Assembly (NCBI GenBank): GCA_949297775.1
Contig: CASFTM010000004.1
Coordinates: forward strand, 1 to 64,000
Source of the DNA: an uncultured bacterium
GTDB taxonomy: Bacteria; Elusimicrobiota; Elusimicrobia; Elusimicrobiales; Elusimicrobiaceae
DNA length: 64,000 nucleotides
Direction of reading: 5' to 3'
The notes under the pieces are model-generated. The model did no database searches. It had not been told where the DNA came from and saw only the letters and a list, made by a program, of their open reading frames with translations. Shown piece by piece: positions 1-64,000 of the stretch. The stretch's first letter is position 1. Each line of letters begins with the position of its first letter. The position numbers and the translations under genes are program-made.

Positions 1-54
1 ATTTATTATACAAAAGGAGTTTTTTTATCTTCCTTACCGGTGAAACCTTTACCG

Positions 55-77
55 AACCCCCAGCCTAGCTGGGGGTT
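55..77. terminator. Short inverted repeat near window start
   Basis: A hairpin with arms AACCCCC and GGGGGTT lies just beyond the main terminator. It may be a second termination hairpin or may belong to a gene outside the window. Positions 1-54 show no gene I can support. Confidence 0.4.
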
Positions 78-89
78 TTCACAACATAC

Positions 90-125
90 AAAAACCCCGG
101 TTCTGTTAAAGAACCGGGGTTTTTG
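90..125. terminator. Intrinsic terminator after the M48 protease gene
   Basis: Arms AACCCCGGTTC and GAACCGGGGTT are flanked by an A-run on one side and a T-run on the other. The hairpin can therefore act on both strands, and it closes the minus-strand operon ending at 143. Confidence 0.85.
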
Positions 126-142
126 TTTATCTGGATTCCGCG

Positions 143-1156
143 TTAAATGCGCCCTTCCATATCCCGCAGGGCGGCGATACGCGCCTCCACCGGCGGATGC
201 GTGGCAAACAAACCGGAAATAGCAGCAAAAAGGGAAGACTTTCCCAAGGGGTTTGCAATACACATAGCCGACATACTGGCGTGTTCATCCAATACTTCCA
301 CCCGCGGGTCCGCGCTGATTTTTTGCAAAGCGCTGGCTAACGCCGCCGGATGGCGCGTCATCAAGGCGGCAGACGCATCCGCCTGGAATTCCCGCGTGCG
401 CGACACCGCCAAGCGGATAAGCGGCGCAATCAAATACCCATAAATCGCAAAGAAAATACCCAACACAAAAAAAAGCAACGCGCCATTTCCTTTGTTTCGG
501 CTGCTGCCGTGCCCGCTGTGTATGCCCATCCGGAAACAAATTTCCGACAAAAACGTAAAAAAGGAAATTCCCACCACGGTAATCAGCATTAACCGGATAT
601 CGCGGTTTTGAATATGCGAAAGCTCGTGCGCAATCACGCCTTCCAGCTCCACACGTTCTAATTTAAGGACGATCCCTTTCGTCAGCGCAATGGCAGCGTG
701 TTCCGGGTCCCGCCCGGTGGCAAATGCGTTTAAGGAGTCATCGTTAATAATAAAAATACGCGGCACGGGCAGCCCCTGGGAAATACACAAATTTTCCACC
801 AAACGGTAAATTTCAGGCTGGTCTTCACGGTGAATTTCAATTCCGCGCACGGAACTCAACAACAACGAGCTCCCGCAATAATAGGAGATAATAATCCACA
901 GCATAGCCGCCGCCCATAACCACGGCAGGATTTGTACCGCTTTTTCATTGGCGTGTACCCATACCGGAGAGTCCGAGGAGTCATACACCTGCTGATATGT
1001 TCCCGCCTGCGGATTATACCGGTACTCGGCTCCGTCAAAATGAGCCCACCCCAGCAAAAACACATAACCCAGGGCGGCAAACGTAAGAGGAAACAACAAA
1101 ACAAGCAGCCAGGTGCGCCGCTTGTTTTGTGTAATATGGTCGTAAATCGTAGCCAT
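143..1156 (-). CDS. M48 family (HtpX-like) membrane zinc metalloprotease
   Basis: A 337-residue integral-membrane protease. Two N-terminal hydrophobic segments are followed by the zinc-binding motif HELSH (in GVIAHELSHIQNRD), then further membrane segments and the M48-typical SRTREFQADASA stretch that carries the third, Glu, ligand. Family members degrade misfolded membrane proteins. The gene is the last of three minus-strand genes: it starts 9 bp after lemA, with only a weak ribosome site, so translation is probably coupled. LemA next to an M48 protease is a recurrent pairing in bacteria, which suggests they act together at the envelope. The exact subgroup (HtpX or another M48 type) is not settled, so no symbol is given. 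Confidence 0.88.
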   Translation of the reverse strand: MATIYDHITQNKRRTWLLVLLFPLTFAALGYVFLLGWAHFDGAEYRYNPQAGTYQQVYDSSDSPVWVHANEKAVQILPWLWAAAMLWIIISYYCGSSLLLSSVRGIEIHREDQPEIYRLVENLCISQGLPVPRIFIINDDSLNAFATGRDPEHAAIALTKGIVLKLERVELEGVIAHELSHIQNRDIRLMLITVVGISFFTFLSEICFRMGIHSGHGSSRNKGNGALLFFVLGIFFAIYGYLIAPLIRLAVSRTREFQADASAALMTRHPAALASALQKISADPRVEVLDEHASMSAMCIANPLGKSSLFAAISGLFATHPPVEARIAALRDMEGRI

Positions 1157-1165
1157 AACAACAGG

Positions 1166-1729
1166 TTAGAACTGTACTTTTACCGCATCACGGGCCGCTT
1201 GTTCATCTTCGGCGAGTTCAAAGAAGTCGCGTTTTTCAAAGTTGAACATAGAAGCCACAATGTTGCTGGGAAACATTTCCACCTTGGTATTGTAGGCCAG
1301 CACATTGCCGTTATAGAAACGGCGCGCGGCCTGGAGTTTGTCTTCTGTATCACGCAGTTCGCGCTGGAGTTCCATAAAGTTGGCGTTGGCTTTTAAATCC
1401 GGGTAGCTTTCAGACAGCGCAAAAATGGATTTAAGCGCGCCGGAGAGCATATTTTCGGACTCGGAAACTTCTTTCATATTTTCGTGCACAGCCATTGCCA
1501 TATTGCGGGCCTGGATGACTTTTTCCAATGTGCCGCTTTCGTGCTTGGCATAGCCTTTTACGGTTTCCACCAGGTTGGGCACCATATCATAGCGGCGCTT
1601 CATTTGCACTTCAATGTCGCTCCAGGCCTCGTTCACCCGGTTTTTCAAAGCGATAAACCCGTTATAGACTGATACCGCATAAACGGCAAAAACAACAAGA
1701 ATTATAACAACAATCCAAATTCCGTTCAT
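1166..1729 (-). CDS. lemA: LemA family protein
   Basis: A 187-residue protein with one N-terminal membrane anchor (about residues 4-22) followed by a helical LemA domain. Family hallmarks are visible: YNGFIALKNRVNEAWSDIEVQ, then the segment RYDMVPNLVETVKGYAKHE, and FNFEKRDFF near the C-terminus. The function of LemA proteins is poorly known; they are anchored helical-bundle proteins often encoded beside M48 proteases, as here. An AGGAG ribosome site precedes the ATG. The gene lies 9 bp after the upstream transferase gene, in the middle of a three-gene operon. Confidence 0.92.
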   Translation of the reverse strand: MNGIWIVVIILVVFAVYAVSVYNGFIALKNRVNEAWSDIEVQMKRRYDMVPNLVETVKGYAKHESGTLEKVIQARNMAMAVHENMKEVSESENMLSGALKSIFALSESYPDLKANANFMELQRELRDTEDKLQAARRFYNGNVLAYNTKVEMFPSNIVASMFNFEKRDFFELAEDEQAARDAVKVQF

Positions 1730-1738
1730 TTTTCTCTC

Positions 1739-3760
1739 CTAATCGTCACGCTCGTCGCGCTTTTGGTTATGGTAGAACTGATAGCGCGAGGTTTCATATA
1801 AACCAAGCGCCATATTTTTCATATGCTCAAAATGTTCCGTCTCTTGTTTTGAGATATCTTCATTATAATTGTCTGCCGCGTATTTGTAAAGGCCTTCTTT
1901 TTCGCCTTGTTTAAGATAATAATAATCCCCTTGGACAAAACCAATCGTCGCCGGAGAGCTGGCCCACCCATACAGCAGGGAACCCGGCTCCAACGACGGG
2001 TTGGAAAGCACATCGCGCCCGATCGCGCGGGTGAAATACGGCCGGCCCAACAGACCCATGGCAATGGGCAGAATGTCCACCTGGCTGGCGGTACGGCTGA
2101 TGACCTGCGGCTTTTCAATAGGTTTACCGGCAATAATGAGCGGGATTTGGTGGTTAATCAAGTTCAGCTCCACATAGCCGCGGGGCATATTTTCGGACTG
2201 CGGGGCCGACAGGCCGTGATCGCCGAAAATAAAGAACACCGTATTGTCGTAATAGTCTGATTTTTCCGCCAGTTTGAAAAACTCGCGCAGCGCATGATCG
2301 GAAAACCGCAGCGAATTGTATTCCGCCACGCTGACGAAACTGCGTTTATGGGCCAAGTCTTCGCCGATGTCTTTTAGTTCAAAACCGGCATTATCGTCCG
2401 GAATGGTGTAAGGGCGGTGGTAACCGGCTGTTTGAATAACGGCAAAGAACGGCTTCTTTTCCGTTTGCTGTTCTTCGTTTAAAATGCGGTTTGCTTCGCG
2501 GAACAGATCCAAATCGGAAATGCCCCACACGTCGTTGCGGTGTTCATTTTGGAAGTTTCCTTCTTCATACATATGCACATCGGTCAGGTTATGTTCCAAA
2601 ATTCCGCGGATATTGCCCCAGCTGGCGCTGCCGCCGATGAAGAAATACTTTTCATAATCCTGCAGCGCATTGACCACCACATGCTGGTCCACAATCAGCG
2701 GATTGCGGGAGCTGGTTTTAAAGGAAGTTACGTCCGGGATGCCCGTAACGGTGGCAAACACGGCGCGTGCGGTGGCAGAAGTGGGCGCAAAGAAATGCGT
2801 AAACAGAATGGATTTGTCCGCCAGTTCTTTTACAAACGGGGTGGGGTCAATATCGGGGTTGGTCATAGAAAGTTTATTCCACGCCAGCGACTCCATAAAG
2901 ATAATTACCACATTGTAATCTTTCTGTTCGGCTTCCGGTTTGGCGGCAATCACGCGTTCAAAATTCAGCTTTTCTTTATCCGGGTTATCCACTCCCAAAA
3001 AGCGAGACACTTCGTCATAATATTGGGCCGTTTTTTCGGTATCGTAACTGTCCGATTTTACAAAGCGCGCCGTATCATAAATGTTCAGCACCGGGTTAAG
3101 CGTCAGATTGCAAATAAAGTTATTGGTGGAGTGATAGGCGTTACTCCAGCGCAGCGGATACTGGCTGATTTGCCCAAACATCATCGCCGCCGTCAACAAC
3201 AAGCCGCCAAAAAACCACCCCAAATTGCCTTTCCAGCGGTAATTATCGGCTTGGGCAAAGGCTCTTTTCTGCAAGCGGTCCACCCCCCAGCCGCACAATA
3301 CGCCCCACACGATAAGGGCCAAAATACCCCAAACCAGCGGGTAAGTTTCCCACGCCATTTGAAGGGAAATAAGGGCGTTCTCGGCGTATTTAAAAATGGA
3401 ATAGTTAATGCGCATGGAAATATAAGAGTAGTGGGCGAAATCGCAAAAGTATACCAGCAACACCAGCGCTTCCAGCACGCCATACAAAAAGGACACGGCT
3501 TTACGGGCCCCGCGGGCTCTTTTCCAAAAAGCACAAACCGTAAAATACAGGCCCAGTATAATCGCCAACGCGCAAGCCAGGCGCAGGTCAAACTTGGCCC
3601 CCACATAAAACGTTTTCCACAATTCGTGGTAATTCTGCGGCATCAGCGCATTGTGAAAGACAAATAAAAAAATCCCGCGCATCGCGGTAAAAACCAACCA
3701 GTTGGCCAAGATGAACACAAAATAAGACTTAATCCACCCAGGCACAGTAATCTTCTTCAT
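1739..3760 (-). CDS. LTA-synthase-like membrane sulfatase/phosphoglycerol or phosphoethanolamine transferase
   Basis: A 673-residue protein with about five transmembrane segments in the first 200 residues and a C-terminal alkaline-phosphatase-fold domain from about residue 280. Visible motifs are NVVIIFMESLAW (Glu290, first metal ligand), FFAPTSATARAVFATVTG (Thr330, the likely nucleophile) and FIFGDHGL (Asp-His metal ligands). The family transfers head groups from phospholipids to glycans or lipids outside the inner membrane. Lipoteichoic acid is not expected in a diderm, so the acceptor is more likely lipid A, an oligosaccharide or another envelope glycan; that is inference. The gene leads the operon with lemA and the M48 protease and is preceded by a CTTGGAGGGAGT ribosome site. 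Confidence 0.85.
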   Translation of the reverse strand: MKKITVPGWIKSYFVFILANWLVFTAMRGIFLFVFHNALMPQNYHELWKTFYVGAKFDLRLACALAIILGLYFTVCAFWKRARGARKAVSFLYGVLEALVLLVYFCDFAHYSYISMRINYSIFKYAENALISLQMAWETYPLVWGILALIVWGVLCGWGVDRLQKRAFAQADNYRWKGNLGWFFGGLLLTAAMMFGQISQYPLRWSNAYHSTNNFICNLTLNPVLNIYDTARFVKSDSYDTEKTAQYYDEVSRFLGVDNPDKEKLNFERVIAAKPEAEQKDYNVVIIFMESLAWNKLSMTNPDIDPTPFVKELADKSILFTHFFAPTSATARAVFATVTGIPDVTSFKTSSRNPLIVDQHVVVNALQDYEKYFFIGGSASWGNIRGILEHNLTDVHMYEEGNFQNEHRNDVWGISDLDLFREANRILNEEQQTEKKPFFAVIQTAGYHRPYTIPDDNAGFELKDIGEDLAHKRSFVSVAEYNSLRFSDHALREFFKLAEKSDYYDNTVFFIFGDHGLSAPQSENMPRGYVELNLINHQIPLIIAGKPIEKPQVISRTASQVDILPIAMGLLGRPYFTRAIGRDVLSNPSLEPGSLLYGWASSPATIGFVQGDYYYLKQGEKEGLYKYAADNYNEDISKQETEHFEHMKNMALGLYETSRYQFYHNQKRDERDD

Positions 3761-3946
3761 ACTCCCTCCAAGAAAGCTTATGTATATATGATATCAAATC
3801 TGGACTTCCGGCAGTACCCGCCGGTTCGTTTTTCGGGGGCCTATATTCCGCGGGCCAAAAGGCCCGCCCTTAATTAGGCCCAAAGCCCCTTGTACCGAAG
3901 CTCTTGCTTTTCTATTCTGTAATGTAAGAGGAGAAAAGAACTGTCT

Positions 3947-5380
3947 ATGAATTCCTTATTTAAAATCTGCATTTTTTCCAGTTGTTTGCTCATATCTGCC
4001 TCCGCGGCAGCGCAAGTGCCTGTTAAAAATCTGCCCCAGTTGGCTAAGGCTTCTTTCACAGCTTCTAAAATTATCCAAGGGCCCGTACTATCGGCCTCTC
4101 AACGTAAATTACTGCAAGTAAATTTTAACGCACTGGAAGAGGCTCGCCGGGCGCTTTATCAAAATTCCGGGTGGGTTCTGTCTTCCAATTTTCAAAAAAC
4201 AGCCAAACAGCTGGGGCAATTAGGGCTGTCTATGCCGCCGGCGCCGAAACCCACAGCCTCTGCCCAGGAAAAGGAAAACTACCGTAAGGAAATCGCCACT
4301 ATTTTATATCGCGAAAGTTCCGCTTTGGGAAAAATCCTGGACATAAAGCCCCGCCCCCAAACGCCCCAAGACGCTTTATCCTGGAACCGGGAACAATTTT
4401 TCCGCAGCCAAGCACTCTCCCGTCACGCCTGGGCCAAAGTCCTGCAACAAAAGAGCCCCGTCCTTAAATGGGGAACCCCTAACTGGGACGAAGTGCGCGT
4501 ATTGCCTTTGCCTTTGTCGGAAAATCCAAAGAGCGCACTCTATATTCCTTCGGAAACGCTGCAAAAAATGACCGAAAAAGCCGAACAGTCCCTCAGTGAA
4601 TTATACGACAGCATCTTACAGGAAAAGACCTTATCTTTTTTCCAAAAACAAACCTTGATTACCGCCATTAACGACGCCAACTCCCTGCTGACTTACGATT
4701 TTGTACGTCTGTATATGTATACCTTCGGGCAAATCCCGGTCGTTGTATATGATGCGGGCCTTCGGACCCCGAAGCCGCAGGACTCTCTGCACCGATATGC
4801 TGTAGAACTGCAACAACGCCTGATAGACAAGCTGGAGCAAAGCGGAGCCTGGACACCGGAAGATTTTGAACTTTTTGTTCAATCGTCCGTTTATTTGCCT
4901 CCCCAGCAGGCCCAGGCCGTCCTGGGAGCTGTAACCTATTTGGAACCGCGGGCCGCCTCCTGGCTGCTTACCCACCCAGTGGATGACCCCACTTCCCAAA
5001 AGCTGATAGCAAAAATCAATTGGCTGCGTTCGCAGAAGGATCTTATTTGGTCGGATGGGAAAATACTGCCAAAAATGAACCCGGGCAAAGATTTTGACCA
5101 ACTGGAATACGAGCGGGCCCGCGCCCTGCACGCCCAATGGACGGTATTATACAACCGCCTCAAAAAATTATTGGATAAGCAAGAGCAAATCGTGGAAGCC
5201 GCTAAAAGGCTTAAAGAGGCGCCGGCAGCCCCTAACAGTTCCCCGGAACAGGTCGTTTTAGATGCATCTTCCCGCATACGGGTATATGCTCAAAAAGCCC
5301 GGCTGCAGCGGGTCATTGATGAAACGCAAAACACGATGCAGCAAATCCGGCAGGAGCTGTCGGACCTATGGCGCGAGTAA
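3947..5380 (+). CDS. Exported protein of unknown function, paralogue 1 of a tandem pair
   Basis: A 477-residue protein with a clear Sec signal peptide (MNSLFKICIFSSCLLISASAAAQ, cleavage near residue 22) and no later membrane segment, so it is probably periplasmic or secreted. The mature part is helical, with Gln/Leu/Lys-rich stretches and a predicted coiled coil near the C-terminus. It is clearly homologous to the next gene: shared stretches include LEEARRALYQN, KPRPQTP, WGTPNWDEV, LPPQQAQAVLGAVTYLEP and DGKILPK. I do not recognise a named domain. An AAGAGGAGAAAAG ribosome site precedes the ATG. The pair sits alone between convergent and divergent neighbours, which gives no functional hint. 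Confidence 0.85.
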   Translation: MNSLFKICIFSSCLLISASAAAQVPVKNLPQLAKASFTASKIIQGPVLSASQRKLLQVNFNALEEARRALYQNSGWVLSSNFQKTAKQLGQLGLSMPPAPKPTASAQEKENYRKEIATILYRESSALGKILDIKPRPQTPQDALSWNREQFFRSQALSRHAWAKVLQQKSPVLKWGTPNWDEVRVLPLPLSENPKSALYIPSETLQKMTEKAEQSLSELYDSILQEKTLSFFQKQTLITAINDANSLLTYDFVRLYMYTFGQIPVVVYDAGLRTPKPQDSLHRYAVELQQRLIDKLEQSGAWTPEDFELFVQSSVYLPPQQAQAVLGAVTYLEPRAASWLLTHPVDDPTSQKLIAKINWLRSQKDLIWSDGKILPKMNPGKDFDQLEYERARALHAQWTVLYNRLKKLLDKQEQIVEAAKRLKEAPAAPNSSPEQVVLDASSRIRVYAQKARLQRVIDETQNTMQQIRQELSDLWRE

Positions 5381-5453
5381 CCCCATAAAGTCCGTTTGCC
5401 GGACAAGGCCGGAAAAGCAATTTTAAAATATAAAAGAAATAAAGGAGTTTACA

Positions 5454-6872
5454 ATGTCTGGAAATATCCGTTTATTCCTGTTGGGGGCGTGTTTGCTCTC
5501 TGCGGGGAACGCTTTCGCACAAAACCAAGCCAAAACCCTTTCCCAGTTATTAAAAGTTTCTTTTACCGCTCCCAAAAATATCGCAGCCAACCATTTGTCC
5601 ACAGAACAGATAAGAATGCTGCAGTCCAATTATACCGCTTTGGAAGAAACCCGCCGCGCCCTATACCAAAACCCGGGGTGGGCAGTTTCGGCCGCGTTTA
5701 AACCGGTAAACGAAAACCTGCGGGTGTTGGGTATGCCATTGCCCGCCCATATTTCAGAGGAGGCAACCCGGGCCGAAAAGGAACGCTACCGAAAAGATCT
5801 AGATGACTTACTGTATCAGGAAAGCCTGACGCTGGGGCAGATTCTGGACCAAAAGCCCCGTCCCCAAACGCCGGCAGAGCGTTTAAACTGGAGTTCCCAC
5901 TTTTCCCAGCGGCAAGCGTCTTCGCCCTTGATATGGAACGCTTGGGTGTATACGCATCCCTCCGCCACCTGGGGAACCCGCAACTGGGATGAAGTATTTG
6001 TAAAGCCCTTTATTTTTCCTTCTAATCCTGCCAGCCCGAAATATGTCCCTCCGGAGGAACTGACTGAGCTTCTTGCTAAAGAAATGCTCCCCCAGTATGA
6101 CTTATACAGCTATATCTTAAGCCGCAAAAAACTTTCTCTCCAGCAAAAGCAGTTGCTCATTGCGTTGCTGGACGAAGCGGCTGCCGCTACTTCTTATCCC
6201 TTTGTGCAAAAGTATATGATGTCCTTCCGGGCTATACCTTCCGTCTATTCCAGTTTAGGCCGCCTGCCGCGCCACGATAAAAACCGGTTGGAAGATTTCG
6301 CCGTTACCCTGCAAAAAAACCTCATCCGCAAATTACAGGAAAAAGGAAAATGGAAGCAGTCCGATTTTGAAATGTTTGCCGAAGCGTCCATTTACCTCCC
6401 CCCGGAAAAAGCAAAAGCCGTTTTTGCCGCTGTTACTTATCTGGAACCCAAGGCCGCCCTTTGGCTGTTGGACCACCCGCTGAATAACCCAACCTCCCAG
6501 CATCTTCTGCAAGAAATCCAAAAGGTTCGGGCAAACAAAAAAAATCTGTGGCAGGATGGGAAAATACTGCCCAAAGCGGAAACAATGGTAAATTTAAAAC
6601 GGCTGAACTTTCTGCGGTTACAGGCAATGAATGCCTATTTCACGGTGTTGACAGAACGTTTAAACAGACTGATGGAGATAGAATACAGCGTCACTTACTC
6701 GCTGCAATTGATGAATGATCCAAACCGAATATCACAGGAAAACGATATACAAGCGGTTCTTTCCAGCAGAATTTACCTCTCCGCCAACCAAGCCCGGCTG
6801 CGCACTCTTATCAACCAAATAGAGTTACGCTTGGAAAAGCTGGGAACAGAAATGGATAACGAACTTCCTTAA
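5454..6872 (+). CDS. Exported protein of unknown function, paralogue 2 of a tandem pair
   Basis: A 472-residue protein with a signal peptide (MSGNIRLFLLGACLLSAGNAFAQ). It is collinear with the gene 74 bp upstream. Equivalent stretches include LEETRRALYQNPGW, KPRPQTPAERLNW, WGTRNWDEVFVKP, LPPEKAKAVFAAVTYLEPKA and the DGKILPK motif. Both copies keep the same spacing and length, which points to an old tandem duplication with both genes maintained. The AAAGGAG ribosome site lies 7 bp before the ATG. The gene ends at a strong terminator, so the two genes probably form one transcript. No enzyme motif is seen; a structural or binding role at the envelope is only a guess. Confidence 0.85.
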   Translation: MSGNIRLFLLGACLLSAGNAFAQNQAKTLSQLLKVSFTAPKNIAANHLSTEQIRMLQSNYTALEETRRALYQNPGWAVSAAFKPVNENLRVLGMPLPAHISEEATRAEKERYRKDLDDLLYQESLTLGQILDQKPRPQTPAERLNWSSHFSQRQASSPLIWNAWVYTHPSATWGTRNWDEVFVKPFIFPSNPASPKYVPPEELTELLAKEMLPQYDLYSYILSRKKLSLQQKQLLIALLDEAAAATSYPFVQKYMMSFRAIPSVYSSLGRLPRHDKNRLEDFAVTLQKNLIRKLQEKGKWKQSDFEMFAEASIYLPPEKAKAVFAAVTYLEPKAALWLLDHPLNNPTSQHLLQEIQKVRANKKNLWQDGKILPKAETMVNLKRLNFLRLQAMNAYFTVLTERLNRLMEIEYSVTYSLQLMNDPNRISQENDIQAVLSSRIYLSANQARLRTLINQIELRLEKLGTEMDNELP

Positions 6873-6879
6873 CTCGCCA

Positions 6880-6906
6880 AGACCCCGGCAGCAGCCGGGG
6901 TTTTTG
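6880..6906 (+). terminator. Intrinsic terminator after the tandem exported pair
   Basis: The hairpin ACCCCGGC-agca-GCCGGGGT followed by TTTT directly follows the stop codon of the second paralogue. Confidence 0.8.
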
Positions 6907-7025
6907 CCAGTTCATTTCGCCCGAGGTAAATTTAAAACAGCTTTTAAAAACACCAGGGGTTCTCTTTTCAGCTGGAAAATGATATGCTGGAATTCTCCCC
7001 TCTTGGGGAAAGGAGGATGCAACTT

Positions 7026-8339
7026 ATGAGAATGATTGACGTGATTATCAAAAAACGCAACGGCAAAGCCCTCTCGCAGGATGAATTTAATTTTGTAGCG
7101 CAAGGCGCCGCCAAAGGCACCGTGCCCGACTATCAACTTTCCGCTTTTTTAATGGCGTGTTTTCTGCACCCTCTTTCCGACAAAGAAACCGCTATGTTCA
7201 CCAAAGCTATGGCCCATTCGGGCGGGCGGCTGGATTTTTCTTCCGTTAAAATGCCCACCGTGGATAAACATTCCACCGGAGGAGTAGGGGACGGTATTTC
7301 TATGGCCTTGGCGCCTTTGGTGGCGTGCGCGGGCGTGGCAGTGCCGATGATGTCCGGCCGCGGGCTGGGCCATACGGGCGGAACGCTGGACAAATTGGAA
7401 TCCATGAAGAATTTTGAAGTCCGCGTTCCGGCAAAACTTATTTACCGCCAAATTCAAAAGTTGGGCGTGTGTATGTTTGGCCAAACGCAAGATTTAGCTC
7501 CCGCCGACAAAAAACTTTATTCTCTGCGCGACGCCACCGGCACGGTGGAAAGCCGCCCGCTGATTGTGGCAAGCATTCTTTCTAAAAAATATGCCGAGGG
7601 GGTGGATAGCCTGTTAATGGACGTCAAATACGGCTCTGGGGCATTTATGCAAAAACTGCCCGACAGCCGCAAACTGGCGCGCGCACTGGTGAACACCGCC
7701 AAAATGCTGGGGTTAAAATGCCGCGCTTTAATTACGTATATGGACCAGCCTTTGGGCCGCGCCATCGGCAATGCCAACGAAATGCGCCAAACCGTGCTGA
7801 TTTTGAAAGGCGACAAAAACCTGGCGCCGGACTTTTACGAACTGCTGATTGAAGAAGCTGCCCATATGCTCGTCATCAGCGGCAAAGTAAAAGACATCAA
7901 AAAAGCCCGCGCGCTGATGGAAGAAAAAATTGCCAACGGCGAAGCCGCCGCCAAATTGCGCGAAATGGTCAAATGGCAGGGAGCCAGCCCCGAAGCCGTG
8001 GACAATCCTGTTAAATATTTCCAAAATGCCAAGCTGAAATTTGAACTCAAAGCCGAAGCCAACGGGTATGTGGAACACATAGACGCAAAAACCGTCGGAA
8101 TGGCAGGCGTATTGCTGGGGGCCGGGCGCAACACCATGGAAGACGCCATTGACTACGGCGCCGGCATTTGGTTGGACAAAAAAGCGGGGGACGCCGTCAA
8201 AAAAGGCGATGTGATAGCCACCCTTTACGCGTCGGACAAGAAACGCTTGGCGGACGGCGCGGAATTATTTAAACAAGCCGTAAAGCTCGGCAAGAAAAAA
8301 CCCGCTCCTTATAAAATCGTAAAAGAAATCATCAAATAG
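7026..8339 (+). CDS. Pyrimidine-nucleoside (thymidine) phosphorylase
   Basis: A 437-residue enzyme that splits thymidine, and often uridine, with phosphate into base and (deoxy)ribose-1-phosphate for nucleoside salvage. The family signature is plain: VDKHSTGGVGDGISMALAP, then SGRGLGHTGGTLDKLES, and a C-terminal barrel-sandwich domain (ANGYVEHIDAKTVGMAGVLLGAGR). I choose the ATG at 7026 (MRMIDVIIKKRNGK), which matches the usual family N-terminus and follows an AAGGAGG ribosome site at about 7010-7016. An upstream in-frame ATG at 6984 would add 14 unrelated residues. The gene is transcribed alone, between two terminators. Confidence 0.93.
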   Translation: MRMIDVIIKKRNGKALSQDEFNFVAQGAAKGTVPDYQLSAFLMACFLHPLSDKETAMFTKAMAHSGGRLDFSSVKMPTVDKHSTGGVGDGISMALAPLVACAGVAVPMMSGRGLGHTGGTLDKLESMKNFEVRVPAKLIYRQIQKLGVCMFGQTQDLAPADKKLYSLRDATGTVESRPLIVASILSKKYAEGVDSLLMDVKYGSGAFMQKLPDSRKLARALVNTAKMLGLKCRALITYMDQPLGRAIGNANEMRQTVLILKGDKNLAPDFYELLIEEAAHMLVISGKVKDIKKARALMEEKIANGEAAAKLREMVKWQGASPEAVDNPVKYFQNAKLKFELKAEANGYVEHIDAKTVGMAGVLLGAGRNTMEDAIDYGAGIWLDKKAGDAVKKGDVIATLYASDKKRLADGAELFKQAVKLGKKKPAPYKIVKEIIK

Positions 8340-8340
8340 C

Positions 8341-8373
8341 AAAAACCCCGGAGCTTTCTCTCCGGGGTTTTTT
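8341..8373. terminator. Intrinsic terminator between convergent genes
   Basis: The stem AACCCCGGAG / CTCCGGGGTT is flanked by A- and T-runs. It serves the phosphorylase gene (+) and probably the AsmA-like gene (-). Confidence 0.85.
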
Positions 8374-8386
8374 GTGTCCTAACGAA

Positions 8387-10879
8387 TTAATTATTCCCCA
8401 CTTCCGCTGGGAAGTGTTCGGCCGGCATCGTTACCACAGCCGGCGTTTCACTGGCGGCAGCAGGAGAATCTTGCGCCTGTTCCGGGCCTGCCGGCGCGGC
8501 GTGTGCCGCCGCATTTTCCAGAGCCGCCTGTTCCGTTTTGGCGGGGAGCTCCTCTGACGGCAGAATTTCATCCCCTTGAGCGGACGGGAAATCTTGCGCT
8601 GCGGCCGCTTCCGTATTCTCCTCTTCTGGCATTATGCCCGGCTGTTCCATTTTCTGGGCCGCGGGTTCCTTATCGGACGCATCTTTCTTAAACAAACCGA
8701 ACAGTCCGCCGATACCCTTTTTAACCGAGCGGCTAGCAAAATTATTGCCTAACCCCTGCGTAACCAAAGACGAAACCGACCCGATTAAACTCATGCTTCC
8801 CTTCGGGTCCGACACCGTCCCCCCCACTTTTAACGTAAGCGGCATAATGCCGTCCGCTTCGTGTTTGCCGGGGGCGGCCTGCACGGTCATATCCAACTTT
8901 CCGTTGTTAAAATCCGTCGTCCCCCCCAACGTAAACGAAACCGTATCCGACACGAACGTCCCGTTTTGAATATGGGCTAAGCCTTGTTTAAAATCCACAT
9001 CCGTGGAAAATTTATCATACGCCATCTTCCCGCTGATTTTCCGGTCCGTATACGGCACCATAATCTGGCGGGTGGTGCCGTCCGGCTCGGTAACGGTTTG
9101 CACCACCAAATCGGCTTCTTTTTCGGCTGGGCCGACTCCGACCATATTCAACAATCCACTGCCTAATCCGTCCAACACGGCAAACACATTCATTGTATTG
9201 AACACTTTCCCCACTACGTTAATAGACAGGAATAAAATTTTTGTTACGGCGTTGGCATTGGTCAAATGGTATAAGTCCTTAATTTCCCCGTTTCCCATAT
9301 CCAGCCGCAAGGTGCCGTGCGTAGTTTTTAAATCCGGCGTAACGCCGGTTAAATCCGCCTGAAAATTCAAATCCGTCCCATAAATATACGGGGCATCCAG
9401 CGAATCAATCACCACATCCGCCCGCACCTCTACCGGCGGGAGCGGCCAGGCGGATTCTTCGGCTACGGGCAGTTTGGTGTCCGTCACAAATTGGGTATCA
9501 TCCGGCGGCGGAGCCTGGGCCAGCGGCGGCAGCGCTACCCGCCCGGCGCGCAGTTTTACATCCGCCTTCCACACTTGCGGGGCTTGCGTCAGGATAAAAG
9601 AACCTTCAAACGGGTCTCCGTTTAAGAGCCCCGTCAGGCGGGCAGAGGCGGAGCCTTCGGCAAAACCTTTTTGTTCCTGGGCCTGCAGGGAAGCCTCCAC
9701 CTGCGTAAATTCCCCCGTATAAGGCACCCGAACCGCCCCTTTTTGCAAGGTCATTTCCGCCGTGACGGCACTGTTTTTTTGGGAGGCCGAACCGGTTACG
9801 TCCCCTTGCAGGCGGTATTGCTCCACCCACACGGGCACCAACGCCGCGATATCTGCCAATTGGATATGAAAAGAGGTTTCAAAGTTATTGGGTTGTTGGC
9901 GGGCATAATCCCACTGGCCGGCAAACCGGCTTTCCAGCCCCGGCAATTTCACAGACAGTTGTTGGATATCCGCCGTTTGAGCTTTTAAATCCAGCCGTGC
10001 ATCGGCCACGGCCTGCAGCTGCGGCAGGGTAAATTCCGGCACGTCCGGATACCAATCCGCCGCCACGGCCGATGTTACATTTTCTAACTGCAGTTCGGCG
10101 TGTACCTGCGGATGCGTAAAATCTTCCACCCGCAGCCGCACACTGGCGGAAGCGTCCTTGTACTGCGCCGTAAAGCGGGCGACCTCGGCATAAGCGCGGC
10201 TAAGGTCTTTTAGCCCCTCCAAAGAAGCCTGCGCCTGCAGCCCGGCGGGAACGGTAATAATTTTGCCGTCCGTTTCATAAGTAAAAACAGATTTTATTTC
10301 TACAGAGAATTTTTGTTTCAGCCCAAATTCGCTGATTTGGAACGACACATCCGAAGCCGCCGCTTTGGTGTGGTGCTGCAAATCGGTATACGTCACATTT
10401 AAATCCCGCACGGATAAACGGTCCATCGTAATATCCACCGGCAAAGCGGCGGGCGTGGTTTGCTTAGCAGAAGAAGAGGTGCCTTTTGGAATAAGATCAT
10501 TAAAATTAAAAGTACCGTCTTCCCCGCGTACCACATTTAGTTCTGCCTGCGTTAGGATAAACGCCCGCACCTGCAGCCGGCCGCGCAGCAAATTAAGCAA
10601 ATTTACCCGCACGCGCACCCGCTGGACGGACGCAAAAGTTCCTTCCTGAAATCCGCCCGCTTCGGCAATTTCCAGGCCGTCCAGCTTTATTCCGCTGAAG
10701 CTGGCCGACATTTTTTGCAGCCGCACGTCCCGGTGCAACGTTTTGGAGGCTTTTTGGCGCACCCATTCGCGCGCCCAATCGGTAGACGAGCCCCAGCGCA
10801 GCATTAAATCCGCGCCAGTCAGCAAGGCCAACAACACCGCCGCGCCTGCGGCGGTCCACCTAATCCATTTTTTCTTCAT
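8387..10879 (-). CDS. AsmA-family-like envelope protein with Pro/Ala/Glu-rich tail
   Basis: An 830-residue protein with an N-terminal membrane anchor (about residues 8-27) and a long beta-rich, repetitive mature region, typical of AsmA/TamB-like proteins that span or organise the periplasm and may move lipids. Family-like features are the early segment with KLDGLEIAEAGGF and the late section MAYDKFSTDVDFKQGLAHIQNGTF, resembling the AsmA C-terminal domain. After about residue 715 the sequence turns into a low-complexity tail rich in Ala, Glu, Pro and Gln, probably disordered. Its start codon overlaps the end of the queH-like gene by 20 bp, so the two are likely co-transcribed. The family assignment rests on overall pattern and carries moderate certainty. 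Confidence 0.72.
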   Translation of the reverse strand: MKKKWIRWTAAGAAVLLALLTGADLMLRWGSSTDWAREWVRQKASKTLHRDVRLQKMSASFSGIKLDGLEIAEAGGFQEGTFASVQRVRVRVNLLNLLRGRLQVRAFILTQAELNVVRGEDGTFNFNDLIPKGTSSSAKQTTPAALPVDITMDRLSVRDLNVTYTDLQHHTKAAASDVSFQISEFGLKQKFSVEIKSVFTYETDGKIITVPAGLQAQASLEGLKDLSRAYAEVARFTAQYKDASASVRLRVEDFTHPQVHAELQLENVTSAVAADWYPDVPEFTLPQLQAVADARLDLKAQTADIQQLSVKLPGLESRFAGQWDYARQQPNNFETSFHIQLADIAALVPVWVEQYRLQGDVTGSASQKNSAVTAEMTLQKGAVRVPYTGEFTQVEASLQAQEQKGFAEGSASARLTGLLNGDPFEGSFILTQAPQVWKADVKLRAGRVALPPLAQAPPPDDTQFVTDTKLPVAEESAWPLPPVEVRADVVIDSLDAPYIYGTDLNFQADLTGVTPDLKTTHGTLRLDMGNGEIKDLYHLTNANAVTKILFLSINVVGKVFNTMNVFAVLDGLGSGLLNMVGVGPAEKEADLVVQTVTEPDGTTRQIMVPYTDRKISGKMAYDKFSTDVDFKQGLAHIQNGTFVSDTVSFTLGGTTDFNNGKLDMTVQAAPGKHEADGIMPLTLKVGGTVSDPKGSMSLIGSVSSLVTQGLGNNFASRSVKKGIGGLFGLFKKDASDKEPAAQKMEQPGIMPEEENTEAAAAQDFPSAQGDEILPSEELPAKTEQAALENAAAHAAPAGPEQAQDSPAAASETPAVVTMPAEHFPAEVGNN

Positions 10880-11432
10880 TTTTTTTATTTTGTCGCAAGC
10901 TGTATTTACAGCCGCAATAATTTTGTTCGTAAAGTTTAAATTCTTTAATTAACGCCCGGCGCAGTTCTTCCAACCCGCCTTTGCGCCAATTTACCGCCGC
11001 ATACGGTTTGCCGCTGGTAATCCAGGCCAGCCGGGCGGCCGCGTGAACCTGCTTTAAATCTTTATAAGGCGATACGCCCAATACCGAGGCAAATGCGTCA
11101 AACTTATGTTGGCGGGCATATTCAGCGGCTTTCTTAAGGCGCATCAAAAAACACGCAAAACAGCGTTTGCCGCGTTCGGGTTCGTTCTCCAGCCCTTTCA
11201 CGCACGCATCCCACACATCGGGTTCGTAGGGAAGTTCGGCAAAATTTACGCCCAGTAAGCCGCAAAGCCTTTTTTGTTCGTCGCGGCGTTTTTCGTATTC
11301 GGCGGCAGGATAAATATTAGGGTTATAAAACAACACAGTTACATCCACCCCGTCCTGCGACAGTTTTTTCAGCGCCGCACACGAACACGGCGCACAGCAA
11401 GATAACACAAGCAGTTTAGCGGGAGTTTGCAT
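10860..11432 (-). CDS. queH: Epoxyqueuosine reductase QueH
   Basis: A 190-residue protein of the QueH (DUF208) family, which reduces epoxyqueuosine to queuosine in tRNA, replacing the cobalamin-dependent QueG. The diagnostic cysteines are present: an N-terminal CC pair in LVLSCCAPCSC and a later CFACFLMRL, which bind an Fe-S cluster and a metal. The segments FYNPNIYPAAEYEKRR and FASVLGVSPYKDL are also typical. The gene is complete at normal family length and overlaps the AsmA-like gene downstream. I see no preQ1 riboswitch upstream and no other queuosine genes in the window. Confidence 0.9.
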   Translation of the reverse strand: MQTPAKLLVLSCCAPCSCAALKKLSQDGVDVTVLFYNPNIYPAAEYEKRRDEQKRLCGLLGVNFAELPYEPDVWDACVKGLENEPERGKRCFACFLMRLKKAAEYARQHKFDAFASVLGVSPYKDLKQVHAAARLAWITSGKPYAAVNWRKGGLEELRRALIKEFKLYEQNYCGCKYSLRQNKKNEEKMD

Positions 11433-11495
11433 ATATACAGTGTAGCAAAAAGCATTTTATGGACCAATCAAAATACTTTTTAAAAAAGGATTAGA

Positions 11496-11522
11496 TAAAA
11501 AAAGCGGGTCAAGCCCGCTTGG
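11496..11522 (-). terminator. Intrinsic terminator after the corA-like gene
   Basis: The stem AAGCGGG-tcaa-CCCGCTT is followed on the minus strand by a run of seven T, just downstream of the CorA-like stop codon. Confidence 0.8.
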
Positions 11523-11540
11523 TAAAAAAGGCCGGCTGGC

Positions 11541-12455
11541 TTACCAATTTTTATGCCGCCAGTACATCATTACCAGCCACACCAAAATCAGGCACAGCCC
11601 CACCAACATCCAAAATGCGTCCGGGTGTCCGGCCAGCGGCAGCGCCACGTTCATCCCGTAGGCGCTTACCACCAACGTAGGCACCATCATCCAAATGGTA
11701 ATGACGTTCAATTTTTTAATCAGCTGGTTTAAATTGTTGTTTACAATAGACGCACGCGCGTCCAACAACTGGGCCAAAATGTTGGAATAAATATCCGCCT
11801 GGGTTTTGCACTGCATATTTTCTACGATAATGTCGTCCAGCATTTCTTCGTCTTTTTCGTCAAACCCGATGCGGGCCGAAAGGTTGCGGGCTTTTTCAAA
11901 CACAAAGCCGTTAGAGGTAATAGCCTCGGCATAGTAGACCAAGCTTTTTACCAAACTGAACAGGTTCAAGAGGTACGTGTTATCCATAGACTCCGTGATT
12001 TTATCCTCAATTTCTTCGGAAATCATATGGATAATGCGCAAGTGTTCCACATAGTGGGAAATGGAGTTGTACACCAGCTTTAAAAAGACTTCTTTGATGG
12101 ATGAAACCGTATGAAAGCGCTTCCCCACAAACAGTGGGATGTCTTCCGCCAGCACGACAATCAGTTTATTTTCAAACAAAAACATCCCGACGGACGCCAC
12201 CTTAAATTCCAGCTGGTCTTTGCCGGAATAATTTTTAGGGCGTTTGTAAATCATCACAATATGTTCGGGTTCAAATTCCAAACGGGGCAGTTCGTCCGGG
12301 TCCAACGCAGAGGCGAGGGTATGCTCGTCTATCTGGCAGGTTTCCACCAAATAGCGTTGTTCTTCCACCGACGGATTGGTGTATACGAACACCTGGGCGG
12401 TGTCGGCGTCGGTTTCCGTCAGTTTTTTATTTGAAATTTCATATTTTTTGAGCAT
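11541..12455 (-). CDS. corA: CorA-family divalent cation (Mg2+/Co2+) channel
   Basis: A 304-residue inner-membrane ion channel subunit. The large N-terminal cytoplasmic alpha/beta domain is followed by a long helix and two C-terminal membrane segments. The signature YGMN motif (in VVSAYGMNVALPLAG) lies between them and forms the selectivity filter at the pore mouth. The C-terminal tail ends MYWRHKNW. The family usually moves Mg2+ as a homopentamer; some members carry Co2+, Ni2+ or Zn2+, and sequence alone does not decide. The gene is monocistronic, with its own terminator. Confidence 0.9.
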   Translation of the reverse strand: MLKKYEISNKKLTETDADTAQVFVYTNPSVEEQRYLVETCQIDEHTLASALDPDELPRLEFEPEHIVMIYKRPKNYSGKDQLEFKVASVGMFLFENKLIVVLAEDIPLFVGKRFHTVSSIKEVFLKLVYNSISHYVEHLRIIHMISEEIEDKITESMDNTYLLNLFSLVKSLVYYAEAITSNGFVFEKARNLSARIGFDEKDEEMLDDIIVENMQCKTQADIYSNILAQLLDARASIVNNNLNQLIKKLNVITIWMMVPTLVVSAYGMNVALPLAGHPDAFWMLVGLCLILVWLVMMYWRHKNW

Positions 12456-12523
12456 ACCCGGCCTCTAAGCTATATACTTTTATGATACCACCTAACAACC
12501 GGCTTGTAAAGTTTTTTATCGCC

Positions 12524-13873
12524 CTATTTCCCGGCGTGGCGGCGCGCTTCGGCCAGTTCGGCAGACAAGTGTTCTTTCGTTTCCGACAATACCACTTTGC
12601 GCAGCAGCCACAGCGACAAAATGTTAGGCAAACACATCAGCGCAATGGCCGTATCGGCCAGTTCCCACACCAGTTTGGGGCTTAAAAAACCGCCCACGCA
12701 CATCATCGCCAGCCACACCCAATAAACAGATTTTTCCACATTCACGCCCAAGCAAAACTGCACCGATTTGGCCGTATAATAGCTCCACCCTACCAGCGTG
12801 GAGAACGCAAACAGCGACAAAGACGCCAACAGGAAAAATGACCCACCCGGCAAAGACGCGAAGGCATTTTCCGCCAGCTGCGCGCCAAACAGCGTGCCGC
12901 TTTTCCAGTCCCCGGCGATAACGACCGTTACTCCGGAAAGCAAACAAATGACCAGGGTGTCCCAAAACACCGTCGTGGCGGAAATGAGCCCCTGGCGCAC
13001 GGAATTGGGCGTTTTGGCGGCTGCGGCGGCAATGGCGCCGCTTCCGCTGCCGGCCTCGTTGGACAACACGCCGCGCGACACCCCATAACGCACCGCCTCT
13101 TTAATGGTAATCCCCACGGCGCCGCCCAACACGGCGGTACCGGTAAAGGCGCTTTTAAAAATACTGGCAATAGCCCAGGGCAATTTTTCCAAATGGGTTA
13201 CAATCACCGCCACGCACAGCAAAATATACAAAACCGCCATAAACGGCACCAGCCATTTGCACAAAGCGGCAATTTTACGTACGCCGCCCAGAATGACAGC
13301 CGCCGTCAGCACCACCAGTACAGCCGTCGTGCCCAACGCCGGCGCTTGAAAGACGGAACCGTATATCGCCACCAGCGAATTGGTTTGGATAAGCGTGTCG
13401 GCAAAGCCCATCATCGCCGTAGCAATGGCAAACACGGCGGCGGTTTTTTTCATATTCAACCCGTTTTTAAGCACATACATCGGTCCGCCCACATATTCGC
13501 CGGCGGCGTTCTGTTCGCGGTATTTTACCGCCAAAACCGATTCGGCATATTTGGTAGCCATCGCAAAAAAGGCAGAAAGCATCATCCAAAAAAGCGCACC
13601 CGGCCCGCCCGTAGATACAGCCGCCGCCACGCCTACGATATTGCCCGTGCCCACCATAGCGGCTAGCGCAATCACCAGCGCGCCAAAACTGCTGACGGCT
13701 CCGGCGGAATGGCTTTTTTTAAGGGTAAGAGAAATGGAATGGAACAGGTGTTTTTGGATAAATTTCAGCTTCCAGGTAAAATACAAGCTGATTCCTACGA
13801 TCAGCACCAGCATAGGCGCGCCCCATAAAAACGCGTTAAACTTTACAACGGTTTGCGTAATCATTTCCATCAT
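12524..13873 (-). CDS. Sodium:alanine/glycine symporter (AGCS family)
   Basis: A 449-residue permease with about ten membrane segments. Family marks include VSSFGALVIALAAMVGTGNIVGVAAAVSTGGPGALFW split over the early segments, AKYAESVLAVKYRE, and YGVSRGVLSNEAGSGSGAIAAA. It couples Na+ entry to uptake of alanine or glycine, which fits a peptide- or amino-acid-scavenging gut organism. The first ATG of a cluster is preferred because an AAGGA ribosome site lies about 7 bp before it. The gene stands alone on the minus strand, divergent from the nucleoside phosphorylase at 13949. Confidence 0.9.
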   Translation of the reverse strand: MMEMITQTVVKFNAFLWGAPMLVLIVGISLYFTWKLKFIQKHLFHSISLTLKKSHSAGAVSSFGALVIALAAMVGTGNIVGVAAAVSTGGPGALFWMMLSAFFAMATKYAESVLAVKYREQNAAGEYVGGPMYVLKNGLNMKKTAAVFAIATAMMGFADTLIQTNSLVAIYGSVFQAPALGTTAVLVVLTAAVILGGVRKIAALCKWLVPFMAVLYILLCVAVIVTHLEKLPWAIASIFKSAFTGTAVLGGAVGITIKEAVRYGVSRGVLSNEAGSGSGAIAAAAAKTPNSVRQGLISATTVFWDTLVICLLSGVTVVIAGDWKSGTLFGAQLAENAFASLPGGSFFLLASLSLFAFSTLVGWSYYTAKSVQFCLGVNVEKSVYWVWLAMMCVGGFLSPKLVWELADTAIALMCLPNILSLWLLRKVVLSETKEHLSAELAEARRHAGK

Positions 13874-13948
13874 ACACTGTTCCTTTTATTCCTTTCTTTT
13901 TTGTATAGTATTATTATACGGGTACACAACTTGTAAATTTTACCAAAT

Positions 13949-14695
13949 ATGACCTTATTATTCCCAAAAAATAAAAAACCTTCTTTAAAGGAAATTTCCA
14001 CCCCCGCCGGTTACGTGCGCCATGTGGCCGCCGGGCTGAAACTGCCGTCCAAGGCAATTTTATGTCCTATTTCTTCGCTGACGCGCTACCTGGAAAGCCA
14101 CGCCAAATACAAAAAATATAACTGCGAGGCCGACATCTACGCTCTGCAAGGCGAAGATTTATGCTATGTCACCCAGTTCGGTTCCGGCGCGCCCGGAATG
14201 GCGATGGCGTTGGAAGTGCTGATTGCGCTGGGCGTAAAAGAATTCGTGTTTATCGGCTTAGCCGGGTCCCTGCAGGAAGAAGTACAGCCGGCGGACATCG
14301 TGCTGTGCCAGGAAGCTCTTTGCGATGACGGCACTTCCCCCTGCTACACCGCCCGCGATACGAGCCGCCCCAACAAAGCGTTGTTGTCTAAATTAGCCAA
14401 ACAGCTGCACGCGGACAAACAAAACTTCCACACCGGGTTGAACTGGACGACGGACGCCATCTTCCGCGAAACAAAGGAAGAAGTAAAACACTACCAGAAA
14501 AAAGACGTCCTGACGGTGGAAATGGAAACCGCCGCTTTTTACGCCATTTGCGCCAAGCGCAAGGTGAAAGGCGCGGCGGCTTTCGTAGTGAGCGATTGCC
14601 TGTACAACTTAAAATGGGAACCCCACTTTGGCGAAAAACCCATCTTCCGCGCGCTGGAAACCGTGTTTGAAGCGGCCCGGAAAGCGTTAAAATAA
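13949..14695 (+). CDS. PNP/UDP-family nucleoside phosphorylase (uridine-phosphorylase-like)
   Basis: A 248-residue protein of the hexameric PNP_UDP_1 family. The phosphate/ribose-binding regions are recognisable: TQFGSGAPGMAMALE, FIGLAGSLQEEVQPADIV and the late VEMETAAFYA motif with its Met-Glu pair contacting ribose, followed by VVSDCL. The reaction is phosphorolysis of a nucleoside; whether uridine or a purine nucleoside is preferred is not decided here. With the pyrimidine phosphorylase at 7026 it points to nucleoside salvage. The N-terminus is slightly extended compared with minimal family members. The gene ends at a strong terminator shared with the kinase gene. Confidence 0.85.
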   Translation: MTLLFPKNKKPSLKEISTPAGYVRHVAAGLKLPSKAILCPISSLTRYLESHAKYKKYNCEADIYALQGEDLCYVTQFGSGAPGMAMALEVLIALGVKEFVFIGLAGSLQEEVQPADIVLCQEALCDDGTSPCYTARDTSRPNKALLSKLAKQLHADKQNFHTGLNWTTDAIFRETKEEVKHYQKKDVLTVEMETAAFYAICAKRKVKGAAAFVVSDCLYNLKWEPHFGEKPIFRALETVFEAARKALK

Positions 14696-14751
14696 ATCAT
14701 CCGGTAAATCCTTCCGGTTTTATCCGGTCTGCCAGGATATATTTTTATAAT

Positions 14752-14786
14752 AAAACGGGACGGAAAATTTTCCGTCCCGTTTTTTA
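14752..14786. terminator. Bidirectional terminator
   Basis: A perfect 14-bp stem AACGGGACGGAAAA / TTTTCCGTCCCGTT lies between two convergent genes, with A- and T-runs on both sides. Confidence 0.9.
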
Positions 14787-14804
14787 TTTCAGCTTACAAA
14801 AGAA

Positions 14805-16292
14805 TTAATAATGGGTTTGTTCCAATTCTTCAGGCAGAGGGTCAATAGCTTTCAAACGGCTCCAAAACTCATCAATCGTTTGAAGACGTTCTTTGGGGTC
14901 CTCTTTTAATGCATCCTCCAACAATCCGTCTACGGCAGGAGGAACATTCGGCGCCAATTTGGAAGCCGGCACTATTTTTTTGTTGGCGATATCAAACCCT
15001 TTCACCGTCCACGGCACCTGCCCCACCAACGCCTCGTAAAAGCATAAAGCCAGCGAGTAGACATCCGACTGTTTACGCATAAATCCTTTTTGCTGTTCGG
15101 GCGCCATATAAGCGGGCGTTCCGGCTACGGTACGCGCGCCGGTTTGGTGGTCTACGGATTTTTTGGCTACGCCGAAATCCATCACTTTGGCTTTGTCATC
15201 GCCAAAAATCATAATGTTGCCGGGTTTCAAATCGCAGTGGATAATATCCTGGGAATGGGCGTATTGCAGGCCGCGGCAGACATATTCAAAAATCTGTTTC
15301 GCCTTGGAAAACGGAAGCCGTCCATCAATATCCAACCGGGTTTCCAAGGTCTGCCCGTCCACATACTCAAACACCAAATATAAGGAACTTTCCGATTCAA
15401 TTACGGTATAGATTTCCACAATGCACGGATGCCGCAACAACGCCACCATACGCGCTTCCGATAAAAATTGTTCACGCACATAGGCACTGCGCACCAGTTC
15501 CGGGCGGACGCGTTTAATGGCTACTTTGCGTTTAAGCACTTTATCATAGGCTTCATACACTTTTCCCATGCCGCCTTCGCCGATTTGGCGGATAAAATCG
15601 TACTGTTCTTTTACTTCCACTTCCCGGCGGGAAAAGGCATTGCGCGGCTGGCGGAACACGTCTTCATACCGCCAATACACAAACAGTAGCGCCGCTACGA
15701 TGACGGCAATAATATACAACGTTACCCACCGCGGGGAAGAATCTTGCTGCAAAGGTTTTTTGTCTTCTTTGGTGCGGTTGACGGCCATTTTTTGGTCCAA
15801 ATCTTCCTGCAATTTTTGGGCCAGGCGCGACGAAGGATTTAACTTAAGCGCCGTATCCACATCCATCCGGGCGCGTTCATAGTCCCCCAGTTGCATATAG
15901 GCTCCGCCGCGCAAAATATAGGGGCGGGCGTCCTGCGGAGCTACGGCGATTGCCTGCCCGGCGGAGTAGACTACATCATCATATTTGCCTAAGCCGTCGT
16001 AGGCGATAGCCAACAGCAAATGAAATCGGTTATCTAAAAAATTTTTAGCGGTTAACGCATTAATCCGGCGGATAACTTCCGTAAAATGTTTGTTTTTTAG
16101 CTGGTTGTTCAAAGAAGCAATTTCAGCATTGCGGGCCGATTGGTCAAATACGGGTGCTTGGGCAGGCGTATTCGTCTGGGAAGAAAAATTCCCTCCCACC
16201 AAAAGCGGCGTACTCTGTTTAACGGGAGCGGCCCCTAAAGCAGCCCCGCACAAAAACACTGCCGCGAGCAAAAGAAGTTTCTGTTTGAACAT
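14805..16292 (-). CDS. Receptor-like Ser/Thr protein kinase with exported TPR domain
   Basis: A 495-residue protein. A signal peptide (residues 1-21) is followed by a TPR region (about 55-165; for example AYDGLGKYDDVVYSAGQAI and AYMQLGDYERARMDVDTAL), one membrane segment (about 190-207) and a C-terminal Hanks-type kinase (about 230-490). The kinase has the glycine loop IGEGGMGKVYEA, the VAIKR lysine near 260, an HCD catalytic loop (Asp354, DLKPGN), DFG at 372-374 and GTPAYMAPEQ, so it should be active. The order is the reverse of PknB-type kinases, where the kinase is N-terminal. I infer that the TPR domain binds a periplasmic partner and signals inward. The gene is monocistronic and divergent from murI. 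Confidence 0.88.
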   Translation of the reverse strand: MFKQKLLLLAAVFLCGAALGAAPVKQSTPLLVGGNFSSQTNTPAQAPVFDQSARNAEIASLNNQLKNKHFTEVIRRINALTAKNFLDNRFHLLLAIAYDGLGKYDDVVYSAGQAIAVAPQDARPYILRGGAYMQLGDYERARMDVDTALKLNPSSRLAQKLQEDLDQKMAVNRTKEDKKPLQQDSSPRWVTLYIIAVIVAALLFVYWRYEDVFRQPRNAFSRREVEVKEQYDFIRQIGEGGMGKVYEAYDKVLKRKVAIKRVRPELVRSAYVREQFLSEARMVALLRHPCIVEIYTVIESESSLYLVFEYVDGQTLETRLDIDGRLPFSKAKQIFEYVCRGLQYAHSQDIIHCDLKPGNIMIFGDDKAKVMDFGVAKKSVDHQTGARTVAGTPAYMAPEQQKGFMRKQSDVYSLALCFYEALVGQVPWTVKGFDIANKKIVPASKLAPNVPPAVDGLLEDALKEDPKERLQTIDEFWSRLKAIDPLPEELEQTHY

Positions 16293-16354
16293 AAGGATAT
16301 TCTAGCACAAAGAAAGGGTTTTGTTCCAATACCCAAATTACTATAATAAGAATT

Positions 16355-17155
16355 ATGAAAAAACAACCCATCGGCGTTTTTGACTCCGGCCTGGGCGGAT
16401 TGACCATTTTAAAAGCCTTGCGCCGCCAGTTGCCGCACGAAGATTTAATTTATTTTGGCGATACCGCAAACGTACCCTATGGTTCCAAATCTAAAGCGGC
16501 GGTAACTAAATTTTCTTTGGCGATTGCTCGGTTTCTGCAAAGCCAAGAGGTCAAACTAATTATCGTGGCGTGCAACACCGCTTCGGCCCAGGCGCTGGCA
16601 GAGCTGCGCCGGGAAATGGACGTCCCGGTAATGGGCGTAATAGAACCGGGGGCGCAAAAAGCCGCGAAAGTAACCCGCAACGGACGGATTGCCGTATTGG
16701 GCACGGAAGGAACGGTACGCAGCAAAGCATATCCTAAAGCCATTTTAAAGCGCGCCCCGCGCGCCGCGGTCCTCCAGCAGGCGTGCCCGCTGTTTGTGCC
16801 GCTGGCGGAGGAAAGCTGGGGCCAAAAACCGGCGGCCCGGCTGATTGCCCGGGAGTACCTGGAGCCGGTGCAAAAAAGCGGCGCCGATACCGTGATTTTG
16901 GGCTGTACGCACTACCCGCTGTTAAAACCCGTTATTGCTTCCATATTGGGTAAAAAAGTAACGTTAGTGGATTCCGCCGACACGCTGGCGGAGGCCGCCC
17001 AACAATTTTTGGCCTCCCGCCGCCAACTGGAAACTGGCGGCAAAGGGCGGGTGCGGCTTTATGCCAGTGATGACCCGGCCCGTTTTAAACATTTGGCGCA
17101 GCGCTTATTAGCGGAACCGATTGGCGCCGTGCGGCTTAAAAAACTGGATTTATGA
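16355..17155 (+). CDS. murI: Glutamate racemase
   Basis: A 266-residue cytoplasmic enzyme that makes D-glutamate for peptidoglycan. The two catalytic cysteines lie in their standard contexts: VACNTASAQAL and LGCTHYPLL. The N-terminal IGVFDSGLGGLTILKAL and YFGDTANVPYG are also diagnostic. Its stop codon overlaps the start of pgeF (ATGA), so the two are translationally coupled. No clear ribosome site precedes the ATG; the short upstream region is shared with the divergent kinase gene. Confidence 0.95.
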   Translation: MKKQPIGVFDSGLGGLTILKALRRQLPHEDLIYFGDTANVPYGSKSKAAVTKFSLAIARFLQSQEVKLIIVACNTASAQALAELRREMDVPVMGVIEPGAQKAAKVTRNGRIAVLGTEGTVRSKAYPKAILKRAPRAAVLQQACPLFVPLAEESWGQKPAARLIAREYLEPVQKSGADTVILGCTHYPLLKPVIASILGKKVTLVDSADTLAEAAQQFLASRRQLETGGKGRVRLYASDDPARFKHLAQRLLAEPIGAVRLKKLDL

Positions 17156-17844
17156 AAATATACGCAGACAACCGAATGCTGTCCCTGGGGCTGGTCGGGG
17201 GAACCGTTTCCCGCCAGGCCGGCAATATGCGGGACTTGGCTAACCAGTCCGCCCTGTACAAGCAGTTAAACATACCGGAAAAGCAAATTTTGCATTTCCG
17301 CCAAACCCACAGCAGCCGGATTATCCGCATCGCTTCGGACGCGGACGCGCTGGCGTTTCAAAACCAGCCCGAACAAGAAGCCGACGCGTGGGTACTTTCC
17401 TGCGGCGGCTGGGGCGCGGCGGTTTTGACGGCGGACTGCGTGCCGCTTTTTCTGTGGGATGAAACCGCCCGCGTTTTTGCGTTGGCGCACTGCGGCTGGC
17501 GGGGCGTGGTACAACAGCTGCCATACCAAACCGCTCTGGCAATGAAAGAAGCCGGCGCACAGGGCGTTATTTACGGTTGGCTGGGGCCGCATATCCAAAG
17601 CTGCTGTTTTGAAGTACAGCAAGACACCGCTTCCCAGTTTTCGGCGCAAAGCGTGCTGCATAAAGACGGCAAGATTTTTATCAATTTAAATACGGAAATC
17701 ATCCTCCAACTCCAGCTGGCGGGGCTGACCGCCGCCGACATCAAAACGCCGTATTACTGCACGTGCGGCGATAAAGAAAACTTCTTTTCCTGGCGCAGGG
17801 ACCACGTAAAAGACTGCTTGCTTTCTTTTGTATATAAGCCCTAG
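17152..17844 (+). CDS. pgeF: Polyphenol-oxidase-family peptidoglycan editing factor (PgeF/YfiH)
   Basis: A 230-residue protein of the YfiH (DUF152) family. It carries the metal-binding residues in FRQTHSSRII, the ADCVPLF motif and AHCGWRGVV. Family members are reported as purine nucleoside/laccase-type enzymes, and in Escherichia coli YfiH removes wrongly incorporated residues from UDP-MurNAc peptides, which would fit the coupling to murI. The start ATG overlaps the murI stop codon by four bases. A strong terminator follows about 28 bp after the stop codon. Confidence 0.9.
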   Translation: MKIYADNRMLSLGLVGGTVSRQAGNMRDLANQSALYKQLNIPEKQILHFRQTHSSRIIRIASDADALAFQNQPEQEADAWVLSCGGWGAAVLTADCVPLFLWDETARVFALAHCGWRGVVQQLPYQTALAMKEAGAQGVIYGWLGPHIQSCCFEVQQDTASQFSAQSVLHKDGKIFINLNTEIILQLQLAGLTAADIKTPYYCTCGDKENFFSWRRDHVKDCLLSFVYKP

Positions 17845-17871
17845 CGGCCGCAAGCACAACACCTTTTACGC

Positions 17872-17902
17872 AAAACGCCCCGGGCTGCCCGGGGCGTTTT
17901 TT
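17872..17902. terminator. Bidirectional terminator after murI-pgeF
   Basis: The stem AACGCCCCGGGC / GCCCGGGGCGTT with flanking A- and T-runs separates pgeF from the convergent antiporter gene. Confidence 0.85.
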
Positions 17903-17940
17903 GATATTCCAACAAAAAAGCAACGCACTGTAAGGATCTT

Positions 17941-19293
17941 TTACGGCTGGGCCGGCGGATTTTCCGCGTGAGCCTGCGGGGCGGACGGTTCCGCCGCCTC
18001 CGGGCCCGGCAAAGCAGTTTCGGGAGAAGCGGCTGTTTCCGCAGGCGTAAACGGGGCGGACGGGCCGGCTTCGTGGCGGTAAAATAACGCCCGGCCCACC
18101 CATTTTAAACCGCCTTTTTCAATTCGGAAAGACATTAAGTTAGACAACAAGACGCTAAAGAAAATCACCGCATAAATGACATCCTGAATGACGGACCCTT
18201 CTTTGGGCAGCTGGGAAGCAATCATTGCCGCCAGCACCGCGCTGACCAGCCCGTTGGGGCACATAGCCATAATCACGGAGCATTCTTCGCGGGTAATGTT
18301 GCGCGAAACGCAATAGTTTACCACCGGCGCACGGAACACCAGCTTCGCCAACGCCAGCACCAGTCCAATCGCCAGCAAATCCACCCGGCCCAGCCGCAGG
18401 CAAATGCCCATATACACAAAGAACAAGGTTTTAAAAATAAATTCTATTTCTTCAAAAAAATCTTTTTCGCCTTCGTTCAAAGACAACAAACGCTGATAAT
18501 CCAGCTTCTTAAGCCACAGCCGTTTAATCAAACGTATATTCCCCGCCACCACGCCAAACGCCAGCGTGGCAATCGCGCCGTCCCCGCCGATTAAGCCGCT
18601 TAAGCTGTACACGAGCAGCACAAAAGCAAACGTCAAGGAAATGGCGTTTTCCAGCCGGCGCACGCGGTTTAAAATACTCATCCAAAATAGTCCCGCCGCC
18701 AACGCAAACACAATGCCGATGCCAAACGATTTCAGCACATCGGCCGCCAGCATCCCCGCCGATACCGTCCCCCCGCGTGACGCCGCCGACAGCAACGCCA
18801 GCGCCAATACAATGGAATACACGCCCGTTAGGTTGGCCTCTAAAAATAAAATGGTTTTTGCCGTTTTGGATACATTTAATTTAGCCAACATCGGGGTAAT
18901 AATAGCGGTGGAGTTATCCGCCACAATCGCACCGATAATGAGCGCATAAATTTGCGGAATATTCAAAGCCGTTTGCACGATAAACGCAATAATGGCTGTA
19001 ATTAAGAGGAAGCAAACCGTCGTCAGCAAAAGCCCCTGCCCCACTGCGCCGCGCAGGGATAAAATGCGGAAATCCAGCCCGCTCTTAAACAGTACCACAA
19101 TCAGCGCCAGCGTGGTAAAAATCTGCCCGGCCTCGCCAAACGAGGCGGGGCTGACAATCTTTAGCACCGGGCCCATCAGAATACCCAATACCATCAGCGG
19201 CAATACATCCGGCAGGCGGGTTTTTTCAAACAAAGATGAAAAAACATGCCCTAAAAACAACAGCACCCCGATAAATAAAATGGCGTAAGTCAT
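17941..19293 (-). CDS. CPA2-family cation:proton antiporter
   Basis: A 450-residue membrane protein with about twelve hydrophobic segments, matching Na+(K+)/H+ exchangers. Typical pieces are LPDVLPLMVLGILMGPVL, FKSGLDFRILS, the unwound-helix region AIIGAIVADNSTAI (Asp in the ion site) and the late CPNGLVSAVLAAM. After about residue 405 it ends in a Pro/Ala/Glu-rich tail without a recognisable TrkA-N domain. It probably exchanges Na+ or K+ for H+ across the inner membrane and helps with pH or ion balance. It starts only about 55 bp from the divergent receiver-GGDEF gene, so their promoters overlap or face each other. Confidence 0.85.
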   Translation of the reverse strand: MTYAILFIGVLLFLGHVFSSLFEKTRLPDVLPLMVLGILMGPVLKIVSPASFGEAGQIFTTLALIVVLFKSGLDFRILSLRGAVGQGLLLTTVCFLLITAIIAFIVQTALNIPQIYALIIGAIVADNSTAIITPMLAKLNVSKTAKTILFLEANLTGVYSIVLALALLSAASRGGTVSAGMLAADVLKSFGIGIVFALAAGLFWMSILNRVRRLENAISLTFAFVLLVYSLSGLIGGDGAIATLAFGVVAGNIRLIKRLWLKKLDYQRLLSLNEGEKDFFEEIEFIFKTLFFVYMGICLRLGRVDLLAIGLVLALAKLVFRAPVVNYCVSRNITREECSVIMAMCPNGLVSAVLAAMIASQLPKEGSVIQDVIYAVIFFSVLLSNLMSFRIEKGGLKWVGRALFYRHEAGPSAPFTPAETAASPETALPGPEAAEPSAPQAHAENPPAQP

Positions 19294-19347
19294 ATGTTTA
19301 TTATACGAAAAAGGCTACTTGCACGGGAAACGCAAATTTATTTAAAT

Positions 19348-20286
19348 ATGTGTATGGAACACAGTGCAAAAATCTTACTGGCGGACGATTCCCACGCCAT
19401 CCGTTTTTTAGTGTCCGAAATTCTGACAAACGCCGGATTTACCGTAGTGGAAGCGGAAGACGGACAAGAAGCCATAGAAAAAACCTACAAAGAAAACCCC
19501 GATTTGTTGATTTTGGACTACGAAATGCCTAAAAAAACCGGGTTTGAAGTGGTGCAGGAAGTACGCAGCCGCACCGGATATTTGCACACTCCCATTATCA
19601 TCTTTACCGCGGTAACCGACAAATCCACCAAGCTGGAAGGATTGGGCTTGGATATAGACGACTATTTAACCAAACCGGCAGATGAGGACGAAATCGTCGC
19701 GCGCGTTAAATTACTGCTTAAGCGCAACAAGCAAAAAATGGACTGCAATCCCCTCACGCGCCTGCCGGGGAACCCTTCCATTCAGGCACGGGTGGAAGCG
19801 GAAATTGCCGGCAAAAGACAATTTGCCGTGCTGTATTGCGACTTAAACAATTTTAAAGCGTTTAACGACAAATACGGCTTTGAAGCCGGCGACCGCGTGC
19901 TGAAAACCGAGGCGGACCTCATCGTCCGCGCCGCCACGCAGGACCCCTCTTCTTTTGTGGGGCACATCGGCGGGGATGATTTTATTGTGGTCTGCTCCTT
20001 TGATAAAGCCGAGGACATCGCCCGGAAAATCGCCTCCAAAACCGACGCCCTGGCCCCCACCTTTTATAATGACGAGGACCGCAAAAACGGCTATATGGTG
20101 TCCACCAACCGCAAAGGCGAAACGGAAAAATTCAAATTCCTTTCCATTGGCATTGGCATTGTGCACAACACCAAACGCCCGCTTACCTCGTTTGCCATGG
20201 TCAGCAATATTGGCAGCGAGCTCAAATGCCTGGCCAAAAAACACGAAGACGGCAGTTTTTACGTAATGGACCGCCGCTCCTGCTAA
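19348..20286 (+). CDS. Response regulator with receiver and GGDEF-type output domain
   Basis: A 312-residue protein. An N-terminal receiver domain (KILLADDSHAIRFLV, phospho-acceptor in DLLILDYEMPKKTG, KP in YLTKPADEDE) is joined to a diguanylate-cyclase-like domain beginning LTRLPGNPSIQ, with LYCDLNNFKAFNDKYGFEAGD and the active-site loop HIGGDDF. The loop reads GGDDF rather than GGDEF, and no RxxD inhibitory site precedes it, so activity is uncertain: it may make c-di-GMP weakly or only bind GTP. I place the start at 19348 (MCMEHSAKIL); an earlier in-frame ATG at 19294 would run into the divergent gene's start. A terminator follows at 20303. Confidence 0.85.
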   Translation: MCMEHSAKILLADDSHAIRFLVSEILTNAGFTVVEAEDGQEAIEKTYKENPDLLILDYEMPKKTGFEVVQEVRSRTGYLHTPIIIFTAVTDKSTKLEGLGLDIDDYLTKPADEDEIVARVKLLLKRNKQKMDCNPLTRLPGNPSIQARVEAEIAGKRQFAVLYCDLNNFKAFNDKYGFEAGDRVLKTEADLIVRAATQDPSSFVGHIGGDDFIVVCSFDKAEDIARKIASKTDALAPTFYNDEDRKNGYMVSTNRKGETEKFKFLSIGIGIVHNTKRPLTSFAMVSNIGSELKCLAKKHEDGSFYVMDRRSC

Positions 20287-20302
20287 GGCCTTTTAAAACA
20301 CG

Positions 20303-20332
20303 AACCCCCGGGGCACATTCCGGGGGTTTTTA
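20303..20332. terminator. Terminator between convergent genes
   Basis: The stem AACCCCCGG / CCGGGGGTT with a T-run lies between the receiver-GGDEF gene (+) and fluC (-). Confidence 0.8.
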
Positions 20333-20369
20333 TATTGGTATCGGCTTTGTATAAGCCGCCAAAAACATT

Positions 20370-20735
20370 CTATACCGCCCACGCGTGGTGCAGCCGAAAC
20401 CCGGCCCACACCGCCGCCAAGCAGGCCATTACATTTAACAGCACGTTGCACGCCGCCAGGAAAAATTCCCGGTTGTGGTACAACGCAAGCGTGTCCAACG
20501 AAAAAGAGGAAAACGTCGTGAACCCGCCCAATACGCCCACCACCAAAAACAGCCGCGCCGGCTGGGACGGATTTTCAAAATACGGGGCCAAATAGCCTAT
20601 CGCCAAACTGCCTAGTACGTTTACGGCCAATGTGGCCCAGTGCCCCCGCCACGCCAGCAGAGAAGCCCCCGCGCTTACGCCGTAGCGCAGCGCAGCGCCC
20701 ACAAAACCGCCCAATCCTACATAGATAAAATTCAT
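20370..20735 (-). CDS. fluC: Fluoride channel FluC (CrcB)
   Basis: A 121-residue membrane protein with four hydrophobic helices. Fluc hallmarks are seen: GGFVGAALRYGVS at the N-terminus, LAVNVLGSLAIGYL (the Asn of helix 2) and GGFTTFSSFSLDTL (the Phe-box and Na+ site). It forms a dual-topology dimer that exports fluoride. I prefer the start MNFIYVGLGG at 20735 because it matches the family; an upstream start at 20756 would add seven residues. No fluoride (crcB) riboswitch is recognisable in the 128 bases upstream. Confidence 0.92.
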   Translation of the reverse strand: MNFIYVGLGGFVGAALRYGVSAGASLLAWRGHWATLAVNVLGSLAIGYLAPYFENPSQPARLFLVVGVLGGFTTFSSFSLDTLALYHNREFFLAACNVLLNVMACLAAVWAGFRLHHAWAV

Positions 20736-20815
20736 CATATAAGTATATTTTATCAAATCCGCACGCGGCCGTTTTTGGCCCGCCGCTCCTTACGGCTCCC
20801 GTTCAAACGCAAAAC

Positions 20816-20842
20816 AGGACGGGCTGATGAACCCGCCCTGCC
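20816..20842 (-). terminator. Weak terminator after pgm
   Basis: An imperfect hairpin (GGCGGG / CCCGTCC on the minus strand) with a short T-run lies about 20 bp after the phosphoglucomutase stop codon. Confidence 0.45.
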
Positions 20843-20863
20843 TTTGCAAAATACGCTTATTGG

Positions 20864-22408
20864 TTAAGCCAGCAACTGCTTAGCCTGTTCAATCAAACGG
20901 TCCAAATGCTTTTGGTTGATGAACGTTTCGGCATAGATTTTTAAGATATTTTCCGTGCCGGAAGGACGCACCAAAAACCACGAGCTCTGCAAATAGATTT
21001 TGATGCCGTCCGTATCACGCACGCGGGTAACTTTTTCGCCCGCCACCTGATGGAGGTTTTCAAAATCCGCGGCTTTTAACGCTTTCACGCGTTTTTTGGT
21101 TTCTTCGTCGGTGGGAACGTCCACGCGGGTATAATACGGGGTGCCGTATCGGGCGGTCAGGCGGTCATACAGTTCGGCAATATCACCCTCCACCGCCATA
21201 ATTTCCATCAACAGGCAGACCGCCAGCATACCATCCTTTTCCGGCGTCCAGCCGCTGACAGACATCCCGGCGCTTTCTTCGCCCGCCAAGACATATTTGC
21301 GCTTTACAATGCCGTCTACAAAATATTTAAAGCCCACGTTCACTTCGTCCAAGCGCAGTTTATGCGCGGCGGCAATCCGGTCCAGCAGGGAGGTGGTTCC
21401 CAAGGTGCGCCCGATGGAATAGGCATCACGCACTTTGTGGTGGCGGAACAAATAATCGGCCATTACGCACAACGCGTGGTTGGGCGGAATAAGCCCGCCT
21501 TTTTTGGTAGCGCAGCCAAAGCGGTCGGCATCCGGGTCGCTGGCGCCGGCAAAATCGTAGGTGCCGTCTTCCACCAGTTTAATAAGGGGCGACATCGGAT
21601 ATTTGGACGACGGGTCCATACGGATTTTGCCGTCGTGGTCAATCGGAATAAAGTAAAAAGTCGGGTCCTGCACGTTGCTGACGATTTCCACATTTTTCAG
21701 ACCGTATTTTTCTTTAATCGCTTGGTAAAACGCCAAGCTGCTGCCGCCCAGCGGGTGCACCGCAAATTTTAACGGCGAAGCAGCAATGGCTTTAAAATCA
21801 ATAAACCGCGCCAAAGCGGTAATATACGGAGTAATTAAATCCGCCGAGCGCACCAACCCCTGGGCGCGCGCCTCATCCAGCGAAACGGATTTAATTTGGT
21901 CCGGATGGGCCATATATTCGTTGGCGTATTTTTCAATCAACGAAGTAAGCGAAGCATCCGCCGGGCCGCCGTTGGAAGGGTTGTATTTCAGGCCCATATC
22001 CTGGGGCGGATTGTGGCTGGCGGTGCCGTTTAACGAAGCGCTGGCGCGCCCGCTGATAATTTCAAACGAAAAAACCGGCGTCGGCAGCGGCATATCGGGC
22101 AGGATAACCGGCAGGCCGTTCCCGGCTAACACTTCGGCGCATAAGCGCGCCGTATCGGCCGACATCAAGCGCGTATCGCCGCCCACCAAAACGGGCCCGG
22201 TGATGTTCTGTTCTTTATGGATGCGGGCCACCGCCTGCGCAATGGCGCGGGCGTGCAGGGCGCAAAAGCCGGCCCCTAAACTGCCGCGGTGCCCGGACGT
22301 ACCGAATTTAACCGGCACCGGCGCGGTTTTGGGGTTAAAAAACTGCGCTCTCAACTCCTCCGTATCTATTTTTTGTTTGGTTAACGTTCCGGCGAGTTCA
22401 CTTACCAT
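20864..22408 (-). CDS. pgm: Phosphoglucomutase (alpha-D-glucose phosphate specific)
   Basis: A 514-residue enzyme interconverting glucose-1-phosphate and glucose-6-phosphate. The phosphoserine loop is GTASHNPPQDMGLKYNPSNG, the metal loop is SDPDADRFG, and the sugar-binding loop is AGEESAGMS. The C-terminal RPSGTEN phosphate loop is present. Sequence style matches the E. coli Pgm type rather than PgcA. The start at 22408 (MVSELAG) is chosen because CAGGAG lies 6-7 bp upstream; an in-frame ATG seven codons earlier lacks such a site. It links glycolysis to glycogen or nucleotide-sugar synthesis. Confidence 0.93.
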   Translation of the reverse strand: MVSELAGTLTKQKIDTEELRAQFFNPKTAPVPVKFGTSGHRGSLGAGFCALHARAIAQAVARIHKEQNITGPVLVGGDTRLMSADTARLCAEVLAGNGLPVILPDMPLPTPVFSFEIISGRASASLNGTASHNPPQDMGLKYNPSNGGPADASLTSLIEKYANEYMAHPDQIKSVSLDEARAQGLVRSADLITPYITALARFIDFKAIAASPLKFAVHPLGGSSLAFYQAIKEKYGLKNVEIVSNVQDPTFYFIPIDHDGKIRMDPSSKYPMSPLIKLVEDGTYDFAGASDPDADRFGCATKKGGLIPPNHALCVMADYLFRHHKVRDAYSIGRTLGTTSLLDRIAAAHKLRLDEVNVGFKYFVDGIVKRKYVLAGEESAGMSVSGWTPEKDGMLAVCLLMEIMAVEGDIAELYDRLTARYGTPYYTRVDVPTDEETKKRVKALKAADFENLHQVAGEKVTRVRDTDGIKIYLQSSWFLVRPSGTENILKIYAETFINQKHLDRLIEQAKQLLA

Positions 22409-22519
22409 AAAAATCTCCTGTACAATCAAGCTAAATCGGTTTGTGCGTCAGGCGGGTTGCGTAGGCCCCCGTCTTTTTCTATGATATTATATATCTTAAA
22501 CTTTCGCAACGGAGAACCT

Positions 22520-23218
22520 ATGAAAAAACTGTTGGCTGTTTTAGGAAGCATATTGTTTTCGGTGGGAGCGGCAAGCGCTTCCAACATCGCGGACGATTTT
22601 TATGCGCATTATTCGCCCACCTCGGATTTATCCGCTTATAATAAGGACATCAATGCCTTAATCGGCGTGGCGGATTTCCACACCGGCAAAGGAACCACTT
22701 TCCCCGGGTTTGATATCGGGGCGTCGTTAAGCGCAGTCAAACCGTCCTCCAACAACGACATTTCTTCGGACGATTACCTGTATGCCGGTTTTATTACGGC
22801 GGAAACCAAAATTCCGGTGCTGGATTTGGGCGTTGTGGTGCGCGGCACCAATTCAAACGGTTTTAAATCGTTGGGCGGCGGATTAAAATACAACTTCGGT
22901 TTGTTTGACACCATTCACATTTCGCTGGGCGGATTTTATGACCGCGGGTCTACCGATTGGTATACGACGGACCACTATTCTCTGTCTGCGGTAGCGTCTA
23001 TGAATGTGCTGTTTTTAACCCCTTATGTCGGCATTGGCTACGATTACGGAGAACTGGAAACAAAAGACGTGTTACCCGCCCGCTCCACTTCCGACGGGGA
23101 CGTCCGTTATACAGCGGGGGTAAACGTCAAACCGTTCCCGTTTGTGTATATGTTTGCGGCTTATACCAAAACGTCCTCCAGCAATGCGCTGCAGGGAGGG
23201 ATTGGCCTTAACTTTTAA
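22520..23218 (+). CDS. Exported small outer-membrane beta-barrel-like protein
   Basis: A 232-residue protein with a signal peptide (MKKLLAVLGSILFSVGAASA). The mature part has alternating hydrophobic strands and many Gly, Tyr and aromatic residues (for example GGGLKYNFGLFDTIHISLGG and YVGIGYDYGEL) and ends with the aromatic GGIGLNF, the classic C-terminal signature of an outer-membrane barrel. I do not recognise a named family. The start at 22520 follows a GGAG ribosome site; earlier in-frame starts would hide the signal peptide. It lies 17 bp before murB, so they may share a transcript. Confidence 0.75.
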   Translation: MKKLLAVLGSILFSVGAASASNIADDFYAHYSPTSDLSAYNKDINALIGVADFHTGKGTTFPGFDIGASLSAVKPSSNNDISSDDYLYAGFITAETKIPVLDLGVVVRGTNSNGFKSLGGGLKYNFGLFDTIHISLGGFYDRGSTDWYTTDHYSLSAVASMNVLFLTPYVGIGYDYGELETKDVLPARSTSDGDVRYTAGVNVKPFPFVYMFAAYTKTSSSNALQGGIGLNF

Positions 23219-23235
23219 CAACTTCCGGTAACGGT

Positions 23236-24135
23236 ATGGATTATAAAGCAGAATTAAAAACTTTCTTCGGCGAAAACTGCCTGCTGGATGAACCGATGGC
23301 GCGCCACACCACCTACCGCACCGGCGGCACGGCGGAAGTGTACGTCTACCCCCAAACACGGGAAGAATGGAGTTTTGTGCTGAAACTGGCCGAAACGCAA
23401 AACATTCCTCTTCGCATTATCGGGTTTGGGTCCAACATCTTGGTCAGCGGGCGCGGCATTGGCGGGATTGTGTGTTCCACCAAGCGGATGAACCACGTCA
23501 GCGTAGACGGGGAACACGTGAAGGCCGAAGCCGGAGCGGCGCTGGATAAAGTATGCGAACTGTCGTGCGAAGCGGGCCTGGCCGGAATGGAAAAATTATC
23601 GGGCATTCCCGGCAGTGTGGGCGGCGCCGTATTTATGAACGCGGGCGCGTTCGGGCAGGAAACTTTTGACTGCCTGGAATATTTTGACGTCATAGACCGC
23701 GAAGGCCGTCCGGCCACTCTGCTGAAAGAAGAAGTAAAATACGCCTACCGCAAAGTGGAAGGGATACAGGACTGCATCATCCTCTCCGCCGGGTTTAAAT
23801 TGCAAAAAGGGGATTTCACCCAGTTAATTGAGTCCCGCAATACGGTGCTTCATAAACGGATGGAAAAACAGCCGCTGGAGTACCCTTCCGCCGGCAGTGT
23901 GTTCAAACGCCCGGCCAACGACTACGCTTCGCGCTTAATTGACGACACCGGCCTGCGCGGCCTGTCGGTCGGCGGGGCGAAAGTATCGGAAAAGCACGCC
24001 GGTTTTATCATCAATTTCAACCACGCCACCCCGCAGGACATCAAAACGCTGATGGACCAAGTGCGCGCAAAAGTGAAAGAAAAACACGGAGTGGAATTGG
24101 AATTGGAGCAAATTTTGTGGGGAAATTTTGATTAA
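23236..24135 (+). CDS. murB: UDP-N-acetylenolpyruvoylglucosamine reductase
   Basis: A 299-residue FAD enzyme that reduces UDP-GlcNAc-enolpyruvate to UDP-MurNAc in peptidoglycan synthesis. The FAD-binding segments IIGFGSNILVSGRGIGGIV and SGIPGSVGGAVFMNAGAFG are present, together with SAGSVFKRP (the catalytic Ser region) and the C-terminal GGAKVSEKHAGFIIN. Length and motif order match the type II (Gram-positive-like, shorter) MurB class. It follows the barrel gene by 17 bp and precedes tRNA-Asp. Confidence 0.95.
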   Translation: MDYKAELKTFFGENCLLDEPMARHTTYRTGGTAEVYVYPQTREEWSFVLKLAETQNIPLRIIGFGSNILVSGRGIGGIVCSTKRMNHVSVDGEHVKAEAGAALDKVCELSCEAGLAGMEKLSGIPGSVGGAVFMNAGAFGQETFDCLEYFDVIDREGRPATLLKEEVKYAYRKVEGIQDCIILSAGFKLQKGDFTQLIESRNTVLHKRMEKQPLEYPSAGSVFKRPANDYASRLIDDTGLRGLSVGGAKVSEKHAGFIINFNHATPQDIKTLMDQVRAKVKEKHGVELELEQILWGNFD

Positions 24136-24168
24136 TTTCCCAATACAAAACGCGTTATTTAAAATTTA

Positions 24169-24198
24169 TTGACGCGGCACTCCAAATTAAGCTATAAT
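24169..24198 (+). promoter_or_regulatory. Sigma70-type promoter of tRNA-Asp
   Basis: A -35 box TTGACG (24169-24174) and a -10 box TATAAT (24193-24198) are separated by 18 bp and lie about 22 bp before the tRNA. Confidence 0.85.
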
Positions 24199-24220
24199 AT
24201 ATCTGTAGCAAGAAACAAAT

Positions 24221-24295
24221 GGAGCCGTGGTGTAGCCTGGTTAACACGCTGCCCTGTCAAGGCAGAGACCGCGAGTTCGAATCTCGTCGGCTCCG
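24221..24295 (+). tRNA. tRNA-Asp (anticodon GTC)
   Basis: The acceptor stem GGAGCCG / CGGCTCC closes a full cloverleaf. The anticodon stem-loop is CTGCC-CTGTCAA-GGCAG with anticodon GTC. The T arm holds GTTCGAATC. The CCA tail is not encoded. The 3' end and the terminator behind it recur about 1.09 kb downstream. Confidence 0.95.
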
Positions 24296-24360
24296 TATTT
24301 TAGTTTTGAATTTTTAGCATAAATCCCCGTTAGAGTTTAACTCCGACGGGGATTTTTTTA
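24290..24360 (+). repeat. Direct repeat copy 1: tRNA-Asp 3' end plus terminator
   Basis: The tract runs from the last bases of the tRNA (GCTCCG) through TATTTTAGTTTTGAAT to the AATCCCCGT hairpin. It matches 25376-25446, with a few changes in the spacer and hairpin loop. Confidence 0.8.
24322..24359 (+). terminator. Terminator of tRNA-Asp
   Basis: The stem AATCCCCGT / ACGGGGATT is followed by T7 directly downstream of the tRNA. Confidence 0.85.
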
Positions 24361-24506
24361 TGCACGACTTTCAGCAAGTGGTTTTTTGCGTGTTTTTGAG
24401 AATTGTGCAAAATCTTCTCTCTTTATGCTGACCAGGTTGGGTAGGAAGTTGTGCAGAGACGATCAAAATGTTTTATAATGAGAATATATAGATTATAGGA
24501 AAAATT

Positions 24507-25352
24507 ATGCGTAAATTTACACAATTTTTCGGTACCCTATTTATTTCTTTATTGAGCCTTGCGTGTGCCCAACAAGACCCACTTTATAAAGCAATTGAGA
24601 CGGGAAATATACAACAAGTAACTCAGTTAGTTTCTAATGGGGCAGATGTAAATAAACTGTTACCCAATAAGGCAACTCCTTTAATTGTGACAAGTGAATT
24701 GGGATATACAGAAATTGTCAAAACATTATTACAACAAGGGGCAAATCCGAACATTCCAGACAGTCAGGGTGTTTCTCCTCTAATCATATCCAGTCAAAAT
24801 GGACATATTGAAATTGTTAAGTTATTACTAAGCTATGGAGCCGATGTGAATGCGGCTACTAAAACGGGGGCTACAGCTCTTATGCTCGCTAGTGATCATG
24901 GATATGTGGAAATAGTAAAATCATTGCTTGCACATCAAGCCAACATTAATGCTCAAAATGAATGGGGGGAAAGCGTTTTGTTAGGAGCTGTTTTACATAA
25001 TCAAAGCACTGTTGTTTCTATATTATTGGCCCACGGCGCGAATCCTAATCTTACTGCAAAAAACGGAGCAAGCCCCTTATTAATTGCTACAGAAACAGAG
25101 GGGATAAAACTCGATATAATTAGAGAGTTAATACAAGCTGGCTCTATAGTTAATGATCCTTCGCTAGACGGAGTCACCCCTTTAATGATGGCTTGCGATA
25201 GAGGAAATGCAAAAATTGTAAAGTTATTACTTGAAAACGGAGCTAATGTCAATGTGAGAGATAATAATCAATGGACTCCGTTGAAAATTGCCGTTCATCG
25301 TGGTTTTATGGAAATTGCTAATTTACTCCAACAAGCCGGGGCCAAAGAATAA
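24507..25352 (+). CDS. Exported ankyrin-repeat protein
   Basis: A 281-residue protein with a signal peptide ending in ACA-QQ (type I cleavage near residue 21; the lone Cys is a poor lipobox). About eight ankyrin repeats follow from residue 27 to the end, each with the pattern G..PL..A...G..EIVK.LL..GA..N. Ankyrin arrays bind proteins, so it is probably a periplasmic or secreted binding protein; the partner is unknown. The gene is markedly more AT-rich than its neighbours and is bracketed by the duplicated tRNA-Asp 3' end, which suggests that it arrived by insertion. A TATAAT lies at 24474 upstream; the ribosome site (TAGGAAAAATT) is modest. Confidence 0.88.
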   Translation: MRKFTQFFGTLFISLLSLACAQQDPLYKAIETGNIQQVTQLVSNGADVNKLLPNKATPLIVTSELGYTEIVKTLLQQGANPNIPDSQGVSPLIISSQNGHIEIVKLLLSYGADVNAATKTGATALMLASDHGYVEIVKSLLAHQANINAQNEWGESVLLGAVLHNQSTVVSILLAHGANPNLTAKNGASPLLIATETEGIKLDIIRELIQAGSIVNDPSLDGVTPLMMACDRGNAKIVKLLLENGANVNVRDNNQWTPLKIAVHRGFMEIANLLQQAGAKE

Positions 25353-25375
25353 GCACCCTGCTACCTAAACTACAC

Positions 25376-25446
25376 GCTCCGTATTTTAGTTTTGAATAAT
25401 TAGTATAAATCCCCGTTAGGTTACGCGCCCGACGGGGATTTTTTCA
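25376..25446 (+). repeat. Direct repeat copy 2: tRNA-Asp 3' end plus terminator
   Basis: The tract repeats GCTCCGTATTTTAGTTTTGAAT and the AATCCCCGT..ACGGGGATTTTTT hairpin of the tRNA region, 1086 bp downstream of copy 1. The hairpin also serves as terminator for the ankyrin gene. The rest of the tRNA is not repeated. Confidence 0.8.
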
Positions 25447-25457
25447 ACACAATGCCT

Positions 25458-25486
25458 GTCAGTCCTAATATAATGTGCTATAATGA
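25458..25486 (+). promoter_or_regulatory. Likely promoter of the TPR gene
   Basis: CTGTCA (25458-25463) and TATAAT (25481-25486) are separated by 17 bp, 35 bp ahead of the TPR gene start. Confidence 0.5.
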
Positions 25487-25520
25487 TGAAAAAGTACGTT
25501 ACTTATAGGGAGGTTAGAAC

Positions 25521-26417
25521 ATGACAGTAGAAGAATATATAAAAAAAATTGAAGATTTGGAAACCGCAAAAAATGTAGGACAAGCTATATCTGTATGTGA
25601 GGAAGCCTTGGGCAACTTCCCAGGAGAAGCCAAGCTGTATTACATAAAAGCGAACCTCTTATTGAATCAAGATAGTCCTTTTGACGGTGAATTATTTTCT
25701 AACCTACTCAAAAAAGCCACCGATTTGGCTCCCAATTGGGCAGAACCCCATAAATTATGGGCTTATGTTACCGAACAATTAGGCCATCCGGATATGGCTC
25801 TTAAAGGATATGAACGGGCGTTAGCTATTGACCCGCAAGACGCGGATGCTTGGTGGAAATCAGCAGAAGTAAAACAACTACTATCTGATTTTACCGGTTC
25901 CATAGAAGACGCTACTCATGCTATTGAAATATCCAAGGAAAATGCTCGGGAGGTTTATTATGCCCAACGCGGAGCTTCAAAACGCGCATTAAAAGATTAC
26001 GAAGGGGCTTTGGCAGATTATCAAAAAGCCGTAGAACTTAACCCCAATTATGGCGGTGGATTTTTGGATATGGCACAAATCAAATTTGCACAACAAGATT
26101 GGCAAGGAGCTATTGATATGGTTTCTCAAACTATAAAATTGTTCCCCCAACATGCCCCAGCCTATGGAATGAGGGGAGAAGCGAAAATACAACTAAACGA
26201 TTTAAAAGGAGCATTACAAGATTTTCAGCAAGCGCTATTTTTGGATCCAAAAGACGAACGGCCTCTTCCTAGAATTGCTGAACTACAAAACCAGTTGTTA
26301 GCCAAAATACCGAAAGGGACCCAAGCATTACATGTTACCTTGAAAACAGGTCACAAAGCTAAGCAAATACCTTTGGACGGAGAAATAATTACGTTCATAG
26401 AGTTGCTGCAAGCATAG
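25521..26417 (+). CDS. Cytoplasmic TPR-repeat protein
   Basis: A 298-residue protein with no signal peptide. Tandem tetratricopeptide repeats fill about residues 15-255, for example KGYERALAIDPQDADAWWK, ALADYQKAVELNPNYGG and ALQDFQQALFLDPKDERPL. A short non-TPR C-terminal segment follows. TPR arrays mediate protein binding; no catalytic domain is seen. It has a good GGGAGG ribosome site 9 bp before the ATG and its own promoter. Base use is AT-rich, like the ankyrin gene just upstream and unlike the flanking genes, so both may be of foreign origin. Confidence 0.85.
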   Translation: MTVEEYIKKIEDLETAKNVGQAISVCEEALGNFPGEAKLYYIKANLLLNQDSPFDGELFSNLLKKATDLAPNWAEPHKLWAYVTEQLGHPDMALKGYERALAIDPQDADAWWKSAEVKQLLSDFTGSIEDATHAIEISKENAREVYYAQRGASKRALKDYEGALADYQKAVELNPNYGGGFLDMAQIKFAQQDWQGAIDMVSQTIKLFPQHAPAYGMRGEAKIQLNDLKGALQDFQQALFLDPKDERPLPRIAELQNQLLAKIPKGTQALHVTLKTGHKAKQIPLDGEIITFIELLQA

Positions 26418-26454
26418 TGCTAGCAAAACTAAAAGCACCGCCATTTGAAAAAAA

Positions 26455-26480
26455 TACCCGCCGCAAGGCGGGATTTTTTA
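26455..26480 (+). terminator. Terminator after the TPR gene
   Basis: The stem CCCGCC-gcaa-GGCGGG is followed by T6. Confidence 0.8.
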
Positions 26481-26497
26481 GCCCTTTTACAAAGCAG

Positions 26498-26525
26498 AAC
26501 CCCCGTTCCTAGGAATGGGGGTTTC
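26498..26525 (-). terminator. Hairpin after the dCMP deaminase gene
   Basis: The stem AACCCCCGTTCC / GGAATGGGGGTT (one mismatch) lies 17 bp past the minus-strand stop codon. The T-run is short. Confidence 0.6.
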
Positions 26526-26541
26526 TGATAAAACCTTTGCA

Positions 26542-27030
26542 CTAATATCCGCGCTGCCCGGCTAAAGACTCGTCGTTTTCAATCCAATCCTGAACGTTGA
26601 TTTCGCGGTAGCTGTCGTGCGTATCGCGCACGATGACGTTTTTAATCCCCGCGTTGATAATCATCCGCTTACACATGGAACAGCTGTTGGAGTTTTGGAT
26701 GTAGTCGCCGGTGGAAACTTCCCGCCCGGACAAATACAGCGTAGCCCCCAGCATTTTATCGCGCGGCGCGCTGATAATGGCGTTGGCTTCGGCGTGCACA
26801 CTGCGGCACAGTTCATACCGTTCGCCACGGGGGATGTTTAGCTGCTGGCGGATGCAGTAGCCCAAATCGCTGCAGTTTTTGCGTCCGCGGGGCGCGCCCA
26901 CATAGCCGGTGGAAATAACTTCGTCATTCTTCACAATAACGGCCCCGTAGCGGCGGCGCAGGCAGGTGCCCCGCTGGGAAACGACGTCCGCCAAGTCCAA
27001 ATAATAATTGGTTTTATCGCGTCTAGTCAT
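26542..27030 (-). CDS. Deoxycytidylate (dCMP) deaminase family protein
   Basis: A 162-residue zinc hydrolase of the dCMP-deaminase (ComEB-like) type, converting dCMP to dUMP for thymidylate synthesis. The zinc and catalytic residues are HAEANAI (His and Glu) and SCSMCKRM (the Cys pair). The N-terminal region with GTCLRRRYGAVIVKND and STGYVGAPRG is typical. An ACGGAGGC ribosome site precedes the ATG. It is the last gene of a nucleotide operon after guaB and guaA, 15 bp behind guaA. Confidence 0.92.
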   Translation of the reverse strand: MTRRDKTNYYLDLADVVSQRGTCLRRRYGAVIVKNDEVISTGYVGAPRGRKNCSDLGYCIRQQLNIPRGERYELCRSVHAEANAIISAPRDKMLGATLYLSGREVSTGDYIQNSNSCSMCKRMIINAGIKNVIVRDTHDSYREINVQDWIENDESLAGQRGY

Positions 27031-27045
27031 AATGCCTCCGTGTGT

Positions 27046-28578
27046 TTACTCCCACTCAATGGTGGCCGGGGGTTTGGAAGTAATATCGTAAATCACGCGG
27101 TTTACGCCGTCCACTTCGCCTACGATGCGCGAAGATATCCGCTCCAGCACTTCATATGGGATGCGCGCCCAGTCGCACGTCATAGCGTCGGTACTGGTCA
27201 CGGCGCGTATGCCAATGGTGTGGAAATACGTCCGCTCGTCCCCCATCACGCCCACGCTTTTAATGTTGGGCAAAAACGTAAAGTACTGCCAAATGCTTCC
27301 TTCCAGGTCCGCCTTGGCGATTTCTTCGCGCAGAATGGCGTCCGATTCGCGGATTAAGTGCAGTTTTTCTTCCGTCACTTCGCCCAAACAGCGCACCGCC
27401 AGGCCCGGGCCCGGGAACGGCTGGCGCCAAACGAGTTTTTTGGGAATGCCCAATTCCTCGCCCAGCCGCCGCACTTCATCCTTAAACAGCAGGCGCAGGG
27501 GCTCCAGCAGTTTAAATTTTAAATCCTTGGGCAGTCCGCCTACATTGTGGTGGCTTTTAATCACACTCGCCGGGCCGGAGCCGCTTTCAATTACATCGGG
27601 ATAAATGGTGCCTTGCAGCAGGTAATCCATTTGCCCCAGTTTGCGGGCTTCTTCGTCAAATACGGCGATAAACTCCGCCCCGATGATTTTGCGCTTTTGT
27701 TCGGGGTCCGTGATGCCTTTTAGCTTATTTAAAAACCGTTCCTGCGCATTGACGCGGATGAAATTCATTTGATACGTGTCTTTAAACAGCCGTTCCACTT
27801 CATCCCCTTCGTTTTTGCGCAGCAGTCCGTGGTCCACAAACACGCACGTCAGCCGGGAACCAATGGCCCGGTGCACCAGCACCGCCGCTACGGAAGAATC
27901 CACCCCGCCCGACAGCGCGCACAGCACGCGGCCTTCGCCTACGGTTTCTTTAATCCGGGCGATTTCAGTTTCTTTAAAGTTTTCCATCGTCCAGTCGCCC
28001 CGAACGCCGCAAATGCCGTACAAGAAATTATGCAACAGCTGCTGCCCAAACGGCGTATGCACGACTTCCGGGTGGAACTGCACGCCGTAAATCCGGCGGG
28101 AAGCATCCTCCAGCGCGGCGGCCGGGCACACCTCGGTATGGGCGGTAACCGTAAAGCCTTCCGGAAGTTGGGCAATGTAATCGCGGTGGCTCATCCAGCA
28201 AGTGGTTTGGCGGGCCACGCCGTCAAACAGCGGGCTCTGCCCGTCCAGCGTAAGGGATACTTTTCCGTATTCCTTAAAAGCCGGGCTTTCCACTTTTCCT
28301 CCCAGCAGGTGGGCCGTCAGCTGGGCGCCGTAGCAAATGCCCAATACTGGAATTCCCAAGTTAAAAATTTCTTTATCCAAGGTGGGTGCCCCCGGCGCAT
28401 AAACGCTGGCGGGGCCGCCTGTAAAGATAATCCCCTTAGGGGCCCGTTGTTTGGCCTGCTGCACAATCTGCCCAAACGGGACGACCTCGCAATACACGTG
28501 CTGGTCGCGCACGCGGCGGGCGATAAGCTGGTTGTATTGGCCGCCAAAATCGGCCACTAAAATAAGTTCATGCGCCAT
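27046..28578 (-). CDS. guaA: GMP synthase (glutamine-hydrolysing)
   Basis: A 510-residue enzyme making GMP from XMP, ATP and glutamine. The N-terminal class I glutaminase domain has GICYGAQ (nucleophile Cys) and GVQFHPEV (catalytic His). The ATP-pyrophosphatase domain has the [11 protein letters not shown]-loop, and the C-terminal dimerisation domain ends PPATIEWE, as usual. The gene starts 2 bp after guaB, so the two are tightly coupled. Confidence 0.97.
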
Positions 28579-28580
28579 AG

Positions 28581-30080
<1,500 letters not shown>

Positions 30081-30149
30081 TATTCTCCCCCACCGGACGG
30101 ATAAAACTCGGCGTCTGAAATCTAATATAAAAAAGTTATAATTTAAAAG

Positions 30150-31466
30150 ATGAAATTTTTTCTTTTTTTCTTCATTTTCCTGGTCTTTGGGGCTTTCCGT
30201 ACAGAGGCCCAAGCGGTTTTTCCCACCCGGGTCGGGAAGGTAACCGCCCATACGGTCCGTATGCGCCCGGATACCCTTCAAAAACTTTTTTTATTAAAAC
30301 CGGGTGATATTTTTACACCTAAACGTTACAAAAAAGCACAGGACGATTTGCACGATTTGCGCGTATTTAAAAAGCTGGAATTTGCCGAGCGCACCCAAAA
30401 CGGGCAAACAGACATTGTAATTAACGCACAGGACGGGTATTATATTTTTCCGCTGGCGTTTGCGGCGGGCGGCAAAAAAAGCGCGGCGGCGCTTTCCCTG
30501 GCGGCGGGAAATTTGTTTAAGAAAGGGGAAAGCTCGTTCTTTTTTGTAGGGGGCAGCCGCGACGGCATCAGCACGATGGCAGGCGTAAGCCTGGGGAAGG
30601 ATTTCTTTTCGCTGGGGTACACCAAATTAAATTTTGACCAACGCTTTTACCAAAACGCTTGGAGCAACACTTTTGGCGTGTTTTCCACCACCGATGATGA
30701 GGACGAATACGCATCGCAGTTATTGGATCAGGTGCACACCCGGCAGGAAAAACTGGCTTTTACTTATATGCGCCGTCTCTCGCGCACGGCGCGCGTATTT
30801 ATCCGCCCGGAATACGTGCGTTATTGGTACGCCCAGGACCGTTTTGACGGCGGACTGCACAACCAGCTGACGGTAGGGCTGCGCCTGACGGATGACCGGC
30901 GCAAAGGGGCCAATATGGGGGCTTTATCCGGCTATGGACTGACGGACAAAAAGAAAAGTTTGCAAAACCTGCCCCGGGCCCAACAGGGATATGCCGCCAA
31001 CTTGTTCTATACCGCCGGCGGCAGCTGGACCGGGAGCGATTATGCCCTCTCCAAAATTGGCCTGGAGGGAGCCTGGGTGCTGGAGCTGAAAAACCGCCAT
31101 ATGCTGGTGGCGGAACTACGTGCACAAGACGCTTTTGAAGCCTCCTTCAGCGACCAGGTATTATCTGCTGATTTATTAAGCGGGATGGGCCGTTACGACC
31201 GGCAAATCCGCGGTTCGCGCGGCGCCGGGGCGGCGGTATCGTTTATCTACTATTTGCTGCGCAACAATACGGGCCTTTTATCGGTCGCGCCGTTTTATGA
31301 AATTGCCTACATTCACACCGGAAGCCGCTACCGCCCGCACAGCGGGGCCGGCGCCACGGTAGCTTATAAACTGTGGCGTTTTCCGTTTCCATTTGGGGTA
31401 AACTACACCCACAATTTGCAGGACGGAAGCAACCAGGTGGGGTTCGTGTTTGGCGGGAAATTTTAA
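30150..31466 (+). CDS. Short Omp85-like outer-membrane protein with one POTRA domain
   Basis: A 438-residue protein. After a signal peptide (about 21 residues) comes one POTRA-like domain (about 25-100: LFLLKPGDIFTPKRYKKAQDDL, then LRVFKKLEF). A beta-barrel region fills the rest, ending in the aromatic NQVGFVFGGKF typical of outer-membrane strands. BamA has five POTRA domains and TamA three, so this is a reduced member. It may be an accessory insertase or secretion pore, but the function is not known. It is convergent with the next gene with no spacer between the stop codons. Confidence 0.7.
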   Translation: MKFFLFFFIFLVFGAFRTEAQAVFPTRVGKVTAHTVRMRPDTLQKLFLLKPGDIFTPKRYKKAQDDLHDLRVFKKLEFAERTQNGQTDIVINAQDGYYIFPLAFAAGGKKSAAALSLAAGNLFKKGESSFFFVGGSRDGISTMAGVSLGKDFFSLGYTKLNFDQRFYQNAWSNTFGVFSTTDDEDEYASQLLDQVHTRQEKLAFTYMRRLSRTARVFIRPEYVRYWYAQDRFDGGLHNQLTVGLRLTDDRRKGANMGALSGYGLTDKKKSLQNLPRAQQGYAANLFYTAGGSWTGSDYALSKIGLEGAWVLELKNRHMLVAELRAQDAFEASFSDQVLSADLLSGMGRYDRQIRGSRGAGAAVSFIYYLLRNNTGLLSVAPFYEIAYIHTGSRYRPHSGAGATVAYKLWRFPFPFGVNYTHNLQDGSNQVGFVFGGKF

Positions 31467-32687
31467 TCAGTACGCCGCCGGAAGCGGGTCATACGCGCGT
31501 CCATTCTGGAAAATTCTTTTTCCTTCACGCCGGGCCGGACGGACCAGGCGTTCTTCCGTTTCGTTCCACCGGCGGAAAGGATAGGCATACAGCAAGGTAT
31601 CATCCATGCGGAACCAAGAGAGCCATTTTTCCAAGGGAACCGGTTCAGCGGACAGGAAAGGGTCCAACACTACCGGGGTGTATTGCCCGTTGCGGCCAAT
31701 CACCACCAACACTGCTTCGTGGTAATACCACGCCGGATATTCCGTACCGTCCGGTGCGTGGAACGCAGCCGCTTGAGCCGGCTGTAAAAATTCTCCATAT
31801 CGTGGATGTACCTGCAACTGATACAGGCGCACATGCCGGCGGCCGACAGGGGCCACAGTACCCAGCTGACGGCAAATGCGGGCACAGCTTAAATATGAGC
31901 AGGCGGCACATTCTTTTGCCGCCGGTCGGTACAAGTATTGGGTTCCCCGCTGCAAAGCATAAGCCGAAGCTTGGTGCATAATAGCCAAATCAATGCCGTC
32001 CACCTCGTAAAGCAGAACTTTTTGGCGGCTTTCCTGGGTGGTTTGCCGTTGGACTTGGCCCAACCACGCCAAATCCTGCTTTGTAACGGCACTTTTCCAG
32101 CGGGCAGGCTCCAAGGCATATCCGGCGCGTTCCGGACTTTCGGCACTGTTGACCAACGCACGCAAGAAACGTAATTCCACTGCATCGTTGCGCGGATCTT
32201 TCACCTCATAGGAAAGAAGATGGGCTTGTTCAAAAAAGCGTTTCAGCCAAGTTTTAATTTCGGGCTTGTTATGTTGGTAAAAAGTCTCCACCCCGCGCAA
32301 ATCAAACCGTTCGTCCAATCGTTCCAACGCGTCCAACGCTCCCAGGTAATTAACCGTCAGCCTCGAAGGAATTTCCCCTCCGTACGCAGCAGAAGAAATA
32401 TACATTTGGTACAAATAAAACGCCACGGTACGCTGCTTGTTGGCATCCGAAAAAGACTTATACAGCCGGGTCCAAAACCCGTCGTGCCAGGCAGACTCTT
32501 GGGAAGGGAAATACAGCCGCATCCAATTCAACCGGTTCATACCGGGGTTTTGGCGCACCGTATTTTTTTGCTGCAAGGTCTGCGTCAAGCGGGATAAAAA
32601 GGGCGAGCTCCCCCCTTGCGCCGCCACGGGACAAACGCACGCCAAACAAATACACAACACAACTCCGAAACGCATTCTACCCTTCAT
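31467..32687 (-). CDS. Exported protein with a protein-glutaminase-like Cys-His-Asp signature
   Basis: A 406-residue protein with a signal peptide (cleavage near VAAQ, residue 24). The first 240 residues are helical and unrecognised. The C-terminal part has CARICRQLG (Cys268), AWYYHEAVLVV (His323) and VVLDPFLSAEPVPLEKW (Asp342). That order and spacing resemble the papain-like protein-glutamine glutaminase domain, which removes the amide from protein glutamine side chains. This is recognition by eye, so the enzyme role is inference. A second in-frame ATG at 32675 is an alternative start. The stop codon abuts that of the convergent Omp85-like gene. Confidence 0.6.
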   Translation of the reverse strand: MKGRMRFGVVLCICLACVCPVAAQGGSSPFLSRLTQTLQQKNTVRQNPGMNRLNWMRLYFPSQESAWHDGFWTRLYKSFSDANKQRTVAFYLYQMYISSAAYGGEIPSRLTVNYLGALDALERLDERFDLRGVETFYQHNKPEIKTWLKRFFEQAHLLSYEVKDPRNDAVELRFLRALVNSAESPERAGYALEPARWKSAVTKQDLAWLGQVQRQTTQESRQKVLLYEVDGIDLAIMHQASAYALQRGTQYLYRPAAKECAACSYLSCARICRQLGTVAPVGRRHVRLYQLQVHPRYGEFLQPAQAAAFHAPDGTEYPAWYYHEAVLVVIGRNGQYTPVVLDPFLSAEPVPLEKWLSWFRMDDTLLYAYPFRRWNETEERLVRPARREGKRIFQNGRAYDPLPAAY

Positions 32688-32715
32688 ATTTAAAGTATAG
32701 GACAGTTATCCGCAA

Positions 32716-32765
32716 AAAAAAAGGGCCAAAAGACCCTGCTTAACAGGGACAAAAGACCTAGAGAA
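32716..32765. promoter_or_regulatory. Repeated GGTC/GACC-rich motif between divergent genes
   Basis: AGGGCCAAAAGACCC, then AGGGACAAAAGACCTA, lie in the divergent region of the glutaminase-like gene and hppA. Related words occur upstream of two of the receiver-type genes at 61028 and 63547. A regulatory role is a guess. Confidence 0.35.
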
Positions 32766-32839
32766 CAGGGCGTAAAACTGCCGCGGATTTTATTATAATA
32801 TAGGGGACGTTTGACCATTGTCATAAAGGAGATTGCCAC

Positions 32840-35203
32840 ATGTGGTATGGAATTGCCTCCCTAAGACCATTTGAACAATACGCGTTGTTTGGCGTGTTGT
32901 TTATAGCGGTGTTAGGGCTTTTGTATGCGCTGTTCCTGCGCAAGCAGGTCATCAGCGAAGACGCCGGCACCCCCGAAATGCAAAAAGTATGGGGCGCCAT
33001 CCGGGAAGGCGCAAACGCCTATCTCAAAAGACAGTTAAAAACCATCCTGCCGTTAATTGGGTTACTAACGGTTTGTTTGTTTTTATCGGTATACATTGTT
33101 CCGGTGTCGCAGGACTCTATGGAACGTTTTGCCGGACTGAGCCCTGAAAAAGTAAAACTCATCGCGGCCTTTGGGCGCGCGGGTGCGTTTATTTTGGGGG
33201 CGGTATTCTCGCTCTTGGTGGGGCAGCTGGGTATGCGCATTGCGGTGGACGCCAACGTGCGCGTGGCGGCGGCTTCCAAACGCAGCTTCGGTGATGCGCT
33301 CCGGATTGCCTACCGCGCCGGCACTGTAACCGGGATGCTGACTGACGGCTTGGGCCTGTTGGGCGGAACGGTTATTTTTATTATTTTCGGTATTGCCGCG
33401 CCGGATGCTTTGTTAGGGTTTGGTTTTGGCGGCACGCTCTTGGCGCTGTTTATGCGCGTGGGCGGCGGCATTTACACCAAAGCCGCTGACGTTGGGGCGG
33501 ACCTTGTGGGCAAGGTGGAAGCCGGCATCCCGGAAGACGACCCGCGCAACCCCGCCGTAGTGGCCGATTTGGTGGGCGACAACGTAGGCGACTGCGCCGG
33601 GATGGCGGCGGATATTTTTGAATCCTACGAAGTTACCATTGTATCCGGATTGATTTTAGGTATCAGCCTGTGGCGCATTACCGGGCATCACGAATGGATT
33701 GTCTACCCGCTGTTGGTGCGCGGTATCGGCGTGTTGTGCTCTATCATCGGCACGTACGCCGTGAAAGATTCCAAACGCACCGCCGGCAATGCGATGAAAG
33801 CCATTTTTAAAGGCTACAGCATTTCCGCGGCGATATCCGTCATCATCTTTGGCGTATTGGCCTATTATTATATGTCCACCGTACCCGGCGGCTGGTGGAG
33901 GCCGTTTGCCGCCACCACCATCGGTATTCTGCTGGCGATTATCATTGACCGCCTGACCGAATACTTTACCGGCACGGAAAACAAACCCGTGCAGGAAATT
34001 AAAAAATCCACGGCTACCGGCTCGGCTACGACCATTTTGTCCGGTATTGCGGTAGGCTTTGAATCGGCGGTGTGGACAACGCTTGTGATTGCGGCGTCCA
34101 TTTTCTGCTCGGTCGTTATTTTCGGTACGATTGACGGGCTGACCCCGGCGGAGAAGTTTAACTTTATTCTCTACGGTGTGGCGATGACCGGTATCGGTAT
34201 GCTGACGCTGACCGGCAACAACGTGGCGATGGACTCCTTCGGCCCGATTGCCGATAACGCCAACGGCATTGGCGAAATGTCCTGGCACGGACAAAACGAT
34301 GAAGAAACCAAAAAAGCCCGCCAGATTATGGCAGACTTAGACGGCGTAGGCAACACGACTAAAGCCATTACCAAAGGGGTGGCGATTGGCTCCGCCGTGA
34401 TTGCGGCGGTATCGCTGTTTGCGTCCTATATGGTGGACGTGAGCAATGTGCAGCGGCTGTTAAACGACGCGTGGGCCGCCGCCGGCGAAGGCAAAGTGTT
34501 GACGCTTTTGTCGCAGGTGGGGATTGTCGTGTCCAACCCGGTGGTGTTTGTGGGAATGCTCATCGGCGGCGCGCTGCCGTGGCTGTTCTCGTCGTTTGCG
34601 ATTAACGCCGTAAGCCGCGCGGCTGCGCTTATCGTACAGGAAGTGCGCCGGCAGTTTAAAGGCGGCGTGCTGGAAGGCAAAGCCCAGCCCGATTATACCC
34701 GCGCGGTTAATATTTCCACCATCGCCGCGCAGAAAGAGCTGGTCATTTTAGCCCTGCTGGGGATTGTGTCCCCGGTAGTGGTGGGCCTTGCGTTTGGCGT
34801 AGAAGCCTTAGGCGGCTTCCTGGCGGGGATTATCGTATCCGGGCAGCTTCTGGCGGTGTTTATGTCCAACGCCGGCGGCGCGTGGGATAACGCCAAAAAA
34901 GTGGTGGAAGACGAACCTTCCGATATTGCCGCCAATACCGGCAAAGGTTCTGAACGCCACAAAGCCAGCGTAGTGGGCGACACCGTAGGAGACCCGTTAA
35001 AAGATACGGCCGGCCCGGCGGTCAACCCGCTGATTAAAGTAGTCAATATGGTAGCCGTCATCGTGGCGCCCATCATCGTGAACTACCATAACGACTTTAC
35101 CCCGCTGGGCAAAATCGGCTGGGTGATTGTCATCTTCCTGCTGGCGGTGCTGAGCTGGGCCATTTTGTCCAGCAAAAAGCCGGCCCAAGAGCTGGATAAA
35201 TAA
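32840..35203 (+). CDS. hppA: Membrane-bound ion-translocating pyrophosphatase
   Basis: A 787-residue pump with about sixteen membrane helices that couples PPi hydrolysis to H+ or Na+ export. The catalytic loops are present: DVGADLVGKVEAGIPEDDPRNP, DNVGDCAGMAADIFESY, DNANGIGEM and the C-terminal GDTVGDPLKDTAGPA. The potassium-site motif reads GNTTKAITKG. A Lys at this position is the usual mark of the K+-independent, H+-pumping class; its ion should be tested. An AAAGGAG ribosome site and an upstream TATAAT (32794) are seen. The gene is transcribed alone and closed by a strong terminator. Confidence 0.95.
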   Translation: MWYGIASLRPFEQYALFGVLFIAVLGLLYALFLRKQVISEDAGTPEMQKVWGAIREGANAYLKRQLKTILPLIGLLTVCLFLSVYIVPVSQDSMERFAGLSPEKVKLIAAFGRAGAFILGAVFSLLVGQLGMRIAVDANVRVAAASKRSFGDALRIAYRAGTVTGMLTDGLGLLGGTVIFIIFGIAAPDALLGFGFGGTLLALFMRVGGGIYTKAADVGADLVGKVEAGIPEDDPRNPAVVADLVGDNVGDCAGMAADIFESYEVTIVSGLILGISLWRITGHHEWIVYPLLVRGIGVLCSIIGTYAVKDSKRTAGNAMKAIFKGYSISAAISVIIFGVLAYYYMSTVPGGWWRPFAATTIGILLAIIIDRLTEYFTGTENKPVQEIKKSTATGSATTILSGIAVGFESAVWTTLVIAASIFCSVVIFGTIDGLTPAEKFNFILYGVAMTGIGMLTLTGNNVAMDSFGPIADNANGIGEMSWHGQNDEETKKARQIMADLDGVGNTTKAITKGVAIGSAVIAAVSLFASYMVDVSNVQRLLNDAWAAAGEGKVLTLLSQVGIVVSNPVVFVGMLIGGALPWLFSSFAINAVSRAAALIVQEVRRQFKGGVLEGKAQPDYTRAVNISTIAAQKELVILALLGIVSPVVVGLAFGVEALGGFLAGIIVSGQLLAVFMSNAGGAWDNAKKVVEDEPSDIAANTGKGSERHKASVVGDTVGDPLKDTAGPAVNPLIKVVNMVAVIVAPIIVNYHNDFTPLGKIGWVIVIFLLAVLSWAILSSKKPAQELDK

Positions 35204-35218
35204 AGTTGTTTTTACAAC

Positions 35219-35258
35219 AAAAAAGCCCCCCCGCTTCCAACGAAGCGGGGGGGCTTTG
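35219..35258. terminator. Bidirectional terminator between hppA and pilin gene 1
   Basis: A 16-bp stem AAAGCCCCCCCGCTT / AAGCGGGGGGGCTTT with flanking A- and T-rich ends. Confidence 0.9.
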
Positions 35259-35274
35259 TAAGAGAATATTGGCT

Positions 35275-35802
35275 TTATTGCAGCACGCCGTCTGTAGAAT
35301 TAGTGATGGAACGGCAGATTGCCGGGACACTGGGATTGCCCATATTCAACTGGCATTTCCAAGTGGGGGTTCCCTCGGAAGGCACCGTCATCAAAATACC
35401 ATATGTATACTCCCCGCTGGTAATAGCCGTACCATTTTTGGCACGCGCGGCAAAGGCCTTGAATGTATCGGTGTAGAGATCGTGAATTGAAAGCGTAATC
35501 ACCCAATCCTGCGTGACGAATTGCTTGGGGTTATCGGATTTGATATTTGGCATATCTATATCCAACAACGTCAAATCCGTAGCGTAGCCGGCATTAGCCA
35601 ATTTATAGGCTTTTTGGGCCGTCAATAAATTACGCAGCTGCGTAACCGCATCGGACACACGGGATTTTTCCACCGCTTTGGTATATTCGGGCAGCGCAAT
35701 CGCCGCCAATATACCAATGATTAAAACCACAACTAGAAGTTCTATAAGCGTGAATCCGGCGTTTTTCTCTCGCCGGGTAGGTTTTTGATTCATTTTGTTC
35801 AT
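35275..35802 (-). CDS. Type IV pilin-like protein 1
   Basis: A 175-residue prepilin. The class III signal is KNAG-FTLIELLVVVLIIGILAAIALPEY: a short positive leader, the G/F cleavage site for PilD, Glu5 and a hydrophobic helix. The C-terminal part is a small globular domain with two cysteines (CQLN and ICRS), probably a disulphide loop. I choose the ATG at 35802 (MNKMNQKPTRRE). The ORF can be read two codons further to a TTG, but that is unlikely. No Shine-Dalgarno is seen; the leader is the same AT-rich tract as at the second pilin gene. No pilus assembly genes are in the window. Confidence 0.9.
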   Translation of the reverse strand: MNKMNQKPTRREKNAGFTLIELLVVVLIIGILAAIALPEYTKAVEKSRVSDAVTQLRNLLTAQKAYKLANAGYATDLTLLDIDMPNIKSDNPKQFVTQDWVITLSIHDLYTDTFKAFAARAKNGTAITSGEYTYGILMTVPSEGTPTWKCQLNMGNPSVPAICRSITNSTDGVLQ

Positions 35803-35832
35803 ACGCAAAATTTATCAAAAAAAAAACAAGTC
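35800..35832 (-). promoter_or_regulatory. Conserved AT-rich leader of pilin gene 1
   Basis: On the minus strand an oligo-T run, then GATAAATTTTGCGT, leads into the ATG with no ribosome site. The same leader occurs at 43928-43960. Confidence 0.6.
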
Positions 35833-35863
35833 AACCCCCTTGCCGGGGGCAGGCACTCTATAC

Positions 35864-35924
35864 CCGCTAACGCGACTAGTTTAAGCCACACTGTTCCGAT
35901 ATACCGCACCCTCACGCAACAGCC
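35864..35924 (+). repeat. 61-bp direct repeat, copy A
   Basis: CCGCTAACGCGACTAGTTTA, then CACACTGTTCCGATAT and ending ACGCAACAGCC. It matches copy B at 36047-36107 with about nine differences. Confidence 0.75.
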
Positions 35925-36046
35925 TTCCAGACCGCGGAGCTCTGCCTCGGACAGGGTCTCACTCAATACGGCACTCACACAATAAGGGAACAAAAAACAG
36001 TGTACATTCCCGTCAAGGTCCGCGGCTGGCCTCCCCACTCCTTTCC

Positions 36047-36107
36047 CCGTTAACACGACTAGTTTAGGCACACTGTTCCGATATTGCCGCGCCCTGACGC
36101 AACAGCC
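36047..36107 (+). repeat. 61-bp direct repeat, copy B
   Basis: Second copy, 183 bp from copy A in the same orientation. It shares CGACTAGTTTA, CACACTGTTCCGATAT and ACGCAACAGCC. Confidence 0.75.
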
Positions 36108-36232
36108 ACGAACCGGGGACGGGTATAAAATCCCCGCCACTTTGGCTGTGATACGCCCACACCCTTTCCGCCAAGTAGCACGAGAACGGGAGCACTTTTC
36201 CCAAAGGGATTTTTCCTAATGCGTCTTGTACC

Positions 36233-36271
36233 CAAACAAAAAGCCGCCCGGTAATTCCGGGCGGCTTAAAA
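36233..36271 (-). terminator. Terminator after the DUF4156-like lipoprotein gene
   Basis: The stem AAGCCGCCCG / CGGGCGGCTT is followed by T5 on the minus strand, 15 bp after the stop codon. Confidence 0.85.
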
Positions 36272-36285
36272 GGCAATCATTCCCG

Positions 36286-36684
36286 TTAATTCGGGCATTG
36301 GTACACCAAGGCTCCGTATTCCACATTATTAATGTAAAACGTTTGGGAATAATCGGTATCCAAGGTAGGGTTCTGCCAGCTTTGGGTACGCACCCACACG
36401 GTATTGCCGCCCATTTGCTGGGCACTGGACACCAACCCCTGGCGGATGGTTTCAGTTAAATCCAAAATAGACTGCGGCAACCCCGAAACATCCGGGTTAG
36501 TATCTCCAAGCACCGCCCCTTTAAATTGGCATTCCGCCGCCGGCGGCTGGGCTAGCAGTTTCACGTCGTTTACCTGCAAGCCTTCTGCCGGCACAACGGG
36601 AGCCTGCGTTTCCTGCAACAACGCACACCCTCCCAGCAACAGCAAAGCGCACAGGCCACAGCTTAATTTAAGTGTCAGTTTCAT
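36286..36684 (-). CDS. Small lipoprotein, DUF4156-like
   Basis: A 132-residue lipoprotein: a lipobox LLGGC places the acylated Cys at residue 20. The mature part has VKLLAQPPAAECQFKGAVLGD and later AQQMGGNTVWVRTQSW, which resembles the DUF4156 family, in which the Cys and the GGN/D-x-V stretch recur. It ends with a second Cys (YQCPN) that may pair with CQFKG. Function unknown; location is probably the outer membrane or periplasm. It is monocistronic and divergent from the next gene. Confidence 0.75.
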   Translation of the reverse strand: MKLTLKLSCGLCALLLLGGCALLQETQAPVVPAEGLQVNDVKLLAQPPAAECQFKGAVLGDTNPDVSGLPQSILDLTETIRQGLVSSAQQMGGNTVWVRTQSWQNPTLDTDYSQTFYINNVEYGALVYQCPN

Positions 36685-36743
36685 CGTTAACCCCCTGTAA
36701 ATGAATAAATTATAGCAAACTCTTTTTTTGTTTTTGCTATGAT

Positions 36744-37607
36744 ATGGGTATGACTATCTTCTTTGCCTTTTTAATACTGGCCTGTACGGCCGGACTGGTG
36801 GCCACCGCGCGCTCGCGCGCCGCGCAAATTGCACGTATGGCTAAAATGAACGGCTGCCGCTACGACCGGGAAAAAGATTCTGTAACCACCGAACAAACTG
36901 CCGGGCGGCTGGAATTTTTTACGCAATATTTTCACCAATACCAAAATGTCTGCACGTGTTCAGATAATTTTGCTTTTATCCGCGTGGCAGATGACCACAT
37001 CTATAAAGACGATAATCCCAAAACGAAACCCACCCCGCTGACTATCTTTACGGCGGAACTGAAAAAACGCCAATTCCCGGCATTAAAAATATCCCCCATT
37101 ACGTCCCCCTTTGCGCCCTCACAATATGCATTGATGAAAACCAACATCCCGCAAATTGACAAACATTACCGCATCCACGCGCCCACCCCGGCTTCGGCCC
37201 TGGTACTTACTCCCTTTTTAATCGGGTTATTAAAAACGCGTACCAATATTTATTTGGAACTGAATGACAATGCCCTCGTGTATCACGAAAACGCCCAAAT
37301 GCCGTTGGCGCAGTTCCAGGCGTTCCGGTTCCGCGCACTGCAAATTTTGCACGAATTGGAAAACTTAATCGTCCGGTTGGATGAAACCAACGCCGTCAAT
37401 ACGGCAACGCTTGTGCCCAACACGCCCGACCCAGCGGAAGCCCGCGCCGAAGCGATGATGAAAGCCTTATGCTCCCCCGCCGATTATCCCAACGCTTCCA
37501 AAACACCCAACGGGTTTAGAGGCATTTGGATTATCGTGCTGTTGGCGGTATTATTAGGGATATCCCTTTTGTCGTGGGTAGCCGTTAACAATTGGATTGC
37601 TCGCTGA
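36744..37607 (+). CDS. Membrane protein of unknown function with N- and C-terminal anchors
   Basis: A 287-residue protein. It has a hydrophobic N-terminal helix (about residues 2-22) and a second near the C-terminus (about 262-282, IWIIVLLAVLLGISLLSWVA), with a soluble domain of about 230 residues between them. That domain has several cysteines early on (CRYD, CTCSD) and a predicted helical late part. I do not recognise a family. The N-terminus could start at 36744 or at the ATG two codons later. The gene stands alone and ends at a strong terminator. Confidence 0.75.
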   Translation: MGMTIFFAFLILACTAGLVATARSRAAQIARMAKMNGCRYDREKDSVTTEQTAGRLEFFTQYFHQYQNVCTCSDNFAFIRVADDHIYKDDNPKTKPTPLTIFTAELKKRQFPALKISPITSPFAPSQYALMKTNIPQIDKHYRIHAPTPASALVLTPFLIGLLKTRTNIYLELNDNALVYHENAQMPLAQFQAFRFRALQILHELENLIVRLDETNAVNTATLVPNTPDPAEARAEAMMKALCSPADYPNASKTPNGFRGIWIIVLLAVLLGISLLSWVAVNNWIAR

Positions 37608-37618
37608 TATTCTCTGCA

Positions 37619-37650
37619 AAAACCGCGTCCTTTACCGGACGCGGTTTTTT
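37619..37650. terminator. Bidirectional terminator
   Basis: The stem AACCGCGTCC / GGACGCGGTT with flanking A- and T-runs lies between two convergent genes. Confidence 0.9.
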
Positions 37651-37665
37651 ATGTTCCAAGAGCGT

Positions 37666-39717
37666 TTACTCGTTTGCAATGCCCAACTCTTTCAAAAACG
37701 CTTTGTCGTTGTATGGGCGGCCCAGGAATTTTTCCACCATTTCGTTTTCGTCATACACAGTGCCAGGCGTGTAAACGTATTCGCGCAGGCGCGCCCCCAG
37801 TTCCGGGTTAAACAGCCCTTGCTCTTGAAATTGGCTAAAGATATCCTGCGCAATCACCAACGACCACGCATACACATAATACCCCACGTCATATGGGTCG
37901 GTAAGCGACATAATATGCCCGAAACTCGCCTGCGGATATGTGCCGGGCGTCATCGGTACGCCGGTAATGTCTTTCATCATTTGGGCATAGAGCTTGGTGG
38001 TATCCACGCGCTTATCGGCGGCGTGAGCGGCTACGTCAAACTGGCCCAAAAAGTTCTGGCGGATAAACGCCGTGGCAACCCCCGCCTGTTTGGATTTTAC
38101 AAGCGACGCTATCATTTCCTCCGGCATCGGTTCTCCTGTCTTGTAGTGGGCAGAAATTTGCTTAAGCACCTGCGGCTGCCAAGCCCAATTTTCAAGCAGC
38201 TGGGAGTGGGTTTCAATGTAATCCCAGGCCACATTGTCCCCCGTCAGTGTAGCGTATTTGGACGTTGCCATAGACATTTGCAACACGTGCCCAAATTCGT
38301 GGAACAAGGTTTCCACTTCGCTGTGCTCCAGCAATGCCGGCACGCCGTTGCCGGCCGGGGTAAAGTTGGCAGCTATTACCACCGAAGGCGTTTGGTAGGA
38401 ACCGTCCGGCAGTTGGAAGCGGTCTACAAAGCTCCACGTGGCGGCGTGGGTATATTTCCCGTCCCGCGGGTACATATCCAAATAAAAGTTGGAAATCAGC
38501 TCCCCGGTTTTTTTGTCCTTAATTCGGTACACCAACACATCGGGGTGCCACGTGGGCAAGTCCGCTTTTTCAAACGTTACGCCAAAGAGATTTCCAAAAA
38601 TATCAAACATCCCCGCCAGCACGCGGTCCGCCTGCAAATATTCTTTTATTTTGTCGTTGTCCACCCGGTAGTATTTCTTTTTATATTCGTTTTCCCAGTA
38701 CGGCAATTCCCAGGCGGTCATTTCGTCCGTTTTTTGGCCGGTGGTTTCTTCTTTGAGTTTTAAATACGCGTTCAGTTCTTTCTGCGCCAGCGGGGTAACT
38801 TCTTTTTGCAGGTTTTTTAAAAATTTTTCCAGCGTTTGATAATTTTTTGCCATACGCACGGGAAGCACGTAATCCGGGTATTGTTTATACCCCAGCAGCA
38901 CGGCCTGTTGGCGGCGCAGTTCCAAGGTGTCTTCCAACAACGCGACGTTTTCTTTCCCGCCGCGCCGGGCGAATTTTTCCTGCAGGGCTTGGCGCGCTTT
39001 TTCATTTTTAGCCGAAGCCATAAACGGATTGTAATCGGGATATTTTAAGGTAACAATGTATTTGCCATCCTCGGTGCGGGCCAGGCGGTTGATAAACGTT
39101 TCGCCCAGGCCGTCCAATTCTTCGCGCGAAACGAACAGTTCATCCTGATAATTATTTAAATTTACGTTAAACTGCGTAATTTTATTTAACCGCTCGGTGT
39201 TCAGGCGGGCATATTCGGCGGCCTCTTTTTCAGACAGTGCCATCCCGGCGCGTTCGTAACGTTCCAGCCATTTGGCAAGCAGGCGCGCGTCCTCGTGCGC
39301 CAACCGCGGCTGGGTGGCCGCGTATTCTTTGAGTGCGCGGTACACGTCCTTGCGGGCAAACACGGCGGCCTTGGTCTGGCTGCCCCTGGTTTCCAGCCGG
39401 GCGGCGGCTTCGCGCACCGCCGAGTCGGCGTGGAAATAAGCCAACAGCGATAAATTCTTCGGCACGAACCAATAAGCCGTATACGCGCTTTCCAACGCTA
39501 GAACGGTGTTGTTAAAATCCCGGTCTTGGGCGGGAATTTTAGCCAGAAAGTTTAAATTCACTTCCAGCTCTTTCGCGGCCTGCGCCTCCAGAGCGGCAAT
39601 TTCCTGCGGCGTATAGTCAAAGCGGAGATGCCCGCCTTTAAACATATCACCGTATGCGCCGGCAAACGCGGCGCACGGCAGCGCCAGGGCTGCCACACTC
39701 ATCATCATCTTATTCAT
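37666..39717 (-). CDS. Exported M3-family zinc oligopeptidase
   Basis: A 683-residue enzyme of the thimet-oligopeptidase/Dcp (M3) family. The zinc motif HEFGH is at residues 473-477 (VETLFHEFGHVLQM), followed by the third ligand in DYIETHSQLLENW. The late H(A)-Y-Y-x-Y-type substrate residues are represented by DPYDVGYYVYAW. A signal peptide (MNKMMMSVAALALPCAAFA) suggests a periplasmic enzyme that trims oligopeptides; many M3 enzymes are cytoplasmic, so this is notable. It is monocistronic and divergent from the ispH fusion gene, about 65 bp away. Confidence 0.9.
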   Translation of the reverse strand: MNKMMMSVAALALPCAAFAGAYGDMFKGGHLRFDYTPQEIAALEAQAAKELEVNLNFLAKIPAQDRDFNNTVLALESAYTAYWFVPKNLSLLAYFHADSAVREAAARLETRGSQTKAAVFARKDVYRALKEYAATQPRLAHEDARLLAKWLERYERAGMALSEKEAAEYARLNTERLNKITQFNVNLNNYQDELFVSREELDGLGETFINRLARTEDGKYIVTLKYPDYNPFMASAKNEKARQALQEKFARRGGKENVALLEDTLELRRQQAVLLGYKQYPDYVLPVRMAKNYQTLEKFLKNLQKEVTPLAQKELNAYLKLKEETTGQKTDEMTAWELPYWENEYKKKYYRVDNDKIKEYLQADRVLAGMFDIFGNLFGVTFEKADLPTWHPDVLVYRIKDKKTGELISNFYLDMYPRDGKYTHAATWSFVDRFQLPDGSYQTPSVVIAANFTPAGNGVPALLEHSEVETLFHEFGHVLQMSMATSKYATLTGDNVAWDYIETHSQLLENWAWQPQVLKQISAHYKTGEPMPEEMIASLVKSKQAGVATAFIRQNFLGQFDVAAHAADKRVDTTKLYAQMMKDITGVPMTPGTYPQASFGHIMSLTDPYDVGYYVYAWSLVIAQDIFSQFQEQGLFNPELGARLREYVYTPGTVYDENEMVEKFLGRPYNDKAFLKELGIANE

Positions 39718-39782
39718 ATTTTCATTATAGAAAAAAAGAACGCCCTCCCACGCCCACGCCGCTAATTTCCTATAATATAGAT

Positions 39783-41474
39783 ATGGAAAAAGAACAGGAC
39801 GTTACCGTAGCTAAAAGCGCGGGCTTTTGCCCGGGCGTAAAACGTGCGATTGATAAAGTGTTGGAATTGGAAGCCGCCGGCAAAAAGCCGGTCTATACCA
39901 TTGGTCCCTTAATCCACAACAAACAGGTGACCGATATGCTGGCGGAAAAACAAATTACGTCTATCGACCGCCCGCAGGACGCCGCCGATAAATCCGGCGT
40001 GCTCGTCATCCGCGCGCACGGTATTACGCCCCAGTTCCAGCAGGAAGTGGAAGCATGCGGCATGGAAGTGGTGGACGCCACCTGCCCGCTGGTCAAACAC
40101 GCGCAAAACATCATCGCCAAATTTGCCGAACAAGGATATCATACCGTTATTGTAGGCGACGGCGGACATGCAGAAGTCATTGGGCTATTAGGCTATACCC
40201 AAGGGCGCGGAACGGTGGTTTCCGGGCCGGAAGAAGCCGCCCGCCTGCCGCATTTTGAAAAAGTAAACGTCGTTTCCCAAACCACCCAAAAAGAAAGCAT
40301 TTTTTACGAAACGGCGGAAGAAATCAAAAAACACGCCGACGTCTGCCAAATTTCCAACACCATTTGCCAGCCCACCAAGGACCGCCAAAAGGAAACCATT
40401 GAACTTGCCAAAAGCGCGGATTTGGTAATTGTGGTCGGCGGGCGGCACAGCGCCAATACGGCGCGCCTGGCGCTTTTGTGCAAAGGGCTAGCCCCGGCGG
40501 TGCTGCATGTGGAAACGGAAGAAGAGTTGGAAGCCTCCGCCGTACAGCACGCCAAAAAGATTTTCATTACCGCCGGTGCTTCCACCCCCAACTGGGTGAT
40601 TGACCGCGTCGCCGCGCACGTGCGCGAACTGCGCAAACCCAACGCCAAGTCCATTTTGTCCGGCCTGGCCGGCAAGGCGTGGCACTTTTTGGTGCGCAAC
40701 TGTTTTTACACGGCATTTGCCTCTTCCGCGCTTACCTATGTGTGTATGCGGTTGGAAGGGGTGCCGGCGGATAAATGGCTGCTGGCGTTTGCCGGGCTTT
40801 TCGTCTATGCTTTAACAGCCTTTAACCGCGCGGAAGAAAAAGGGCCGGGCCAAAACAAACGTTTTTTAACCGCCGCTTCATTTGCGGCGGCGGCAGGCGC
40901 GCTGTTATGTGCATTAACACTGGGAAAAGGCGCCTTTTTGTTGGGAGTGCTCTTTTTGGCGGCGGGGTTTTCGTACCCGTACCGGCATATTTTCAAATCG
41001 CAATTGTTGTCTTTCCCGGGAACGAAAGACATCGCCACCGCGCTGGGCTGGGCATACGCCTGCGCGTTTCTGCCGGCGTACAGCCACGGGCTGGTATGGC
41101 GCAAAGCGTCTTACCTGGCGGTTTTTTACACACTTTTGTTGGTGTTTATGCGCTCGGTTACGCTGGGGTTTACCTCGGCAAATAAGGATTTAATTATCGG
41201 CCGGGAAAGCTTTTACAAAGCCTTTGGAATGAAAAAAACCAAATGGGCCGTTACGCTGGTATTGCTGGCGCTGACGGGTGCCTTGGGAACCCTTTTATCC
41301 CTTACCTGGAAACCCGCCCTGGTGGGGATGTTGCTTATCGGGCATTTGTACACCGTTTTTATTGTAATATATTATTATAGCAAGAGCAGTACCCGCAGTG
41401 TTAAAGACGAAACGCTCATTGACGGGCAGTTCTTTGTGCTGTGGGCGCTGAGTGGGCTAGCCGCGTATTTATAA
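39783..41474 (+). CDS. ispH: IspH (HMBPP reductase) fused to a UbiA-like membrane domain
   Basis: A 563-residue fusion. Residues 1 to about 285 are IspH (LytB), the Fe-S enzyme making IPP and DMAPP: cluster cysteines in SAGFCPGVKRA, DATCPLV and NTICQPTKDRQ, with IRAHGIT and GGRHSANTARLA. From about 300 on there are eight or so membrane helices resembling UbiA prenyltransferases, with GTKDIATALGWA and DLIIGRESFYKAFGMKKTK matching a UbiA sub-type pattern. The Asp-rich motifs that hold Mg2+-diphosphate are poor (FNRAEEKG; ANKDLIIG), so activity is doubtful. The start at 39783 (MEKEQDV) gives the normal IspH N-terminus. It heads an operon with pfkA and rlmB. Confidence 0.88.
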   Translation: MEKEQDVTVAKSAGFCPGVKRAIDKVLELEAAGKKPVYTIGPLIHNKQVTDMLAEKQITSIDRPQDAADKSGVLVIRAHGITPQFQQEVEACGMEVVDATCPLVKHAQNIIAKFAEQGYHTVIVGDGGHAEVIGLLGYTQGRGTVVSGPEEAARLPHFEKVNVVSQTTQKESIFYETAEEIKKHADVCQISNTICQPTKDRQKETIELAKSADLVIVVGGRHSANTARLALLCKGLAPAVLHVETEEELEASAVQHAKKIFITAGASTPNWVIDRVAAHVRELRKPNAKSILSGLAGKAWHFLVRNCFYTAFASSALTYVCMRLEGVPADKWLLAFAGLFVYALTAFNRAEEKGPGQNKRFLTAASFAAAAGALLCALTLGKGAFLLGVLFLAAGFSYPYRHIFKSQLLSFPGTKDIATALGWAYACAFLPAYSHGLVWRKASYLAVFYTLLLVFMRSVTLGFTSANKDLIIGRESFYKAFGMKKTKWAVTLVLLALTGALGTLLSLTWKPALVGMLLIGHLYTVFIVIYYYSKSSTRSVKDETLIDGQFFVLWALSGLAAYL

Positions 41475-41484
41475 CGGAGGGGAC

Positions 41485-42585
41485 ATGAGCATTAAAAGAA
41501 TTGGTATTTTAACCGCCGGGGGCGACTGCCCCGGTTTAAACGCCGTGGTGCGCGCCGTAAGCAAAAACGCCCTGCGCCAAGGAATTGAAGTGTTGGGCTT
41601 CAAAAACGGTTTTGACGGCCTGGTACGCAACGAATTTATCAACATCACCAACGACACCGTTTCCGGCATTTTAACGCTGGGCGGCACTATTTTGGGCACC
41701 AGCAATATTGCCAACCCTTTTAAATATACCCTGCCGCCTTTCGGTACGCCGGAAGACCCGCGCGATTTATCTTCCGTGGCGCTGCATAACTTTAAAGAAA
41801 ACCAACTGGACGCACTGATTACCATCGGCGGGGACGGCACGCTGCATATGTCCCAGCAGTTTGTGGACCTGGGGATGCCCATCGTAGCTGTGCCCAAAAC
41901 CATTGATAACGATTTGTCCGCCACGGACCAAACCTTCGGGTTTGACTCCGCCCTGGCCGTCGCCACCGAAGCCATTGACCGCCTGCACACCACCGCCCAA
42001 AGCCACCACCGCGTGATGATTGTGGAAACAATGGGCCGTTATGCGGGCTGGATTGCTTTGCGCTCGGCGCTTGCCGGCGGGGGCGATATTGTGCTTATTC
42101 CGGAAATTCCGTATAGCGATGACGTTATCGTCAACTATATTTTGGACCGCAAAGCCAAGGGGAAAACATTCAGCATTGTAGTCGCCGCCGAAGGCGCCAA
42201 AAACGAACTGGGCGAACAAACCGTCGCCCGTACGCTGCCCGGCAGCACAGACCCTATCCGCTTAGGCGGCATTGCTTACAAATTAAGCAATATGATTGAG
42301 GACCGCACCAAAATTGAATCCCGCGCCTGCGTGCTGGGCCACACCCAGCGCGGCGGCACGCCCACGGCGTTTGACCGCTGGCTCTCCACCCTCTACGGCG
42401 CCAAAGCGCTGGATATGGTCATCCAGGGGCAGTTTGGGTATATGGCGGCCTTCCGGGAATTCAAAATTACGGAAGTTAAAATTGCCGACGCCATTTCCAA
42501 ACTTAAATTAGTGGATCCGCACGGTGCGGAAGTGCAAGCCGCCCTGGAAGTGGGTATGAGCTTTGGTTCGGCGGAAATTGGATAA
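41485..42585 (+). CDS. pfkA: 6-phosphofructokinase
   Basis: A 366-residue glycolytic kinase. Motifs are TAGGDCPGLNA (residues 10-20), GGDGTL (115-120), PKTIDND (137-143) and MGRYAGWIAL. The Gly after GGD is typical of ATP-dependent enzymes, while the Lys in PKTIDND is typical of PPi-dependent and group III enzymes; the Gly/Lys pair is generally found in ATP-users. So ATP is the likelier donor, but PPi should be tested because the cell has a PPi pump. A GGAGG ribosome site precedes the ATG. It starts 10 bp after the ispH fusion gene. Confidence 0.93.
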   Translation: MSIKRIGILTAGGDCPGLNAVVRAVSKNALRQGIEVLGFKNGFDGLVRNEFINITNDTVSGILTLGGTILGTSNIANPFKYTLPPFGTPEDPRDLSSVALHNFKENQLDALITIGGDGTLHMSQQFVDLGMPIVAVPKTIDNDLSATDQTFGFDSALAVATEAIDRLHTTAQSHHRVMIVETMGRYAGWIALRSALAGGGDIVLIPEIPYSDDVIVNYILDRKAKGKTFSIVVAAEGAKNELGEQTVARTLPGSTDPIRLGGIAYKLSNMIEDRTKIESRACVLGHTQRGGTPTAFDRWLSTLYGAKALDMVIQGQFGYMAAFREFKITEVKIADAISKLKLVDPHGAEVQAALEVGMSFGSAEIG

Positions 42586-42593
42586 GGAGCCTT

Positions 42594-43340
42594 ATGCACG
42601 ATAATTTGGATATGATTTACGGGATTCACCCCGTTATGGAAGCGCTGAAAAGCAAAAAGCGCAACGTTACCCAGCTTTATGTAGCCGACGGAAAAGCCGG
42701 CCACCGCGCGGTGGAAGAAATCATCCGCCTGGCTAAACGCAACAATGCTAAAATTGACCGCATTGACAACAAAACGCTGGACCGCCTGACCCGCAACGCC
42801 AACCACCAGGGCGTAATGGCCAAAGTACAGCCCATTAAGCTGATGAAGCTTTCCAACGCGCTCTACGAATCCGACGGCAACAAAAAAGACCTTTGGCTCG
42901 CCGTGGACGAAATGACCGACCCGCAGAACCTGGGCGCGATTATCCGCAGTGCGGCGTGCTTGGGGTTTTCCACCATCATCCTGCCGCAGCGGCGCACCGT
43001 GGGCATTACCCCTGCCGTGTACAAAGTGGCGTGCGGCGCGATTGAAAGCATTAACATTGTAGAAGTTGCCAACCTTTCCGCGGCGTTAAACGACCTGAAA
43101 GAAGAAGGCTTTTGGGTGTACGGAGCCGATATGGCCGGACAGCCCATTACCGAAACGGACTACGCTTCTCCGGCGGTACTGGTCATTGGTTCGGAAGGTT
43201 TCGGCATCCGCGAAAAAACGGCGGAAAATTGCGACCAGATTATTTCCATTCCGCAAAAAGGCGGTGTGGAAAGTTTAAACGCGTCCGCCGCGGCCAGTAT
43301 TATTATGTACGATATGATGGCCAAAATCCAACTGAAATAG
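42594..43340 (+). CDS. rlmB: 23S rRNA 2'-O-methyltransferase RlmB (TrmH/SpoU family)
   Basis: A 248-residue SPOUT methyltransferase that methylates G2251 of 23S rRNA. The N-terminal L30e-like substrate domain (YGIHPVMEALKSKKRNVTQLY) is followed by the SPOUT domain with DPQNLGAIIRSAACLGF (motif 1), LVIGSEGFGIRE (motif 2) and IPQKGGVESLNASAAASI (motif 3), which form the trefoil knot. An AAGGAG ribosome site is present. It is the third gene of the ispH-pfkA-rlmB operon, 8 bp after pfkA, and ends at a terminator. Confidence 0.93.
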   Translation: MHDNLDMIYGIHPVMEALKSKKRNVTQLYVADGKAGHRAVEEIIRLAKRNNAKIDRIDNKTLDRLTRNANHQGVMAKVQPIKLMKLSNALYESDGNKKDLWLAVDEMTDPQNLGAIIRSAACLGFSTIILPQRRTVGITPAVYKVACGAIESINIVEVANLSAALNDLKEEGFWVYGADMAGQPITETDYASPAVLVIGSEGFGIREKTAENCDQIISIPQKGGVESLNASAAASIIMYDMMAKIQLK

Positions 43341-43357
43341 TTTTACATCACGCCATT

Positions 43358-43390
43358 AAAAAGCCCGGGGGAAAGCCCGGGCTTTTTGGT
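43358..43390. terminator. Bidirectional terminator between rlmB and pilin gene 2
   Basis: The stem AAGCCCGGG / CCCGGGCTT with A- and T-runs on either side. Confidence 0.85.
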
Positions 43391-43402
43391 TCATACGACA
43401 AA

Positions 43403-43930
43403 TTAGTTGGGCAAGGTCTTGCAAAACTTCTTTCCTAAATCCGTTACACCCGCACACTCCGTCTGCCTCGGCTTGGCGGAATTATCCAGCCATACGGTAT
43501 ATACAAAATCTTTCGCATTGTAACAATCATTAAACACAACGGTCTGCGCCTGGTTCGGGCAATAGGCAATCCGCAAATTGGCCCGATTTAAATCGGCACC
43601 ATCCGCACTGGAATTTAAAGGATCCAACTGTAAATAAGTGTCACACGCCAGGACATCGTCTTTTAAAACACAATTTGGAAACGAAATATCCAAATTAGCC
43701 AAAATATGTGTGTATTTTCCGTTTGCCATATAGTAGGCTTCTTCGGCCGCTTTTACCTGGGCCGCAATCTGACGGATATTGGCAAAGCGGGATTTTAAGA
43801 CCGCCAGTTGGTATTGCGGCAACGCTACCGCCGCCAAAATACCAATAATTAAAACGACCACTAACAGCTCTATTAGCGTGAATCCAGCGTTTTTCCCCGC
43901 CGGAAAGGGTTTTTGATAAATTTTGCTCAT
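43403..43930 (-). CDS. Type IV pilin-like protein 2
   Basis: A 175-residue prepilin, the same length as pilin 1. The N-terminus KNAG-FTLIELLVVVLIIGILAAVALPQY is almost identical to pilin 1, while the C-terminal globular part differs (cysteines in NCVLKDDVLACD, YCPNQ, DCYNA, ECAGV), as expected for variable pilin heads. The start ATG at 43930 (MSKIYQKPFPAG) follows the shared AT-rich leader and lacks a ribosome site. Elusimicrobium-type genomes are known for carrying many such pilE-like genes without matching numbers of assembly genes. It may be a pilus or a pseudopilus subunit. Confidence 0.9.
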   Translation of the reverse strand: MSKIYQKPFPAGKNAGFTLIELLVVVLIIGILAAVALPQYQLAVLKSRFANIRQIAAQVKAAEEAYYMANGKYTHILANLDISFPNCVLKDDVLACDTYLQLDPLNSSADGADLNRANLRIAYCPNQAQTVVFNDCYNAKDFVYTVWLDNSAKPRQTECAGVTDLGKKFCKTLPN

Positions 43931-43960
43931 ACGCAAAATTTATCAAAAAAAAAAAACAAA
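43928..43960 (-). promoter_or_regulatory. Conserved AT-rich leader of pilin gene 2
   Basis: The oligo-T run plus GATAAATTTTGCGT before the ATG is the same as at 35800-35832. Confidence 0.6.
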
Positions 43961-44017
43961 TCAAGGGGCGAGCCGCCCCTCCCCTTCCTTTGCCTGTTAA
44001 CACGATTATTCTTATCT

Positions 44018-44074
44018 GTACTTTTTTGGGCACAAAAAAGTACCAAAAAATGCGGGGCCCAGGGAGCCATAAAA
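44018..44074 (-). repeat. Interspersed hairpin element, copy 1
   Basis: Read on the minus strand: TTTTATGGCTCCCTGGG, a C/G-rich link, TTTTTTGGTAC, then the palindrome GTACTTTTTTG/CAAAAAAGTAC (44018-44043). Confidence 0.65.
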
Positions 44075-44220
44075 TACACCTTTCGGGCGGGCGTTTATAA
44101 CTCGCGCAGGTTCCCCGCGCTCAAACAGATAAAACGCCTTTTTCGCCCGAAAGCGTATTTTATAAGCGGCTCTAAAGGACCCCAAAACAACAACGGCAAA
44201 AAAAGGAAGCCCTTCCCTCT

Positions 44221-44312
44221 TGTGTCGTTGCTGTGGTTGCTGTGGTCGTTGTTTCCGCTTTTGCTTTTGCCGTGGCCGTGGCCGTGGCCGTTGCCGTTGC
44301 TGTTGCCGTTTA
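44221..44312 (+). repeat. Degenerate hexamer tract (GCCGTG/GCCGTT)
   Basis: Successive units of CCGTGG, then CCGTTG and CTGTTG, with related GTTGCTGTGGTC units before them. This is simple-sequence DNA with strong strand bias (T and G rich on +). No coding role is supported. Confidence 0.6.
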
Positions 44313-44420
44313 ACCGCCCCTTTTGTCCCGCCTTTAAAAAGCGTTTTAAACGGATTAGGAATTTTATTTGTTTGAGCGCGGGAACCGCGCGAGTTGTAAA
44401 ATTCCCCGTTTAAAACTGCT

Positions 44421-44477
44421 TTTTATGGGACCCTGGGGCGGGCGCTTTTTGGTACTTTTTCCCGCTGGAAAAAGTAC
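44421..44477 (+). repeat. Interspersed hairpin element, copy 2
   Basis: TTTTATGGGACCCTGGGGC, then GGCGCTTTTTG and the hairpin GTACTTTTT-cccgctgg-AAAAAGTAC. Confidence 0.65.
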
Positions 44478-44492
44478 ATCTAAACAAGTGAT

Positions 44493-44555
44493 TTTTTATG
44501 GGACCCCGGGGCTGCGCTCTTTTTCGCCCTTTTTCTGGCGCCAAAAAAGGGCCCC
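44493..44555 (+). repeat. Interspersed hairpin element, copy 3
   Basis: TTTTATGGGACCCCGGGGC, then GCGCTCTTTTTC and the hairpin GCCCTTTTT-ctggcgcc-AAAAAAGGGC. Same layout as copies 1 and 2 with different hairpin arms. Confidence 0.6.
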
Positions 44556-44651
44556 TGCCAAGGAAGGAAACTCTATGCCCAATCATATAACCAGGGTAGA
44601 CCACACCGTGCCCGCAATGTCACGCTATCAAAAAGGGGGTTGCGGAGACAA

Positions 44652-44680
44652 AAATGCCCGGGGTTTTACCCCGGGCGTTT
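44652..44680 (-). terminator. Terminator after the phosphatase-like gene
   Basis: The stem AAACGCCCGGGG / CCCCGGGCATTT (minus strand) is followed by T5, 17 bp past the stop codon. Confidence 0.8.
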
Positions 44681-44696
44681 ACGCATTACACAAAAC

Positions 44697-45911
44697 TTAC
44701 AGATAAATTTCCACCGTGTCCAGTTCTTTGCCCATATTGCTGTACACTTTCAGCGTTAGTTTGCGGTCCACAATTTTGCCGGACGCGTAATGCCGCGCCG
44801 CCACAAAACGGGCGGTGGAAGAATCCGAATGGGCGCGTTTTTCCGGCGCGGGGGCAGAAGTGCCCAACGTCACATACGTTACCCCGCGCGGGTTGGGCTC
44901 GCCGCGGTACATCGGGAAAGTACGCTCATAATCGGCGTCCCCGCCCTGGATGACCAGCTTTACCCGGTAATCTTCAAAGATCTTAATCAAATTCAAAGCC
45001 ACTTCGTTGTTGGCACCGCGTGTACCCGTAGAATAGGCCGGGGCATTCATCACCACGATTTTCCACTTTTCGCCGGCTCCCGCCAGCGTGGTTTTAAGCC
45101 ACTGGATTTGCACCGAGTCCGGCCCTATTTCCGGAGCCCAGGCGGCGCCTTCGGCTATATTCGTATCCAAAAAGATAAACCGCGCGTTCGCCGTATCAAA
45201 GGAATAATATTTGGGCGTTGCCTTGCTCCAAGACATATCATGAAAGCGCGAATAATTCGTGCGCAGGAAGGATTTGCTTTCCTGTTTTTCGCGGTCCGGC
45301 CCGTATTCATTTGGCCCCAACGCCACAAACAGCGGGGTGTTGGCTAAGATATTTTGAAAGGGTTCAAAAAACTCACGGTCGGCGTCTTCATTTAACCCGC
45401 TGTGGGTTATATTGCCGGTATGAATTAAAAAATCCGCCTTTTCCTGCTCCATCAGCGCCGCCAGCTGGGTACGGGCCGCGGCGGCCTCGTCCACCACCGG
45501 GGTTCCGTCGGGCAGAGGCAACGGAATATCCGCCCCTGTAGCGCCCAACGCCAAAAAGTTAACTACCTTTCGTTCCGCGGAATACAGTGTGCGGAAATTC
45601 CCCGTTACCGGTTCTTGCACGCCGTCCGCGGCAGAGTTATTTACATACACGCGGTAGCAAAAATCCTGATTGGGCACCAATCCATACAAAATAGCTTTAT
45701 GCTGGGTGGAAGCCGGGGTAACCGTCATAATTTGGTTACAGCGCGGCACCGGCCCATACTCCAGCCAAGACGGGGTGGCTTCGTCCGTCTGCCATTTCAA
45801 AATCATCGTGGTCTGGGTCGGGTCTTCAATATAAGGCCCGCGGATAATCCGCGCCGCATATACATCGGCGTTTATCAAAAAGAAAGCCAAAAGGAATAAA
45901 ATTTTCTTCAT
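44697..45911 (-). CDS. Purple-acid-phosphatase-like exported protein with metal ligands lost
   Basis: A 404-residue protein with a signal peptide (to about residue 19). A fibronectin-III-like domain (RIIRGPYIEDPTQTTMILKW, about 20-110) precedes a calcineurin-type phosphoesterase domain (115-400), the purple acid phosphatase layout. All five metal motifs are changed: GDxG reads G123-A-T-G, GDxxY reads G166-N, GNHE reads G199-P-N-E, the VxxH histidine is N289, and GHxH-x-YER reads G323-G-D-A-D-YER. It is therefore probably not a metal enzyme but a pseudoenzyme, perhaps keeping a binding or structural role. The reading frame is intact, so it is not a decaying pseudogene. Confidence 0.85.
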   Translation of the reverse strand: MKKILFLLAFFLINADVYAARIIRGPYIEDPTQTTMILKWQTDEATPSWLEYGPVPRCNQIMTVTPASTQHKAILYGLVPNQDFCYRVYVNNSAADGVQEPVTGNFRTLYSAERKVVNFLALGATGADIPLPLPDGTPVVDEAAAARTQLAALMEQEKADFLIHTGNITHSGLNEDADREFFEPFQNILANTPLFVALGPNEYGPDREKQESKSFLRTNYSRFHDMSWSKATPKYYSFDTANARFIFLDTNIAEGAAWAPEIGPDSVQIQWLKTTLAGAGEKWKIVVMNAPAYSTGTRGANNEVALNLIKIFEDYRVKLVIQGGDADYERTFPMYRGEPNPRGVTYVTLGTSAPAPEKRAHSDSSTARFVAARHYASGKIVDRKLTLKVYSNMGKELDTVEIYL

Positions 45912-46007
45912 CTTTTTTATTCTACAAAATATCCCTTTGTAAAAGAAGGAGCCTTCCTGTATGAAAAATTGTGCCGAAACGGCCTGAAATTTGGTTAAAT
46001 GGAGTAT

Positions 46008-46886
46008 ATGAAAAAATTTATTTTATTTTTTGCCTTTTGTTTTTGTATTCCCGCCGCGCTTTCCGCCCGGACGGTAGATGTATCCGCCTCCTACATTGGG
46101 GCCTCCCATTTTGACCAAGTTCGCGCAGGGCTGACCATCGCCCCTACCTTGAATTTGTTAACCGGCGTGGAAGCCAAAATGATTAACGAACGCAGCTTTG
46201 AAGATCCGGTATACTCCGTCAATGTACCCGTACGGCTGGATTTTGATTTGATGAAAATTGAGCTGGCTCCGTTTTATTATTTTAAAAACAAAAGCGATAA
46301 TCCCCTTTACCAGGACGCTTCGGCCTATGGCATCAGCGGGCGCCTGATTATGGCTTTGCAAGACGACGAAGTAAACGATTTATATACCCACGCCGTCATC
46401 GGCGTTTCCTACGCCCGCCAAGACGGGACTGTATTTTATGATAACGGTTCTTTTTCCAACACCGGCTATTCCCAAATGGCGTACACTTTGGAGCTGCATA
46501 AAAATTTCTTCCGGATGTTTGGGTTTCAAGTGGCGGCCAATGTGTTCCAATACCCCGACGGTATTACCGGCGTACAGGGAGTGCGCGGCGTGATGGACCA
46601 GCAGGAACTTGCGTTCACGCAAACCTTTGATGTAGTGCACGACTTAGCCAAATATACGGTAGGCGCGCGGATAACGCGTATGTGGCCGGATAACAACGCC
46701 ACTTTATACCTGTCGTACCGCTACGGCGAATATTATACTGCAGACCCGGAACATTCTTTTATTGTGGGCAATTCGTTTGCCGCCACCCGCTCTATCAGTG
46801 CGGACATTGCTTATAACCACGTGCGGACCATTCACAACGAAAACAAACGCGATATCTTCTACGCACGGTTGGTTTTTTCTTTCTAG
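46008..46886 (+). CDS. Exported outer-membrane beta-barrel-like protein
   Basis: A 292-residue protein with a signal peptide (MKKFILFFAFCFCIPAALSA). The mature part is beta-rich with regular aromatic residues (VYSVNVPVRLDFDLMKIEL, NATLYLSYRYGEYYT) and ends IFYARLVFSF, the C-terminal Phe typical of outer-membrane barrels. No named family is recognised. I place the start at 46008, 5 bp after TGGAG; an ATG three codons upstream is in frame. It is first in an apparent operon with the histidine kinase 9 bp downstream. Confidence 0.75.
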   Translation: MKKFILFFAFCFCIPAALSARTVDVSASYIGASHFDQVRAGLTIAPTLNLLTGVEAKMINERSFEDPVYSVNVPVRLDFDLMKIELAPFYYFKNKSDNPLYQDASAYGISGRLIMALQDDEVNDLYTHAVIGVSYARQDGTVFYDNGSFSNTGYSQMAYTLELHKNFFRMFGFQVAANVFQYPDGITGVQGVRGVMDQQELAFTQTFDVVHDLAKYTVGARITRMWPDNNATLYLSYRYGEYYTADPEHSFIVGNSFAATRSISADIAYNHVRTIHNENKRDIFYARLVFSF

Positions 46887-46895
46887 GAGCCGGAT

Positions 46896-47648
46896 ATGAA
46901 TGAAACGAAAGATGTGGTCATTACCTCGCGGGCGCTCTCGCTGATTTCGCACAAACTGAAAACGCCGCTTTCTATTATCAACGGTTATTCGGAAGCGATT
47001 CTCTCGCAGGCAAAAAAAGAAAAATTTTCGCCTTTTACCTCCAAAGCCCTGGAAGAAATCAATAAACAGGGCGGGCGGATGTCGCTGCTGGTAGACAAAC
47101 TGATGGCGTTTAACAAAGTAACTACAGCCCAAACGGAAGGGGTGGAAAAACAACCCGTTTATTTAAAAAATTTAATTAAAGACTGCGCCTCCAAAGCCAT
47201 CGCCCAGGAAGAAGAAACCTCCGTCCCGGCTCCGGCGCAGGAAGATTCCACCGTCAAACGCGGTACTTTTGTGGAAATAGACTGCCCGGAACACCTAAGC
47301 GTAACCGCCAACGAAGAAATGCTGCGCCTGTGCATACGGGAGCTGTTGGCCAATGCTATCAAGTTTAACAATAAAATGGAAAAAATCATCAAGGTACAAT
47401 GCGCCAACCACGGCGACAGCATTTCCATTTCCGTACGGGACTACGGCGCCGGCATCCGCCCGCAGGACGTAAATAAAATTTTTGAACCGTTCTATCAAGT
47501 AGATGACTATTTTACCGGTCAAATCAGCGGTTGGGGCCTTGGGCTGCCCATGGTCAAACGCATTTTGGATTTGCACGACGGATCCATCAGCGTCGTTTCC
47601 GACCGGGGGCTTGGTTCTATTTTTACAATCAGTTTTCCCATTATATGA
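46896..47648 (+). CDS. Soluble sensor histidine kinase (no sensor domain)
   Basis: A 250-residue protein made of only DHp and ATPase domains. The H-box is SHKLKTPLSIINGYSEAIL (His near residue 18), the N-box is ELLANAIKFNNKM, and the G-boxes are VRDYGAGIRPQD and GWGLGLPMVKRIL, with an F-box EPFYQVD. With no signal peptide, membrane segment or PAS domain, it must get its input from a partner protein. A GGAG ribosome site precedes the ATG. The stop overlaps the start of the next, coiled-coil gene (ATGA), which may be that partner. No response regulator gene is adjacent. Confidence 0.9.
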   Translation: MNETKDVVITSRALSLISHKLKTPLSIINGYSEAILSQAKKEKFSPFTSKALEEINKQGGRMSLLVDKLMAFNKVTTAQTEGVEKQPVYLKNLIKDCASKAIAQEEETSVPAPAQEDSTVKRGTFVEIDCPEHLSVTANEEMLRLCIRELLANAIKFNNKMEKIIKVQCANHGDSISISVRDYGAGIRPQDVNKIFEPFYQVDDYFTGQISGWGLGLPMVKRILDLHDGSISVVSDRGLGSIFTISFPII

Positions 47649-48169
47649 ATTGCGAAACCCTACTAGACCAAATTTCCGCCCGGTGTGACGCTTTCCGGGC
47701 AGACTTAACCGCCGCCGCGCAAAATTTGCGCGACTTTAACCGCCGGCTGGAACAAATTATCCAGCAACTTCATAAGGATATGGCCGTGCGGGATGAAGCC
47801 TTCGCCGGGCAGTTTAATCAATACTGCTTGGATTTACGCAAAAAGCTGGACGGGGATGAGCCCTTTTGGACGCAAACCCGCAACCAAGTCCGCGCCTGCA
47901 AAGACGCCGACTGGACCGGCGACTTGGCGCTGGCGGCAAAAGGGCTTAACAGCCGGGCAAAAACGCTTTCCCGCGCGTGCGATGAGTTCACCACCGCCTA
48001 CGACGCTTTTTACCGCCGCTACACGGGTTTTACGGCGTCCAAACTGAACGTTTGGCTGCTTACTTCCTGCCAGAACGACGCCGCCAGCCTGACCGGGAAA
48101 ATCCTGTTTTTGGCCCGCGAAATAGCCAAAAAAACAGAAAGAAACAGGGGGCCGCATGTTTACGGATAA
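47645..48169 (+). CDS. Coiled-coil protein of unknown function, coupled to the histidine kinase
   Basis: A 174-residue soluble protein, mostly helical with heptad-like repeats (CDAFRADLTAAAQNLRDFNR and RLEQIIQQLHKDMAVRDEA). No family is recognised. Its ATG overlaps the stop codon of the kinase gene and its own end overlaps the AI-2E-family gene by 14 bp, so translation of all three is coupled. A role in the kinase's signalling is a reasonable guess only. Longer readings starting further upstream would overlap the kinase gene heavily and are rejected. Confidence 0.75.
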   Translation: MNCETLLDQISARCDAFRADLTAAAQNLRDFNRRLEQIIQQLHKDMAVRDEAFAGQFNQYCLDLRKKLDGDEPFWTQTRNQVRACKDADWTGDLALAAKGLNSRAKTLSRACDEFTTAYDAFYRRYTGFTASKLNVWLLTSCQNDAASLTGKILFLAREIAKKTERNRGPHVYG

Positions 48170-49175
48170 GCCGTCGTATTACTACTTAAAAGCCAGCGCC
48201 ATTTGTTTAACCATTATCGCCGCCGGCGTAGTAACCGCGTTTTTGGTGTACACTAAAACGCTCTTGATACCGTTCGTCATTTCCATTTTGTTCTACACCA
48301 TCCTCGCCCAAATGACGCTGTATATGAAGCATAAATTTTCCTTCCCGTCCTGGCTGGCTATGACAATTTCCATCCTGCTTTGCATCGCCGTGTTTGCGGG
48401 CGTGATTTTGTTCACGGTCAACTCGGTAGGAACGTTTCTAAAAGGGGCCGAGGTATACCGCCAAAATTTAATTGATACCATGAACGACATCGCCTTGCGC
48501 CTGCAGCAGCACGGCGTTACCTTAAACCAAAATGTCTTGGAAGCATACGTACGCGAGCTGCCGCTGTTTAACTGGCTGCGCAACTTCGGCGGACAGGTGT
48601 TTGGTATCGTGTCGGACACCACGCTAATTATTCTGTTTATGGTATTTTTCCTGTTTGGCAGCAAAAAAACGCCGCCAATTACCAACCCCGCTATTAAAGA
48701 AATGCTGGCTAACGTGTCCGTCTATTTGTCAGTAAAGCTGATGGCTTCGCTGGCGACCGGGCTGATAGCCGCAGCGATTTTATTTGGCTTCCAAGTAAAG
48801 CTGGCCATGTTGTTTGCAATGTTTATGTTCTTACTGAACTTTATCCCCAGTGTCGGGTCTATCATCGCTGTTCTGTTACCGGCCCCCGTACTGTTTTTAC
48901 AGTTTGGCTTGGGCCCGCAGTTCTTTATTGTACTGGGGTTACTGGCCGCGACGGAATTTACTATTGGCAACTTGATAGAACCGCGCTTCTTGGGAGAAGG
49001 AATGGATTTACACCCCGCCACGGTGGTAGCTTGCTTAATTTTTTGGACGCTGGTGTGGGGCGTGCCCGGCGCGTTTTTATCCGTACCGATTACCGCCTCC
49101 ATTAAAATCGTGTTAAGCAAAATCAAACACACCCGCCCGGTGGCTGAGTTTTTGGCTGGGCGCCTGCCGCATTAA
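48156..49175 (+). CDS. AI-2E family (TqsA/PerM-like) membrane transporter
   Basis: A 339-residue membrane protein with about seven to eight helices. Family features are a paired N-terminal helix hairpin, a central soluble loop (about residues 85-145), and the signature LLNFIPSVGSIIAVLLPAPV, followed by NLIEPRFLGEGMDLHPATVV. The name comes from E. coli TqsA and autoinducer-2; other members export ions or unknown small molecules, so the substrate is not known. It is last in the barrel-kinase-coiled-coil operon and ends at a perfect terminator. Confidence 0.92.
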   Translation: MFTDKPSYYYLKASAICLTIIAAGVVTAFLVYTKTLLIPFVISILFYTILAQMTLYMKHKFSFPSWLAMTISILLCIAVFAGVILFTVNSVGTFLKGAEVYRQNLIDTMNDIALRLQQHGVTLNQNVLEAYVRELPLFNWLRNFGGQVFGIVSDTTLIILFMVFFLFGSKKTPPITNPAIKEMLANVSVYLSVKLMASLATGLIAAAILFGFQVKLAMLFAMFMFLLNFIPSVGSIIAVLLPAPVLFLQFGLGPQFFIVLGLLAATEFTIGNLIEPRFLGEGMDLHPATVVACLIFWTLVWGVPGAFLSVPITASIKIVLSKIKHTRPVAEFLAGRLPH

Positions 49176-49191
49176 CCGCTAATACTTTTGC

Positions 49192-49227
49192 AAAAAACCG
49201 CCCGGGAATATTCCCGGGCGGTTTTTT
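49192..49227. terminator. Bidirectional terminator
   Basis: A perfect 18-bp stem AAAAAACCGCCCGGGAAT / ATTCCCGGGCGGTTTTTT. Confidence 0.95.
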
Positions 49228-49244
49228 GTTAAAACGCGGTACTA

Positions 49245-49727
49245 TTACTGGGCAGACTGTTGCTCCTGGCGGATTTTATCAAACAGGTTGCTTTCCGTGG
49301 CACGCTGCAGGAAGGCTTCCCACTCCGGCTGAGTCAGCTCAAAGTCGTCCATCACAATATACGATATTTCTTGGGCTGCATCCTTGCCCAGCGCATTATT
49401 TTGGGAATATTCGTTTTCCAGCTCCACATAACGGCTGGCAACGGCATAGTCAATATCTTCCTGGGAGTAGGTGGGGATATTTGCTTTCTGCAAGGTATCC
49501 GTCCCCGCGGCGCCGGGCTGGGCGGCGGGAGCGGTTAAAGGCTGGTCGCCTGTTGGGGTAAACAGTTCGCTGTGGTCTCCTGCCGGGTCAATAATGACCT
49601 GTTCCACTTCCGGGGAATTTGTTACGCGCCCCAACATAAAGTTGGAGCAGGCATACGGATGCACAATAAAATAAACGCTTAAAATGATAAAAACCAAAAT
49701 AACGGCTTTAATTAAAATTTTCAGCAC
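49245..49727 (-). CDS. Small anchored protein of unknown function
   Basis: A 160-residue protein with one N-terminal membrane segment (about residues 4-24, LIKAVILVFIILSVYFIVHP) and a soluble remainder. The middle is rich in Pro, Ala and Gly and looks flexible; the end (about 105-160) is acidic and helical. No domain is recognised. The AGGAGG ribosome site is strong. It is the last gene of the minus-strand envelope operon, 44 bp after the preceding gene. Confidence 0.7.
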   Translation of the reverse strand: MLKILIKAVILVFIILSVYFIVHPYACSNFMLGRVTNSPEVEQVIIDPAGDHSELFTPTGDQPLTAPAAQPGAAGTDTLQKANIPTYSQEDIDYAVASRYVELENEYSQNNALGKDAAQEISYIVMDDFELTQPEWEAFLQRATESNLFDKIRQEQQSAQ

Positions 49728-49771
49728 GGGGAAACCTCCTGTTTTTTATAGGATACAATATTTTGCCTGAA

Positions 49772-50356
49772 CTATTGCGTTTTTTCCGGCGTCTGCCCGG
49801 GGGGCAAAGCGCCCCCCGCCCCTTGCAGTTGTTTGACGCTTTCCACAAATTGCGGATTGGTAAAAATCTGCTGGATGGTTTTGGCAAACTCGGGGTCTTG
49901 CATATTTTCTTGCACCACTTGGCTGACTTGCGGGTTTTCTTTTAAAATTTTAACCAATTCCACCCCGCTTAGCGCCCCCAATCCTTCCACATTTCCCTGG
50001 GTAGCGGCGGCCAAATCCTCATTAAATTTTTGCATAGCAGGTTCCTGGCTGTAGTCTTCCAAAATAGAAGTGATGGTATCCTGGGCTTGCTGGTTTTTTT
50101 GTTCTTCTGACAAATTTCCAGCTTCCAAAAAAATCGCGCTTTGCGCCGGAGCGAATTCTACCGGGCGGTTTACCGGCTCCGGCATAGGAGCCGCCAGTGA
50201 AACAGGCACATTCTGGAAGGTAAACGCCGTCCCGGCGGCCGCTTCCGCCGCACGCTGTTCAGCTTTGCGCTGATATGCCTGGTACAGGCGGAAGCCACCC
50301 ATATACGCCAAGGCAGCCAGCATAATAATAATCAGCGCGTAGCTCTTTTTGGACAT
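49772..50356 (-). CDS. Anchored helical protein with an STI1-like C-terminal segment
   Basis: A 194-residue protein with one N-terminal membrane segment (about 6-24) and a helical soluble part. The stretch LKENPQVSQVVQENMQDPEF, followed by FTNPQFVESVKQLQG, resembles STI1 (heat-shock-chaperonin-binding) repeats by its Asn-Pro and Asp-Pro-x-Phe spacing, but I cannot confirm that by eye. Its ATG overlaps the TAA of the FKBP gene by one base. An anchored partner of the periplasmic folding factor is one possibility. Confidence 0.65.
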   Translation of the reverse strand: MSKKSYALIIIMLAALAYMGGFRLYQAYQRKAEQRAAEAAAGTAFTFQNVPVSLAAPMPEPVNRPVEFAPAQSAIFLEAGNLSEEQKNQQAQDTITSILEDYSQEPAMQKFNEDLAAATQGNVEGLGALSGVELVKILKENPQVSQVVQENMQDPEFAKTIQQIFTNPQFVESVKQLQGAGGALPPGQTPEKTQ

Positions 50357-51057
50357 TACGCCCCCAGCTCAATCATTTCAATATCAAACACCAAGGCGGA
50401 GTTGGGCGGAATTTGCCCCACCGGGCGGTTGCCGTAGGCCGTATCGGGCGGGCATACCACTTTGGCGCGGGAACCGGGCTTCATCTGCTGCAGTGCTTTG
50501 GTCCAGCAGGGGATGACATCCGTCAGTTTGGTTTCAAACGCTTCGTTGCGGTCGCGGGAGCTGTCAAACTTGGTGCCGTCAATCAACGTGCCGGTATAGT
50601 GCACTTTCACGGTGGCGTCTGCTTTGGGGGTTTTGCCTTTGCCGGCGCGGCTGAGTTTAATCATCGCTCCGTTGTCCAGCGTTTTGACGCCTTTTTCTTT
50701 CTTAAAATTAGCCATATATTCCTGCTGGGCCGCTTCGCGCTTGGCGGAAATCGTTTTGGCATCGTCTTGGTATTTTTTGATGATATCGGGTTTGTAGGCC
50801 TCTAAATCCGTTTGGGATTTTTTGTTGAGCAGACTGTCGCGCATTCCCTGGGACAAAGCTTTGTAATCGTCTTCATTGTCCAAAATCAGCTGGCGTTTTA
50901 AATTATCCCCCAGCAGGAACCCCAACGAATACAACATTTTATTGCGTTCGGCTACACTCTGTACTTCCGGTTGGGCCGCCGGTTCAGGCTGGGCGGCTTC
51001 TTGCGCGGACGCGGCTACGGGCCACGCCAATAAAACAGCTAATAACAATTTTTTCAT
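50356..51057 (-). CDS. Periplasmic FKBP-type peptidyl-prolyl isomerase (FkpA/Mip-like)
   Basis: A 233-residue protein: signal peptide (to about residue 18), an N-terminal dimerisation helix domain (FKBP_N, about 30-115) and a C-terminal FKBP domain (about 135-233). Active-site features are VKVHYTGTLIDGTKFDSS, the FETKLTDVIPCWTKALQQM segment, and YGNRPVGQIPPNSALVFDIEMI. It catalyses proline isomerisation and can act as a chaperone for envelope proteins. It sits within the lipoprotein operon, 9 bp after the LPP20-like gene. Confidence 0.93.
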   Translation of the reverse strand: MKKLLLAVLLAWPVAASAQEAAQPEPAAQPEVQSVAERNKMLYSLGFLLGDNLKRQLILDNEDDYKALSQGMRDSLLNKKSQTDLEAYKPDIIKKYQDDAKTISAKREAAQQEYMANFKKEKGVKTLDNGAMIKLSRAGKGKTPKADATVKVHYTGTLIDGTKFDSSRDRNEAFETKLTDVIPCWTKALQQMKPGSRAKVVCPPDTAYGNRPVGQIPPNSALVFDIEMIELGA

Positions 51058-51066
51058 AAATTACTC

Positions 51067-52002
51067 CTATCTCGTTTTTAAATATGTTTCCAAACGGCTG
51101 GAAATCTGTTGGGCGGCTTGTTCGCCCACGCTTTGCATACTGCGGCGAAGCGAATCGGCCGCGCGGGAAGTACCCGCCCGTTCGTGCACGTTAAACCGCG
51201 CGAAAGTTACGCCGCGGGCGGCGTCCACCAAACTGACAGCCGCTCCGCTGGAGCACCAAATAAGTCCTTGTACTTTTTGCGAATCGTACGCATCCACATC
51301 CGTTTGAATTTGCACCACAAGCACTTTATCCGGCGAAGCCGCGTCCACCACGCCTAATCCCATCCGGTTCAACGCGTCCACCACATAAGTTACCATTACT
51401 TCGCTTTCAACGCCCTGCACGTCCACCGCCACCAATACGGCGGCTAATTTTTCCTGCAGGATATTTTTATACGGAGCAAACACTTCCGGCTGGTAGCTTT
51501 GGCGGGAAGCATCTAAAAAATGGTACATTTCATCCAACGCCATCCGGCGGCTGACCACCGGCTGCATTTGGAAAGCAATTTTTAAATCCGCCAACGGATT
51601 AGCCGGATTGGCAAACTGGCCCGCCAGCCCTTTTAATTTTTCGTCTTCCTGGTCCAAAAGGGGCGTCAGTACTTTGCGCGCTTTAGCGCGGGACAACACC
51701 GCCAACGCATAATAATGTTTGCCGGAAAAATCTTTATCCCGCCATACTTTTTCTACAGACGCATTCGCCATCAAATCCGTTACGACCCCCTGGTTGGCGG
51801 CGGCAGGGGCCTGCTGGACCATTTCGCGGCGCATATTTTCCAAAGCATTGTCGGAGGCGGACTCTTTCGTCATGCCTTCCCCCGCCACTACATAGTATTT
51901 GGCGGAGTCATATTCGTTCATTTGGTAATTAACCGTGTTTTTATTGAGCCCTGCACACGCACACAGCAACAACGCGGCGGCCCCTAATATAATTTTTTTC
52001 AT
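51067..52002 (-). CDS. LPP20-like lipoprotein
   Basis: A 311-residue lipoprotein. The signal ends in a lipobox (LLCAC; Cys near residue 16). The mature part starts with AKYYVVAGEGMTKESASDNA, which resembles the LPP20 domain pattern (G.G...... A...A). The C-terminal half contains a repeat-like segment about VQGLIWCSSGAAVSLVDA and ends with an amphipathic helix. The function of LPP20 proteins is not known. It is in a run with LpoB and COG3014-type genes, an arrangement seen in other bacteria, so they may work as a set. Confidence 0.75.
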   Translation of the reverse strand: MKKIILGAAALLLCACAGLNKNTVNYQMNEYDSAKYYVVAGEGMTKESASDNALENMRREMVQQAPAAANQGVVTDLMANASVEKVWRDKDFSGKHYYALAVLSRAKARKVLTPLLDQEDEKLKGLAGQFANPANPLADLKIAFQMQPVVSRRMALDEMYHFLDASRQSYQPEVFAPYKNILQEKLAAVLVAVDVQGVESEVMVTYVVDALNRMGLGVVDAASPDKVLVVQIQTDVDAYDSQKVQGLIWCSSGAAVSLVDAARGVTFARFNVHERAGTSRAADSLRRSMQSVGEQAAQQISSRLETYLKTR

Positions 52003-52010
52003 AATTCCTC

Positions 52011-53321
52011 TCAGTACGCGGTACGGTAGTGCAAAAACACCCGCTTTCCCCTCTTTACCGGTACATTTTCAAACAGATGTTCTCCTATTATATTACCATA
52101 TCCGTCGCGAAACAACAGCCGTATATTTTGCAGCCCGGGCGGGAGAAAAAACCGCGCCACACGCACTTCGGCGGGCAAGGTAAACCACTGGCGCGTATCG
52201 GCTGTTTCCGTAGCAGCGCCCAACACACTGACAAACAGTCCCGCCAAATCCCCCCAGGCATCGCTGTCCGCCGCCGAGGCCACCGCATGACGCGCCTGCA
52301 CGGCGGCAACCCGCTTGGTTACGGCGCGGGCCGCGGTGCGGAACAAAATGCCGGGCATTTTTTCTTGCAAATCCAGTTTGGCGGCGGCGGAAAAATCGGC
52401 CATTTTTTGGGTAAAATAATGCTTTCCGCCCGCCTCTACCTCCGAAAAACGCACCCGGTAGGACTGTTCCACCCACGCCGGGAAAGACAGCGTAACCGCC
52501 GAGCCCATTATCCCGGCCGTAATGGCGTTTTGCACCTCGGGCGATACGCTCCCCATATTCTCTTGCGGGGAAGACGCCAACACCAGTGCCCGGTCCCACG
52601 CCACCTGCAGGGTTTGCGAGGTCTTAAGCGGCATTAAACCGTTGTAATGAAAAATAAATATTTCCCCCAAATCGTTGGCGTTTTCCGGAACGGCAAAATC
52701 GGGGGCGGATACATGCAGGGAAGGCCCCAGACGGCTGTAGGCATTAAGCGCATTGATACGCGCAATACGCGCATCGGACCGCTGGCCTACGCTTTCAAAC
52801 ACCCAGCTGGCAAAATATTGGACGAAAGGATCATCGTTATACCCGTCTTTTTTGTCGGCGCGCAGGTGGTCCAAAAAGAACACCGCCTTGCGCGCTTCCA
52901 CCGCGGCGGAAGAAAGATTTCCCTGCTGCAAAAAATTCTGGGCGCGGTAATAATAGGTAAGCGCTTGTTCAAACGCCGGGACGGAATAACGGGCCGTCCA
53001 ATCGTTAATGAGCAGCTGCCCGGCGGCGCCGGAAACGCTTTTGGCGTAGGCTTCATTAATAGCATTTTGAGCGGAGGCAAACAGTTGGTCGCTGGCGGCA
53101 GGGTCCTGGGCGTCGTGCAGCAGGGAAGCGCGGTCCAAATCCAGCAGGACCTCGTCTTTATCTTTGTAGAGTTTGTTTTTCTTGTCTTCCACCTGCCGGG
53201 CAGCCTCTTTAAATTGACCACTGGCCACCAGCTGGTTGATTTGCGCTTTATAACGCAAAGAAGGCGCCGCACACGCGGAGCAAAACAACACCAGCCCCAA
53301 CAAGCATATGCGCGCCTTCAT
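52011..53321 (-). CDS. COG3014-type lipoprotein (TPR-like)
   Basis: A 436-residue lipoprotein with lipobox FCSAC (Cys near residue 17). The N-terminal half has TPR-like helices (GQFKEAARQVEDKKN, ALTYYYRAQNFLQQGNLSSA), matching the COG3014 protein class. The C-terminal half is beta-rich (GEIFIFHYNGLMPLKTSQTL and later FFLPPGLQNIRLLFRDGYGN). Function unknown; the gene usually neighbours LpoB and LPP20, as it does here. It is separated by 8-9 bp from both neighbours. Confidence 0.8.
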   Translation of the reverse strand: MKARICLLGLVLFCSACAAPSLRYKAQINQLVASGQFKEAARQVEDKKNKLYKDKDEVLLDLDRASLLHDAQDPAASDQLFASAQNAINEAYAKSVSGAAGQLLINDWTARYSVPAFEQALTYYYRAQNFLQQGNLSSAAVEARKAVFFLDHLRADKKDGYNDDPFVQYFASWVFESVGQRSDARIARINALNAYSRLGPSLHVSAPDFAVPENANDLGEIFIFHYNGLMPLKTSQTLQVAWDRALVLASSPQENMGSVSPEVQNAITAGIMGSAVTLSFPAWVEQSYRVRFSEVEAGGKHYFTQKMADFSAAAKLDLQEKMPGILFRTAARAVTKRVAAVQARHAVASAADSDAWGDLAGLFVSVLGAATETADTRQWFTLPAEVRVARFFLPPGLQNIRLLFRDGYGNIIGEHLFENVPVKRGKRVFLHYRTAY

Positions 53322-53330
53322 CGTAAAATC

Positions 53331-53921
53331 CTACCAGGTGACTTTACTTCGTTTGACGTATTTTTTGATTTGTTTTTGCCCGTTCCACACAATTTGGTTG
53401 GTTTCAATATCAATCAATTTTAAGTTTACCTGGTAAAAAACCACCGCTTTGCTGCCAGCTTGGTCCACCACCGAATTGAGCACCCCGCTTAACATATAAT
53501 CAGCTCCGATTTCCTTACCAAAAGCTTTGCGGGTTTCTTCGGAAGCGAACTCGTCCTGTTCCAGCCGTTCCGTACGCACTTCGCCCCGTTCGGAGGCGGA
53601 AGCCACAAAATCCACTTTAGCGGAATTAATCAGCGCACGCTGCATTGCTTCAATAAATACGCCGGTGTTGATGTGCTCCATCGTATTATTGGTCACGGTG
53701 CCGACGATGACCGTCGGTTCTTTGCCGTAGCGGGTCAAAAAGCGGTTATACCAGCCGCTTTGCAGGCAGTCGGTAATCATTTCCTGCGCCACCATTTGCG
53801 CGTCCGTATCGTTCCAGCCGCCGGATACATCTTTGACCAAGTTTGTTTCCACGCGTTCTACATGCGGAGCACAGGCAAAAACAAACGGTATTAAACAAAA
53901 AGCCAATAAGCGTTTTTTCAT
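53331..53921 (-). CDS. lpoB: LpoB-type penicillin-binding protein activator
   Basis: A 196-residue lipoprotein (lipobox VFAC, Cys near residue 17) of the LpoB/CsgG-like fold. Typical sequence is DVSGGWNDTDAQMVAQEMI, VIVGTVTNNTMEHINTGVF, and the late VVFYQVNLKLIDIETNQIVWNG. In E. coli LpoB reaches from the outer membrane to activate PBP1B, and a similar role in peptidoglycan synthesis is likely. It is the second gene of the operon starting with the pilin-like gene. Confidence 0.88.
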   Translation of the reverse strand: MKKRLLAFCLIPFVFACAPHVERVETNLVKDVSGGWNDTDAQMVAQEMITDCLQSGWYNRFLTRYGKEPTVIVGTVTNNTMEHINTGVFIEAMQRALINSAKVDFVASASERGEVRTERLEQDEFASEETRKAFGKEIGADYMLSGVLNSVVDQAGSKAVVFYQVNLKLIDIETNQIVWNGQKQIKKYVKRSKVTW

Positions 53922-53936
53922 TTTATTCCTCCCGGG

Positions 53937-54386
53937 TTATTTTTCCACCTTGTCCGCTAAATCCACGCGCGAACAGATGTGGCTTCCAGCGATGGAGCCG
54001 TCCTCGTGGGAGCAATCCACCGACCCTTCTTCTATATTTAAATCAAACCATTTCGGCAGCCCTTTATGCGCTACGCGCAGGATTTTGCCCTCTTCCAGGC
54101 GGTATACATATTGCTGGCACACCATTTCAATTTTGTCCCCGCCACGTTCCACCGGGCAGGGCAGTTGCATATCTAACTTTGCAAAATCCGGGGTATATTT
54201 CCCATACCGCATTTTATAAGAAGACTCGGCAAATGCCAACGCCTTGCCCAGCTCCAACGCCTGTTGTGCTGTTTGAAGCGTTTGATACTTCTTATACTGG
54301 GGCCAGCCCAGGGCTATTCCAAAACCTACTATTACTACCAAAACCAAGACAATCGTGTGAATAGAACCGCGTTGTCCAAAAAGCAT
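53937..54386 (-). CDS. Pilin-like protein lacking the canonical prepilin motif
   Basis: A 149-residue protein. The N-terminus MLFGQRG-SIHTIVLVLVVI has the length and hydrophobic helix of a type IV pilin, followed by GWPQYKKYQTLQTAQQALEL as in pilin alpha-1. But G/F is replaced by G/S and Glu5 by Ile, and the FTLIE motif is absent. The C-terminal domain has paired cysteines (PCPVE, VCQQY, DCSHE, ICSRV). Without Glu5 it may cap a pseudopilus (GspK-like minor pilins also lack it) or be an unrelated anchored protein. It leads the LpoB operon, 15 bp upstream. Confidence 0.75.
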   Translation of the reverse strand: MLFGQRGSIHTIVLVLVVIVGFGIALGWPQYKKYQTLQTAQQALELGKALAFAESSYKMRYGKYTPDFAKLDMQLPCPVERGGDKIEMVCQQYVYRLEEGKILRVAHKGLPKWFDLNIEEGSVDCSHEDGSIAGSHICSRVDLADKVEK

Positions 54387-54431
54387 AGTTTCTCCTTGTA
54401 TAGAATTTTTTTATATTGTAGCAAAAACCGG

Positions 54432-55379
54432 TTAATGGTAGGGGGTAATGTTGGGGTGAATGCCTTTTACTTTAGTGATATACAAAAATTTACCGGTGCG
54501 ATACCCCTTTTCCAACGCCGGCGCCATTACCACCAGTGTTACTGCCAGAATAATCAGCGCCACGCCCCAAGCCGTAGAGCGGGTGAACGGTTCATGGAAC
54601 ACCACTACCCCCACCGTCATTGCCGTAAGCGGCTCCATCGCCCCCAGTACGGATGCAAAAGTAGAACCAATCAGTTTAATGGCCGCCACTAAAGTCAGGT
54701 TGGAAATCACTGTCGGAATGAGCGCCAGCAAGGTTAAATTTAAATCGCTTTTCCAATCCGGCGCATGCTGCAGGCCGCCCATCGCATAAGCCCCCGCCAG
54801 CAAAAAAAGCGCCGTAAAAGAAAAAATATAAAAAGTTAATTTGTCGGATGCCATATCCCGCACAGCGGATTTATTGACTGCAATAATATAGGCCCCGTAA
54901 GAAATGCCGGACAGCCCCGCCAGCAAAATACCCATAAAACTTACGCCGCCTTCGTTCCCGTTCCAGGAAAGCATCGCCACCCCGGCAATGGCCAGCACAA
55001 TGGCGGACATCGTCCAAAAAGAATTTTTTTCTTTGAACACGTAAATCATAATCAATGCCACAAAGACGGGATACAAAAACATCATGGTAGTGGCAATCCC
55101 GCTGGCTAAATAGCGGTAAGACCAAAACAAAAACACAGCCGACCCGATATACAGCACGCTCAATACCGCCAGTGTGCCCAGTTCCCGCACGGTAACCCGC
55201 AAAGAACGGCGCGTAAAAAAAGCGAAACAGCCCAGCATCAGCACCGCAATAAAAAAGCGGTAAAACAAAATAGACGGAACCCGCATCCCCGCTTGGAAAA
55301 GCGGCAGGGTAAACAACGGTATCAACCCGAAAGTCGCGGAGGTGATTACCGCATATAAAAATCCTTTCCAGTTCAGCAT
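54432..55379 (-). CDS. EamA-family (DMT) exporter
   Basis: A 315-residue membrane protein with ten helices in two EamA repeats. Features are LFWSYRYLASGIATTMMFLYPVF at the end of repeat 1 and AAIKLIGSTFASVLGAMEPLTAM at the end of repeat 2, both standard for this family. It probably exports an amino acid or another metabolite; the substrate is not known. The start at 55379 (MLNWKGFLYAVITSA) is preferred because it matches the family; earlier in-frame codons give an unlikely N-terminus. Confidence 0.9.
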   Translation of the reverse strand: MLNWKGFLYAVITSATFGLIPLFTLPLFQAGMRVPSILFYRFFIAVLMLGCFAFFTRRSLRVTVRELGTLAVLSVLYIGSAVFLFWSYRYLASGIATTMMFLYPVFVALIMIYVFKEKNSFWTMSAIVLAIAGVAMLSWNGNEGGVSFMGILLAGLSGISYGAYIIAVNKSAVRDMASDKLTFYIFSFTALFLLAGAYAMGGLQHAPDWKSDLNLTLLALIPTVISNLTLVAAIKLIGSTFASVLGAMEPLTAMTVGVVVFHEPFTRSTAWGVALIILAVTLVVMAPALEKGYRTGKFLYITKVKGIHPNITPYH

Positions 55380-55444
55380 ATATATATTATTGTAGCTTAC
55401 TTTGTTTGTCCGCGCGGCACCTTTCCGGAGTGAGCCTGGCATAT

Positions 55445-55475
55445 AAAAAACGGGGCGGAATATTCCGTCCCGTTT
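55445..55475 (-). terminator. Terminator after hydA
   Basis: The minus-strand stem AAACGGGACGGAA / TTCCGCCCCGTTT (one G-T pair) is followed by T6. Confidence 0.85.
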
Positions 55476-55498
55476 CCAAACTTTTCCGCCCTGTAAAG

Positions 55499-57238
55499 CT
55501 ATTTTTGCTGTCCGGTGCGGTCCTTTTTATCGGAATAATGCGTATGCAGCAATTTGTGCGCCAGCGGACCGCCTACTTTGTCCAAAATCCGCCCGTACAA
55601 AGCCTGCACGCCGCTGTTATCCTGGGACTTATACGCCAATTCCGTATCTTCTTGGTACAAGCCTTCGGCGCGTCTTTGCCGCGGGGCCCAGCCGTCAAAC
55701 TGGGGTTGCCCCGCCCCGGCTACGCAGCCGCCCTGGCAAGACATTACTTCAATAAAGTCGTAATGGTCTTTGCCGGCTTTGATGTCGTCCAGCAATTTGC
55801 GCGCATTTTTCAGCCCGCTGACTACAGCCGTGCGGATTTTTACATCGCCGATTTCCACCGTCTTTTCTTTAAACACCTTCCCTTCGCGCAGGCTGGAAAA
55901 CTTAACACTGCGGGCATTGGCAGGGTCCAGCTCCGCCAATGCGTAGCGCAGGGCCGCTTCCATCACGCCGCCCGACGCGCCAAAAATCACGCCGGCCCCC
56001 GTTTTGGAGCCAAAGGGCATATCAAACCACTCGTTTTCCAGGTTTACAAAATCAATACCGGCTTCTTTAATCATACGCGCCAAGCCCACGGTAGTAACGA
56101 CATAGTCCGTATCCGGGTTATCGTTCACGTAAAATTCGCCGCGTTTGGCTTCGGACTTTTTGGCCGAGCACGGCATAACCGCTACCACGACCAAGTCTTC
56201 GCGTTTGCCGCCTTTGTCTTCAAAATCGGCCTTTAAAATGGGGCCCATCATCTGCATCGGCGAGCGCGCGGTAGACAAATTGGGGATAAACTCCGGCGCG
56301 AACTTTTCCACATAATTCACCCACGCCGGGCAGCAGCTGGTAAATTGCGGCAAGTTGGTGCCTTTCTTAAAACGTTCCAAAAATTCGGTAGCTTCTTCCA
56401 CAATCGTCAAATCCGCCGCGAAAGCCGTATCGTACACGTAATCAAACCCCAGCATACGCAATGCGGTGGCGATTTTTCCGTCCACATTTTGGCCTTGCGG
56501 CAGCCCGAAAATTTCGCCCAACCCCACGCGCACCGCCGGAGCGATATGCACGGCAACTTTCTTTTTAGGGTCGTTGATGGCTTTAAAGACGTCTTCAATT
56601 TCCGACGAATTCGGCATCAAGGCCCCCGTCGGGCATACGCGCGCGCACTGCCCGCAGGACACGCACTCGTGGCTTTGGCCCAGCTCTTTATTAAAAGCCG
56701 TGGCAATTTTGGAACGGAACCCGCGGAAGGCAAAATCAATTGCGCCAATACCCTGCACCTCGTTGCAAATGCGCACGCAGTTGCCGCAAAGGATACATTT
56801 GCTGTGATCCCGCACCAAGGCAGGGGAAGTGGCGTCCTTATGGCTGTCCAACTTTTTGGATTTAAAACGGATTTCCGTTACGTCCATATCCTTGGCCAGC
56901 TTCTGGAGTTTGCAGTTGTTGGATTTGCTGCACAGCGTGCAGTCGTGGTTGCCCGAAGACAGGAGAAGCTCCAAATTAATGCGGCGCAAGTGGCGGATTT
57001 CGTCGCTGTTTACGCGCACTTTCATCCCATCTTTGGGTTTTACCGTGCACGAAGCTACAATCCCCATTCCTTCCACTTCCACCAAACACAGCCGGCACGC
57101 GCCGTAGGCGGCCAGCTCGGGGTGGTAGCAGAAAGTCATAATATTGAAATTGGCCTTGCGGATGAGCTCCAGCAAATTTTTTTCGCCTTCAATCGGTACT
57201 CTTTTCCCTTCAATGGTGACAAATTGTTCTTTTTCCAT
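55499..57238 (-). CDS. hydA: FeFe hydrogenase catalytic subunit of an electron-bifurcating complex
   Basis: A 579-residue protein. From the N-terminus: a [2Fe-2S] domain (MTFCYHPELAAYGACRLC), a His-Cys3 cluster (HDCTLCSKSNNC), a two-[4Fe-4S] ferredoxin domain (CILCGNCVRICNEV and CVSCGQCARVCPTG) and the H-cluster domain. The H-cluster signatures are FTSCCPAWVNY (about residue 300), VMPCSAKKSEAKR and EVMSCQGGCVAGAGQP. The last reads GAG where most enzymes read GGG. It evolves H2 from reduced ferredoxin and NADH together with HydB and HydC. The gene starts 2 bp after hydB and ends at a terminator. Confidence 0.94.
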   Translation of the reverse strand: MEKEQFVTIEGKRVPIEGEKNLLELIRKANFNIMTFCYHPELAAYGACRLCLVEVEGMGIVASCTVKPKDGMKVRVNSDEIRHLRRINLELLLSSGNHDCTLCSKSNNCKLQKLAKDMDVTEIRFKSKKLDSHKDATSPALVRDHSKCILCGNCVRICNEVQGIGAIDFAFRGFRSKIATAFNKELGQSHECVSCGQCARVCPTGALMPNSSEIEDVFKAINDPKKKVAVHIAPAVRVGLGEIFGLPQGQNVDGKIATALRMLGFDYVYDTAFAADLTIVEEATEFLERFKKGTNLPQFTSCCPAWVNYVEKFAPEFIPNLSTARSPMQMMGPILKADFEDKGGKREDLVVVAVMPCSAKKSEAKRGEFYVNDNPDTDYVVTTVGLARMIKEAGIDFVNLENEWFDMPFGSKTGAGVIFGASGGVMEAALRYALAELDPANARSVKFSSLREGKVFKEKTVEIGDVKIRTAVVSGLKNARKLLDDIKAGKDHYDFIEVMSCQGGCVAGAGQPQFDGWAPRQRRAEGLYQEDTELAYKSQDNSGVQALYGRILDKVGGPLAHKLLHTHYSDKKDRTGQQK

Positions 57239-57240
57239 AA

Positions 57241-59124
57241 TTACGCTCCCGTTACCACGGCTCCAAATTTACAGGTGCTCTTGCACCCGCCGCACTTGAT
57301 ACATTTTTTGGGGTCAATGTGATGCGGTTTGCCCACTTCGCCGCTGATGGCGGAAACGGGGCAGGCGCGTTTACACATACCGCAGCCTTTGCACTTGCTG
57401 GGGACGATTTCAAACCGGGCCAGCGCCTTGCATACGCCGGCGGGGCAACATTTGTCCACCACGTGCGCCAAGTATTCCTCCCGGAAGTGCTTGAGGGTGG
57501 ACAGCACCGGGTTCGGCGCCGTTTTGCCTAACGCACACAGGGAAGCTTTCTGGACGGCTTTGGCTAAATCTTCCAAATTTTCCAACGTTTTAAGCGTGGC
57601 GCGGCCTTCCACAATGTCGTTTAACATGGTCAACATCTGTTCGGTGCCTTCGCGGCAGGGAACGCATTTTCCGCACGATTCGCGCTGGGTAAATTCCAAA
57701 AAGAAACGGGCCACGTTCACCATACACGTCTTGTTGTTCATCACCACAAGGCCGCCGGAACCGACCATAGCGCCTGCGGATTTTAACGAATCAAAATCCA
57801 GCGGCAAATCCAAATGTTCGCGTGTGAGGCATCCGCCCGAAGGACCGCCGATTTGGGCCGCTTTAAAGGCCGCTTTGTTGACGCTGCCGTCATCATTGGT
57901 GGTACCGCCGGCCACCTCATCAATCACCTGGCGCAGCGTAGTGCCCATCGGCACTTCCACCAGGCCCGTGTTGGCAATGTGGCCCGTAACGGCAAATGTT
58001 TTGGTGCCCGGGCTGCCCAAGGTGCCGATTTTGCGGAATTCTTCCGCCCCCATTTCCATAATTTTCGGAACGGTAGCCAATGTTTCAACGTTATTGATTA
58101 CCGTCGGCTTGCCAAACAAACCGCACTGGCTGGGGAACGGCGGTTTGATTTTGGGCATACCGCGCTTGCCTTCCACGGACGCAATTAAAGCTGTTTCTTC
58201 GCCGCAGACAAACGCCCCCGCGCCTTCCATTACGTTAATTTTAAAATTGAGTCCGGAGCCAAAGACATTTTCCCCCAAAATTCCCAATTCTTCGGCTTGT
58301 TTGATAGCGGTGCGCACACGCTGGATGGCCAGCGGATATTCCATACGCACATAAATATAGCCTTCATCGGCGCCGATAGCGCGCGCGGCAATCATCATCC
58401 CTTCCAAGACGGCGTTGGGATTGCCTTCCATTACGCTGCGGTCCATAAAAGCGCCCGGATCGCCCTCATCGGCATTGCAGATGACGTATTTTTTGGGGCC
58501 CGGTTCCACGCGGGTTAAATCCCATTTTTTGCCCGTGGGGAACCCGCCGCCGCCGCGCCCGCGCAGGCCGGAGTGGATGAGTTCTTTGCAGACTTCTTCG
58601 TCCGTCATTTCCGTAAAAGCGCGTTTGGCCTGTGCATAACCGCCGTGGGCAATGTATTCGTTGATGTCTTCGGGGTTAATGCGCCCGCAATCGTGCAACA
58701 AAATGCGTTCTTGCTTGGCGTAAAAGGGGATATCCGCCACCGTTTTGGCTTTTTGGTTATTGGCGGGATTGTGGTAGAGCAGGCGGTCAATTACTTCGCC
58801 TTTGATAAGCGTCTTTTCCACAATTTCCGGTACATCTTCGGGTTTTACTTTGGTGTAAAAAATGTCCCCCACACTGACCAGCGGTCCCATCGCGCAAAAA
58901 CCGCGGCAGCCGGAAAGGCTTAAATAATTTTCGTGGCAATCTTTGGTAATTTGCAGGCAAAAACCGATTTTGCGTTTTTCCATTTCCCGTTGGAACGCCT
59001 CGTATACTTTTAAGGAACCGCCGGCAATACAGCCCGTCCCGCCGCAAATGACCACGCGGCCGGTAATTTTTTTGTAAGCGTCGTTATAATCTTTGGCGAT
59101 TTTTTCAATATTCTTAGTCGGCAT
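57241..59124 (-). CDS. hydB: NuoF-like NAD(H)-binding subunit of the bifurcating hydrogenase
   Basis: A 627-residue flavoprotein. It begins with a thioredoxin-like [2Fe-2S] domain (about 1-110), then the NuoF core with the NADH/FMN loops GLRGRGGGGFPTGKKW and CNADEGDPGAFMDRS, and the cluster cysteines ESCGKCVPCREGT. The C-terminus adds a two-[4Fe-4S] domain (CKGCGMCKRACPV and CIKCGGCKSTCKF). This layout is diagnostic for HydB of Thermotoga-type bifurcating hydrogenases. The start at 59124 (MPTKNIEKI) follows GGAGG and overlaps hydC by 11 bp; upstream in-frame starts lack such a site. Confidence 0.94.
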   Translation of the reverse strand: MPTKNIEKIAKDYNDAYKKITGRVVICGGTGCIAGGSLKVYEAFQREMEKRKIGFCLQITKDCHENYLSLSGCRGFCAMGPLVSVGDIFYTKVKPEDVPEIVEKTLIKGEVIDRLLYHNPANNQKAKTVADIPFYAKQERILLHDCGRINPEDINEYIAHGGYAQAKRAFTEMTDEEVCKELIHSGLRGRGGGGFPTGKKWDLTRVEPGPKKYVICNADEGDPGAFMDRSVMEGNPNAVLEGMMIAARAIGADEGYIYVRMEYPLAIQRVRTAIKQAEELGILGENVFGSGLNFKINVMEGAGAFVCGEETALIASVEGKRGMPKIKPPFPSQCGLFGKPTVINNVETLATVPKIMEMGAEEFRKIGTLGSPGTKTFAVTGHIANTGLVEVPMGTTLRQVIDEVAGGTTNDDGSVNKAAFKAAQIGGPSGGCLTREHLDLPLDFDSLKSAGAMVGSGGLVVMNNKTCMVNVARFFLEFTQRESCGKCVPCREGTEQMLTMLNDIVEGRATLKTLENLEDLAKAVQKASLCALGKTAPNPVLSTLKHFREEYLAHVVDKCCPAGVCKALARFEIVPSKCKGCGMCKRACPVSAISGEVGKPHHIDPKKCIKCGGCKSTCKFGAVVTGA

Positions 59125-59599
59125 TTTTGGCCTCCGAAGCGATAACGGAATCAATAATTTCAACGGCTTTTGCCGGGGTAATCTGCCCGTGGACCACATC
59201 GTCCATCACCATCACGGGCGCCAGCCCGCACGCCCCCAGGCAGGACACGCATTCCAGCGTAAACATCATATCGTCGGTAGTATCTTGCCCGTCTTTGAGT
59301 TTTAATTTATCTTTTACTGTATTAATTACAAACGAGGAACCTTTTACGTGGCAGGCAGTCCCGTTGCAAACTTTGATAATATGCTTGCCTTTGGGCGTAA
59401 TGGCAAAGTGGGCAAAGAAGGTGGCTACACCAAACACTTTGGCAGGAGAAATTTCCAATTCATTGGCAATAAAACGCATAATATCTTCGGGAAGGTACTG
59501 GTATTCATCTTGCACTTTTTGCAGAATGGGGATTAATTTGGCACTGTCGTACTGGTGGTCTTCCAGGATTTTTGCGGCGGGAGCAAATCTGTCGGTCAT
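59114..59599 (-). CDS. hydC: NuoE-like [2Fe-2S] subunit of the bifurcating hydrogenase
   Basis: A 161-residue NuoE/HydC protein: an N-terminal helical bundle, then a thioredoxin-like [2Fe-2S] domain with cysteines in VCNGTACHVKGS and CVSCLGACGLAPVM. It passes electrons between NADH and the other subunits. The start at 59599 follows AAGGAG, and the far upstream readings are rejected. It is the first gene of the hydCBA operon behind a consensus promoter, and it overlaps hydB by 11 bp. Confidence 0.93.
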   Translation of the reverse strand: MTDRFAPAAKILEDHQYDSAKLIPILQKVQDEYQYLPEDIMRFIANELEISPAKVFGVATFFAHFAITPKGKHIIKVCNGTACHVKGSSFVINTVKDKLKLKDGQDTTDDMMFTLECVSCLGACGLAPVMVMDDVVHGQITPAKAVEIIDSVIASEAKNAD

Positions 59600-59712
59600 A
59601 CTTTCTCCTTTCTCCAAACGGTAATAAAATGCGCGGCACGCAAACGACGCGCGCCTGTACAGCAAAGAACAATTGTAATTTGAAATACTTTAAGCCAGGA
59701 ACTTCTTTTCTT

Positions 59713-59741
59713 ATTATAACTTCATCCGTCTTTAGTGTCAA
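59713..59741 (-). promoter_or_regulatory. Consensus sigma70 promoter of hydCBA
   Basis: On the minus strand TTGACA (59736-59741) and TATAAT (59713-59718) are separated by exactly 17 bp, 114 bp ahead of the hydC start. Both boxes are perfect matches, which suggests strong constitutive expression. Confidence 0.85.
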
Positions 59742-59764
59742 ACAAAACACCGTTGCAAAAGCAT

Positions 59765-59800
59765 TAAAAAAGCGGCGCAGAAAATCTTTCCCGCGCCGCT
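59765..59800 (-). terminator. Terminator after the receiver-type gene 1
   Basis: The stem AGCGGCGC / GCGCCGCT with a T6 tail on the minus strand lies 10 bp past the stop codon. Confidence 0.85.
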
Positions 59801-59809
59801 ATACAAAAA

Positions 59810-60967
59810 CTATCTTTTCCAACCGTGCAAATTCCGGTAATAAAAGTAATTAGACAGCCTTTTCATCATCTGCACCGGCCATTCTTTTCCATATTCAAAC
59901 CCTTCCCTTTGGGAAATCATTCCGTCAAAGCCTTTGTCAAACATCGCCTGGCCGAGTTTTTTCTGCTCCCCATAAGATGAAAGGGCAATAATCACACCGT
60001 TAAACCCATTTTCCCGCAGCATAGCCGTTACATAATAACCGCCGCCGCCCGGCACGATAATATCACACAAAATGACATCAAATTGTTCTCCTTGCTTCGT
60101 CACCGCCCGCAGCAATTCTTCGGCATTGTTAAAGGTGGACACACTCCACCCCGGGAAGAACATTCCTGCTTGGTTTAATTGTTGCATTGTTTTCAACAAG
60201 CTTTCCCGGTCGTTCAACACCGCAAGCCGCAGCCCTTTGGGCAGATTGCGGGACGCTTGATACACCTGCACCCGGGGAGGGAGCTTGGCCAACAGCGCTT
60301 CCGTGCGGCTGGTACGCGGAGCACGCATAAAAAACTCATTTTCTTCAAAAGTACGGTCAGAGCGATGCAACACTTGCCCGGTAAACACTCCGCGCATCAT
60401 CGGGCTGACTGTTTCCGCCGCATAGGCCAGATATTCCCGAGCGGCTTTATAGGCGGGCTCTTCGGCATCAATCAAGTTGCGCAATTTAGCCAATTTCGTG
60501 TGCATTTGGGTAATTTTTTCCATATATACCGCGCGCTCTGCACTGGATAAATTATGCCGTTCAGACGCTTTGCTTTGGTAATATAAGAAGATATTCATCT
60601 CTTCTTTAAATTTTTCAAAAGAGCGCATCACGCTTAGATACGTCCACGCCGCCTGCGCCCATTGGTCTGAAGTCGGGTTTACAATTAAAAGCGGAAGCTG
60701 GTCTACGGGGGTAGATGCAACTTTGGGCAAAATGTATCTTTCTAAATTAACATTTTGTTTAAAAACCGGTTTTTTGCTGCCGGGCAGGATTTTTCCCTGT
60801 ACGGTGCGCGCATACCGCAAGGCCTGCGGCACGGCAGCCGGTTGGGAAACGCTTTTCTTCCAAATTTGTTTGACTCCGCCTTTTCCGGAAAATTCTTTCA
60901 ACAGGTTTTTTTGGGCGGCACACGGCAGGGACACACACAACGCCAGCAAGATAACAAACCCTTTCAT
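59810..60967 (-). CDS. Exported protein with C-terminal receiver-like domain, paralogue 1
   Basis: A 385-residue protein. A signal peptide (cleavage near PCAAQ, residue 18) is followed by a conserved N-terminal segment (VQGKILPG, then LERYIL), a helical middle region (SFEKFKEEMNIFLYYQSKASE and EYLAYAAETVSP), and a receiver-like alpha/beta domain (about 255-370): VLNDRESLL, the Asp in FDVILCDIIVPGGGG, and IIALSSYGE. The usual KP lysine is absent. It ends NYFYYRNLHGWKR. A receiver domain outside the cytoplasm is very unusual, because it could not be phosphorylated by cytoplasmic kinases. The start at 60967 follows AAGGAG. It is the last of three tandem homologues. Confidence 0.82.
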   Translation of the reverse strand: MKGFVILLALCVSLPCAAQKNLLKEFSGKGGVKQIWKKSVSQPAAVPQALRYARTVQGKILPGSKKPVFKQNVNLERYILPKVASTPVDQLPLLIVNPTSDQWAQAAWTYLSVMRSFEKFKEEMNIFLYYQSKASERHNLSSAERAVYMEKITQMHTKLAKLRNLIDAEEPAYKAAREYLAYAAETVSPMMRGVFTGQVLHRSDRTFEENEFFMRAPRTSRTEALLAKLPPRVQVYQASRNLPKGLRLAVLNDRESLLKTMQQLNQAGMFFPGWSVSTFNNAEELLRAVTKQGEQFDVILCDIIVPGGGGYYVTAMLRENGFNGVIIALSSYGEQKKLGQAMFDKGFDGMISQREGFEYGKEWPVQMMKRLSNYFYYRNLHGWKR

Positions 60968-61027
60968 ATAAGCTCCTTTAGGCAAATGGATTTCCTATAT
61001 ATAGAATAACAGTTGCATCAGGCGCCA

Positions 61028-61070
61028 ACAAGGGTCAAAAGTCCCACCGCGGACTGGGCCTGGACCTATC
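61028..61070. promoter_or_regulatory. Motif upstream of receiver-type gene 1
   Basis: AACAAGGGTCAAAAGTCCC ... TGGGCCTGGACCTATC, 60-105 bp upstream of the gene 1 start. It is shared with 63547-63590. Role unknown. Confidence 0.45.
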
Positions 61071-61107
61071 TGCGGCCAATATACCCTGTGCTCTACAGGA
61101 GAAAATT

Positions 61108-62286
61108 TTATCTTTTCCAATGATTTAAACTGCGGTAATAGAAATAATTGCTGATTCTGTCCATCAACTCAATCGGCCAGTGGGAACCGTATTCAAATTC
61201 AAACGGAGCCAATATCAATCCGTCAAAGCCTAGGGAAAACATCCTTTTACCTGTTTGGGATTGTTCCGGCAACGCTGCTAAAGCGATAATTGTTCCTTGG
61301 AAGCCTCTGCTGCGCAGTACACCTGTTAAATAAAACCCGCCCCCGCCCGGAACAAAAATATCGGTAAAAATCATATCAAAGTGTTTTTCGTGGGCATATA
61401 TATCCCGGAAAAATTCTTCCATACTGTCGTAATAGGAAATATCCCACCCAGGGAAGAAAGCCCCCGCCTGCTGGAAGGTCTGCATCCGCTGCAACACACT
61501 GGGCCGGTCATTAAGCACCGCCAGTTTTAGTTTTCCCGGCAAGTGCCGTGCAATCTGATGAGCCTGTTCCTGTATGGAAAGATTTCTTATTTCCGCCAAC
61601 AAATTCCGTCCCGCTGGATTGCGCATAAAAAACTCTTCCTGCACATAGGTCCGGTCCTGCCGTTGGTAGGCGTCGTGCACGAACATTCCCCGCAACACCG
61701 GGGAGACCGTCTCCGCCGCGTAGGCAATATATTCCAGCGCCGCTTTGTACGCCGGATCCTGTGGGGAAATAAAGGGTTTCAGCTTAAGCAACTGGTTATA
61801 CATTTCCCCAATTTTCTGCATCCATTCCGCTTGTTCTCCGGCCGCCAGGGGGCGTCTTTCGCTGGCTTTGCTTTGGTAATACAAAAACACATCCATTTCC
61901 CGCTTAAAAGCTTCAAAGGAACGCATCATATAGTCATACATCGCTTTGGCTTGGATGTATTGCGCTTCGGTTGGTTCATTAAGCAGGCTTTCTCCTTCCG
62001 GGCGAACATGCCGGAAGATATACCGCTCTATGTTGGCGGTGGTTTTGTTCAAGGGGCGGGGACCGCCGGGCAAAATTTTACCCTGTACCACGCGCGCATT
62101 ACGTAAAATTTCGGGGATCTTCTTTCCGCTCAGATTGGAAATAGCCGGCTGTGCCAGCGCTTTGTTGAGCGTTCCTTGGCCCATAAACTCCTTAGCCAAA
62201 TTTTTTTGGGCTGCACAGGGGCGCGCTGCCCCTACCGTCCCCAACAACAAAAGGCCTGCCAAAATGTTGCACCACTGTTTATTCAT
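61108..62286 (-). CDS. Exported protein with C-terminal receiver-like domain, paralogue 2
   Basis: A 392-residue homologue of the genes on either side. The signal peptide ends near PCAAQ (about residue 27). Conserved points are VVQGKILPGG, NIERYIFRH, SFEAFKREMDVFLYYQSKASE, EYIAYAAETVSPVLRG, VLNDRPSVL, the Asp in FDMIFTDIFVPGGGGFYLTG, IIALAAL (no Ser/Thr, unlike paralogue 1) and the end NYFYYRSLNHWKR. The receiver lacks both the Thr/Ser switch and the KP lysine, so phosphorylation seems unlikely even if the Asp is kept. I start at the ATG at 62286; the alternative GTG at 62307 is less likely. Confidence 0.82.
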   Translation of the reverse strand: MNKQWCNILAGLLLLGTVGAARPCAAQKNLAKEFMGQGTLNKALAQPAISNLSGKKIPEILRNARVVQGKILPGGPRPLNKTTANIERYIFRHVRPEGESLLNEPTEAQYIQAKAMYDYMMRSFEAFKREMDVFLYYQSKASERRPLAAGEQAEWMQKIGEMYNQLLKLKPFISPQDPAYKAALEYIAYAAETVSPVLRGMFVHDAYQRQDRTYVQEEFFMRNPAGRNLLAEIRNLSIQEQAHQIARHLPGKLKLAVLNDRPSVLQRMQTFQQAGAFFPGWDISYYDSMEEFFRDIYAHEKHFDMIFTDIFVPGGGGFYLTGVLRSRGFQGTIIALAALPEQSQTGKRMFSLGFDGLILAPFEFEYGSHWPIELMDRISNYFYYRSLNHWKR

Positions 62287-62337
62287 AAACTGCCATTTGC
62301 CCCGCACATACCGGTTCCGTTAACGGTGTATTGCCGT

Positions 62338-63477
62338 TTAGCGTTTCCAACCGTTGGTATCGCGGTAATAAAAATAGCTTTGCAGATTTTTCATAATCTG
62401 CAACGGCCAATGACTGCCGTTTTCAAACATCATCGGCATAGATATCATTCCGTCAAACCCCATATCAAACAACCGCTTGCCCATTTTATTTTCTTCTTCA
62501 AAAGCGGCCAAAGCGATAATAACGCCGGAAAACCCTTTTTTACGCAATTCACCGGTTAAATAGCAGCCGCCGCCGCCCGGTACAATAATGTCAGTCAAAA
62601 TTACATCAAATTTTTTTCCGGCGTGCGTCACATCATACAGCAAAGCGGCCGTGTCTTCATAATACGCTATGTCCCAGCCCGGCAAGAATTTTCCGCTCAA
62701 ATGCATTTGCCGCATGCGGGCAATAACGGACCAACGGTCGTTTAAGACTGCCATTTTAAGGCCAGGCGGCAGCTTTTCGGCCACCTGCCTCACCCGCACA
62801 GCCCCGGGAAGCAAACCTTTCCAAGAAGCATCCTGATTAGCCTTAGGCGTATGCAGAAAAAATTCCACCCCGCGGTATTTTCTGTCCGCGCGTTGGTCCA
62901 GGCTTTTCAGCCACATTCCGCGCATTGTCGGGCTGACGAGTTCCGCCGCATACGCCACATATTCCTGTGCGGCGCGGTAGGCCGGATCCGCGGATGATAT
63001 GACTGTTTTTAGCGAGGACAACTTTCCATTCATCCGGCTGATTTTTCCCATTAATTCCGCTTTCTCCACCGCGGACAGGGTGCGTTTTTCATCCTCTTTG
63101 CTTTGGTAGTACAAAAAAACATCCATTTCCTTCTTAAAATTCTGAAAGCTTTCCATTACTTGGTGGTATTCCGTTAATGCCTTTCTCATTTGGGCGGCGG
63201 TAGGCTCCTCCAAAAGCGTAATGCCCCGCAGCCGGGGGGTTGAGAAAATATAACGCTCTATTTCCGCCACTCCCTTGGACAACATAGGTTTCCCGCCCGG
63301 CAAAATTTTGCCTTGTACCACCCGGCAGGGAATACGGGCTTGACGGGCGGCCTGCGAAGAAAGCTGTTCCGCCGAGCGTTTTACACCTATTTGGGTAAGT
63401 TCCTGGATGATCCGGTGCTGCTGTGCGGCGCACGGATACGCCACACTAAACGACAATAACAAAAAGATCCATTTCAT
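62338..63477 (-). CDS. Exported protein with C-terminal receiver-like domain, paralogue 3
   Basis: A 379-residue homologue, first in the array on the minus strand. The signal peptide is short (MKWIFLLLSFSVAYPCAAQ). Conserved points are RVVQGKILPGG, EIERYIF, SFQNFKKEMDVFLYYQSKEDE, EYVAYAAELVSPTMRG, VLNDRWSVI, the Asp in FDVILTDIIVPGGGGCYLTG, IIALAAF and the end SYFYYRDTNGWKR. It is separated from paralogue 2 by 51 bp with no clear terminator, so they may be one transcript. The start has a good AAGGAG site. No function is known for any of the three. Confidence 0.82.
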   Translation of the reverse strand: MKWIFLLLSFSVAYPCAAQQHRIIQELTQIGVKRSAEQLSSQAARQARIPCRVVQGKILPGGKPMLSKGVAEIERYIFSTPRLRGITLLEEPTAAQMRKALTEYHQVMESFQNFKKEMDVFLYYQSKEDEKRTLSAVEKAELMGKISRMNGKLSSLKTVISSADPAYRAAQEYVAYAAELVSPTMRGMWLKSLDQRADRKYRGVEFFLHTPKANQDASWKGLLPGAVRVRQVAEKLPPGLKMAVLNDRWSVIARMRQMHLSGKFLPGWDIAYYEDTAALLYDVTHAGKKFDVILTDIIVPGGGGCYLTGELRKKGFSGVIIALAAFEEENKMGKRLFDMGFDGMISMPMMFENGSHWPLQIMKNLQSYFYYRDTNGWKR

Positions 63478-63546
63478 ACCGGCTCCTTGCCAAACATATA
63501 AATAAAAGGAATATCATTTAAAAAATAACAGAAATAAGAAGGAAGG

Positions 63547-63590
63547 ACAAGGGTCAAAGGGCCTAAAAACAATTGGGCCCGGACCTATCA
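63547..63590. promoter_or_regulatory. Motif upstream of receiver-type gene 3
   Basis: ACAAGGGTCAAAGGGCC ... TTGGGCCCGGACCTATC, 70-115 bp upstream of the gene 3 start. Same start and end words as at 61028. Confidence 0.45.
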
Positions 63591-64000
63591 GAGAAAAACG
63601 GAAAGGACTAAAAAATAACCCGCCATCAAGGTAAGGCCGGTCGGGACGGCAACAGCCGCCCATTCGCGGCTTTTAATGCCCAGTTTTTCAGCAGCAACGA
63701 TGTTGGGCAAATTGCCCTGCACCAGCATACTGCCAAAAGCCGCCAAACCAATGACCATATACACCAAGTCCTTTGACGAAATGGTCGGCACAATTTCAAT
63801 AGCGGCCAGCGTGGCGTTGTCAATAATAACCGAAACGGCATTTGCCAAAAACAATACTTTCCCGCCTAAATGCGTAATCGTGCTCTGGGCCAGCGGACGC
63901 AGCCCCGTGCTGATTAAGTTAAGCGCCGCCACGAACATATAGATATGCCAGGTGCGCCGCAGCATAGAGGCGTAAGTTTCTTTATCTTCGCGGATGTGCA
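63588..64000 (-). CDS. DUF1646-like permease, C-terminal part (cut by window end)
   Basis: The reading frame is open to the end of the window, so the start lies beyond it; about 137 residues are visible. They contain several membrane helices with ANAVSVIIDNATLAAIEI, GSMLVQGNLPNIVAAEKLGI and SREWAAVAVPTGLTLMAG, which match the DUF1646 family of predicted ion (possibly sodium/proton-type) transporters, with its Asp-Asn and Gly-Asn motifs. The in-frame ATG at 63965 is internal, since matching residues (ETYAS) continue upstream of it. Substrate unknown. Confidence 0.8.
   Translation of the reverse strand, partial: HIREDKETYASMLRRTWHIYMFVAALNLISTGLRPLAQSTITHLGGKVLFLANAVSVIIDNATLAAIEIVPTISSKDLVYMVIGLAAFGSMLVQGNLPNIVAAEKLGIKSREWAAVAVPTGLTLMAGYFLVLSVFL

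Follow-up and report, generated by a model that had tools for sequence, protein, structure and literature searches.

Receiver (REC) domains are among the commonest bacterial domains and are understood as cytoplasmic phospho-switches. Within PF00072, pseudo-receivers (PsR) have been defined as RECs in which at least one of five active-site residues (DD1, DD2, D, T, K) is missing (Bourret et al. 2025, PMC12632262). The published PsRs carry a non-acidic DD2 in ~80% and a non-acidic DD1 in ~20% of cases, and what the pocket does when phosphotransfer is lost is an open question for these domains (PMC12632262). That review uses none of the terms periplasm, extracellular or signal peptide. Aspartate-less receivers (ALR) are likewise atypical RECs unable to work as a normal switch, and exported examples are not mentioned for them (PMC4395418). 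In the open-access literature that we searched, no exported or periplasmic receiver domains were found. Here we analyse a stretch of 64,000 nucleotides (the window) from a gut member of the Elusimicrobiota, at the end of which three neighbouring genes code for candidate exported pseudo-receivers.

An array of three genes at the window end

The array occupies positions 59813-63477 of the minus strand in the gene order W3, W2, W1, with gaps of 33 bp between W3 and W2 and 125 bp between W2 and W1. The minus-strand open reading frames at 59810-60985, 61108-62307 and 62338-63477 match their description in the initial annotation. W3 (62341..63477), recognized from its ORF, the family alignment and PF00072, encodes a predicted exported pseudo-receiver protein of 379 aa. 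W2 (61111..62307) is read as 399 aa from a GTG codon and W1 (59813..60985) as 391 aa from a TTG codon, while the likely starts are internal ATGs at residue 8 of W2, which then begins MNKQWCN, and at residue 7 of W1. Aligned to W1 the array proteins are 47-48% identical (~48% along the full length), and all three have in common VQGKILPG, PCAAQ, VLNDR and FDxIxxDIxVPGGGG as well as a YFYYR...WKR end. The array is flanked on one side by the C-terminal part of a DUF1646 transporter gene (63588..63998, minus strand; PF07854, 1.4e-34), which continues beyond the window end, and on the other side by a NuoE-like gene (59114..59665, minus strand), the first of a hydrogenase operon. A fourth, distant paralogue, missed at first reading, is present in the same genome (G000) on another contig, G000:C6, as a 483-aa open frame.

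The C-terminal domain is a receiver domain

Together with the C-terminal tail, the REC domain spans 59813..60238 in W1, 61111..61536 in W2 and 62341..62766 in W3, all on the minus strand. PF00072 matches W1 above the cut-off (E=8.5e-9) and W2 (E=6e-5) and W3 (E=5.9e-6) below it, and it is found at E<=0.01 in 36 of the 37 diverse family members scanned. A search of the PDB with the family profile gives a designed receiver-like protein at 3.7e-16 and natural receivers at 7e-13 at best. An AlphaFold model of mature W1, made from an alignment with seven relatives drawn from window, L006 and L007 sequences, contains a (βα)5 domain in receiver order with block-mean pLDDT values of 73-89 in the REC region, and the isolated W2 REC is modelled with a pLDDT of 84 and a pTM of 0.80. 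With Foldseek the top matches in the PDB are RECs (target TM up to 0.77-0.78), and the fold matches include the Ca2+-bound REC of KdpE (1zh2). Structure prediction and Foldseek, suggested as a check when a CheY-like C-terminal domain was first proposed, have thus returned a receiver fold with nothing unrelated on top. We consider the REC identity of the C-terminal domain, and with it membership in the PF00072 fold class, to be secure.

Sec-type N-termini

Putative signal peptides, each followed by Gln, are encoded on the minus strand at 63424..63477 in W3 (MKWIFLLLSFSVAYPCAA), 62209..62286 in W2 (MNKQWCNILAGLLLLGTVGAARPCAA) and, from the internal ATG, 60914..60967 in W1 (MKGFVILLALCVSLPCAA). 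Nearly all of the 112 complete N-termini in the family combine a K/R start, a short hydrophobic core and a small-x-Ala cleavage site, with Ala at position -1 in 106 and Gln at +1 in 88 of the 111 sites scored. Ninety-eight of the 112 also pass a stricter in-house signal-peptide rule. As the same rule passes 26 of the 55 window ORFs, several of them with the identical Ala-Gln site, it is permissive, and conservation of the pattern over diverged members is the stronger evidence for export. Direct reading of the PCAAQ site reveals no lipobox.

With n-region charge, h-region and cleavage site all in place, the sequence features predict that W1-W3 and their relatives are exported by Sec with a cleaved signal peptide, in line with the initial annotation and not with the cytoplasmic location of a response regulator. 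We regard it as very improbable that the proteins stay in the cytoplasm and that the hydrophobic N-terminus is an anchor in inverted orientation or results from a misread start. The positive n-regions, the short h-regions and an A-x-A site followed by Gln that is conserved over 118 diverged members argue against this, as does the same Ala-Gln site in other window proteins with signal peptides.

The pocket keeps both aspartates and lacks the lysine

Using the landmarks DD1, DD2, D, T and K as given in PMC12632262, we assigned the pocket to N258, D259, D308, S336 and Q359 in W1, to N266, D267, D316, A344 and A367 in W2 and to N246, D247, D296, A324 and M347 in W3. The strand ends of the W1 model are consistent with this assignment. 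Across the family the metal-binding DD2 and the phospho-acceptor D are Asp in 118 of 118 members, the T position is Ser/Thr in 106/118 and the D+8 position Gly in 97/118. DD1 is Asn in 105/118 and acidic in none of the 118, and only one member has Lys at the K position. The absence of Lys from all three array proteins (Q/A/M in W1/W2/W3) and of Thr/Ser from two of them (S/A/A) had been recognized correctly at first reading. The notion that the acidic pocket was given up is contradicted by the family-wide invariance of both aspartates, which had been missed. Together with the retained S/T this indicates that the geometry of the metal site is strongly constrained.

Only five columns are fully invariant (W1 numbering): D259 (DD2), D308 (D), R324 in α3, and G352 and D354, the latter two forming a GxD that precedes β5. 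The VPGGGG stretch corresponds to the ordinary β3-α3 loop, its Pro being the D+4 Pro and its last Gly the D+8 Gly of usual RECs, and is no new feature.

Since K and DD1 are absent, the family falls among the pseudo-receivers by the published definition. Its loss pattern is, however, the reverse of that of published PsRs (PMC12632262): DD1 is always non-acidic while DD2 never is. The proteins share with ALRs the character of atypical RECs, but ALRs lack the phospho-acceptor Asp (PMC4395418), which is invariant here. With canonical RECs, including KdpE (1zh2), the family has in common the fold, DD2, D, mostly S/T and the D+8 Gly. It differs from them in that Lys and DD1 are missing, that the proteins are predicted to be exported, that the REC is C-terminal to a helical domain and that neither an effector domain nor a partner kinase is present; all five catalytic residues together, as in a canonical receiver, are not found.

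Distribution and gene neighbourhood

By a broad profile, 43 of the 66 genomes of the genus have members, and 118 distinct relatives were recovered. In the sister genus of the same bacterial family, two genomes encode a single giant protein each. When 340 genomes from the phylum were searched, no further homologues reached E<=1e-15; short conserved peptides, which distant loci can escape, retrieved two related loci only from 84,980 species genomes. This large REC family is limited to a single bacterial family of gut Elusimicrobiota; a restricted distribution had been anticipated, and at this threshold the only members outside the genus are the two sister-genus giants.

The DUF1646 gene occurs at 23 family loci, and loci of the DUF1646-hydrogenase type hold 58 of the 118 members. 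In seven of eight checked genomes without the family, DUF1646 directly adjoins the hydrogenase gene, so that the site is fixed and the array is either present there or absent. Comparison of species shows mostly 90-98% identity for the flanking proteins and mostly 45-57% for the best array matches; the array copies diverge fast and are gained or lost at this site. A quick FastTree tree places W1 with one copy of G020 and W3 near another, and the W1/W3 split therefore seems older than the species.

No neighbour gene is common to all family loci, and the gene contexts did not identify a partner gene. Recurrent neighbours (hydrogenase/DUF1646, an orphan kinase, others) are locus-specific. Pilin-like genes lie near 29 loci, a large part of which is expected from their density, with ~90 prepilin matches in the window's own genome. 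At the window locus there is no histidine kinase, cognate or other. The orphan kinase lies beside the fourth paralogue (G000:C6) and its orthologues only; given its convergent orientation and cytoplasmic type, we rejected two-component pairing with it as the main explanation.

These data also bear on whether the RECs are true phospho-acceptors after all, either following delivery to a compartment with phosphodonors, such as another cell, or through an extracytoplasmic donor. Such a role would account for the conservation of DD2 and D in 118/118 and of S/T in 106/118 members, and phosphorylation can survive substitutions at DD, T or K (PMC12632262). We nevertheless consider it unlikely, as Lys is lost in 117/118 and DD1 is non-acidic in 118/118, W2 and W3 also lack S/T, and the sole kinase neighbour found is the orphan at one orthologous locus.

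Purifying selection is strongest on the REC

Among measurable pairs dN/dS is lowest in the REC (~0.03-0.15), followed by the helical part (~0.1-0.2) and the N-terminal part (~0.15-0.3), calculated by Nei-Gojobori with many pairs near dS saturation. The family is thus under purifying selection that is strongest on the REC. Its variable features are copy number and N-termini. Selection for diversity, which the tandem copies had been taken to imply, is not supported, the REC being the most conserved region. Diversifying selection on the REC was rejected on values far below 1 in the measurable pairs, dS being saturated for many others.

The module ends small and giant proteins

Each array gene codes for a putative signal peptide, a variable N-terminal stretch, a helical domain of ~130 residues and a C-terminal REC. 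The helical domain has matches to PspB at E 0.005-0.009, below the cut-off. Almost without exception the helical+REC module lies at the C-terminus of the members, which are 349-2170 aa long, and it is followed by a conserved NYFYYR..GW.R tail, with Tyr at the NYF position in 101/117 and Trp in 91/95 aligned tails. Seven genomes of the genus encode proteins of ~1830-2170 aa that terminate in the module; one of them (1887 aa) is truncated at a contig end.

Searched whole against Pfam, the genus giants gave nothing at E<=0.01, and domains surfaced only when pieces were scanned. One genus giant has a caspase-like domain (NF047832, 7e-9), with His and Cys motifs common to the aligned copies. A sister-genus exported protein of 2354 aa carries two Trypsin_2 domains (5.7e-9 and 5.9e-13). 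The trypsin-like domains weakly resemble HtrA-type and MarP proteases, as would fit proteins located outside the cytoplasm. In the sister-genus giant the REC lies ~60 residues before the end, with both pocket Asp kept and the tail absent. Kinase-like or ADP-ribosyltransferase-like stretches were also noted in it by eye, without a family match, and are leads only.

Substrates of type IX secretion are otherwise different exported proteins with common C-terminal sorting domains. The present family is similar by analogy, in that one C-terminal module is found on differing exported proteins, but the likeness is one of C-terminal position and the fold here is that of CheY. Module and tail could act as a sorting or attachment signal for an outer-membrane or cell-surface export machine. 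The position at the extreme C-terminus of 349-2170 aa members with unrelated upstream regions, the conserved tail and the protease-type domains upstream of the module in giants would fit this role. However, many members amount to little beyond signal peptide and module, leaving little to sort; a module of 300 aa is long for a signal; and the sister-genus giants have ~60 residues past the REC and lack the tail. We therefore hold a sorting function to be rather improbable.

The fusion to giants with caspase-like or trypsin-like domains might also mean that the REC regulates or inhibits exported enzymes, the small three-domain members serving as decoys, inhibitors or partners of the giants. Genomes with small members do not need a giant, however, and the N-terminal 1851 aa of a giant matched nothing in G000, G020 and G011, so that we give this possibility only a small chance.

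Discussion

The explanation that we favour, to which we attach about an even chance, is that these proteins are exported, non-phosphorylated, cation-binding pseudo-receivers that act as C-terminal docking modules, also on giants. The protein would leave the cytoplasm via Sec and lose its signal peptide. The REC retains the aspartates for divalent-cation binding and phosphate acceptance, with Lys lost and DD1 replaced by Asn. To our knowledge, neither a histidine kinase nor an acyl-phosphate donor would be expected in the periplasm or extracellularly, and, in line with the earlier argument, aspartyl phosphorylation has no plausible route there. From this and the loss of Lys we infer that the pocket is retained as a structural Ca2+/Mg2+ site, which would lock the REC in one state. 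The helical+REC module may then dock to a partner protein or a surface; its place at the end of giants with protease-type domains suggests that it positions or attaches the upstream part. Re-use of the fold for binding or interaction, as first suggested, is hence the most likely reading, although cation binding, absence of phosphorylation and docking are all deduced. It counts against this explanation that a phospho-accepting REC would likewise conserve S/T plus both Asp.

A further reading, which we think has a rather low probability, is that RECs have, as a class, left the cytoplasm and that the conserved aspartate pocket is an extracytoplasmic switch, responsive to cations or phosphate, that controls or targets exported enzymes. 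If true, this would be the first use of a two-component receiver outside the cytoplasm.

For annotation, PF00072 matches in this family are unlikely to denote transcriptional or chemotaxis regulators. A family predicted to be exported that keeps the aspartates and drops Lys provides a natural experiment on the role of the pocket without phosphotransfer. It also represents an exported repertoire specific to this lineage of gut Elusimicrobiota, about whose host-facing biology little is known.

Results

The fourth exported-receiver paralogue, on another contig of the same genome (G000:C6), is convergent with an orphan histidine kinase (L038:6936-7970), and the adjacency of this pair is kept in eight loci from different genomes.

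Caspase-like domains occur in giant exported proteins, at residues 925-1110 and 1490-1700 in L049, where the second copy has changed motif residues, and at residues 1170-1380 in L150. In the sister genus, an exported protein of 2354 aa (L160:3113-10174, minus strand) has two Trypsin_2 domains followed by a receiver. By eye, stretches ahead of this receiver resemble kinase and ADP-ribosyltransferase motifs; they gave no family match.

DUF1646 is adjoined by a conserved, Ala/Lys-rich exported protein (L006:2713-3342, minus strand, and equivalents) that starts ...ADDCGC...CINNCTLSK and is also found in genomes without the receiver array.

Within the window, the 406-aa product of 31467-32687 (minus strand) is predicted to be exported, with a signal peptide of the Ala-Gln cleavage type. 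It matches PF18626 (Gln_deamidase_2/glutaminase) at 5.3e-7 and contains Cys and His motifs. Adjoining genes at 3947-5380 and 5454-6872 (plus strand) encode two putatively exported proteins, each ~475 aa long, which share 40% identity and have no Pfam match; they would form a further tandem exported pair with Ala-Gln cleavage sites. The ankyrin-repeat protein at 24507-25352 (plus strand), whose N-terminal hydrophobic segment ends ...SLACAQQ, is possibly a lipoprotein.

Across G000 (1.69 Mb), the prepilin N-methylation motif PF07963 has ~90 matches; the pilin-like repertoire of this genome is unusually large.
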